Positions 1-36,367 of a stretch of 36,367 nucleotides of DNA are shown one piece after another. The stretch covers positions 1-36,367 of the forward strand of contig QKGU01000096.1 in NCBI GenBank assembly GCA_003250325.1, given 5' to 3'. Position 1 is the stretch's first letter, and every line of letters begins with the position of its first letter. The translations under genes were made by a program, and so were the position numbers. A model generated the notes under the pieces. It was not told where the DNA came from and did no database searches. It worked only from the letters and a program-made list of their open reading frames with translations. Source of the DNA: Paludibacter sp. (GTDB lineage Bacteria; Bacteroidota; Bacteroidia; Bacteroidales; Paludibacteraceae).

Positions 1-338
1 ACTTCCGATAATTTTTTAGAGTCTTCCTCCAGTTTAATTACTCCCACGTTTATGGGTTTTCCGGCTATGGCAAGTTGTTTGTTTACCTGATTGTAACCTA
101 CAAAACTAAATTGCAATACATAATTTCCATTTTCCAATCCCGAGAAAACAAAACCGCCTTTGAGGTCGGTACTCATCCCGGCTAAAGGAACTTTTGAGCC
201 TTGTTTTAATAGGGTGACGTTTACAAATTCAATAGGGTTCTGTGAATCAGCATCTATGATGGTGCCGCTAATGGTTGAAGCTGCAAAAAGCTGAAAAGAA
301 AATAGAGAGATAATTAATAGAAATAAAACCTTTTTCAT
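1..338 (-). CDS. CarboxypepD_reg-like / TonB-receptor-type outer membrane protein, N-terminal part (truncated by window edge)
   Basis: This reading frame is not in the ORF track because it runs off the window. From the ATG at 338 the minus strand encodes about 112 residues. They start with a hydrophobic signal peptide (MKKVLFLLIISLFSF) and a likely cleavage near FAA. Next comes a CarboxypepD_reg-like beta-sandwich with the usual elements: TISGTIIDADSQNPIEFVNV, a middle stretch GGFVFSGLENGNYVLQFSF, then VGYNQVNK. In Bacteroidota this domain heads TonB-dependent receptors and other large outer-membrane barrels, so the rest of the protein is probably a barrel lying outside the window. The exact family cannot be told from this fragment. 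A -7-like element lies about 70 bp upstream. Confidence 0.8.
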   Translation of the reverse strand, partial: MKKVLFLLIISLFSFQLFAASTISGTIIDADSQNPIEFVNVTLLKQGSKVPLAGMSTDLKGGFVFSGLENGNYVLQFSFVGYNQVNKQLAIAGKPINVGVIKLEEDSKKLSE

Positions 339-404
339 ACCTAATAAATAATTCATTGATAAAAAATAAGCGGACAAACCGCTCGAATGAGAAGTTTAGA
401 CCGC

Positions 405-412
405 CAAAAGTA
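405..412 (-). promoter_or_regulatory. Bacteroidota -7 promoter element for the truncated outer-membrane gene
   Basis: Read on the minus strand this is TACTTTTG, which fits TAnnTTTG exactly and lies 66 bp before the ATG at 338. No clear -33 TTTG was found at the expected 19-21 bp distance, so the call rests on the -7 box alone. Confidence 0.4.
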
Positions 413-451
413 GCAAAAGTTTAATCTACTAATTGTTTAGAATTATTAATA

Positions 452-484
452 AAACAAAAGGCGTTTTCACAACGCCTTTTGTTT
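452..484 (-). terminator. Rho-independent terminator after pyk
   Basis: A perfect 14-bp stem (AAACAAAAGGCGTT and its complement) with a 5-nt loop begins 7 bp past the pyk stop codon. On the minus strand it is followed by a T-rich run (TTTTATTAATAATT). The other strand is T-rich too, so it could act in both directions. Confidence 0.85.
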
Positions 485-490
485 ATTTTA

Positions 491-1933
491 TCAGAAGTTT
501 GGAAGTATATACTTGTCTCTTGATTCAAAGATCTTGTCGATTCTGTTTATCTCGAGGAAAGTAGTGCCAAATCCGGAACCGAAACTTCCGCTCAGGTAGC
601 AGACATAATCATCTGCTTTGAGGAAACCTTCTTTTATAAGTTGGTGTAGACCGTCGATAAGGTATTTCTGAGTATTTCCTTTTTCGCTTTGGAAAATAGG
701 GAACACACCATACGAAAGTGCCAATTCGCGGGTTGAACGTTCGTGATAGCAAAGTGCTAAAATCGGGTTCGTTCCACGATAAGCTGCAAGGAAACGAGCC
801 GTTTTTCCGCTATAAGTATCAGTTATTACTGCCTTTGTCCCAATCTTGCTGCTTGCCTCAACGGCCGCATTAGCAAGGAACGAAGTAATATCGTTGGTGC
901 TTATATTGATTGGAATATCGTTTTCTGCCAGTTTTGTTTTCTCAGCTTCTTTTGCAATTTTTGCCATGATACGAACTGCTTCTACCGGATATTTTCCGTA
1001 AGCGGTTTCGCCACTAAGCATCAACGCATCGGTACGATAATAAATTGCATTCGCAATATCAGTTACTTCGGCACGTGTAGGACGTGGATTTTTGATCATC
1101 GAGTGAAGCATTTGAGTGGCAACGATAACTGGTTTCTTTGCCAATACGCATTTTCGAATTAATCGACGTTGAATGCCAGGAATTTTTTCCTGTGGTACTT
1201 CGATACCCAAATCACCACGGGCAATCATAACACCGTAAGTGTGCTCCAGAATTTCTTCGATATTGTCAACCCCTTCCTGGTTTTCAATTTTAGAAATAAT
1301 TTTGATCGGGCTGTTGTGCTCGTCCAGAATTTTTTGAATATCGAGTAAATCCTGTTTGTTGCGTACAAACGAGTGGGCAATGAAATCCAAATCCAGTTCG
1401 ATAGCCAAAAGAATGTTCTGGCGGTCGCGTTCGGTGAGCGAAGGCAAATTGATGCGTACTCCTGGAACGTTTACACTTTTGCGGCTTCCTAATACTCCAT
1501 CGTTTTCAACGCGACAGTATAGGAATGTATCATCTTTCGATTCAACTTTCAAATCGATTTCTCCATCGTCAAACAAGATGTCATCCCCAACATTCAGGTC
1601 ACGAACAAAATGGATGTAATTTACTGCGATACACTCATTTGTAGATATGAGTTCAGGGTTTCCTGTTACCTTTACCAAATCCCCGGTTTGAAGGTCGATG
1701 GAGTCGTTTTGAACAACGGTAGTTCTTACTTCCGGACCTTTAGTGTCCATTAATAATGCAATGCTGCTGCTCACCGCACGAACATTGTTGATGATTTTAA
1801 GAAATCCTTCACGTTGTAAGTGTGCTGAATTCATTCGCACTACATTCATCCCTTCATTATAGAGGGATCTTATAAACTCCACTTCGCACTTCAAGTCGCT
1901 AATGGTTGCAACTATTTTAGTTGATTTTGACAT
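491..1933 (-). CDS. pyk: Pyruvate kinase
   Basis: Converts phosphoenolpyruvate and ADP to pyruvate and ATP, the last step of glycolysis, in the cytosol. The 480 residues cover the TIM barrel, the small B domain and the C-terminal domain. Visible motifs are MDTKGPEVRT (residues 62-71), the catalytic lysine in IISKIENQEG, the Mg-binding GVMIARGDLGIEVP and MLSGETAYGKYP. The Glu in DTKGPE is the residue linked with potassium dependence in this family. The usual RxNFSHG stretch reads RMNSAHLQREG, a form I recall from other Bacteroidota pyruvate kinases. The ATG at 1933 has an A/G-rich leader. aroQ ends 89 bp upstream on the same strand, so read-through from semiSWEET-aroQ is possible. A strong terminator follows. 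Confidence 0.97.
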   Translation of the reverse strand: MSKSTKIVATISDLKCEVEFIRSLYNEGMNVVRMNSAHLQREGFLKIINNVRAVSSSIALLMDTKGPEVRTTVVQNDSIDLQTGDLVKVTGNPELISTNECIAVNYIHFVRDLNVGDDILFDDGEIDLKVESKDDTFLYCRVENDGVLGSRKSVNVPGVRINLPSLTERDRQNILLAIELDLDFIAHSFVRNKQDLLDIQKILDEHNSPIKIISKIENQEGVDNIEEILEHTYGVMIARGDLGIEVPQEKIPGIQRRLIRKCVLAKKPVIVATQMLHSMIKNPRPTRAEVTDIANAIYYRTDALMLSGETAYGKYPVEAVRIMAKIAKEAEKTKLAENDIPINISTNDITSFLANAAVEASSKIGTKAVITDTYSGKTARFLAAYRGTNPILALCYHERSTRELALSYGVFPIFQSEKGNTQKYLIDGLHQLIKEGFLKADDYVCYLSGSFGSGFGTTFLEINRIDKIFESRDKYILPNF

Positions 1934-2022
1934 ACAGATTATTTAATATTTGTTACTTCCTTTCAATATGGGAATTTTGTTGATTAAAAAATAATGTGCG
2001 ATCTTTTCAGTATAAAATAGTA

Positions 2023-2445
2023 TTAGAATTTTAAAATCGCATCGACGGCTAAACGATACGAATCAAGACCGAATCCCACAATACAACCTTTACAAGCCTC
2101 AGACAAGTAAGAGTGGTGGCGGAATTCTTCGCGTTTAAAAACATTTGAAATGTGTACTTCAATCACTGGAACAGTAATCGCACGAATCGCATCGGCAATT
2201 GCAATGGAAGTATGTGTATATGCTCCGGCGTTGAGCACTACTCCATCGTAAGTAAAACCGACTTCGTGCAACTTGTCAATGATGAAACCTTCGGTATTTG
2301 ACTGGAAATAATCCAGTTCAACATCAGGAAACTTTGATTTTAGCTCAATATAATACGCTTCGAAAGTTAGATTACCATATACAGCAGGTTCACGGGTACC
2401 TAATAAATTCAGGTTGGGGCCATTGATAATCTGAATGCGTTTCAT
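2023..2445 (-). CDS. aroQ: 3-dehydroquinate dehydratase, type II
   Basis: Dehydrates 3-dehydroquinate to 3-dehydroshikimate in the shikimate pathway; type II enzymes are cytosolic dodecamers. The ORF track starts at 2574, but family length (about 140 residues) and homology begin at the ATG at 2445 (MKRIQIINGPNLNLLG), giving 140 aa. Active-site features are the N-terminal NGPNLNLLGTREPAVYGN with its flexible-loop Arg and Tyr, SNTEGFIIDKLHE, LNAGAYTHTSIAIADAI and VIEVHISNVFKREEFRHHSY. The start overlaps the stop of the semiSWEET gene by 4 bp (ATGA), so the two genes are translationally coupled. In Bacteroides, as I recall, aroQ sits next to pyk and xerD. Here pyk is adjacent and xerD is 4.5 kb away, beyond inserted genes. 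Confidence 0.96.
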   Translation of the reverse strand: MKRIQIINGPNLNLLGTREPAVYGNLTFEAYYIELKSKFPDVELDYFQSNTEGFIIDKLHEVGFTYDGVVLNAGAYTHTSIAIADAIRAITVPVIEVHISNVFKREEFRHHSYLSEACKGCIVGFGLDSYRLAVDAILKF

Positions 2446-2723
2446 ATTGTTTGCTTTTTTGTTCTTATCAAATTGCGAATCGTAATATAAAGTACAAATA
2501 ATGAAGGAATCAGACAAACTCCGTTGGCTGCGATCATAGGAATGTTTGGAATTAACAGTCCGTAAGTGAACCAAAACAGTATCCCAAGTGTCATTATAGA
2601 GTACATTATCGGCGAAATACTCTTCGTATCTCCTGTTTTCACCACTTTATAAGCCTGCGGAAACTGCGCAATTGCGGTACAAAAACCTGCTAAATAACCT
2701 ATAAATGTGATGTCAAATGTCAT
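2442..2723 (-). CDS. SemiSWEET sugar transporter (MtN3/PQ-loop family)
   Basis: A bacterial half-SWEET: one triple-helix bundle that works as a homodimer to let sugars diffuse across the inner membrane. The track extends to 2855, but that N-terminal stretch is not family-like. The ATG at 2723 (MTFDITFIG) gives 93 aa, the normal size. Three hydrophobic helices are visible, at about residues 5-25, 38-60 and 64-85. The PQ motif is in IAQFPQAYKVVKTGDTKSIS at residues 18-37. A TACTTTTG -7 box lies just upstream. The stop codon overlaps the aroQ start (ATGA). The substrate cannot be read from the sequence. Confidence 0.88.
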   Translation of the reverse strand: MTFDITFIGYLAGFCTAIAQFPQAYKVVKTGDTKSISPIMYSIMTLGILFWFTYGLLIPNIPMIAANGVCLIPSLFVLYITIRNLIRTKKQTI

Positions 2724-2738
2724 CGAAAAAATTTTGTG

Positions 2739-2746
2739 CAAAAGTA
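2739..2746 (-). promoter_or_regulatory. -7 promoter element for semiSWEET-aroQ
   Basis: The minus strand reads TACTTTTG (TAnnTTTG), ending 15 bp before the ATG at 2723. This supports 2723 as the start and makes the longer track ORF unlikely, because it would run through the promoter. Confidence 0.5.
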
Positions 2747-2900
2747 GCAAAAAAAAGTAATGTACGAAACACAATTTGAATATCTTACAATGATTTAGCA
2801 AATGATTTGTAACATTTAAAGGTTTAAATGAAATAATTTGTATTTTTACTGTCAATTATAGGAATTTATATTCATTAAATATGATATTAGCATTTTTATT

Positions 2901-3353
2901 ATGGGTTTAGAAAATTCATTCTTTCAAAAATATAAACCGGGTGTTCCGAAAAGGTATTTGTTGTTTTTTGCTGCTTTCATCTGGACGTTTGCCGGTGGGA
3001 TGCTTTTGTTTCGCGGTTTTTATTTTCTGAGCAACCTATCTGAAACCATTTGGAGTTATTCTTTTGTAAGTATATTAGCCGGATTAATCTTTTATATACT
3101 GGTATTTTCGCATGTTTCACTAAAACATTCGCTTCGAATTGTTAATTTGTCTGAAGAACGCCCATGCCTATTTTCCTTTTTTAGTTGGAGTAGTTATGCG
3201 ATGATGTTTGTGATGATTAGTTTGGGAGTGATAGTAAGAATTTCCGGCATAATTTCTATGAAATATCTTGCTGAATTTTATATAACTATGGGAACGCCTT
3301 TGTTTTTATCGGCATTCCGGTTTTATTATTTTGGATTTAATTTCAATCGTTGA
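2901..3353 (+). CDS. Unknown four-helix integral membrane protein
   Basis: I do not recognise a named family. The 150-residue product has no signal peptide. It has four hydrophobic segments at about residues 19-41, 53-71, 96-113 and 126-142, so it is predicted in the inner membrane. The N-terminal part contains VPKRYLLFFAAFIWTFAGGM, with a basic Pro-Lys-Arg just before helix 1; the protein also ends Phe-Asn-Phe-Asn-Arg. The ATG at 2901 is the first in frame. It is divergent from semiSWEET-aroQ across a 177-bp AT-rich gap, and the CotH gene follows 48 bp later on the same strand. Coding is supported by frame length and a realistic membrane-protein composition. Confidence 0.75.
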   Translation: MGLENSFFQKYKPGVPKRYLLFFAAFIWTFAGGMLLFRGFYFLSNLSETIWSYSFVSILAGLIFYILVFSHVSLKHSLRIVNLSEERPCLFSFFSWSSYAMMFVMISLGVIVRISGIISMKYLAEFYITMGTPLFLSAFRFYYFGFNFNR

Positions 3354-3401
3354 TTATAAAAATATTCGTTATTCTAATAATGATAATTGTATTAATCTTT
3401 T

Positions 3402-5987
3402 ATGCCGATGAAAAAACTTTTACCAGTACTATTTATATTCATATTGTTTCCTGTTTTTTCACAGGAATTACCACATTATAAATTAACGATCGCTCCTGCC
3501 GATCTGGCATTGATGTATGACAACCCTAAAGATGAGGTTTATTATCCGGCTCTTTTTTCAGTAGGAAACCAAAGCTATAATGTTAAGGCCCGGTTTAAGG
3601 GATCGACTACACTGTCATACCCAAAGAAAAGCTGGGCAATAAAATTTGATGATACGAACAACTACTTCGGAGTTTCGCGAATAAATCTGCATGCCGATTA
3701 TAAAGATTGTTCGAATATGAGAAATTTCCTTATTCTTAGACTCTTTGATTTTCTTGGTTATCCGGCCTCACGAATTAAACATGTTACCTACGAAGTAAAT
3801 GGTGAACCATACGGTATTTATACACAGGTGGAGCAGATTGATGCGGATTTTCTTGCCCGAAACGGGAGGTCGCCTATATCGCTGTACAAAGCGAATAATC
3901 ATGCGGCTTTAATGGCACCGCCGGTTCATGATGAGTATTTTGCCCGCATTTGGGAAGCTGAAGTTGGTGGCGATCCCACTTACAATGAGCTTCGTAGGTT
4001 TTTCAATAATTGCCAGTATTGGTCTGTAGAAGATTTTACCGAAAATATAGGCGAACAAATAGATATTGATAATTTTCTGAATTTCTTTGCGGTGCATTTT
4101 GTTTTTTGTGACATGGACAATGTTACAAAAAATATCTTTTTGAATAAAAATAATTCTACGAAAAAATGGGAAATATTTCCTTGGGATAATGAAGGATCAT
4201 TTGGAAACTCAGCTTATGGTGTCTTCGATTCTACTTTGGTCGAATATAATATGAAAGATGCCCGTACACCCGAATATCAGGTTGTGTTTCAGCGTTTGCT
4301 GGAGAATCCAACTTATAAAGCACTATTTAGTTCAAAAGTAAATAAGATTCTGACTGATGGTTTCCAGTTTTTGGATACCCTGGTTGATCATACTTATGAA
4401 AGAATCAAAAACGATGTTTATGCAGATAATAGAAGAGAGTCTTCGAGTGAGGACTTTGATAACTCAATACCACGTATTAAGTGGTTTATGTATGAACGGA
4501 AAGAATTTTTACAAAACCACGAATTACCGGTGAGAAATGTATTGACAGATTTCCAATGTTCCAACCCAATGCCTACGCCCGATAATCCTATGGTAACATT
4601 CAGAATAAAATCGCCGGTAGTGCAACGTGTAAATATGTTTTTTGCCGACTCGGTTGATTTTAATGTCTTCGGCCGGCCGTTCAAGTTTAGTAGAATGCAA
4701 TTGTACGACGATGGTCTGCACGACGATTTACTGGCGAACGATTTGATTTATGGAAATACTAAAGATGTGTCTCAGTTTTTTAGTCCCTTAGTTCCATTTG
4801 CAATAACCGGAGCAGAGCAAAATTATCCGCCGAATGGAATCTTTTATATCGATTATTATAGCTCAAAATCGTATGCGATAAACAAAGGAAATACATTTTC
4901 GAATGTGGCTGATAGTCTGGAAATAGGCGAAATGTATGAATTCGACAATAACTATTTTGTAGAAGTGAAGAATACGTCTTCTACTTCTCCGATTGATTTG
5001 TCGTATTGCCACCTGAGGTTAAACAAATCAACAAACGATTTTATGTTTACGGAAGATGTGGTATTGGAGCCAAATGAAACAATCTATATTTCGTCAAACT
5101 ATAATCTGGGAAGTCAGTTTTTCAATGGAAAACGAAGCTTTTACAATCTCTATTATCAAATGGCAGTAGGCGATTCTCTTCATTTGTTGTCACCGATATT
5201 GTGTCCGTTGGTTTCATCGAGAGTGGATAGTGTAAAAACGTTAACGGTTCAAAGTCCGGCGTTGGTTATTAATGAAATTAATTATAAGTCAAATTCCTCG
5301 AAGCCTATGGGCGATTGGGTGGAAATATATAATCCGACCTCGACAGTAGCCGACCTCACCGGTTGGATATTTAAAGATGGAGACGACGAACATGAATTTA
5401 ATTTCCCTTATGGTTACTTGCTTCCTCCTGATGCTTACGTAGTGATAGCGGAAGATACGGTGAAGTTCAAAACAACTTGTCCTACGGTTACAAATTATGT
5501 GGGAAATACGTCATTCGGTCTTTCCGGTTCAGGCGAAAAGGTGCGTTTGTTTGATAATTATGGATCGGTAATTGATTCGCTTACGTACAGCGTTGGAATC
5601 CCGTGGCCTTTAGCAGCTGCTGGAACGGGAGCTACCTTAGAATTAAAAGATCCGACATTCGATAACTCAAAAGGAGAGAATTGGTTTGCCGATATGCTGA
5701 AATATGGTTCCCCGGGTGAAAGAAACTTTTCGACAACCGATATTCATGAAACAGCGAATGAGAACTACAATATTTATCCAAATCCAGCAAATGGCGTTTT
5801 CTATTTGAATGGAATGTCATATGTTACAAAAATAGAACTGATCAATTTGCAGGGATTTGTGCTCAAAACAATTAGTGCAAATAGCGCTATTGAGTATGTG
5901 GATATAAGCGATTTACCCAAAGGACTATATTATATCCGTATTTCTGAGTTGAATAAAAATATTATACGAAAATTGATCGTGAGGTAA
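3402..5987 (+). CDS. CotH kinase-like surface protein with lamin-tail domain and type IX sorting domain
   Basis: An 861-residue secreted protein. Residues 1-20 form a signal peptide ending at SQ. Residues about 45-370 form a CotH-like kinase domain, with KARFKGSTTLSYPKKSWAIKF, the segment RNFLILRLFDFLGYPASR, and the acidic motif FPWDNEGSFG near residue 260. CotH proteins of spore formers phosphorylate coat proteins; the target here is unknown. A lamin-tail (LTD) domain follows at about 622-745 (VINEINY, GDWVEIYNPTS, DLTGWIFKD). The C-terminus (about 785-861) is a type A T9SS sorting domain: YNIYPNPANGVFYL, then LPKGLYYIRI and a basic end. Export through T9SS to the surface is therefore expected. 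A second Met two codons in could also be the start. The stop lies 9 bp from the convergent S1/P1 nuclease gene. Confidence 0.88.
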   Translation: MPMKKLLPVLFIFILFPVFSQELPHYKLTIAPADLALMYDNPKDEVYYPALFSVGNQSYNVKARFKGSTTLSYPKKSWAIKFDDTNNYFGVSRINLHADYKDCSNMRNFLILRLFDFLGYPASRIKHVTYEVNGEPYGIYTQVEQIDADFLARNGRSPISLYKANNHAALMAPPVHDEYFARIWEAEVGGDPTYNELRRFFNNCQYWSVEDFTENIGEQIDIDNFLNFFAVHFVFCDMDNVTKNIFLNKNNSTKKWEIFPWDNEGSFGNSAYGVFDSTLVEYNMKDARTPEYQVVFQRLLENPTYKALFSSKVNKILTDGFQFLDTLVDHTYERIKNDVYADNRRESSSEDFDNSIPRIKWFMYERKEFLQNHELPVRNVLTDFQCSNPMPTPDNPMVTFRIKSPVVQRVNMFFADSVDFNVFGRPFKFSRMQLYDDGLHDDLLANDLIYGNTKDVSQFFSPLVPFAITGAEQNYPPNGIFYIDYYSSKSYAINKGNTFSNVADSLEIGEMYEFDNNYFVEVKNTSSTSPIDLSYCHLRLNKSTNDFMFTEDVVLEPNETIYISSNYNLGSQFFNGKRSFYNLYYQMAVGDSLHLLSPILCPLVSSRVDSVKTLTVQSPALVINEINYKSNSSKPMGDWVEIYNPTSTVADLTGWIFKDGDDEHEFNFPYGYLLPPDAYVVIAEDTVKFKTTCPTVTNYVGNTSFGLSGSGEKVRLFDNYGSVIDSLTYSVGIPWPLAAAGTGATLELKDPTFDNSKGENWFADMLKYGSPGERNFSTTDIHETANENYNIYPNPANGVFYLNGMSYVTKIELINLQGFVLKTISANSAIEYVDISDLPKGLYYIRISELNKNIIRKLIVR

Positions 5988-5996
5988 AAAGATTTT

Positions 5997-6773
5997 TTAT
6001 TTGTAAATTGTATTCAGGATGTTAGCCAACTGAATTCCGCCTCTGTACAACATTTCATCCAGTTTGTCGGAGAAGAAATAAGTGTAGTGATAATTGTTCG
6101 TGTCGCTTGAGTCGTAAGAGTAGATTTGGTTCCTGATGTAGTAAGAAGCTTCTACCGACTGAAGAATAGAGTAGGTTTTAAATTTGTCTTTCTGAGGTAC
6201 GAATTTATCCAGCAAATAAGTGCTGTATTCGGAATATGACATTTTCTTGAATTCAATCAGGTATGAATCCCATAACGAATGAATATTAATCGTTTTGCCG
6301 AACCATTTGGTATCTACTTTATTTCCTCCCAAATCTTCTTTCCTCCCCAAGTGCATAGGTTGATGAAGATCACCCACGAAATGAATTAAAAACTTTAGAG
6401 CCTCAGTATCATTTTTATTTATTTTCAGTCTGCGGGTAAGTGAGTCGAGTGCAAAAAACAAATGTTCACCTTCAGCTGTTGGGTTGGCCAATAGCATTTT
6501 GATGTCATTCTCGGAAAGATTGTCGCTCAGATTTTGATAGTGCCACTGATAGCTGTAGGTATATTTCTTATCACTTCTAACTTCGTCAGCCCAGGTCGAG
6601 GCATAAATAATTCCATGAACTCCCAGGATTTTGTCGAGTTGTTTTTGTGCCTTAGGTTTTAGATTGTGATAGGCAACATCAGCTACAATTCTGTGTCCAA
6701 TGGCATCGTATGCCGAAACAAAAAGAGAGATACTCAGCAATGTGAGTGTAAGAATGTATTTGTTCGTTTTCAT
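5997..6773 (-). CDS. S1/P1-family zinc nuclease, secreted
   Basis: A predicted extracytoplasmic nuclease that would cut single-stranded DNA or RNA and may remove 3'-phosphates using a trinuclear zinc site. The 258 residues start with a signal peptide that probably ends after A21. The expected side-chain ligands are all present: H27 (IGHRIV), D63 (STWADE), H78 (YQWHYQNL), H131 and D135 (LIHFVGDLHQPMHLG), H141, H165 and D169 (HSLWDSYL). The mature N-terminus would be Tyr-Asp rather than the usual Trp, the residue whose backbone binds zinc in nuclease P1. It is transcribed alone, with a TATCTTTG box 28 bp before the ATG, and is convergent with the CotH gene. Together with the 5'-nucleotidase genes it may help scavenge nucleic acid. 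Confidence 0.92.
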   Translation of the reverse strand: MKTNKYILTLTLLSISLFVSAYDAIGHRIVADVAYHNLKPKAQKQLDKILGVHGIIYASTWADEVRSDKKYTYSYQWHYQNLSDNLSENDIKMLLANPTAEGEHLFFALDSLTRRLKINKNDTEALKFLIHFVGDLHQPMHLGRKEDLGGNKVDTKWFGKTINIHSLWDSYLIEFKKMSYSEYSTYLLDKFVPQKDKFKTYSILQSVEASYYIRNQIYSYDSSDTNNYHYTYFFSDKLDEMLYRGGIQLANILNTIYK

Positions 6774-6801
6774 AATTTTATCTTGATTTTTATATTTTCA
6801 A

Positions 6802-6809
6802 CAAAGATA
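6802..6809 (-). promoter_or_regulatory. -7 promoter element of the S1/P1 nuclease gene
   Basis: The minus strand reads TATCTTTG, a perfect TAnnTTTG, ending 28 bp before the ATG at 6773. Confidence 0.6.
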
Positions 6810-6898
6810 AAATATTTACATAAAATTTCATTCAAGTTTGTTGTGAATGTTTAATTACAGCTAACGTTTGAATTTAGACAAACCGGTTCAAATTTTTA

Positions 6899-6907
6899 TA
6901 TCTTTGC
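6899..6907 (+). promoter_or_regulatory. -7 promoter element of xerD
   Basis: TATCTTTGC lies 24 bp before the ATG at 6931. It falls inside the longer track ORF (TTG at 6868), which argues that translation begins at 6931. Confidence 0.65.
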
Positions 6908-6930
6908 ATGTTAATAGTAACGAAAAAACG

Positions 6931-7830
6931 ATGCTTCCGATTCTTGACGAATATCATCTTTATCTAAAACTCGAAAAGTCTTTATCCGCGAATACAATTG
7001 AGGCTTACGAGAGTGATCTGCAAAAACTGGTGAGTTATTTGTCGGAGGCACATGTTGAAATTGAAAAAGCGTCGACCGAAATTTTACGCGATTTCATTAT
7101 CGAAATAAGCACCTTGGGAATTCATCCGCGTTCGCAGGCCAGGATATTATCGGGAATAAAATCGTTTTATCATTTTCTGATTTATAAAAACGTAATTGAT
7201 GACGATCCGACTTTGTTGCTCGAAACTCCTAAAATCGGTTTTCGTTTACCCGAAGTGTTATCCATTCACGAAATTGACGACATTGTGCTGGCAATTGATC
7301 TCTCGAAACCGGAAGGACAGCGAAACAAAGCAATTATTGAAGTGCTTTATGGCTCCGGTTTGCGGGTTTCGGAGCTGATTAACCTTCAACTTTCGAAATT
7401 ATATCTTGACGAAGGTTATATGCTGGTAGAAGGGAAAGGCAGTAAACAGCGGCTGGTGCCGCTTTCGCCGCAAGCTTTGAAACAAATTGAACTCTGGAAA
7501 ATCGACCGAAACCTGTTGGATATAAAAAAAGGACACGAGGATTTTGTTTTTCTGAATCGCAGAGGCACAAAACTGACGCGCGACATGATTTTCAAAATTG
7601 TGAAGGAGCTTACTATGCTGGCGGGAATCCGAAAAAATGTGAGTCCGCATACTTTCAGGCATTCGTTTGCGACTCATTTGTTGGAAAACGGAGCAAATCT
7701 TCGGGCCATTCAGCAGCTTTTAGGGCACGAATCTATCACTACCACTGAACTTTATACGCACATGGATGTCCATTTTCTGCGGCAAACAGTGCTGGATTGT
7801 CATCCTTTTTATAGAAGCAAGAAAAAGTGA
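6931..7830 (+). CDS. xerD: Site-specific tyrosine recombinase XerD
   Basis: A tyrosine recombinase that, with XerC, resolves chromosome dimers at dif in the cytoplasm. From the ATG at 6931 the protein has 299 aa, the standard XerC/D length; the track adds 21 residues from a TTG that lies before the promoter. Residues 1-95 are the SAM-like DNA-binding domain (YLKLEKSLSANTIEAYESDL). The catalytic set is complete: R145 (GSGLRVSEL), K172 (GKGSKQRLVPL), H240 and R243 (HTFRHSFATHL), H266 (LGHESITTTELY) and the nucleophile Y275. There are no integrase-type extra domains and no phage genes nearby, so it is the housekeeping enzyme. XerC cannot be fully excluded, but XerD is the usual assignment for this location near aroQ. 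Confidence 0.92.
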   Translation: MLPILDEYHLYLKLEKSLSANTIEAYESDLQKLVSYLSEAHVEIEKASTEILRDFIIEISTLGIHPRSQARILSGIKSFYHFLIYKNVIDDDPTLLLETPKIGFRLPEVLSIHEIDDIVLAIDLSKPEGQRNKAIIEVLYGSGLRVSELINLQLSKLYLDEGYMLVEGKGSKQRLVPLSPQALKQIELWKIDRNLLDIKKGHEDFVFLNRRGTKLTRDMIFKIVKELTMLAGIRKNVSPHTFRHSFATHLLENGANLRAIQQLLGHESITTTELYTHMDVHFLRQTVLDCHPFYRSKKK

Positions 7831-7849
7831 AAGAATGAAATAATGCGAG

Positions 7850-8017
7850 AAATGAGGGTGTCCAATAAGTAAATAGAACGCAAATTACGCAAATAAACGC
7901 GAATTTTTACAATTCATAATTGTTTCATATTCAATATTATATAAATTTGATTAAAATAATATTTGTGAAAATTTGCGTAATTTGCGTTCAAAAAATTCTT
8001 TTGAGACACCTTCATTT
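7850..8017 (+). repeat. MITE-like element with long imperfect terminal inverted repeats
   Basis: The ends AAATGAGGGTGTCC and GAGACACCTTCATTT are inverted copies of each other. Further in is a perfect 19-bp inverted repeat (GAACGCAAATTACGCAAAT at 7876-7894, its complement at 7971-7989). The left arm also holds three units of ACGCRAAT spaced about 10 bp apart. The centre is AT-rich with no ORF. A GGTGTC-type end and short non-coding body are typical of a miniature transposon or a folded repeat element. No clean target duplication is visible. It fills most of the xerD-DUF5686 gap. Confidence 0.65.
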
Positions 8018-8057
8018 CATGAACTTATAAGATTTAAATTGATTAATTAACAGCTAT

Positions 8058-10463
8058 TTGAATCCCTTGAAACTCAAAAATATTATTCTGCTCTTTTTAC
8101 TGATAAACACATTTTTATCAGTGGGAAATGTTTTTGCACAGGAAACAGTGGTTGTGGGGCAAATATTGAATAAATCCGATCAAGTGCCGATACCATCGGT
8201 GAATGTTTATTTTAAAAATTCAGAAAAAGGCGTTCAGAGCAACGAAGAAGGCTATTTTTTAATTCGGAATAACGGCTCTCAAAATACACTAGTATTCTCG
8301 GCTATAGGATTTCGGCGAAAGGAGATTCGCATAAAACCCGGACAAAGTGTAGGCGTTCAGGTGGAAATGGAGGAGGAAAACACATTGTTGCGTGAAGTTT
8401 TCGTAATTCCCGGAGCTAATCCGGCTTTGGAATTAATGAAAAGAGTGAGGATGGTGCGCAAAACGAATGATGTTTCGAATCAGCCTGATTTTTCTGCTCA
8501 AAGCTCCGAACAGCAGCTGGTTTTGTTGAGCAAAATAAATCAACGCAGCACGAACCATCGTATTTTTGAACAATTGAAAAAAGGAAGTCTTTCTTCTTCT
8601 GATTCTGCTCTTGTCGTACCACTTTATATGGCAGAGAGTAAATTTCAACTGAACTCAGGAAAGAAATCGGAACTTTCGAGAAACGTATTCTCTTCACCTG
8701 AAAGCGGAGAAAAGATCCTTTCAAAATTGGTGGGAGATATAGAAACGGAATTGAATTTTTACGAGAATTCAATTTCTGTTTTTGGAAAAAATATGATTAG
8801 TCCATTGGCCAATATCGGGTATGCTTACTACGACTATTATCTTGCCGACAGTATAGAAACCCCAACCGGGAAACAATATGAAATTCATTTTCGAACGAGA
8901 AACAGTAAAAATCTTGCCTTCAACGGAACCATGAAAATTGATTCCGCTTCGCTGGCTTTGATAAGTATCGAAGCCGAATTGCCGTTGCAAGCGAATATTA
9001 ATTACATTCATAATCTTCGAATTTCCGAAAATTTTGAGCAGCAACAAAACAAGGCTTGGGCACTTCATTCTCAGGAAATGTCACTGAACATGAATTATGG
9101 TTTGCTCGGCGATAGTTTAAATCCCAATCCTGAGATTTTTGTAAAACGAAGTGCGGTTTATCATCAAACCGATTCTCTATCTGTCCCAAATGGTAATTTT
9201 GCTCAAAGTGAATACAGCGCGGAAACGCTCGACGATAAACTGAAAGATCTGAATAATACGCCTTTGCTGCGAACTGCAAAATGGCTTGCAGATGTAATGT
9301 TTACCGGCTACATGAATGTCGGAAAAATTGATATTGGAGAAGTGCAGAAAATCATCCGAATTACCGATATCGAAGGTCTTCGACTGACTTTACCATTTCG
9401 AACCAATGAAAATTTATGGAAAAATGTTTCATTGGGCGGATATTTAGGGTATGGATTCAAAAATCAGGTGCCAAAATATTCTGCTTTTGCTCAGTATAAA
9501 TTGTCGGGAGCAAAGCGACGAATTTTTGAGTTAAGTTATACGAATGATTATCGACGTGTAGATTATAACTACAATGATTTTCTATTTCGGGAAAATCCTT
9601 TGATTACTGGCGATGAAGATATTTCAAGTTCTGTATTTGCATTTAAATCGGCAAGTAAAATAAGTGAGAGAAGCGAATATTCATTTAAGTTCTCGAATGA
9701 GTGGACGCGGGATATCGAAAGTGACTTGTATTTGCGGTCGAACCGAATGTTCCCAAATGCTTTTTTGCCAATGCAAAGCGGTTCGACGGTTTATAATTCA
9801 CTTTTGCAGCAATCAGCCACTTTGTCTACGCGGTTTTCATTTGGCGAACGGAGATACGACGATCACATGCAGCGGATTCATATTTCCAATTCCAAACCGG
9901 TTATATACAGCATCCTTGAATACGGAAAATATCAGTTTGGCGACCATTCGGGTGAATATGGAAAAGTTGCGTTGTCCATGCGCCAGCTTTATAAATTCGA
10001 TATTGGAATGTTACATTACATATTTGATGCCGGCTGGATATTTGGGAATGTTCCGTATCAATTGTTACAAATTCCGCCTGGAAGCGAAACCGGAGGCTAC
10101 AGTACTTTCCAGTTCAACATGATGAATTATTCGGAATATGCTGCCGACAAATATGTGAATCTACATACCGAGTTAATGTTTAATGGAATATTAATGAATC
10201 GCATTCCGTTGATAAAAAACCTGAATCTTCGTGAAATGTGCTCTTTTAATCTGGCTTATGGCGGATTGAGTGATTCGCACAAGCTGCAACTCGACTATCC
10301 GGCTTATATGTATCCAATGCAAAAACCATATATGGAAGTTGGTGTCGGGTTTACAAATATCCTGAGCATTTTTACGCTTCAATCTGTTTGGCGGTTGACG
10401 GATTTAAATCATCCCGGAGTAACGCGTTGGGGGCTTCGCGGCTGTCTGAATCTGAATTTTTAA
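8058..10463 (+). CDS. DUF5686 / carboxypeptidase-regulatory-like domain outer membrane protein
   Basis: An 801-residue protein of a family common in Bacteroidota. A signal peptide ends near VFAQ. A CarboxypepD_reg-like domain follows at about residues 33-115 (VVVGQILNKSDQVPIPSVNVYF, then NEEGYFLIRN). The long remainder matches DUF5686 in length and character, with alternating beta strands and a C-terminal barrel, consistent with an outer-membrane location. Its role is not established. No ATG is usable: an in-frame TGA lies at 8040-8042 and the first internal Met comes after the signal peptide. The start must therefore be TTG at 8058 or TTG at 8067; the latter gives MKLKNIILLFLL and is the more signal-peptide-like. 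It stands alone between the repeat element and proC. Confidence 0.82.
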   Translation: MNPLKLKNIILLFLLINTFLSVGNVFAQETVVVGQILNKSDQVPIPSVNVYFKNSEKGVQSNEEGYFLIRNNGSQNTLVFSAIGFRRKEIRIKPGQSVGVQVEMEEENTLLREVFVIPGANPALELMKRVRMVRKTNDVSNQPDFSAQSSEQQLVLLSKINQRSTNHRIFEQLKKGSLSSSDSALVVPLYMAESKFQLNSGKKSELSRNVFSSPESGEKILSKLVGDIETELNFYENSISVFGKNMISPLANIGYAYYDYYLADSIETPTGKQYEIHFRTRNSKNLAFNGTMKIDSASLALISIEAELPLQANINYIHNLRISENFEQQQNKAWALHSQEMSLNMNYGLLGDSLNPNPEIFVKRSAVYHQTDSLSVPNGNFAQSEYSAETLDDKLKDLNNTPLLRTAKWLADVMFTGYMNVGKIDIGEVQKIIRITDIEGLRLTLPFRTNENLWKNVSLGGYLGYGFKNQVPKYSAFAQYKLSGAKRRIFELSYTNDYRRVDYNYNDFLFRENPLITGDEDISSSVFAFKSASKISERSEYSFKFSNEWTRDIESDLYLRSNRMFPNAFLPMQSGSTVYNSLLQQSATLSTRFSFGERRYDDHMQRIHISNSKPVIYSILEYGKYQFGDHSGEYGKVALSMRQLYKFDIGMLHYIFDAGWIFGNVPYQLLQIPPGSETGGYSTFQFNMMNYSEYAADKYVNLHTELMFNGILMNRIPLIKNLNLREMCSFNLAYGGLSDSHKLQLDYPAYMYPMQKPYMEVGVGFTNILSIFTLQSVWRLTDLNHPGVTRWGLRGCLNLNF

Positions 10464-10534
10464 TTCTGTTGGATAAACCCGAAAAGCAGCAACAAAAAAT
10501 CCGGTTACCACTGTGATTTTCAAATTACTTATCC

Positions 10535-10543
10535 TATCTTTGC
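10535..10543 (+). promoter_or_regulatory. -7 promoter element of proC
   Basis: TATCTTTGC lies 61 bp before the proC ATG. A clear -33 TTTG was not found at the ideal distance. Confidence 0.55.
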
Positions 10544-10593
10544 GAATCGATAAACATTAATTAAATAAATCATCCCTTGTTGCGGGAATTGAG

Positions 10594-10600
10594 GAGGTAA
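10594..10600 (+). promoter_or_regulatory. Strong Shine-Dalgarno sequence of proC
   Basis: GGAGGT with a preceding GA (GAGGAGGT) lies 5-7 bp before the ATG at 10605. It is the only near-consensus ribosome-binding site noticed in this window, where other leaders are A-rich without Shine-Dalgarno sequences. Confidence 0.7.
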
Positions 10601-10604
10601 AAAT

Positions 10605-11396
10605 ATGAGTTTACAAGTTGCTATAATTGGTGCCGGAAATATGGGCGGAGCCATTGCGCGTGGATTGTCTAAAGGGAATTTGGTTGAGTCCAAGAATATC
10701 AGAGTAAGTGATGTGTCGCAGGTAAATCTGGATGCAATGAAGGCATTTTCACCTCAAATAGGCATTACTACTTCGAACCGTGATTGTGTGAAAGATGCCG
10801 ATATTGTTGTTCTGGCGGTAAAACCCTGGCTGGTGGAGTCAATCTCGGAAGAAATTGAGAGTAAACTTGATTACAAAAAACAAATTATCGTTTCCATTGC
10901 TGCAGGCGTAGACTTCGATAAATTGACGAACTTCTTCACGACCGAAGCTACTCTTTTCCGCGTTATCCCAAATACGGCTATCGAAGTTCTTCAAAGTGTT
11001 TCTACTATTTCGTCCTTTAACGCAAGCAAAGAGCAGGAAGATTTGATTATTTCGCTTTTTGCTGAATTAGGGAAGGCATTTTTAGTTCCGGAAACTCAAC
11101 TGAACGCATTTATGTCGCTTTCGTCTTGTGGCATCGCCTACGCGTTTCGCTACATTCGCGCAGCCATGGAAGGCGGAGTGGAAATGGGTATTTATCCAAA
11201 TGTTGCGAAAGAAGTTGTTGTGCAAACATTGCGTGGAGCTATCGACTTGATTGAGTCAAACAATTCCCATCCCGAAGTGGAAATCGACAAAGTGACAACA
11301 CCCGGTGGTATCACCATTAAAGGGTTAAACGAAATGGAAGCAAATGGTTTTACCAATGCGGTGATAAAAGGCTTGAAAGCATCGCATTTGAAATAA
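10605..11396 (+). CDS. proC: Pyrroline-5-carboxylate reductase
   Basis: Reduces pyrroline-5-carboxylate to proline with NAD(P)H, the last step of proline synthesis, in the cytosol. The 263 residues are normal length. The N-terminal Rossmann motif is IIGAGNMGGAIARG (residues 7-20). The family signature is divergent but recognisable: SLSSCGIAYAFRYIRAAMEGG, then TTPGGITIKGLNEME near the C-terminus. The ATG at 10605 follows an unusually strong Shine-Dalgarno sequence. A RAYT element begins within a few bases of the stop codon, so any earlier co-transcription with the XRE-cupin gene downstream is now interrupted by its hairpins. Confidence 0.93.
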   Translation: MSLQVAIIGAGNMGGAIARGLSKGNLVESKNIRVSDVSQVNLDAMKAFSPQIGITTSNRDCVKDADIVVLAVKPWLVESISEEIESKLDYKKQIIVSIAAGVDFDKLTNFFTTEATLFRVIPNTAIEVLQSVSTISSFNASKEQEDLIISLFAELGKAFLVPETQLNAFMSLSSCGIAYAFRYIRAAMEGGVEMGIYPNVAKEVVVQTLRGAIDLIESNNSHPEVEIDKVTTPGGITIKGLNEMEANGFTNAVIKGLKASHLK

Positions 11397-11400
11397 CTGT

Positions 11401-11414
11401 TTGGCTAAAGCCAA
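11401..11414 (+). repeat. REP-like hairpin 1 (outer left)
   Basis: TTGGC-TAAA-GCCAA, a 5-bp stem with TAAA loop. It shares the GCTAAAGC core with the other three hairpins of the element. Confidence 0.75.
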
Positions 11415-11437
11415 TGTTGTCTCTCTTTTATAATCCA

Positions 11438-11451
11438 CCTGCTAAAGCAGG
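11438..11451 (+). repeat. REP-like hairpin 2 (inner left)
   Basis: CCTGC-TAAA-GCAGG followed by AGGCAATT. It is the inverted counterpart of hairpin 3. Confidence 0.75.
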
Positions 11452-11491
11452 AGGCAATTGATTTAGGTTGTTTTTATAAAACAAAAGAATT

Positions 11492-11938
11492 ATGCCTTAT
11501 GTAAAAGTTTATATTCATTTTGTTTGGAGTACAAAAAATAGAGAAAGATTTCTTTCGAATAAGGAAATTAGAACTCGTGTATGGAAACATATTAAGGATA
11601 ATTCGATTACAAAAGATATTTATATAGATACGATAAACGGTTTTTCGGATCATTGTCACTGTTTGGTTTCACTTGGAGTAAATCAAAATATTCAGCAAAT
11701 AATGCAATTAATTAAGGGCGAATCATCGTTTTGGATCAACAAAGAAAAAATAACCAAAGAAAAATTTGAGTGGCAAGATGAATATTTTGCGGCATCCGTT
11801 TCAGAATCATTGATTGAAAAAACAAGAAATTATATAAAAGGACAAGAAAACCATCATGAGAAAGTAAGTTTTCAGCATAAGTATGATGATTTTCTTGCAA
11901 AATGTGGATTTCTAAGACATAAAGATATACAGGTTTAA
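11492..11938 (+). CDS. REP-associated tyrosine transposase (Y1_Tnp / IS200-like)
   Basis: A 148-residue single-strand DNA transposase of the HUH superfamily, which cuts and rejoins at hairpin-marked ends through a phosphotyrosine link. The N-terminus YVKVYIHFVWSTKNRERFL is typical. The HUH motif is DHCHCLVSL (H54, H56) and the nucleophile is probably Y114 in TRNYIKGQENHH. The frame is complete and the key residues are intact, so it may be active. There is no TnpB partner, as expected for RAYTs. GCTAAAGC hairpins flank it on both sides. The gene is more AT-rich than its neighbours, consistent with foreign origin. It starts at ATG 11492. Confidence 0.9.
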   Translation: MPYVKVYIHFVWSTKNRERFLSNKEIRTRVWKHIKDNSITKDIYIDTINGFSDHCHCLVSLGVNQNIQQIMQLIKGESSFWINKEKITKEKFEWQDEYFAASVSESLIEKTRNYIKGQENHHEKVSFQHKYDDFLAKCGFLRHKDIQV

Positions 11939-11942
11939 ATTG

Positions 11943-11962
11943 CCTCCAGCTTTAGCTGGAGG
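11943..11962 (+). repeat. REP-like hairpin 3 (inner right)
   Basis: CCTCCAGC-TTTA-GCTGGAGG, a perfect 8-bp stem. The sequence is the inverted, slightly longer counterpart of hairpin 2. The 5' end of the track ORF at 11940 is a translation of this repeat. Confidence 0.8.
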
Positions 11963-11983
11963 ATTTATGATAAGAGAATTAAT

Positions 11984-11999
11984 TTTGGCTTTAGCCAAA
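11984..11999 (+). repeat. REP-like hairpin 4 (outer right)
   Basis: TTTGGC-TTTA-GCCAAA, a perfect 6-bp stem. It is the inverted counterpart of hairpin 1. Confidence 0.75.
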
Positions 12000-12023
12000 C
12001 AAAAGCGAAGTAAAAATCATACT

Positions 12024-12572
12024 ATGAACACACAAATTAAACAAATAGCAGAGCGATTGCGCGGACTGCGCGATGCTCTTGATCTTTCAGTGTCTCAGGC
12101 TGCTGAAAAATGCGGAATCAGCGAATCAGATTACCTTACTTACGAATCCGGTGAATCGGATATTCCCATGAGCTTTATTTGTCAGGTGGCGCAAACTTTC
12201 GGAGTTGAAACTACCGCGTTGATTTCCGGAGAAGAACCCCATGCTCTTTCCTTTTTTGTAACCCGCCGTGGCACTGGAGCTGCCGTTGAGCGTACCAAAT
12301 GTTATAAATACCAATCGTTGGCGCACGGATTTAAAAATGCAAAGGCCGAACCTTTCGAGGTGGTGGTGGATAGTTGCCAGCAAAATATGAACCTGAATAC
12401 GCATGCCGGACAGGAATTTAATTTGGTTCTTGAAGGATCGATGCAAATAAGCATTGCCGGAAATGATATTGTGCTCAACGAAGGCGATAGTATTTACTTT
12501 GATGCCACAAAACCACACGGCATGAAAGCTATTGGCGGAAAGAACGTTAAATTTCTGGCAGTGATTGTATAG
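12024..12572 (+). CDS. XRE-family HTH regulator with cupin domain
   Basis: A 182-residue regulator. The N-terminal helix-turn-helix (about residues 5-65) reads LRGLRDALDLSVSQAAEKCGISESDYLTYESG. The C-terminal cupin_2 domain (about 105-182) reads HAGQEFNLVLEGSMQISI and NEGDSIYFDATKPHGMKA. Cupins of this kind bind a small ligand, so it probably senses a metabolite and controls nearby genes. The acyl-CoA synthetase 144 bp downstream is the obvious candidate target, which is inference. The track start at 11940 lies inside the RAYT right hairpin; the ATG at 12024 (MNTQIKQIAERL) begins the real domain. The leader now derives partly from the inserted element. Confidence 0.88.
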   Translation: MNTQIKQIAERLRGLRDALDLSVSQAAEKCGISESDYLTYESGESDIPMSFICQVAQTFGVETTALISGEEPHALSFFVTRRGTGAAVERTKCYKYQSLAHGFKNAKAEPFEVVVDSCQQNMNLNTHAGQEFNLVLEGSMQISIAGNDIVLNEGDSIYFDATKPHGMKAIGGKNVKFLAVIV

Positions 12573-12649
12573 CTTACAAACGAATTTGTAAGACAGGTTA
12601 TCCCTTTATTCCATATTTTACCCCAAATAAGTTGGTTTTATCCCTGAAT

Positions 12650-12682
12650 TTTGCCGTAAAAATCGTTCTTGTTTTACTTTGC
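12650..12682 (+). promoter_or_regulatory. Complete promoter of the acyl-CoA synthetase gene
   Basis: TTTG at 12650-12653, a 20-bp spacer, then TTACTTTGC at 12674-12682. This is the Bacteroidota TTTG-N19-21-TAnnTTTG layout with one mismatch. It lies inside the longer track ORF and so supports the ATG at 12717. Confidence 0.65.
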
Positions 12683-12716
12683 AGCGCAAAATCCAGAATT
12701 TAAAAGTTACGTCATT

Positions 12717-14381
12717 ATGTTAGAAAAATTTCTTCAGCAAACTGAGTTCACCGACTTTGAAGATTTCAAGGCCAACTACAAATTATTAGTTCCTGACAAT
12801 TTTAATTTCGCTTATGATGTCGTTGACGCATGGGCGGAGAAAGCTCCAGATAAAAAGGCATTACTTTGGACGAATGACAAGGGCGAATGTCGTGAATTTA
12901 CTTTTGGAGAAATAAAGCACCATACCGACCAGACTGCTTCGTACTTTCAGAGTCTGGGTATAAAAAAGGGCGATATTGTTATGGCTATTCTCAAACGTCG
13001 TTACGAGTTCTGGTTTACAATCGTCGCGTTGCACAAAATAGGTGCAATTATTATCCCTGCCACGCATTTACTTACCAAAAAAGATTTGGTGTATCGCAAT
13101 AATGCAGCCGATATTAAAGCAATTATCGCTGTTGGCGAAGAAACTATTATTGAACATATCAATGCTTCGATGCCCGAATCGCCAAGCGTGGAAATGCTGA
13201 TTTCGGTAGGTCCGGCTGTTCCTGAAAACTGGCTCGATTTCCATGAAGGAATTGAAAATGCAGCACCGTTCGTAAAAGTTGAAAATGCAAATAAAAATGA
13301 TGACCCGCTGATTATCAGTTTTACTTCGGGAACTACCGGAAATCCAAAAATGGTGATGCTTGATTGTGTTTATCCGCTGGCTCACATTGTGACGGCAAAA
13401 TACTGGCACAATCTTCATGAAGATAGTTTGCACTTAACTATTGCCGATACAGGTTGGTTGAAGGCTGTATGGGGAAAATTGTATGGACAATGGATTGTAG
13501 GGTCATGTATTTTTGTGTACGATCACGAAAAATTTACACCTGCCGATATGCTCGAGATGATTCAAAAATACAAAATTACTTCGCTTTGTGCGCCTCCAAC
13601 AATCTTCCGTTTCCTTATTCGCGAAGATGTAACAAAATATGATCTTTCGTCGCTGGAATATTGTACCATTGCCGGAGAAGCATTGAATCCGGCTGTTTAC
13701 GAACAATTTCTGAAGCTTACGGGAATAAAGTTGAAAGAAGGTTACGGTCAGAGCGAAACGACTTTGTCTTTGTTCACGGCTCCATGGGTTGAACCTAAGC
13801 CGGGTTCCATGGGATTGATAAATCCGCATTATGATGTGGACTTGCTTACACCAGAAGGTCGTCCGGCAGAAGTTGGTGAACAAGGGCAAATCGTAATAAG
13901 AACTGACAAACGTTATCCTGAAGGATTGTTTAAAGGATATTATCGGAATGAACAATTGACAAATGAAGCCTGGCACGATAATATTTATTATACCGGCGAC
14001 GTGGCCTGGCGCGATGAAGATGGATATTTTTGGTTCGTAGGTCGCGCAGATGATGTAATCAAAAGTTCGGGTTATCGTATTGGACCTTTCGAAGTGGAAA
14101 GTGCTTTGATGACACATCCGGCTGTGGTAGAATGTGCCATTACCGGAGTTCCCGATGAAATTCGTGGTCAGGTGGTGAAAGCGACTATTATTTTATCGAA
14201 AGAATACAAGGACAGAGCAGGAGAGGAGTTGATTAAAGAAATTCAGGAACATGTGAAAACGGTTACTGCACCTTATAAGTATCCCCGTATCATTGAGTTT
14301 GTGGAAGCATTGCCCAAAACGATTAGTGGAAAAATACGAAGGACTGAAATCAGGGAAAAGGATAATAAAACAGAGAATTAA
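12717..14381 (+). CDS. AMP-dependent acyl-CoA synthetase (ACSM/medium-chain-like)
   Basis: Activates a carboxylic acid with ATP to the acyl-adenylate and then to acyl-CoA. From the ATG at 12717 it has 554 aa. ANL-family motifs are in order: IISFTSGTTGNPKMV (P-loop, about 199-213), EGYGQSETTLSL, YYTGDVAWRDEDGYFWFVGRAD split over the hinge, DDVIKSSGYRIGPFEVESAL, and the C-terminal catalytic lysine in PKTISGKIRRTEI. Length and sequence resemble the ACSM branch rather than acetyl-CoA synthetase proper (about 650 aa). A short- or branched-chain acid is likely, but the substrate cannot be read. It follows an XRE-cupin regulator, has its own promoter and ends at a clear terminator. Confidence 0.88.
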   Translation: MLEKFLQQTEFTDFEDFKANYKLLVPDNFNFAYDVVDAWAEKAPDKKALLWTNDKGECREFTFGEIKHHTDQTASYFQSLGIKKGDIVMAILKRRYEFWFTIVALHKIGAIIIPATHLLTKKDLVYRNNAADIKAIIAVGEETIIEHINASMPESPSVEMLISVGPAVPENWLDFHEGIENAAPFVKVENANKNDDPLIISFTSGTTGNPKMVMLDCVYPLAHIVTAKYWHNLHEDSLHLTIADTGWLKAVWGKLYGQWIVGSCIFVYDHEKFTPADMLEMIQKYKITSLCAPPTIFRFLIREDVTKYDLSSLEYCTIAGEALNPAVYEQFLKLTGIKLKEGYGQSETTLSLFTAPWVEPKPGSMGLINPHYDVDLLTPEGRPAEVGEQGQIVIRTDKRYPEGLFKGYYRNEQLTNEAWHDNIYYTGDVAWRDEDGYFWFVGRADDVIKSSGYRIGPFEVESALMTHPAVVECAITGVPDEIRGQVVKATIILSKEYKDRAGEELIKEIQEHVKTVTAPYKYPRIIEFVEALPKTISGKIRRTEIREKDNKTEN

Positions 14382-14394
14382 ACGGCTTATATTC

Positions 14395-14427
14395 AGAGAG
14401 GAAATGTTATTTTTCCTCTCTTTTTTT
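14395..14427 (+). terminator. Rho-independent terminator after the acyl-CoA synthetase gene
   Basis: AGAGAGGAAA pairs with TTTCCTCTCT (10 bp), with a 7-nt loop, followed by a run of T. It starts 13 bp after the stop. Confidence 0.85.
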
Positions 14428-14470
14428 GAATTTATATTCAAACTTCTGCCAAATCAAAGTAAAAAAGCAG

Positions 14471-14478
14471 TATTTTTG
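14471..14478 (+). promoter_or_regulatory. -7 promoter element of upp
   Basis: TATTTTTG fits TAnnTTTG and ends 47 bp before the upp ATG. No good -33 box was found. Confidence 0.4.
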
Positions 14479-14525
14479 TGCCGGTTTAAAAAACTGTTTT
14501 TCGTATATAAATAAATATCAATACC

Positions 14526-15179
14526 ATGCAAATCAATAATTTATCGGATAATAATTCGATATTGAAACACTACCTGAAAGAAATTCGCTCAGTAAAAATT
14601 CAAAAAGATTCCATGCGCTTCCGCAGGAATATGGAGCGAATTGGCGAAATTATGGCTTATGAGATCAGTAAAACTTTGAAATTTAAGGACGAGGATGTAA
14701 AAACTCCACTTGGTGTTTCGCATACGCAGGTTATTGAAGAGAAAATTGTAATTGCGACTATTCTTCGTGCCGGATTACCTTTTCATAATGGTTTTTTGAA
14801 TTATTTCGATTCGGCCGAAAATGCTTTTGTGTCTGCTTACCGTAAATATAAAGATGCCTTGAAATTCGATATTTTTATTGAATACATTGCTTCTCCAGAT
14901 TTAACTGGAAAAACGCTGATTATTACCGATCCAATGTTAGCAACCGGAGGTTCAATGGAATTGGCATATGGTGCTTTGCTTACCAAAGGCAAACCAGCTC
15001 ATATTCATGTCGCGACAGTTATTTCCAGTCAACAAGCAATTGATTACGTTGCGTCACATTTCCCTGATACAAAAACAACTGTTTGGGCTGCTGCTATTGA
15101 CCCTGAATTGAACGAACACTCGTATATTATTCCCGGATTGGGAGATGCGGGCGATTTGGCTTTTGGGGAGAAATTATAA
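14526..15179 (+). CDS. upp: Uracil phosphoribosyltransferase
   Basis: Joins uracil and PRPP to form UMP in the cytosolic pyrimidine salvage pathway. It has 217 aa, normal for the Bacteroidota enzyme. The PRPP-binding loop reads LIITDPMLATGGSMELAY (about residues 135-152). Other family segments are IATILRAGLPFHNGFLNYF and the C-terminal uracil-binding IPGLGDAGDLAFGEKL. It is transcribed alone between two terminators. Confidence 0.95.
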   Translation: MQINNLSDNNSILKHYLKEIRSVKIQKDSMRFRRNMERIGEIMAYEISKTLKFKDEDVKTPLGVSHTQVIEEKIVIATILRAGLPFHNGFLNYFDSAENAFVSAYRKYKDALKFDIFIEYIASPDLTGKTLIITDPMLATGGSMELAYGALLTKGKPAHIHVATVISSQQAIDYVASHFPDTKTTVWAAAIDPELNEHSYIIPGLGDAGDLAFGEKL

Positions 15180-15200
15180 GAGGATAATTTAGAAATAAAT

Positions 15201-15236
15201 AAAAACCCTTCGTTCGGATTTGAATGAAGGGTTTTT
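15201..15236. terminator. Bidirectional terminator between upp and the M48 peptidase gene
   Basis: AAAAACCCTTCGTTC and GAATGAAGGGTTTTT form a 15-bp stem with one wobble and a 6-nt loop. T runs follow on both strands. It serves the convergent upp and M48 genes. Confidence 0.85.
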
Positions 15237-15258
15237 ATTTTGTGTGTTTTCGTTCTTT

Positions 15259-16050
15259 TTATTTTTTATAATACTTCATTGCTTCGGGCAGATATTCTTT
15301 CAACTTCGCGATACGATTGGCATCCGAAGGGTGAGTGCTCATAAACTCCAGTGGAGCACCTTTTGAACTCGCTGCCATGCGTTCCCAGAATGAAATAGCT
15401 TCGTTCGGATCGTAACCAGCCATGGCGATAAAGATGAGTCCCAACTGATCTGCTTCGTATTCGTGCTTGCGGGAGTAAGGTAGCATTACACCAAACTGTG
15501 CACCAAGGCCGTAAAGTGCATTTATACCTGTTCGGGTAGCTTCGGTTTTGTTTGCAAGCAATACATCGGTAAGTGATGCACCGTATTGTAACAATAATTG
15601 CTGGCTTAACCGTTCGCTACTATGTTTTGCTACCGCATGGGCTACTTCGTGCCCCATTACTACTGCAATTCCGGTTTCATCTTTTGCTATTGGCAGTATT
15701 CCTTCAAAGAAAACCACTTTTCCACCCGGCATACAAAATGCATTTACAGTGGTATCTTTTACCAGATTAAATTCCCATGCGTAGTTTGTTATTTCCGATT
15801 CGTGTCCATTGCTTTTCAAATACTCTTCTACTACTGAAGATATTTTTTTTCCAACTTTCTTTACTAGTTCAGTGCTCGCTAAGTCTTTTGAAGCGGGAAC
15901 TGAGTCGATGAACTCTTTATAACTTTGAGCACTCATCGATAAAATTTCGGAATCGGGAACCAAAATCAATTGTTTCCTTCCTGTGATGAGTACGCTGGAA
16001 CATGCACTCAGAATAATGGTTAACAATATGAGCGAAAATATTTTTTTCAT
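15259..16050 (-). CDS. M48-family zinc metallopeptidase, lipoprotein
   Basis: A predicted periplasmic membrane-anchored protease of the M48 (Oma1/BepA-like) group, likely involved in envelope protein quality control. The 263 residues start with a lipoprotein signal peptide with lipobox LSAC (C17). The zinc site is HEVAH at 134-138, with the third ligand E197 in SRKHEYEADQLG. The conserved substrate-cleft segment VNAFCMPGGKVVFFEGIL precedes it. A C-terminal FMSTHPSDANRIAKL is typical of the family. There is no TPR extension, unlike BepA. It is divergent from the VanZ gene with a shared palindromic promoter box in between, and ends at a bidirectional terminator shared with upp. Confidence 0.93.
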   Translation of the reverse strand: MKKIFSLILLTIILSACSSVLITGRKQLILVPDSEILSMSAQSYKEFIDSVPASKDLASTELVKKVGKKISSVVEEYLKSNGHESEITNYAWEFNLVKDTTVNAFCMPGGKVVFFEGILPIAKDETGIAVVMGHEVAHAVAKHSSERLSQQLLLQYGASLTDVLLANKTEATRTGINALYGLGAQFGVMLPYSRKHEYEADQLGLIFIAMAGYDPNEAISFWERMAASSKGAPLEFMSTHPSDANRIAKLKEYLPEAMKYYKK

Positions 16051-16099
16051 AAGAATGATATTTTTATTTGTGAATACTTCGTTATAGCTATCAATACTT

Positions 16100-16115
16100 T
16101 ATCTTTGCAAAGATA
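16100..16115. promoter_or_regulatory. Palindromic shared -7 element for divergent M48 and VanZ genes
   Basis: TATCTTTGCAAAGATA is a perfect 16-bp palindrome that presents TATCTTTGC on both strands. It lies 50 bp from the M48 ATG and 92 bp from the VanZ ATG. Clear -33 boxes were not found at ideal spacing on either side. Confidence 0.55.
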
Positions 16116-16206
16116 ATTATTCGTTTTTAATTAATTTTGATTGTTTATTAAATTATAAATTCCGGAACAATAAAATTGTTTCCAAAGAAAAAATAATGCC
16201 TGCTTC

Positions 16207-16605
16207 ATGACCACCAAGCTGTTGAAAATCATAAAATATTTTTGGAAATCACTTCTCATTGTTTCCTCAATATCGTATCTCTCATTCGCTTCACCGTCAA
16301 CGTTTAAAGAAATTCCAACTTTCGAGAATGAAGATAAGCTCGTTCACTTGCTGATGTATTTTGGCTTGTCGGCCGTATTGATTTTTGATTTTCGGCGTAC
16401 TGGAATTAATAACAGAAATTTATTAGCATTTGTTTTGGTTTGTTTGATTTTCCCGGTGGTTTTGGGCGGAAGCATTGAACTGATACAGGAAAATTTCTTT
16501 CATCCTCGCACTGCAAGCTGGTTCGATTGGATAGCAGATATTGCAGGTGTGCTTCTAGGATGGTTGGCAATGAGTGTAATAAAATCTTTTAAAGAGATAA
16601 AATAG
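16207..16605 (+). CDS. VanZ-like membrane protein
   Basis: A 132-residue integral membrane protein of the VanZ-like family. Several hydrophobic segments are visible, at about residues 15-30, 46-62, 70-90 and 110-127. The family core is present: EDKLVHLLMYFGLSAVLIF near the second helix and SIELIQENFFHPRTASWFDWIADIAG before the last, with the typical E-Q and D-D polar residues. VanZ gives low-level teicoplanin resistance in enterococci, but the general role of these homologues is not known. It heads a run with dprA (19 bp gap) and a DUF4268 gene (12 bp gap). Confidence 0.88.
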   Translation: MTTKLLKIIKYFWKSLLIVSSISYLSFASPSTFKEIPTFENEDKLVHLLMYFGLSAVLIFDFRRTGINNRNLLAFVLVCLIFPVVLGGSIELIQENFFHPRTASWFDWIADIAGVLLGWLAMSVIKSFKEIK

Positions 16606-16624
16606 AACAACATAACCTTTCACT

Positions 16625-17737
16625 ATGAACGATGAACAACTTAAGTATAAAATTGGAATAACACTCATAAAAGGTATCGGCAATAATTTGGCGAAAAGCC
16701 TGATTGCTTATGTCGGAAGTGTGGAAGGTGTTTTTCTCGAAACGCAGCGAAATTTGGCAAAAATTCCCGGTATCGGCGAAGTGCTTTCGCGTGAGATTGT
16801 TTCACAAAATGTACTTCAAAGAGCCGAAAAGGAAATTGAATTTATTGCTAAAAATAAGATCAAAACACTTTATTATACCGATAAAGAATATCCTTACCGT
16901 CTGAAAGAATGTCCCGATTCTCCCATTATGCTTTATGGTAAAGGAGCCAAAGATTTTAATTCCGGGAAATTTGTTGCGGTTGTGGGGACAAGAAATGCTA
17001 CCGAAACGGGAAAAGAAAATTGCCGGAAGCTGGTTGATGATTTGTCTAAAAATCAACCAAATGTAACGGTGGTGAGCGGGTTGGCTTACGGAGTTGATAT
17101 TTGTGCGCATAAAGCATCGCTCGATGCGAATTTGCCAACTATTGGCGTTGTTGGGCACGGTTTGGATCGCCTTTATCCGTCGATACATCGTTCGGTGGCA
17201 GAAAAAATGCTCGAAAAAGGAGCTTTGCTCACCGAATATCTGAGCGAAACAAATCCCGATAGACCAAATTTTGTTCAGCGAAACAGGATTATTGCAGGAA
17301 TGTGCGATGCGCTTGTGGTTGTAGAGTCGGCTACCCGGGGAGGAGCGCTAATTACCGCTGAAGTGGCCAACGATTATAACCGCGATGTTTTCGCATTTCC
17401 GGGAAGAGTAGGGGACGAATGGTCGGGCGGATGTAATGCCTTGATAAAACAAAATAAAGCTTCGCTGATAGAATCGGCCGACGATTTGCTGAAGTTCATG
17501 AACTGGGAAACCCAGAAATCGGCTTCGAATATCCAAACTGCATTGTTTGTCGATTTGTCGGACGAAGAGCAAGGGATTGTTTCGTTGCTTCGTCAGAATC
17601 CGGATGGTTTGCAGTTGAACGAACTTGCCATACAATCGGGGAAACCTGTAAGTAAAATATCCTCACTTCTATTGGAAATGGAATTTAAAGGCGTGGTAAA
17701 ATGCCTGCCGGGGAATTTATATAAAATAGTGAAATAA
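16625..17737 (+). CDS. dprA: DNA-processing protein DprA
   Basis: Binds incoming single-stranded DNA and loads RecA during natural transformation; widely conserved also in species not known to be competent. The 370 residues have three parts. Residues 1-65 hold a helix-hairpin-helix-like region (GIGNNLAKSLIAYVG, KIPGIGEVLS). About 95-290 form the Rossmann-like core: FVAVVGTRNATETG, VVSGLAYGVDICAHKASL, GVVGHGLDRLYPS, FVQRNRIIAGMCDALVVVE, GGALITAEVAND. About 305-370 form the winged-helix C-terminal domain (LLRQNPDGLQLNELAI). It is probably co-transcribed with VanZ and DUF4268. Confidence 0.95.
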   Translation: MNDEQLKYKIGITLIKGIGNNLAKSLIAYVGSVEGVFLETQRNLAKIPGIGEVLSREIVSQNVLQRAEKEIEFIAKNKIKTLYYTDKEYPYRLKECPDSPIMLYGKGAKDFNSGKFVAVVGTRNATETGKENCRKLVDDLSKNQPNVTVVSGLAYGVDICAHKASLDANLPTIGVVGHGLDRLYPSIHRSVAEKMLEKGALLTEYLSETNPDRPNFVQRNRIIAGMCDALVVVESATRGGALITAEVANDYNRDVFAFPGRVGDEWSGGCNALIKQNKASLIESADDLLKFMNWETQKSASNIQTALFVDLSDEEQGIVSLLRQNPDGLQLNELAIQSGKPVSKISSLLLEMEFKGVVKCLPGNLYKIVK

Positions 17738-17749
17738 GAACTTGTCGCG

Positions 17750-18202
17750 ATGTATAGTAAAGAAGAATTAAAGCAGTTGAAAAAGGAATTTTGGGAAGGG
17801 TTTGGTGTATATTGCAGTCAGGTTCCAGCATTGAAACGGCGTAAAAGCAAGTTTATGCTTTACAACACCAAAATGAAGGGCGTGGAAATGAAATTCGATG
17901 CTACTCGCGAAGGCGCATTTGTTATTTTGGAAATAAACCTGCCAAGCGAAAAGGCGCGTCTGGATAAGTTTGAGCAATTTGAGCAATACAAATCTATTAT
18001 GGAAAAAAACTTCCCCGAAGGGTTAATATGGGATTTTGCTTATGTGCGCGAAACCGGAAACGAAGTGTGCCGCATCTATACACAAAAAGCAGGGATTGAC
18101 ATTCATCGTCGCATCCAATGGATGGAATTTTACCAGTTTATGTCCACCGAAATGCTGAAACTGGAAAAAGCTTTCAAAATGGTGAAGGAAGTGATAGAAT
18201 AG
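17750..18202 (+). CDS. DUF4268-type protein
   Basis: A 150-residue soluble, charged protein with no signal peptide or membrane helix. It resembles DUF4268: an N-terminal helix LKKEFWEGFGVYCSQ, a beta-rich centre with KGVEMKFDATREGAFVILEI, and a C-terminal helical part RRIQWMEFYQFMSTEMLKLE. DUF4268 domains have been compared with restriction-endonuclease-like folds, but this short version shows no obvious catalytic motif. It starts 12 bp after dprA, so it probably shares its transcript. Function unknown. Confidence 0.72.
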   Translation: MYSKEELKQLKKEFWEGFGVYCSQVPALKRRKSKFMLYNTKMKGVEMKFDATREGAFVILEINLPSEKARLDKFEQFEQYKSIMEKNFPEGLIWDFAYVRETGNEVCRIYTQKAGIDIHRRIQWMEFYQFMSTEMLKLEKAFKMVKEVIE

Positions 18203-18240
18203 AAAAGTCCTCCGAAAATGCTTTCAGAAGACTTTTTATT
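18203..18240. terminator. Terminator between DUF4268 and pstS (convergent)
   Basis: AAAAGTCCTCCGAAA and TTTCAGAAGACTTTT form a 15-position stem. The two imperfect positions are C-A mismatches on the plus transcript but G-U wobbles on the minus transcript. A T-rich tail follows on the plus strand. It probably serves both convergent genes. Confidence 0.7.
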
Positions 18241-18263
18241 TTCTTAAATAATACCAGAGAAGA

Positions 18264-19076
18264 TTACTTCTTCAATGGAACGTATCCTACGCTTTCCACA
18301 ATTTTCTGACCTTCGCCTGAAAGAACGAATTTTATGAATGGATTATTTTTAGCTTCCGATTTCTTTTCGTAGTAGAAATACAACGGACGTACAATTGGGT
18401 ATGTTTGGTTAATCGCATTCTTCATTGATGGTGCAATAAACTTTTTGCCGTCAAACGAAGCATGAACAGCTTTTACACTTTTGTTGATATATGCCAATCC
18501 TACGTAACCGATAGCACCTTTTGTCTGGCTTACCGATTGAATAATAGCTCCTGTAGCAGGCATACTCAAAATAGAGTTTACATAGTTTTTGTTCAACAAA
18601 ACGTGTTCTTTAAAGAATTCGTAAGTGCCTGAGCTTGTTTCGCGAGAATAAGGAATGATCTTCATGTCCTGGCCACCCACTTGTTTCCAGTTAGTGATTT
18701 TTCCGGTGAAAATACCTTCCAGTTGTTCGCGTGTAAGGTTTGAAACCGGGTTCGAAGGATTTACCACTACTGCCAATGCATCGTATGCGATAATTTTCTC
18801 AACGATTGTTTTTCCTGCACTTTTACATTTCAATTTCTCGTCAAGTTTCATGCTTCTAGAAGCCATTGCAATGTCTGTTGTACCTTCCATAAGTGCAGCA
18901 ATACCTACACCACTACCACCACCGATTACGGTTACGGCTTGTTTATTACTTTTCATAAATACTTCGGCTTCTTTCTGTGCCAAAGGTAAAACGGTATCAC
19001 TTCCTTTAATTTTTTGTGCATAGAATGAAGGTGCCATTGCACACAATATCATTACCGATACAATAATTTTTTTCAT
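18264..19076 (-). CDS. pstS: Phosphate-binding protein, PstS family
   Basis: An extracytoplasmic phosphate-binding protein that delivers phosphate to a PstCAB importer. The 270 residues begin with a signal peptide ending near FYAQ. Motifs of the family are KGSDTVLPLAQKEAEVFM, IGGGSGVGIAALMEGTTDIAMASR (phosphate-contacting loop), IAYDALAVVVNPSNPVSNLTREQLEGIFTG, YSRETSSGTYEFFKE and TKGAIGYVGLAY. Its start lies 41 bp after the porin stop, so porin and pstS should form one operon. No pstCAB or phoU is in the window, so the permease must be elsewhere. The promoter upstream of the porin carries a Pho-box-like repeat array, consistent with induction at low phosphate. Confidence 0.93.
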   Translation of the reverse strand: MKKIIVSVMILCAMAPSFYAQKIKGSDTVLPLAQKEAEVFMKSNKQAVTVIGGGSGVGIAALMEGTTDIAMASRSMKLDEKLKCKSAGKTIVEKIIAYDALAVVVNPSNPVSNLTREQLEGIFTGKITNWKQVGGQDMKIIPYSRETSSGTYEFFKEHVLLNKNYVNSILSMPATGAIIQSVSQTKGAIGYVGLAYINKSVKAVHASFDGKKFIAPSMKNAINQTYPIVRPLYFYYEKKSEAKNNPFIKFVLSGEGQKIVESVGYVPLKK

Positions 19077-19117
19077 TTCTTAATTGTTTTAATTATCAAA
19101 TTAATTCGTTTTTATTT

Positions 19118-20113
19118 TTATAAATTCATTTCGAGATTAACAAGAAAACTGGTTGTTTGATTGCCTGTTGTTTTGTTTGAATACTGCACATTTGGTGCAA
19201 TCTTAATTCCTTTTACCGGCGAATACTCAAGTCCTGCAATATATACCTGACCGTCTGAAGTGTTCCAGCCACTTGTTGAAGTTCCTATTTTATCAGACAT
19301 GATATTGTCGAAACGTCCGAATACTGAAAGTTTTTTCACAACATCATAATTTCCGTAAACTGAGATTCCCGAGAAGTTATGATCTATTGTCATTTTATTT
19401 CCACTCTGGTAATTGTATTCCGCACCAATTGATCCTTTTTTACATTTATAACCCACAAAAGCACTTAAAGTACTTTGAGCATCATTTTTCTTCATATAAT
19501 CACCATATAAGCGAACATATAAATTCTTAATGGGCTCAGCAGTTAAGCCTGCGGCGAATTGAAATGCGCTGTCAGCCTGTACTTTTTTATAACCTTCACC
19601 ATTAAATACAGATAAGTCGACACTTAACTGTGGGATAATTTTGTAGCTTGCAGAAAGACCTAAATCTGCACTGCTGTTGAAACCATAATTATCCTGAAAT
19701 GATTTGTAGAGATATCGTTTTCCCCAAAATGACTCCTGCAATTTAAACGCTGCAGTACCAATTAATCCGAAGTCGGCATTAAACGATTCACATGCATAAC
19801 TTGCATAAGCATTTTTTAGAAAAACAGTAAAAGCTGATGGCGTTAGACCACCTGTGTTTGCAATATCAAATACAACTTTACCTGAAATGTTTTTACTAAA
19901 GTTATAGCCATAACCAAAATATGCCCGTTGTACTTCAAAAGCATAATTAGTCATGTTATTTGAATTTACCATCGAAAAATCGCTAAACACTTTAATAATT
20001 GGTTTTCCATTTGGGGTAAAAGTTTCGGAACTACTCTTAGTTTCCTGTGCGATAGCAAAAATAGATACAAAAAGAGAGAAAGCTGTTACAAGGATTTTAA
20101 TTTTCATTTTCAT
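19118..20113 (-). CDS. Porin, phosphate-selective type
   Basis: A 331-residue outer-membrane beta-barrel. A signal peptide (residues 1-22, ending FAIAQ) is followed by many short amphipathic strands with aromatic ends, closing with SFLVNLEMNL. The segment VQRAYFGYGYNFSKNISGKVVFDI and overall size resemble the porin O/P (phosphate-selective) family found in Bacteroidota. Placement directly before pstS supports phosphate uptake across the outer membrane. Two Met codons (20113 and 20107) are possible starts. The upstream region contains a -7-like box and four 11-bp-spaced TGTAATA units. Confidence 0.85.
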   Translation of the reverse strand: MKMKIKILVTAFSLFVSIFAIAQETKSSSETFTPNGKPIIKVFSDFSMVNSNNMTNYAFEVQRAYFGYGYNFSKNISGKVVFDIANTGGLTPSAFTVFLKNAYASYACESFNADFGLIGTAAFKLQESFWGKRYLYKSFQDNYGFNSSADLGLSASYKIIPQLSVDLSVFNGEGYKKVQADSAFQFAAGLTAEPIKNLYVRLYGDYMKKNDAQSTLSAFVGYKCKKGSIGAEYNYQSGNKMTIDHNFSGISVYGNYDVVKKLSVFGRFDNIMSDKIGTSTSGWNTSDGQVYIAGLEYSPVKGIKIAPNVQYSNKTTGNQTTSFLVNLEMNL

Positions 20114-20141
20114 TTGTGTTATTGTTGTTTCGTTTCGGTTG

Positions 20142-20149
20142 CAAAGAAA
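20142..20149 (-). promoter_or_regulatory. -7 promoter element of the porin-pstS operon
   Basis: The minus strand reads TTTCTTTGC, one mismatch from TAnnTTTG, 28 bp before the ATG. No -33 TTTG is present; the TGTAATA array lies in its place. Confidence 0.5.
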
Positions 20150-20158
20150 CTGTATAGG

Positions 20159-20198
20159 TATTACAGTGTTACGGCAAATGTATTACAAAAATATTACA
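20159..20198 (-). promoter_or_regulatory. Pho-box-like operator: four 7-mers at exact 11-bp spacing
   Basis: On the minus strand the order is TGTAATA-TTTT-TGTAATA-CATT-TGCCGTA-ACAC-TGTAATA. Units start at plus coordinates 20192, 20181, 20170 and 20159. Three are identical and one is diverged. A 7-bp direct repeat with 4-bp spacers is the architecture of PhoB sites. The array ends 9 bp upstream of the -7 box, where a PhoB-type activator would replace the upstream promoter element. The genes controlled are a porin and pstS. Confidence 0.65.
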
Positions 20199-20273
20199 TT
20201 TTTTATTCTAAGGTTGGAACGTTGGAAAACGACTGATGTTTAGTTTGTTAGATAATCTACACAAAAAAGTACC

Positions 20274-20302
20274 CTGAATATTCAAAACAGCTGTATATTC
20301 AG
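20274..20302. repeat. Inverted repeat beyond the pgk terminator
   Basis: CTGAATAT and ATATTCAG form a perfect 8-bp stem around a 13-nt loop containing CAGCTG. It sits just after the pgk terminator, with TTTTTT a few bases further on the minus strand. It may be a back-up terminator; the rest of the 20199-20304 gap shows nothing else. Confidence 0.45.
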
Positions 20303-20304
20303 AA

Positions 20305-20343
20305 ATAAAAAAAAGGCTGCCAGAGTTTATTCCGACAGCCTTA
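20305..20343 (-). terminator. Rho-independent terminator after pgk
   Basis: On the minus strand AAGGCTG pairs with CAGCCTT, extended by further pairs including G-U wobbles, and is followed by at least nine T. It begins about 22 bp after the pgk stop. Confidence 0.85.
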
Positions 20344-20364
20344 CATTATAATTGTCTCAGAGGA

Positions 20365-21621
20365 TTAGAATCCGCGAATTGCTTCAATTCCTGGAAGTAC
20401 TTTTCCTTCCATGTATTCTAACATAGCGCCACCACCTGTTGATACGTAACTTACTTTGTCTGAAAGTTTGTTTTTGTTGATTGCAGCTACTGAGTCGCCA
20501 CCACCAATCAATGAGAAAGCCCCATTGGAAGTTGCAGTTGCTACAGCGTGAGCAATAGCAGTTGTTCCTTTTGCGAATTTATCCATTTCGAATACGCCCA
20601 TTGGACCATTCCAAAGAACTGTTTTAGAGTTGGCAATAACTTCGCTGAAAGTTGCAATAGTTTCGTCGGCAATGTCTAATCCCATCCAGCCTTCAGGAGT
20701 TTCATTTGTTTTAGAAATACATGTTGCTGCATCGGCTGCAAATTTATCAGCATTAACAGCATCAGTAGGAATATATACATTTACGCCTTTTGCTTTAGCT
20801 TTGTTTAAAATTTCAAGCGCTAAATCAAGTTTGTCAGCTTCACATAGTGAATTGCCAATTTCGCCACCCAAAGCTTTGATGAAAGTATATGTCATACCAC
20901 CACCAATAATCAGGTTCTGAACGCGGTCCAATAAGTTTTCTATAATTAAAATTTTATCAGAAACTTTTGCACCGCCCATAATGGCTGTAAAAGGCGATTG
21001 TGCTTCTTTTAAAACTTTATCCATGGCTACTAATTCGCTGTTGATAAGGAAACCGAACATTTTGTTTTCTTCAGTAAAGAATTGAGCAATAACAGCAGTT
21101 GAACCGTGAGCACGGTGAGCTGTTCCGAATGCATCGTTTACATAAACATCAGCATAAGAAGCCAGTTTTTTTGCAAACTCTAACTGATCTGCTTTTAATG
21201 CTTTTTTTGCTGCCTTTTTTTCTTCTTCGGTTGCAAATTCGCCACGCGGTTTTCCTTCTTCTTCTGCATAGAAACGAAGGTTTTCAAGTAAAAGAATTTC
21301 TCCGGCTTTCAATGCTGCTGCCTGCGCTTCAGCATTAGCACAGTCTTCTGCAAACTGAACAGGTAAACCAATTTTTTCTTCTACTGCTGAAATGATTTGT
21401 TTTAATGAAAATTTAGGATCCGGATTTTGTTTTGGACGTCCCATATGTGACATTAAAATAACAGAGCCGCCATCAGCGATAATTTTTTTGATTGTAGGCA
21501 ACGCACCACGAATACGTGTATCATCGCTTACAGCACCAGTTTCTTTGTTTAATGGAACATTAAAGTCCACACGAACAATTGCCTTTTTGCCGGCAAAATT
21601 AAAATTGTCAATAGTTTGCAT
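20365..21621 (-). CDS. pgk: Phosphoglycerate kinase
   Basis: Transfers phosphate between 1,3-bisphosphoglycerate and ADP in glycolysis, in the cytosol. The 418 residues show the two-domain family pattern: [12 protein letters not shown] (residues 13-24), [62 protein letters not shown] and the C-terminal [11 protein letters not shown], with [15 protein letters not shown] lysine-rich insertion at about 120-150 ([18 protein letters not shown]) makes it longer than the usual 390-400. The ATG at 21621 is followed by the expected MQTIDNFNF. It has its own promoter and a 128-bp leader, and ends in a strong terminator. Confidence 0.97.
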
Positions 21622-21749
21622 AACTTATTTATTTGAAAGTTTGATAATTGTTGCGAAAAATTTCAGGGAATTTCTGTCAGTTTCAGGATCTTAAAGTCCT
21701 GTTGTGTCACGATACAACTTATATGTAACTTCTTGTTGCTTTTTGGGTG

Positions 21750-21757
21750 CAAAGGTA
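21750..21757 (-). promoter_or_regulatory. -7 promoter element of pgk
   Basis: The minus strand reads TACCTTTGC (TAnnTTTG). The implied leader of about 120 nt contains a small CAGGA/TCCTG hairpin. Nothing else was recognised in the 21622-21749 leader. Confidence 0.5.
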
Positions 21758-21866
21758 CAAAAAAAGTTACATATTTAAGGTAAATACCGTCTTTGTATTT
21801 GATTCTGTAATGGTTTTTTATCATTAAAAAAATTAAAGAAAAAAATCTTTATTGATTATATATTTG

Positions 21867-21875
21867 TATCTTTGC
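21867..21875 (+). promoter_or_regulatory. -7 promoter element of mdh
   Basis: TATCTTTGC lies 46 bp before the ATG at 21921 and inside the longer track ORF, supporting the later start. Confidence 0.65.
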
Positions 21876-21920
21876 GTTGCTAAAAAAAGGAATATAAAAC
21901 AATTTAAAAATAAATTTATT

Positions 21921-22862
21921 ATGTCAAAAGTAACCGTAGTTGGTGCCGGAAATGTTGGCGCCACATGTGCAAACGTATTAGCATTTAATGAAGTCGCTGA
22001 TCAAGTGGTAATGCTTGATGTAAAAGAAGGCGTATCAGAAGGAAAAGCACTTGATATGACTCAAACAGCTGCATTGTTAGGTTTCGACTCTACCATTGTC
22101 GGTTGTACAAACGACTATGCTCAAACAGCAGACTCAGACGTGGTGGTAATTACCTCAGGAATTCCTCGTAAACCGGGTATGACACGCGAAGAATTGATCG
22201 GAGTAAATGCAGGTATTGTAAAAACTGTTTCAGAAAACATTCTTAAATATTCTCCTAATGCAATTATCGTGGTTGTAAGTAACCCAATGGATACTATGAC
22301 TTATCTTGCGTTGAAAGCAACCGGTCTTCCAAAAAACAAAGTAATTGGTATGGGTGGCGCTTTGGATAGTTCACGTTTCAAATGCTATTTGAGCAAAGCA
22401 TTGAACGCTAATCCAAACGAAGTTGAAGGTCTTGTTATCGGTGGTCACGGCGATACAACCATGATTCCTTTGACTCGTTTCGCTAACTACAAAGGTCGCC
22501 CTGTAAGCGAAATTCTTTCAAAAGAGGCATTGGATAAAGTAGTTGCTGATACAATGGTTGGTGGAGCTACATTGACAGGATTGCTTGGAACTTCGGCATG
22601 GTATGCTCCGGGAGCTGCAGCAGCTTATCTGGTAGAATCAATTATTCACGACCAAAAGAAAATTATTCCTTGCTGTGTATCGTTGGAAGGCGAATACGGA
22701 CAAAACGATATTTGTATTGGTGTTCCTGTACTTATCGGTAAAGGTGGCGTTGAAGAAATCATTGATTACAAACTCAACGACGAAGAAAAAGCATTGTTCG
22801 AAAAGAGTGCTGCTGCTGTACGTGGAACAAACAACGTATTGAAAGAAATAAACGTATTGTAA
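21921..22862 (+). CDS. mdh: Malate dehydrogenase (LDH-like type)
   Basis: Interconverts malate and oxaloacetate with NAD(H); in fermentative Bacteroidota it serves the reductive branch to succinate and propionate. From the ATG at 21921 it has 313 aa; the track start (TTG at 21852) would run through the promoter. Motifs are VTVVGAGNVGATCANV (NAD loop, residues 4-19), the Asp of MLDVKEG that favours NAD, SGIPRKPGMTREEL with the malate-specifying arginines, VSNPMDTMTYLALKATGLP, and the catalytic GGHGDTTMIPL. It is a single-gene unit with a clear terminator. Confidence 0.95.
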   Translation: MSKVTVVGAGNVGATCANVLAFNEVADQVVMLDVKEGVSEGKALDMTQTAALLGFDSTIVGCTNDYAQTADSDVVVITSGIPRKPGMTREELIGVNAGIVKTVSENILKYSPNAIIVVVSNPMDTMTYLALKATGLPKNKVIGMGGALDSSRFKCYLSKALNANPNEVEGLVIGGHGDTTMIPLTRFANYKGRPVSEILSKEALDKVVADTMVGGATLTGLLGTSAWYAPGAAAAYLVESIIHDQKKIIPCCVSLEGEYGQNDICIGVPVLIGKGGVEEIIDYKLNDEEKALFEKSAAAVRGTNNVLKEINVL

Positions 22863-22880
22863 TACTTCTTTCACAAATAT

Positions 22881-22916
22881 AAAAAAGCTGCAATTGAAAT
22901 CAATTGTGGCTTTTTT
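22881..22916 (+). terminator. Rho-independent terminator after mdh
   Basis: AAAAAAGCTGCAATTG and CAATTGTGGCTTTTTT form a 16-position stem with one mismatch and an AAAT loop, 18 bp after the stop. Confidence 0.85.
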
Positions 22917-22998
22917 GTTGTTTATATATTAAGTTGTTTGTAAAGATATTAAATATTAAACTTTTACAATGATTTGTCTCATTTGTTGCAATAAATAT

Positions 22999-23007
22999 TA
23001 TCTTTGC
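22999..23007 (+). promoter_or_regulatory. Promoter of the Fur/PerR-like gene
   Basis: TATCTTTGC ends 30 bp before the ATG at 23038. A TTTG at 22973-22976 lies 22 bp upstream, slightly beyond the normal spacing. Confidence 0.6.
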
Positions 23008-23037
23008 ACTTTATTTAAAAAATTTATATAAAATATC

Positions 23038-23454
23038 ATGACTCCGACACTTCAAACACATAACTATTTGCTCAGATTTTCCATTAAACCATCTGTTCAA
23101 CGTACTGCGGTGATGGAATTTCTACTGAATAATAGGATTCACCCAACGATTGATGAAATATATATGGCTTTGAGTCCTCATATGCCAACATTGTCAAAAA
23201 CAACAGTTTACAATACGTTGGATTTGTTTGTGGAAAAAGGAGCTGTTCGTGCGTTAGTAATCGATGAAAAAAATGCCCGCTATGATGTTGATACATCAGC
23301 TCATGCTCATTTTATGTGTAACAGTTGCGGTAAGGTTCATGACATATTTGATGTAAATCCGGTATTTTTCCAATTGCCGGAATCCGATAAATTTAAAATT
23401 CAGGCTGTAGAGATTTCTTATTCGGGGATTTGCAACGAATGTAAAGGAAATTGA
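23038..23454 (+). CDS. Fur-family regulator, PerR-like
   Basis: A 138-residue metal-dependent repressor with an N-terminal winged helix (FSIKPSVQRTAVMEFLLNN, SKTTVYNTLDLFVEKG as recognition helix) and a C-terminal dimer domain. The structural zinc site is C94-x2-C97 and C132-x2-C135. The regulatory metal residues align with those of Bacillus PerR: H35, D83, H89, H91 and, importantly, D102 where Fur proteins usually carry Glu. This favours a peroxide-sensing PerR rather than an iron-sensing Fur. No peroxide-defence gene is next to it. It is transcribed alone, with a good -7 box and a terminator. Confidence 0.85.
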   Translation: MTPTLQTHNYLLRFSIKPSVQRTAVMEFLLNNRIHPTIDEIYMALSPHMPTLSKTTVYNTLDLFVEKGAVRALVIDEKNARYDVDTSAHAHFMCNSCGKVHDIFDVNPVFFQLPESDKFKIQAVEISYSGICNECKGN

Positions 23455-23478
23455 AACAAGAAATATCAAAAATAAATG

Positions 23479-23505
23479 AAAGTACACCTTCGTGTGCTTT
23501 TTTTT
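23479..23505 (+). terminator. Rho-independent terminator after the Fur/PerR-like gene
   Basis: AAAGTACAC and GTGTGCTTT form a 9-bp stem with one wobble and a CTTC loop, followed by a T run. Confidence 0.8.
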
Positions 23506-23612
23506 ATATCTTTGACAGATATTTTTAAGTTATTTTTGCGAGTTAAATTATTTAAATTAAACATTTCGGTGGCTTTATATTCAAAGAGTTTAATCACCAA
23601 ATAAATAAGAGT

Positions 23613-24890
23613 ATGAAAAAAATAACCATTTATCTATTTTTATTTCTGGCTATAAATGTAGTTAATTCTCAACAAAAAGTAAAGAAAGGATTTGGATTTG
23701 GCGCGTTGCCAGCTATTTCATACGATTCGGATTTGGGTTTCCAATACGGAGCTTTGGTGAATTTATACGATTATGGTGATGGCTCCAGTTTTCCGAAATA
23801 TAACCATTCGTTGTATCTGGAATTATCTACTTATACCAAGGGGACGACTATTGCCCGAATGAGGTATGATTCAGAAAGATTGATCCCAAAGGTTCGTACA
23901 ACATTGGATGTTGCTTATGTGCCGGACCAGATGGCTGATTTCTTTGGATTCAATGGTTACCAAAGTGCTTACAATGCAGCATTGGCTAAGCAATACAGGA
24001 ATTTCTACAAGAATGAAAAAGATGTATTCCGTATTAAAGCCGATTTTCAGGGATATTTCGGAGAATCGAAATTTGGCTGGGTAGCCGGTTATGCATTTTA
24101 TAACTTCAAAATGGATACGGTGGATGTTGTTAAGCTTGGATTGCCTTCGGTTCCGGGTGGCGATTTGTTTCAAAAATACAAAAGTTGGGGATTGATTGAT
24201 GCTACAGAAGCTGGAGGTGGAAGTCTGAACTATTTCAAACTCGGTTTAAAATACGATACACGCGACCAGTTGGCATGCCCTACAAAAGGAATCTTTACGG
24301 AAGCAGTAGTGCAAACCGCACCTAAATTTGTCAATCAGGATTTTCCTCATACGAAAATGGCAGTAATTCATCGCCAGTATTTTACATTGGCTAAGGGTCT
24401 GTTATTTGCCTATCGGTTGGATTATCAAACGACATTAGGGAATAGTAAGGTGCCTTATTATGCTCAACCGGAATTGATTACAAGTTATCTGATTGCCGCC
24501 AGTAATCAGGGCTTGGGCGGTAAAAGTTCGGTTCGTGGTGTGCTCAGAAATCGCGTGGTTGGTGATGCGGTTGGTTTTGGAAACTTTGAATTCCGATACA
24601 AATTCCTACGTTTCGAATTATTTAAACAAAATTTTTATCTGGGAACCAATGTTTTCTTTGATTCGGGAATTATTTTGAAACCAATTGCAATGGATTTGGC
24701 AAATGTTTCCGAAGCAGATAAAGCACTTTATTTTAATGATTATAATTCTGGAAAATTCCATTCCGCTGCAGGTATCGGTCTGAAAATCGGGTGGAACGAG
24801 AATTTCGTGATTTCGGCTGATTTTGGAAAAGCATTCAACAAACAGGATGGAAATACCGGATTTTATATTGGACTGAACTATCTGTTTTAG
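23613..24890 (+). CDS. BamA/TamA-like outer membrane barrel without POTRA domains
   Basis: A 425-residue outer-membrane protein: signal peptide (about residues 1-19), then a barrel only. Omp85-type features near the C-terminus are LGGKSSVRGVLRNRVVGDAVGFGNFEFRYKF, where VRG resembles the conserved loop-6 motif, the strand NFYLGTNVFFDSG, and a terminal GFYIGLNYLF that fits the beta-signal ending in Phe. With about 400 residues and no POTRA repeats it cannot be BamA itself; it belongs to the short 'surface antigen' relatives common in Bacteroidota, whose role is unclear. A TATTTTTG box at 23531 is a possible promoter. The glycosyltransferase gene follows 34 bp later. Confidence 0.82.
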   Translation: MKKITIYLFLFLAINVVNSQQKVKKGFGFGALPAISYDSDLGFQYGALVNLYDYGDGSSFPKYNHSLYLELSTYTKGTTIARMRYDSERLIPKVRTTLDVAYVPDQMADFFGFNGYQSAYNAALAKQYRNFYKNEKDVFRIKADFQGYFGESKFGWVAGYAFYNFKMDTVDVVKLGLPSVPGGDLFQKYKSWGLIDATEAGGGSLNYFKLGLKYDTRDQLACPTKGIFTEAVVQTAPKFVNQDFPHTKMAVIHRQYFTLAKGLLFAYRLDYQTTLGNSKVPYYAQPELITSYLIAASNQGLGGKSSVRGVLRNRVVGDAVGFGNFEFRYKFLRFELFKQNFYLGTNVFFDSGIILKPIAMDLANVSEADKALYFNDYNSGKFHSAAGIGLKIGWNENFVISADFGKAFNKQDGNTGFYIGLNYLF

Positions 24891-24909
24891 AATTTATTTG
24901 AGTTGAATT

Positions 24910-24918
24910 TATCTTTGC
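24910..24918 (+). promoter_or_regulatory. -7 promoter element directly before the glycosyltransferase start
   Basis: TATCTTTGC ends only 6 bp before the ATG at 24925. If it is used, the transcript would have almost no 5' leader. Confidence 0.5.
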
Positions 24919-24924
24919 CAAATT

Positions 24925-26019
24925 ATGGTGTTGATCGTTATTACTGCTGTTGTCACTTTTTTATATTTGTTGCTGATCACTATTTTCATCATCGGATGGA
25001 AACGTGTATTTACTTTTATTCCTAAGGGAAACGAGAATCTGACTAAATCGATTTCTGTGGTAGTTCCCTGTCGAAATGAAGAGGAAAATATTCGTCACTT
25101 TATTTCGTCAGTGGCTCAGCAAAGTTATCAGCATTATGAACTGATCTTCGTCAATGATCATTCGACCGACCGCACCCGAAATTATATAAAAGCCGCTCAG
25201 GCTACGCTCCCCAATATCGTTTTGATAGATGCTGAAGGTTTTGGGAAAAAGAACGCACTGAAACAAGGTATCCTGCAAGCAAGTTCCGATCTTATTGTTA
25301 CGACTGATGCCGACTGTATTCCATCTTACCATTGGCTGGAAACATTGGTTTGTTATCAGGAAAGATATCCGGCAGATCTGATTATTTTACCTGTGAAGTT
25401 AGCCTACGAGTTCAATACCTTCTCCTACTTGCAGGCGATGGAGTTTTCTACGCTGGTGGCATCGGGTGCTGCGTCAGCAGGAGTAGGGATGCCAATCTTG
25501 TGTAATGCAGCCAACATGGCTTTCAAAAAAAGCACGTGGTTGAAAAGTCGAAATGATTTGCATGAAGATGAAATCTCAGGCGATGACATATTTTTGTTAC
25601 AGAGCGTAAAGAAAAGAGGTGGCAAAATTCGATTTTTAAAATCTGAATCGGCATTTGTTACTGCGAAATCGGCAAAAAACATTTCCGAGTTTGTGCATCA
25701 ACGTCGCCGTTGGGCTGCAAAATCGCCTTCCTATACCGATTGGCAGATTATTTTTACGGCTATTTTGATTCTATCGATAAGCGTGTGGGAACTGGCACTA
25801 TTGTTTTTCTCGATAAGTAGTTGGAAGGCGCTGATCCTTTTTGGGACATTATTTCTCCTGAAGTATTTGGCTGATAATATCTTTTTAATGAAAATCCGTA
25901 AATTTTTTCAGTTTGAAAAAACCTGGCTTTATTCCATCCTTCTCTCGGTTGTTTATCCTTTTTATATTGTTTTTGTAGGTATTTCGGCTTTGCTTATTAA
26001 ACCTAAAAAGTGGAAATAA
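24925..26019 (+). CDS. Family 2 glycosyltransferase, membrane-bound
   Basis: Transfers a sugar from a nucleotide-sugar donor at the inner membrane; product unknown, but a polysaccharide or glycolipid is likely. The 364 residues begin with a membrane helix (3-26), then the GT-A domain: SISVVVPCRNEEENI, ELIFVNDHSTDRT, the metal-binding TTDADC, SGDDIFLL and HQRRRWAAKS, corresponding to the Q-x-x-RW motif of processive GT2 enzymes. Three C-terminal hydrophobic segments (about 275-355) complete it. The stop codon abuts that of the convergent lipoprotein gene with no base between. Whether it is co-transcribed with the BamA-like gene or uses its own promoter is uncertain. Confidence 0.9.
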   Translation: MVLIVITAVVTFLYLLLITIFIIGWKRVFTFIPKGNENLTKSISVVVPCRNEEENIRHFISSVAQQSYQHYELIFVNDHSTDRTRNYIKAAQATLPNIVLIDAEGFGKKNALKQGILQASSDLIVTTDADCIPSYHWLETLVCYQERYPADLIILPVKLAYEFNTFSYLQAMEFSTLVASGAASAGVGMPILCNAANMAFKKSTWLKSRNDLHEDEISGDDIFLLQSVKKRGGKIRFLKSESAFVTAKSAKNISEFVHQRRRWAAKSPSYTDWQIIFTAILILSISVWELALLFFSISSWKALILFGTLFLLKYLADNIFLMKIRKFFQFEKTWLYSILLSVVYPFYIVFVGISALLIKPKKWK

Positions 26020-26499
26020 TCAACGGGTGATATAAAGCACGTCGCCCGAAATAGAAGTGTGGTATTTTTTCAAAGGTTCTTTTGAAGGACCTGATGTCGG
26101 ATTCCCAAATCCAAATCCGATATCGTACACTGAACCGCATTTTTCGCAAACAACTTCACCGAAACTATCTTCTTTAAAATATACTTTTGTGGTGCGATTA
26201 GCTTCGTAAGGGCACGACATATCGAATGCATAGTAAATCGTGTTTCCCGAATCGTCGAGGCTAAGGCCGGAATATACCAATATCCCACCATACCCCACCC
26301 GATCGTAAGCAAGTTCCACATTTTCAAAATAAAGAAACTTGTTTTGGGTGTTTTTGAATGTGGGATATTTGGCAGTTAGATTTAGTTGTAAAGAAACCGG
26401 AACGTTGGGTATAGACGAGTAGTAATTATCGTCGCAACTTACACAAAGAAATGTAAGAAGAAAGCTTAGAAGATAATATTTAAAAGAACCGATTTGCAT
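26020..26499 (-). CDS. Rieske-like lipoprotein with altered cluster ligands
   Basis: A 159-residue protein with an N-terminal lipoprotein-type signal; the lipidated Cys is probably C22, followed by Asp-Asp, which may favour surface export. The C-terminal half has a Rieske domain layout: SCPYE at C96 to Y98, CEKC at C118-C121, then GNPTSGPSKEPLKKYHTSI, matching the Pro loop and final strand of Rieske proteins. In a Rieske centre the ligands are C-x-H and C-x2-H; here both His are replaced, by Tyr98 and Cys121. A normal [2Fe-2S] cluster with two His is therefore not possible; a three-Cys metal site or no metal remains. Function unknown. The gene may start from the AT-rich repeat region upstream. 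Confidence 0.72.
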   Translation of the reverse strand: MQIGSFKYYLLSFLLTFLCVSCDDNYYSSIPNVPVSLQLNLTAKYPTFKNTQNKFLYFENVELAYDRVGYGGILVYSGLSLDDSGNTIYYAFDMSCPYEANRTTKVYFKEDSFGEVVCEKCGSVYDIGFGFGNPTSGPSKEPLKKYHTSISGDVLYITR

Positions 26500-26500
26500 T

Positions 26501-26566
26501 CTAACTTTGATAACTATAGAACCTTATAAAGTCTTAACTTTATAAACTTTCTAACTTTACAAACTG
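26501..26566. repeat. Degenerate AT-rich tandem repeat (CTAACTTT units)
   Basis: TAACTTT occurs three times (26502, 26535 and 26552) with related AAACTTT and ATAAAGT copies between. This fills the gap between the Rieske-like gene and the aldo/keto reductase gene. Confidence 0.4.
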
Positions 26567-26568
26567 AT

Positions 26569-27570
26569 TTACGCTCCTAATTCACCAATCTTCCATAACT
26601 CGTCGTCGGTGAACGATAAGTTTTCCAACGCGTTGATGTTGTCCTGTAATTGTTTTACAGAACTTGTTCCTACTATTACGGAATTCACAACCTCTGAGCG
26701 CAAACACCATGCAAGTGCCATTTGAGCTAACGACTGCCCACGGTTTGCTGCAATTTCGTTTAATGCTTTAATTTTTTCTACTTTCTCCGGTGTTATCTGA
26801 CTTTTTTGCAAAAAGCCATAGCTGTGAGCAGCCCGGGATTTTTCAGGTATGCCGTTAATGTATTTGTCGCTTAGCAATCCTTGCGATAACGGTGAAAAAG
26901 CAATAAATCCCGCTCCGTTTTCTTTTGCCAACGGTATCACTTCTTTTTCTATTTCCCTTGTAAAAATGCTGTATCTATCCTGATTTATCAGACATGGCGT
27001 CCCGTTTTCTTTCAAAATGCGGTAAGCTTCTTTTGCTTTCTCAGTAGGGTATTTCGATATCCCGACGTACAAGGCTTTTCCTTGTTTTACCATATCCGAT
27101 AATGCACCCATTGTTTCTTCTAAAGGGGTGTTTGGATCGTATCGGTGCGAATAAAATATGTCTACATAATCCAGCTTCATCCTTTTCAGACTTTGGTTCA
27201 GACTGCCGATAAGATATTTACGGGAACCACCGTCACCGTAAGGTCCATCCCACATGGCGTGACCAGCTTTGGTGCTGATAATCATTTCGTCGCGATAGGA
27301 TGAAAACAAATCCTTTAGCATCTTTCCAAAGTTCTTTTCGGCACTGCCGGCAGGAGTTCCGTAATTGTTTGCCAAATCGAAATGGGTGATACCATGATCG
27401 AAAGCAAACTTCAGCATTTTTTCAGCCTCTTCCGCATCATCCACGTCGCCGAAGTTGTGCCATAATCCCAGAGAAATGGTTGGAAGTTGCAATCCGCTTT
27501 TTCCACAATAACGATAACCGACAGATTGTGAATATCTTTCGTCAGAAGGTTTGTATTTGGAATGTGACAT
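26569..27570 (-). CDS. Aldo/keto reductase, YghZ/Gpr-like
   Basis: An NADPH-dependent reductase; close relatives reduce L-glyceraldehyde 3-phosphate and methylglyoxal. The 333 residues form a TIM barrel without a signal peptide. The catalytic tetrad is visible: Asp and Tyr in FDLANNYGTPAGSAE, Lys in IISTKAGHAMWDGPYG, His in YSHRYDPNTPLEE. The AMWDGPYGDGGSRKYL segment is typical of the YghZ branch. Cofactor-binding segments near the C-terminus include VIVGTSSVKQLQDNI. It appears monocistronic: lemA ends 89 bp upstream behind a hairpin. Confidence 0.92.
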   Translation of the reverse strand: MSHSKYKPSDERYSQSVGYRYCGKSGLQLPTISLGLWHNFGDVDDAEEAEKMLKFAFDHGITHFDLANNYGTPAGSAEKNFGKMLKDLFSSYRDEMIISTKAGHAMWDGPYGDGGSRKYLIGSLNQSLKRMKLDYVDIFYSHRYDPNTPLEETMGALSDMVKQGKALYVGISKYPTEKAKEAYRILKENGTPCLINQDRYSIFTREIEKEVIPLAKENGAGFIAFSPLSQGLLSDKYINGIPEKSRAAHSYGFLQKSQITPEKVEKIKALNEIAANRGQSLAQMALAWCLRSEVVNSVIVGTSSVKQLQDNINALENLSFTDDELWKIGELGA

Positions 27571-27608
27571 AATTATTTATTTTGATCTTAAATAAAATTC
27601 TCAAAAAA

Positions 27609-27642
27609 TGCTCAAAGGTTTTTCAAACACTTTGAGGTTTTT
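27609..27642 (-). terminator. Hairpin after lemA (copy 1 of a paired repeat)
   Basis: CTCAAAG and CTTTGAG form a 7-bp stem with a 12-nt loop, followed on the minus strand by CATTTTTTG. It probably terminates lemA transcription. It closely resembles the hairpin at 28307-28338. Confidence 0.6.
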
Positions 27643-27659
27643 GAATAGGAAATTCTTTA

Positions 27660-28241
27660 TCAGAATTTAACCGCAGGAGCCGTTTCGTTTCCTTTTTCGG
27701 CTTCGAAATAAGGTTTCTGTGCAAATCCAAACATTCCTGCAAGCATATTGTTCGGGAAACGACGGATAGAGGTGTTAAACTCTTTTGCCAGTTCGTTGAA
27801 ACGGTTTCTTTCTACGGAAATACGATTTTCGGTACCTTCCAATTGAGCCTGTAATTCCAGAAAGTTTTGGTTCGCTTTTAAATCAGGATAATTCTCAGTA
27901 ATCATAAGTAATTTGCCTAAAGCAGAACTTAATTCGCCCTGAGCAGTCTGATATTGTTGAAGTTTCTCCGGAGTCAGATTAGCTGCATCCACGGTAACCT
28001 GAGTTGCTTTTGCGCGCGCAGCAACTACTCCTTCCAGCGTTTCACTTTCGTGAGTGGCATAACCTTTTACTGTCGCCACAAGGTTTGGAATTAAATCGCC
28101 ACGACGTTGATATTGATTTTCAACATTTGCCCACTGGCTCTTTACTTCTTCTTCTGCCGAAACCAATTTATTATATGCTGTAATGCCCAATAAAACCACT
28201 GCCACAATGGCTGCAAAAATTATAACTGTGCTTCTTTTCAT
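27660..28241 (-). CDS. lemA: LemA family protein
   Basis: A 193-residue membrane-anchored protein with one N-terminal helix (about 5-25) and a long helical bundle. Family motifs are NVENQYQRRGDLIPNLVATVKGYA (residues about 41-64), ARAKATQV, and near the end ENRISVERNRFNELAKEFNTSIRRFPNNMLAGMFGF. The function is not settled; LemA proteins are often found beside TPM-domain (YgcG) proteins, as here. The TPM gene ends 128 bp upstream on the same strand, separated by a hairpin and a 7-bp repeat, so coupling may be partial. Confidence 0.95.
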   Translation of the reverse strand: MKRSTVIIFAAIVAVVLLGITAYNKLVSAEEEVKSQWANVENQYQRRGDLIPNLVATVKGYATHESETLEGVVAARAKATQVTVDAANLTPEKLQQYQTAQGELSSALGKLLMITENYPDLKANQNFLELQAQLEGTENRISVERNRFNELAKEFNTSIRRFPNNMLAGMFGFAQKPYFEAEKGNETAPAVKF

Positions 28242-28306
28242 TTTCGATATTTTTTTTGATTGAATAATTTTAAAACTGAATGATAAAAAAAATCTTTGTT
28301 TCTAAA

Positions 28307-28338
28307 CGCTCAAAAGTCTTTCATACGTTTTGAGGTTT
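28307..28338 (-). repeat. Hairpin between the TPM gene and lemA (copy 2)
   Basis: CTCAAAA and TTTTGAG form a 7-bp stem around a 12-nt loop. The flanks match copy 1 (CCTCAAA..GT.TGAAA.AC..TTGAGC). On the minus strand it is followed by CGTTTAG, a weaker T tail than copy 1. Confidence 0.55.
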
Positions 28339-28339
28339 T

Positions 28340-28367
28340 CAACTGTTCACTGTCAACTGATAACTGA
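28340..28367. repeat. 7-bp tandem repeat, four units
   Basis: CAACTGT-TCACTGT-CAACTGA-TAACTGA, immediately after the TPM stop. Similar AACTGATAACTG tracts occur in intergenic DNA of many Bacteroidota. Confidence 0.55.
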
Positions 28368-28369
28368 AA

Positions 28370-29695
28370 TTACCATCCGCTTGTGGCGCCACCTCCGCCG
28401 GACATTCCGCCTCCAAAACTGCCACCACTGAAACCGCCTCCGCCAAAACCACCACGTCCGCTAAATAAGCTTCCTGCCGCCATAGCTCCACCAATAGCAC
28501 TACCATTGCGTGTCAGGCGAGGAATATTATCGTTATGATGTTCATCGTACCCACAAAATTTACAGTGGAAAGTTGTACGTTGTGTACCGGAACTAAGGTA
28601 AGTTGGAGCAATCAATGTCTTTTTCTCTTTCATAATAAACGCCTTCGTTCCGCACTTCGGACATTCGGAATAAGCACTCGGTTTATCATAAGTAAAAATA
28701 GCTTCGTTGGCGCATTTGTCGCACACAAACACATCGTAATCCACGGCATGTAACTGCTCTTCGAACTGTTGCGAAAGTTTCAGGTATTTATCCTCGTTTT
28801 TTTCTGATAATAGATGCATTTTTCCATCACAAACGTTGCATGGAATGGGTTCTCTTCTTATTCTCAACATCTTCAACCGACCGTATATATTTGCCGGAAT
28901 AGTAGTAAACGGAACAGGTATAAGCAAAAGGATATAAAGAGGATTCAGAAACAAAATGATTACTAAAAATCCAACGATAGGAACAAGGATAGAAACCAGA
29001 CTGATAATTCCGGCTTTTTGGCTTTTAACCGCCTTATATCTCTCAACGTTTGTTTTGAATTTTGGATTTTTACGAATGGTGCGAATAGTACTTCCCAACC
29101 ACAACCAGCTAAACAAAGTGAGTAAAATATAGGCTGCGATGGCTGTAGGAAGTATTTCGTTCCAGGCTATAGGAGATGTTGAAGCCTCTTCGACGGGTTC
29201 GTTGCGAATGTATTTTCCGGTTTGTTGTAATCCGGCCATTATTCCGGCGTCGAAATTTCCATTTCTGAACTCGGGAATCATGGTTTGTGTTTGGATTCGT
29301 TTGCAGATGGCATCGGGCAATACGCCTTCCAGACCGTAACCGGTTTCGATAGTTACTTTTTTCTGGTTTAACACGAAAAGAATCAGTAAACCATTGTCCT
29401 GCTTTGCTTTCCCTATTTTCCACAAAGCAAAAAGTTTATTCGCAAAATCGGTGATTTCGTTATATCCAATTGAATTTACAGCAACAACGGCAATTTCAGC
29501 TCCTGTTTGAGATTTGAGTGAATCGATGAAGACATTCATTTGACTTACAGCCGACGAACTCAAAATGCCATCAGGATTGCTTACGAAAGCATGTGCGTTG
29601 GTTGTAATCGGATTTGGGACTGTTTTTACCGTGTATCCGGAAGCAAAAGTAATGGTTGCAACCGAACAGAATAGTATAATTAATATCTTTCTCAT
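28370..29695 (-). CDS. TPM-domain (YgcG-like) membrane protein with zinc ribbons and Gly-rich tail
   Basis: A 441-residue envelope protein. After a signal peptide (about 1-18) comes the TPM domain (about 38-160): NPDGILSSSAVSQMN, LKSQTGAEIAVVAVNSIG, GLEGVLPDAICKRI. Two hydrophobic regions follow at about 180-205 and 230-275. Four CxxC pairs (CNVC, CDKC, CPKC, CKFC) then suggest two zinc ribbons. The end is Gly/Ser-rich (GGFGGGGFSGGSFGGG), a common tail in this family. TPM proteins are paired with LemA; roles in photosystem repair (plants) and membrane stress have been proposed for relatives, but not here. FKBP ends 36 bp upstream on the same strand. Confidence 0.9.
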   Translation of the reverse strand: MRKILIILFCSVATITFASGYTVKTVPNPITTNAHAFVSNPDGILSSSAVSQMNVFIDSLKSQTGAEIAVVAVNSIGYNEITDFANKLFALWKIGKAKQDNGLLILFVLNQKKVTIETGYGLEGVLPDAICKRIQTQTMIPEFRNGNFDAGIMAGLQQTGKYIRNEPVEEASTSPIAWNEILPTAIAAYILLTLFSWLWLGSTIRTIRKNPKFKTNVERYKAVKSQKAGIISLVSILVPIVGFLVIILFLNPLYILLLIPVPFTTIPANIYGRLKMLRIRREPIPCNVCDGKMHLLSEKNEDKYLKLSQQFEEQLHAVDYDVFVCDKCANEAIFTYDKPSAYSECPKCGTKAFIMKEKKTLIAPTYLSSGTQRTTFHCKFCGYDEHHNDNIPRLTRNGSAIGGAMAAGSLFSGRGGFGGGGFSGGSFGGGMSGGGGATSGW

Positions 29696-29731
29696 GGCAG
29701 TTGCGTAAGATATAATGTTTATGTAACTAAA

Positions 29732-30232
29732 TTAGTCTATAAGATATAGCAAACTATTGCTTGAGTCAATTAAATCAACGTCAAAAATAAGTGTGGAATG
29801 TGGTGGAATGTCTGTCATTGTAGACAGTGTGTCATACCCCAACTTGCTTGGTATATAAAATCTATATTTGGCTCCACCATTCATTTTTGTGAGACCTTCC
29901 TGCCAGCCTTTTACCAGTTCTGTCATATCCAGTATTACTTTAGAGTTGGAATCGAAAACGGATCCATCGACTAATTTTCCTGTATAACTTACTTTTACAT
30001 AATCTGTTTTACTGGGTTTTCTGTTGTAATTCCACCCCGGAATAATTACCTGATAACACAAACCACTATTTGTCATATAAAAAGTGCTGTCAATGCCTTT
30101 ATGATCTTTGATTAACTGCTCCATGTATAGATCATTTTTTAATTTCCAGTCAGCCCATTCGTCCTCCTGACATGCAGGAAGTATAATAATGAAAAGTGAA
30201 ATAAATAAAATGAAAAGTGAATTTCGTTTCAT
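29732..30232 (-). CDS. FKBP-type peptidyl-prolyl isomerase, lipoprotein
   Basis: Speeds cis-trans isomerisation of prolyl bonds to help fold exported proteins. The 166 residues begin with a lipoprotein signal peptide with lipobox ILPAC; the acidic QEDE after the Cys resembles the lipoprotein surface-export signal of Bacteroidota, so surface exposure is possible. The FKBP domain is at about 75-158: YVKVSYTGKLVDGSVFDSN, VKGWQEGLTKMNGGAKYRFYIPSKLGYD, IPPHSTLIFDVDLID. It starts 12 bp after lutB and ends 36 bp before the TPM gene, so it sits inside a close-packed run. Confidence 0.92.
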   Translation of the reverse strand: MKRNSLFILFISLFIIILPACQEDEWADWKLKNDLYMEQLIKDHKGIDSTFYMTNSGLCYQVIIPGWNYNRKPSKTDYVKVSYTGKLVDGSVFDSNSKVILDMTELVKGWQEGLTKMNGGAKYRFYIPSKLGYDTLSTMTDIPPHSTLIFDVDLIDSSNSLLYLID

Positions 30233-30244
30233 GATTTATATTTT

Positions 30245-31639
30245 TTATTCTTTATTCTTTGAATTTCTATTTTCTATCTCTTTATATTGTTGCGAGAACG
30301 ATTTTTTTGCAAATACAGGCATTAATCTCTTCGGACCCCAGCCAACAAAATTGAACGGATAGATTCCTGTGTTTTTTATAACCGAAGGAAAAGAATCAAA
30401 AGTACTTCTTTTTGAGCTAATGATTCGAAATCCTTTCATAATTATTTTCTCTGCCGAAGGCCTCAAATTTTGTTCCACCGTTTTTCGTCTGTTTGCAAGC
30501 AGAATTTCTGTCAGTGGAATTTTTACCGGGCAAACTTCCGCACACTTTCCGCAAAGGGAGGAGGCGAAGCTTAAATGCGAAAAATCTTTGAACCCACGCA
30601 AAAATGGTGTCAGAACTGAACCTATCGGGCCACTGTATGTCGTGTCATACGTATATCCGCCAATCGTTTTGTAAACCGGGCAACCATTCAGGCATGCTCC
30701 GCAACGGATACATGCTAAGGCTTCGTAGGCTTCGTTATCGTTATAAACATTTGTCCGACCGTTGTCGAGCAAAATAACAATCATTTTCTCGGGACCATCA
30801 ACTTCGTCGGAACGACGTGCTCCGGTAAATATCGTATTGTATGCCGTAATTTGCTGTCCAGTTCCGTGTGCCGCCAAAAGTGGATAAAACAATCCCAGTT
30901 GGCTCATTTTTGGAATAATTTTTTCAATTCCGGCAATGACGATATGCACCTTCGGGAAAGCCGTGGACATTAATCCGTTTCCTTCGTTTTCGGTAACCGA
31001 TATTCCTCCGATATCGGCAATCAGGAAATTAGCTCCCGTAACGCCAACGTCGGCCCGGGTATATTTTTTTCGTAATACCTGTCGAACATATTCCGTTAGT
31101 TCTTCGGGTGTACTGTCGATCGGTGTTCCGAATTTCTCGTTGAACAAACGGGCAATATCGCCTTTTGATTTATGCATCGCCGGTGTTACAATATGATAAG
31201 GTCGCTCGCCTGCTACCTGCACAATAAATTCTCCCAAATCCGTTTCAACCGATTCGCAGCCTTTTTTCTCTGCCGTGTGGTTCAATTCGATTTCTTCGGT
31301 AGTCATCGATTTGCTTTTCACCAACAGTTTGGCTTCGTTATCAATCAGAATTTTTTCAATATAACCTGTTGCTTCGGTCGTATCTTTTGCCCACAAAACT
31401 TCAACTCCTCGTGAACTTATTTTTTCTTCAAATTCAATCAGGTACTTATCCCAGTTTGCCAACACATCACGCTTGATAGCTGCCGCCTGGTTTTTCGCTT
31501 TTTCAAGATTGTTATATCTCGCCATTCCTTTTCGCACAGCTGCATCGTAGCGCGAAATGTTGAACTTTATCGTACTTCGGTGTTTTTCATCGAAGGCGAT
31601 AGAACTTGCGGCTTTAGTAAATTTTGAACTTTGCGACAC
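30245..31639 (-). CDS. lutB: LutB/LldF-type iron-sulfur protein of lactate oxidation
   Basis: Part of the LutABC L-lactate dehydrogenase complex in other bacteria, carrying electrons from lactate. The 464 residues hold a LUD domain (about 60-300; VKSKSMTTEEIELNH, DVGVTGANFLIADIGG) and two ferredoxin-type clusters: C310-C313-C316-C320 in CIRCGACLNGCP and C363-C366-C370 in CGKCAEVCP. The start is a GTG at 31639; no in-frame ATG lies between it and the upstream stop. Unlike the usual operon, neither lutA nor lutC is adjacent: the neighbours are a coiled-coil membrane protein (60 bp upstream) and an FKBP lipoprotein (12 bp downstream). Either the partners are elsewhere or this protein acts in another electron route. 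Confidence 0.9.
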   Translation of the reverse strand: MSQSSKFTKAASSIAFDEKHRSTIKFNISRYDAAVRKGMARYNNLEKAKNQAAAIKRDVLANWDKYLIEFEEKISSRGVEVLWAKDTTEATGYIEKILIDNEAKLLVKSKSMTTEEIELNHTAEKKGCESVETDLGEFIVQVAGERPYHIVTPAMHKSKGDIARLFNEKFGTPIDSTPEELTEYVRQVLRKKYTRADVGVTGANFLIADIGGISVTENEGNGLMSTAFPKVHIVIAGIEKIIPKMSQLGLFYPLLAAHGTGQQITAYNTIFTGARRSDEVDGPEKMIVILLDNGRTNVYNDNEAYEALACIRCGACLNGCPVYKTIGGYTYDTTYSGPIGSVLTPFLRGFKDFSHLSFASSLCGKCAEVCPVKIPLTEILLANRRKTVEQNLRPSAEKIIMKGFRIISSKRSTFDSFPSVIKNTGIYPFNFVGWGPKRLMPVFAKKSFSQQYKEIENRNSKNKE

Positions 31640-31699
31640 GAATTTGCTCGTTAAATTTAATTTGTTTACTTACTACCAATACTTTCTATCGACTATTGT

Positions 31700-32593
31700 C
31701 TATTTCTCAAATACGAAACTAAAACTTCCGATACGATTTCCATCGGCGAAGAAATCAGCGTGATAAGTTCCTTTAGGTAGAATTTCGCCTACTTTCCAGT
31801 AAAGCGCATCGCTGATGGCTTCGCCTGTATATTCAATTTTCTTCGATGCCGAGTAGGCAATATCCCTGTTTTCGTAATGAAATACGTTAGTCGGACTTTT
31901 CGTCAGCACTTCATCATCCGGTTTTGTTATTCTCAGATAAATGATTTTCTCGCCCGGAGTTGCCGTTACATTTTTCGTAATTGTATAGTTAAACTGCAAA
32001 TTTGCCGTTTGCGAAAACCATGATGTTTTTTTGTTTTTGCTATTCAAAGGCACCATACTAAAATTAGTAACTTCCAGAATAGACGCACGGTTCACCACTT
32101 CGTTCAGCGTTTCTTTTTCCTTCGATAACTGTTGCACGGTTTCGGTGGCAGCCTGATATTTCCGCTTTACTTCAACATTTTCTGTTTTCAACACTTTGTT
32201 TATCGAGTTGAGGGAATCGATCTGATTTACGTATTGAACCATGACCGCTCTAACAGTTGCAAGTTCTTTTCTCAGTTCGGCAATACGTCTGGCATTTGTA
32301 GATTTGGTAACGCGCAATTCGTCCAGCAATTGTTGAACTTTTGTTTTCTGATCCTGAAGTAATTGGATTAATGAATCGTTCTTAATATTGGACGTGTAAC
32401 CGTCGTAATCAAGAGCTAAATCGGAATAATCTTTTTCGATTTGTTCTTTTTCAAAATTCATTTGCTCGACCATTTCGGCCATTTCCTGATCTTTCTGCTG
32501 GCTTTGGTTTACAAAATAAACAGCAACAGTAGTAACCGCAAGCAAGATCAAAACTACTACAGCTATAATAATGAATATGGTACTTTTCTTCAT
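31700..32593 (-). CDS. Unknown membrane-anchored coiled-coil protein
   Basis: I do not recognise a named family. The 297 residues start with one membrane helix (about 5-28, IFIIIAVVVLILLAVTTVAV). A long coiled coil follows (about 32-175), rich in Glu, Lys and Gln with Leu/Val heptads (LLQDQKTKVQQLLDELRV, LSKEKETLNEVVNRA). A beta-rich C-terminal domain (about 175-297) ends ADFFADGNRIGSFSFVFEK. The single N-terminal anchor suggests the coil and C-terminal domain reach into the periplasm. It lies 35 bp after murF and 60 bp before lutB in the same run, so a cell-envelope role is plausible but unproved. Confidence 0.8.
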   Translation of the reverse strand: MKKSTIFIIIAVVVLILLAVTTVAVYFVNQSQQKDQEMAEMVEQMNFEKEQIEKDYSDLALDYDGYTSNIKNDSLIQLLQDQKTKVQQLLDELRVTKSTNARRIAELRKELATVRAVMVQYVNQIDSLNSINKVLKTENVEVKRKYQAATETVQQLSKEKETLNEVVNRASILEVTNFSMVPLNSKNKKTSWFSQTANLQFNYTITKNVTATPGEKIIYLRITKPDDEVLTKSPTNVFHYENRDIAYSASKKIEYTGEAISDALYWKVGEILPKGTYHADFFADGNRIGSFSFVFEK

Positions 32594-32628
32594 TCTAAAA
32601 ATTGTCTTTTCCTTTGTCTAAATTCAAT

Positions 32629-33927
32629 TTAAAGTGTGGCTAACACTTTTTCCAGTTTGATTCCTCTCGAACCTTTTATTAAAATATAATTCTCCTTTAC
32701 CGGATTTTCTGTAAGATAAACAATCAGTTCATCCACGTTTTCAAACGTTTGAAAAGATTGATCTGTATTTTTAAACTGTTGACCTACCAAAAAAACGTTG
32801 GTAAATCCTTTTTGTTGTAGCAAATCCACCACATTTTGATGTTCGGCAGCGCTTTGATCTCCGAGCTCCAGCATGTCGCCCAATATCAGGGTTTTTTTAT
32901 CCACTTCCATTTGAGCAAAGTTCATAATGGCCGCGTTCATACTGGTTGGGTTGGCATTGTAAGCATCAACAACCAGTTTATTGTTCTCGGTAACTGTAAG
33001 TTGCGAGCGATTGTTTTGCGGAGTGTAATTTTCCAATCCACGCTTAATTTCGTCGTTTTGCAACTTGAAATAACTGCCAATAGCAACAGCTGCCATAACA
33101 TTTTCCGCATTGTAAGCACCAATAAGTTTCGTAGTGACGCCAAATGTACTTTTGGGTTTTGCGGTGCATTCCATTTCAAGAAAAGGAGAGCAGCCTGTTA
33201 TTTCACCATAAATCTGGTATTCCGGATTAAATCCGAATCCGCAAACATTTTCAGCTTCGATAGCAAATCCGGTTTTGGTAGCCATTTCTACCAAATGTTT
33301 GTTGTCTTTGTTGATAAAAATGAGGATTCCGTTTCTCAGAATATTGTCGTATAGTTCGGCTTTTGTACTTTTTACGCCTTCAAACGATCCAAATCCTTCG
33401 AGATGAGCTTTCCCAACGTTGGTAATAATTCCGTAGTTTGGACGGGCAATGTCGCACAACTGTCTAATTTCACCCGGGTGGTTTGCTCCCATTTCGATAA
33501 TGGCAATTTGATGCTCCGGTTTAAGTTGAAGCAATGTTAGCGGTACGCCGATATGGTTGTTCAGATTTCCCTGAGTATAAAGGATGTTGTACTTTTCTTT
33601 CAGAACGGCAGCGATCAACTCTTTTGTGGTTGTTTTCCCATTTGTTCCGGTGATTCCGATTACCGGAGTTCCCAATTGCCTACGGTGGAAAGCAGCCAGC
33701 CTTTGCAGACTTTCGAGCACATTATCCACCAAAATAAATCGTTCGTCGATAGCATATTCCGCTTCATCTACCACTGCGTAAGAGCAACCTTTTTCAATAG
33801 CTGAAAGTGCAAACGCGTTCGCATTGAAGTTTTCACCCTTTAGGGCAAAAAAAATTGAACCGGCAGGACAAACGCGACTGTCGGTACAAATTATTGGATG
33901 TTCAAGAAACAGTTTGTAGAGTTGCAT
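32629..33927 (-). CDS. murF: UDP-N-acetylmuramoyl-tripeptide--D-alanyl-D-alanine ligase
   Basis: Adds D-Ala-D-Ala to the UDP-MurNAc-tripeptide, the last cytosolic step of peptidoglycan precursor synthesis. The 432 residues show the Mur ligase order: an N-terminal UDP-binding part (TDSRVCPAGSIFFALKGENFNAN, residues 16-38), the ATP loop VIGITGTNGKTTTKELI (about 93-109), IEMGANHPGEIRQLC, NVGKAHLEGFGSFEGV, and the C-terminal VVDAYNANPTSMNAAI and ILGDMLELGDQSAAEH. It lies outside a dcw cluster, 29 bp after an outer-membrane barrel gene and 35 bp before a coiled-coil protein gene. Confidence 0.96.
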   Translation of the reverse strand: MQLYKLFLEHPIICTDSRVCPAGSIFFALKGENFNANAFALSAIEKGCSYAVVDEAEYAIDERFILVDNVLESLQRLAAFHRRQLGTPVIGITGTNGKTTTKELIAAVLKEKYNILYTQGNLNNHIGVPLTLLQLKPEHQIAIIEMGANHPGEIRQLCDIARPNYGIITNVGKAHLEGFGSFEGVKSTKAELYDNILRNGILIFINKDNKHLVEMATKTGFAIEAENVCGFGFNPEYQIYGEITGCSPFLEMECTAKPKSTFGVTTKLIGAYNAENVMAAVAIGSYFKLQNDEIKRGLENYTPQNNRSQLTVTENNKLVVDAYNANPTSMNAAIMNFAQMEVDKKTLILGDMLELGDQSAAEHQNVVDLLQQKGFTNVFLVGQQFKNTDQSFQTFENVDELIVYLTENPVKENYILIKGSRGIKLEKVLATL

Positions 33928-33956
33928 GTCTGGATATGCCTTCGGATATTGATTTA

Positions 33957-34637
33957 TTATTTCTTTTTCTTTTTAGTGTCTTTTTTTTCTTTCTTGTTTT
34001 TCTTGTCGAAAAGTTTAAGATCACCAAACTCATAGCCCAAAGTAGCATACCAACCTCTTTGGAATAATTTATCGGTCGTTGTTTGGTTGAGGTTAAGAAT
34101 GCCAAATTCATATCCTCCTTTCAATGTCACTTTATTCCACTGTATACCACCTCCGGCACCGAGTTGAAGATTGACTCTGTAAAGACTATCAGTATATAAA
34201 TTTGTGGTAGCTGGAGAAATCTGGTCATAAGTAGAAGTTTTTACTTCCAACTGAGATAAGCCAATGTTTAGATTTGGTCCTGCATAGGCAAAAAGCTTCA
34301 ACGATTTTGATAATGGAAGTGTATACATAGCACGAAGAGGTACATCAGCAAAATGTCCGAATGTGTAGAAATGTACTTCGGTTGAGCTTGGATAACCCTG
34401 AAGTTTGTCGTTGTAAGCAACAGTATATAATGCTCCGGTGAGTAAACTAAAATTGTTTTTTAAAGGAATTACTGCAGAAAATCCAAGTTGATTTCCATTG
34501 AGAAAAGTTCTGCTGACTCCATTTCCGTAACGGACAGGATTTGTAAAACCGGCTTCAAACGATATTTTTTGCGCTGAAGCGATAGAAGTTACAAGTAGAA
34601 ATGTAAAGAGCAATTGAAATCTGAAGATTTTATTCAT
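33957..34637 (-). CDS. Outer membrane beta-barrel protein with lysine-rich C-terminal tail
   Basis: A 226-residue small barrel of the PorT/outer-membrane-beta-barrel type. A signal peptide (residues 1-23, ending IASAQ) precedes about eight strands, such as FSLLTGALYTVAYN, PLRAMYTLPLSKSLKLFAYAGPNLNIGL and VTLKGGYEFGILNL. The last strand YATLGYEFGDLKLF looks like a beta-signal, but it is followed by a strongly basic tail (DKKNKKEKKDTKKKKK). A TATCTTTGC promoter lies 34 bp before the ATG. As first gene of the murF run it may share that transcript. Specific function unknown. Confidence 0.82.
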   Translation of the reverse strand: MNKIFRFQLLFTFLLVTSIASAQKISFEAGFTNPVRYGNGVSRTFLNGNQLGFSAVIPLKNNFSLLTGALYTVAYNDKLQGYPSSTEVHFYTFGHFADVPLRAMYTLPLSKSLKLFAYAGPNLNIGLSQLEVKTSTYDQISPATTNLYTDSLYRVNLQLGAGGGIQWNKVTLKGGYEFGILNLNQTTTDKLFQRGWYATLGYEFGDLKLFDKKNKKEKKDTKKKKK

Positions 34638-34670
34638 GGACGTTTTGTAAAGCGTTTTTTTTAATCGAAT

Positions 34671-34679
34671 GCAAAGATA
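34671..34679 (-). promoter_or_regulatory. -7 promoter element heading the barrel-murF gene run
   Basis: The minus strand reads TATCTTTGC, 33 bp before the ATG at 34637. Gaps downstream of it (29, 35, 60, 12, 36 and 128 bp) allow one long transcript through lemA. Confidence 0.6.
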
Positions 34680-34796
34680 ATTTTTTTTTACGACTAATAA
34701 ACTATCCGTATAGCTTGTTTACTTGCGCTTTACGAGAATTTAACGGATAACTTAGAGAGTGTTAATTGTCGTTAGAAATTGATTAAAGTCAACGCT

Positions 34797-35633
34797 TTAT
34801 TTCTCTAGCTCTAAGTCAATTCTGCCCATATACAAGCCGCTTTTCCCAACTTGTGCAATCACCACTTTTTTGCCTGAAGCATTGTTCGTTTTTGCGTTAT
34901 TGAGCATAGTATGCGAGTGTCCGCCAATAATAACATCGATATATTTAGTGGCATGAGCAATGCTGAAATCATTAACATCAACAGAAGTTGAATCGCCGCC
35001 AAGATGTGAGAGACATATGACCAAATCGCATTTTAGTTTCTTCTTGAGCAAAGTTGAAGTTTTTTTAGCCACTTTTATCGGATCGTTGTAAACGAGTCCA
35101 CGATAATTATTTTCGATAATCAATCCTTTAGGCTGCACGTTGAGCGCCATGATTCCGATCTTCAAACCAGCCATTTTGGTGACGATATATGGTTTTATAT
35201 ATGGAGAAATCGGTGTTTCCGAAACATCGTAGTTGGAACTCAAAATAGGAAATTTCGCTTTGGAGAGCACCATGGCCAATGTATCAATGCCATTGTCAAA
35301 TTCATGGTTTCCCAATGTGCCGGCATTGTATTTCATTCGATTGAGCGCGTCAATTTCCAATCGCCCGTTGTAGAAATTGAAATAAGGTGTCCCTTGCGAA
35401 AAATCGCCAGCATCGAGAAGCAAAACATTTTTTTCTTCGCTGCGGACTTTGGCAATCTCACCCATTCGGCGGGCATAACCGCCCATGTCCGAAGTTTTCA
35501 AGCTCGATTTTTCCGTAGGTTCTATCTGGCTGTGCGTGTCGTTGGTATGCAGGATAACCAATTTTACCTTTTCTCCGGCAAAAGCCGCCAAACTTAGAAA
35601 GCCGAGGAATAATATAGCGTGTAAGCGTTTCAT
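34797..35633 (-). CDS. 5'-nucleotidase-type metallophosphoesterase (N-terminal domain protein)
   Basis: The catalytic half of a UshA-like 5'-nucleotidase, 278 residues, exported by a signal peptide (1-19, ending AAFA). Metal-binding motifs are complete: ILHTNDTHSQIEP (residues 27-39), LLLDAGDFSQGTPY, GTLGNHEFDNG, CLSHLGGDS and DVIIGGHSHT. It lacks the substrate-binding C-terminal domain, which is encoded by the gene just upstream (34 bp gap, same strand). The pair probably acts together in the periplasm to release phosphate from nucleotides or related compounds. The substrate is not certain. Confidence 0.9.
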   Translation of the reverse strand: MKRLHAILFLGFLSLAAFAGEKVKLVILHTNDTHSQIEPTEKSSLKTSDMGGYARRMGEIAKVRSEEKNVLLLDAGDFSQGTPYFNFYNGRLEIDALNRMKYNAGTLGNHEFDNGIDTLAMVLSKAKFPILSSNYDVSETPISPYIKPYIVTKMAGLKIGIMALNVQPKGLIIENNYRGLVYNDPIKVAKKTSTLLKKKLKCDLVICLSHLGGDSTSVDVNDFSIAHATKYIDVIIGGHSHTMLNNAKTNNASGKKVVIAQVGKSGLYMGRIDLELEK

Positions 35634-35667
35634 TCAGATTGTAATTTGTTAATGAATAAATTGTAAA

Positions 35668-36367
35668 TTACTTAATTCTTCCATCCAGTTTACTTGAAAT
35701 TTCGCGACCGTGGGCTGTCTCGTTTTTAATGTAATCCAAAAACATGTCACGAATTTTAATTCCTGTGTTTGCGCGTTTTTCATACATCGCGAGTTGAACC
35801 ATTTTATCGTTTCCGCCAGCCAGATAGTCATTGGTGGCTATGGTATAGGTTTTGGTAAGGTCTAACGGTTCATCGGCAACCGTTATGTCTATCGCTTTTC
35901 CGTTTGAAATTGTCATGCGCAAACCAGAAACACCTTCACCACCCATGCCGGCAAAATATTGGCACAAGTCGTTTAGTTTGTCTCCTTTCAGCCAAAGAAT
36001 AACCAATTCGTTTTCGAAAGGCATTAACTCGAAAACTTTGCCGACCGTGATGTTTCCTGCCGGAATAGTAGTACGCAAACCACCAAGATTAACGATAGCA
36101 ATATCCACCGGAACTTTCATATATTCCGATCCGGCTTGCCGGTATATGTCGGCGCTAAGGTTTGAAAGCAAGCTTTCGGGTTTGTGTGCACTCATGGTTT
36201 CCGTGGCTACTCCGATCACCGTTTTCATCTTTGCATCAACTTGTTGCTTGTACGGTTGCAGATAAGCAATGTACGAACTGTCCGCAATTTTATCAAGACT
36301 TTTATCAATGGGAATTTGAGTGGAACTAGCCGATGTTATTGTCCAGGCACTTATCTTGCATCCTGAT
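35668..36367 (-). CDS. 5'-nucleotidase C-terminal domain lipoprotein (5' end beyond window)
   Basis: The track starts at an internal Met (36228), but the frame stays open to the window edge and adds about 46 sensible residues, beginning ..SGCKISAWTITSASS. The SGC looks like a lipobox, so only the signal peptide is missing. The rest is the substrate-binding 5_nucleotid_C domain: IVNLGGLRTTIPAGNITVGKVFELMPFEN (about 100 residues in), GEGVSGLRMTISNG, and TIATNDYLAGGNDKM. It has no metallophosphatase motifs; these are supplied by the next gene. It is therefore the non-catalytic partner, anchored to a membrane by lipid. Confidence 0.88.
   Translation of the reverse strand, partial: SGCKISAWTITSASSTQIPIDKSLDKIADSSYIAYLQPYKQQVDAKMKTVIGVATETMSAHKPESLLSNLSADIYRQAGSEYMKVPVDIAIVNLGGLRTTIPAGNITVGKVFELMPFENELVILWLKGDKLNDLCQYFAGMGGEGVSGLRMTISNGKAIDITVADEPLDLTKTYTIATNDYLAGGNDKMVQLAMYEKRANTGIKIRDMFLDYIKNETAHGREISSKLDGRIK

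Follow-up and report, generated by a model that had tools for sequence, protein, structure and literature searches.

A tandem array of four 7-bp repeats in a Paludibacter genome is very probably a Pho box, that is, a docking array for the response regulator PhoB in front of a porin-pstS operon; from the sequence we infer that PhoB binds, in which direction it controls the genes and where transcription starts. The array lies in a stretch of 36,367 nucleotides, called the window here (Table 1). Judged by comparison across genomes, the predicted Pho box has the Bacteroidales consensus TGTAAYA, is coupled to the Bacteroidota -7 box and is order-wide, not phylum-wide. We found no Bacteroidota Pho-box consensus or PhoB binding site in the open-access literature. 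A consensus with exact promoter geometry makes the Bacteroidales phosphate regulon predictable from sequence.

Table 1. Positions of the array, its promoter and genes, and of related loci named in the text (window coordinates unless a locus is given).
Feature	Position	Strand	Basis
Pho unit 4, distal, TGTAATA	20192..20198	-	direct read
Pho unit 3, TGTAATA	20181..20187	-	direct read
Pho unit 2, degenerate TGCCGTA	20170..20176	-	direct read
Pho unit 1, proximal, TGTAATA	20159..20165	-	direct read
9-bp spacer CCTATACAG, array to -7 box	20150..20158	-	length conserved
-7 box TTTCTTTG, of the TAnnTTTG type (primary sigma factor of Bacteroidota)	20142..20149	-	direct read
331-aa outer-membrane porin	19118..20113	-	signal peptide, then a barrel of 16 strands; OprP (2o4v) is the best match among solved structures
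PstS-type phosphate-binding protein, 270 aa	18264..19076	-	TIGR02136, 253 bits vs cut-off 206.6
Intrinsic terminator after pgk	20313..20342	-	terminator-like hairpin
pgk	20365-21621	-	
Host PhoB gene	L050:10698-11384 (G000:C385)		NCBIfam NF053854 (Bacteroides PhoB equivalog), 343.9 bits vs cut-off 270; array upstream
Host PHO4 (PiT-type) transporter	L051:1017-3281		array upstream
Small secreted protein, about 114 aa	L050:10100-10444; L106:320-664		array upstream; CarboxypepD_reg domain (tested on L050 copy)
Candidate small RNA	L134:4025-4192	-	array, conserved stretch and hairpin; z-score -3.7, terminator included
Candidate small RNA	L143:3607-3777	-	array, conserved stretch and hairpin
Candidate small RNA	L196:215-373	-	array, conserved stretch and hairpin

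Read directly on the minus strand from 20198 to 20142, the site is TGTAATA TTTT TGTAATA CATT TGCCGTA ACAC TGTAATA CCTATACAG TTTCTTTG. This agrees with the sequence-only reading, which had described four 7-mers starting at exact 11-bp intervals, 4-bp spacers and 9 bp to the -7 box. One caveat to the Pho-box reading is that this -7 box is off consensus at one position, agreeing at five of the six positions of TAnnTTTG (consensus position in PMC9723704). The porin start codon is 28 bp downstream of the end of the box. A -33 TTTG usually stands roughly 19-21 bp from the -7 box. The sole TTTG upstream of this one is 25 bp from it, so the box is without a -33 partner, as had been noted. The array consists of 7-bp direct-repeat units at 11-bp steps in a fixed place that replaces the -33 box, both of which characterize Pho boxes. 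The pgk gene lies upstream on the same strand and is followed by a terminator; we therefore assign the array a promoter of its own, isolated from pgk. Chance was assessed with 200 dinucleotide shuffles of the window, counting places where at least three of four 7-mers at 11-bp steps are identical. None of the shuffles (0/200) had such a place and the real window has one, with no such place in the window at periods of 8, 9, 10, 12, 13 or 14.

Of the 120 family genomes, 18 have homologues of the porin. A lack of the repeat before orthologous porin-pstS operons had been named in advance as refuting the Pho-box reading, and the array is in fact kept in several genera and two families. Upstream of these porin-pst operons the 11-bp phase persists, as does the 9-bp spacer, in porin homologues as distant as about 35-40% protein identity. 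For example, the upstream region of locus L013 reads TGTAACA-N4-TGTAACA-N15-TGTAACA-N9-TACTTTTG; its second unit is a degenerate CTTCACA, shared with other members of genus g33. Unit 2 is degenerate (CTTCACA/CTTCATT) in four of five homologues from the same genus or g33.

The geometry was then surveyed over a grid of periods 8-14 and spacers 4-14, a site being at least two good units (6/7) plus a -7 box. In the sample of family f1 (48 pst loci and control contigs, 652 kb), the combination of period 11 and spacer 9 gave 52 sites, all other cells gave 0-6 and reversed sequence 0-4. Family f2, which had not been used for discovery, gave 24 sites in the same cell, 0-3 in the others and 0-3 in reversed sequence. 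A positional table of 75 sites reads T-G-T-A-A-Y-A with C at position 4 in 5-20%, a description of the sites and no proof of the word, since they were chosen by that word. TGTAACA is slightly commoner than TGTAATA among the Bacteroidales units, the proximal unit has a near-invariant G and TGTAAYA core, and the TAnnTTTG box is followed by C in 75% of the 75 sites.

The array also follows gene function. Among genes with an upstream gap of their own, at loci picked around pstC, it precedes 37 of 99 phosphate-class genes vs 2 of 212 others in family f1 (Fisher 7e-19) and 19 of 60 vs 2 of 108 in family f2 (Fisher 4e-8); just 30-40% of the phosphate-class genes with such a gap pass the strict array cut-off. 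To avoid the bias of this choice around pstC, the exact two-unit pattern was also scanned without preselection over 85,462 prokaryote species genomes, and at least 119 stretches matched. The matches listed include 46 sites that their record titles place in Bacteroidota, 42 of which have a readable downstream ORF. Among these listed matches, 30 of the 42 are directly followed by a gene for a phosphate transporter, a phosphate porin or PhoB (PHO4, 8; Na/Pi cotransporter, 7; pst-operon porin, 7; Porin_O_P, 6; DUF47 (PhoU_div), 1; PhoB, 1). Other Bacteroidota sites among the matches listed stand before LRR genes (two) or before the candidate small RNA described below (three), and one LRR gene with an array is followed by a polyphosphate-kinase-like ORF. 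Conservation in phase and spacing, together with this phosphate gene context, upholds the original interpretation of the porin-pstS array as a predicted Pho box.

In the host genome, arrays also precede the genes for a PHO4 transporter and for PhoB. The distal unit pair before phoB recurs in genomes G001, G094 and G105, so that phoB has an array in four genomes in total, which suggests autoregulation of phoB. The same is seen in Bacteroides fragilis, where low phosphate raises the level of phoB transcripts over tenfold (PMC3547664). An array was also seen before a small secreted protein in two genomes (Table 1), and this protein is predicted from its array to be phosphate-regulated. Unit pairs on host contigs C13, C68, C131 and C402 were rejected as Pho sites, as they lie in or beside unrelated genes; given such loose matches in unrelated places, a unit pair without a -7 box is not diagnostic.

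A different OmpR/PhoB-type response regulator, one that controls porins and transporters under cell-envelope or other stress, could own the site instead. Many regulators of this type bind tandem direct repeats, Bacteroidales genomes encode many of them, and a few array sites stand before genes for TonB receptors, a TerC-family protein or LRR proteins. We consider this improbable, however, as phosphate is the common substrate of otherwise unrelated families preceded by the array (PHO4, Na/Pi, PstS/PstC, Porin_O_P, DUF47-PitA and ppk), and phoB itself has the array.

The reach of the consensus is narrower than had been proposed. The sequence-only reading offered a Bacteroidota Pho-box consensus, which holds for Bacteroidales (TGTAAYA, with C tolerated at position 4) but not for the phylum. 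The pattern TGTAAYA-N4-TGTAAYA-N9-TAnnTTTG (period 11, spacer 9) had 0 sites in 30 Flavobacterium phoB-like loci, and we therefore dropped the phylum-wide claim and set the scope as Bacteroidales. Pairs of GTTAC/GTTAA at distance 11 number 41 in Flavobacterium phoB-like loci (L342-L359 included) vs 4 in the reversed control. This 11-bp array precedes the phoB-like gene and probably corresponds to the Pho box in Flavobacterium. Across 396 genomes of the phylum, the exact two-unit pattern had just two sites, neither of them outside the order of the host and one before DUF47-PitA, and so the exact pattern is too strict as a phylum test. The DUF47 protein is near-identical between a genome of the same order and a Prevotella record. 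Outside the phylum, the exact pattern was seen in Alphaproteobacteria (SAR116 and Pelagibacteraceae; L147, L178 and L185) before genes that were judged PstS-like by eye from how their proteins begin; the TGTAAYA word is thus not unique to Bacteroidales. AT-rich Clostridia (L138, L149, L159, L162 and similar; G+C about 0.28) also have TGTAAYA pairs at 11 bp, which keep a constant position upstream of a minD/ParA-like gene and occur in other contexts and repeats as well. We judged these pairs to be a different class, a separate promoter element.

The occurrence of similar word arrays before unrelated genes in such A/T-rich Clostridia lends some weight to a structural explanation, in which strong promoters would contain the repeats as a DNA-structure or UP-element-like component that serves no specific regulator; A/T-rich units that lie roughly one helical turn apart could make the DNA bend. 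The exact phase and spacing and the near-invariant G and TGTAAYA core of the proximal unit leave this explanation very little room, as does the presence of the array before just 4 of 320 non-phosphate genes.

The 331-aa protein is, according to its modelled fold, a porin. An AF2 model (mean pLDDT 72), for which 13 sequences were aligned, has OprP (2o4v) as its best PDB match (E 6e-13, TM 0.68) and 16 strands, as in the OprP/OprO fold. The protein matched no Pfam family above cut-off, Porin_O_P (PF07396) included, and is only 15-20% identical to PF07396-type members; the name porin is justified by the OprP-type barrel fold. The window holds porin-pstS alone, and not the PstSCAB-PhoU operon in which pstS is accompanied by pstC, pstA, pstB and phoU. 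In relatives, the porin heads a porin-pstS-pstC-pstA operon. In the host genome, which is 94% complete, phoU had no match and the best pstC-like match reached 58 bits, far under the cut-off of 196. Thus, pstC and phoU seem to be absent from the host genome, which leaves porin-PstS by itself. The PHO4 transporter, which has an array of its own, may take the inner-membrane step. With the pst operon reduced in this way, the promoter could be decaying, and it departs from the consensus in unit 2 as well as in the -7 box; yet a chance cluster or non-functional relic is hardly credible when three perfect units stand in phase at the correct spacer before intact reading frames, intact operons show the same unit-2 degeneracy and two further phosphate loci of the host genome have arrays.

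At three loci (Table 1), some 160 nt of conserved non-coding sequence, closed by a terminator hairpin, lie downstream of an exact array and -7 box. This stretch is a candidate phosphate-controlled small RNA in MAGs of Muribaculaceae and Bacteroides, as predicted from the array. It matched no Rfam family at the gathering threshold, and a CM search of 399 family f2 genomes returned no further copies; five weak matches were rejected by eye as terminators only. We did not find pstC in the genomes behind L134, L215, L137 and L143.

We propose that, when phosphate is scarce, a PhoR-type kinase would phosphorylate the host PhoB (Table 1). PhoB would then bind the 11-bp units head to tail, as documented for such units (review PMC4415409), with the proximal unit at the position of the -33 box, and would recruit RNA polymerase, with its primary sigma factor, to the -7 box that follows after 9 bp. 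The OprP-like porin and PstS would be switched on, leading phosphate through the outer membrane and on to capture in the periplasm. This layout, in which the -10 box of the E. coli arrangement is exchanged for a -7 box, makes it simple to test by what means the unusual sigma factor of Bacteroidota is activated by a response regulator. Over its full length, the DNA-binding domain of the host PhoB aligns with the E. coli PhoB of the DNA-complex structure 1gxp, and the recognition helix reads RTIDVNITRLRKKI in the host vs RTVDVHIRRLRKAL in E. coli. Helices with ...HITRLR occur in a Bacteroidales PhoB and in a Calditrichia regulator, both with a TGTAACA-type array; Flavobacterium, without that array, has ...HIRKLR. 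Our guess is that the helix exchange, from ...HIRRLR in E. coli to ...NITRLR/HITRLR, may be what turned C into A at position 4 of the unit.

Taken together, these elements may belong to an undescribed, order-wide Bacteroidales PhoB regulon, readable from sequence by TGTAAYA-N4-TGTAAYA-N9-TAnnTTTG and including a phosphate-controlled small RNA, in which the host porin-PstS, stripped of PstCAB-PhoU, hands phosphate to a co-regulated PHO4 (PiT-type) transporter and the helix change may explain the C to A exchange. We advance this combined picture tentatively and think it doubtful that every part will hold.

Among known systems, the closest in layout is the E. coli pstS promoter, which was taken from a complete genome, where it stands directly before pstS. 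In the same frame it reads TGTCATA, TGTCATA, TTACATA, TGTCACC, N9, TATTTT. Like the array described here, this promoter, activated by PhoB with sigma-70, has four 7-bp units at 11-bp steps, of which the two distal are good, the third is degenerate and the proximal is good; 9 bp separate its array from the -10 box (in the TGTCANN frame), and it heads a pst operon. The sequence-only reading was right about PhoB geometry, but its statement that TGTAATA replaces CTGTCAT needs correcting, as the in-register unit is TGTCATA, one base apart. The differences lie in the unit (TGTAATA/TGTAACA vs TGTCATA, mainly A for C at position 4), in the promoter box (TAnnTTTG at -7, for the Bacteroidota sigma factor, vs TATTTT at -10) and in the first gene, which here encodes an outer-membrane porin. 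The PhoP unit of Bacillus subtilis is of TTAACA type and resembles TGTAACA. The PhoP boxes of Streptomyces coelicolor and B. subtilis also consist of 11-nt direct repeat units with 7 conserved and 4 variable positions (PMC4415409). The S. coelicolor word, GTTCACC, is a different one, and the promoter types of these systems differ too. The TGTAAYA array matches neither CTGTCAT nor GTTCACC, words of known species, but since the word varies between species (PMC4415409) it does not define the Pho-box class.

Within Bacteroidales, the host PhoB matches the Bacteroides PhoB equivalog NF053854. In the PhoRB system of B. fragilis, an organism of the same order (inferred), pstC is not induced unless PhoB is present, the PhoB gel-shift baits included the pstC promoter and PhoB matters for survival in abscesses (PMC3547664). 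In B. fragilis, pst induction in low phosphate depends on PhoB, as is predicted here; the main text of that paper states neither a consensus nor where the site lies ("consensus" 0 times, "Pho box" once). Flavobacterium johnsoniae likewise has a Bacteroidota Pho regulon, a phosphate-responsive PhoBR with outer-membrane porins and TonB transporters (PMC8115612). Unlike in Bacteroidales, Flavobacterium phoB-like genes have the 11-bp GTTAC/GTTAA array instead of the TGTAAYA pattern with its -7 box. The array described here is a well-supported case of an ordinary kind of regulatory site, whose lineage-specific word and promoter partner we did not find in the open-access literature.
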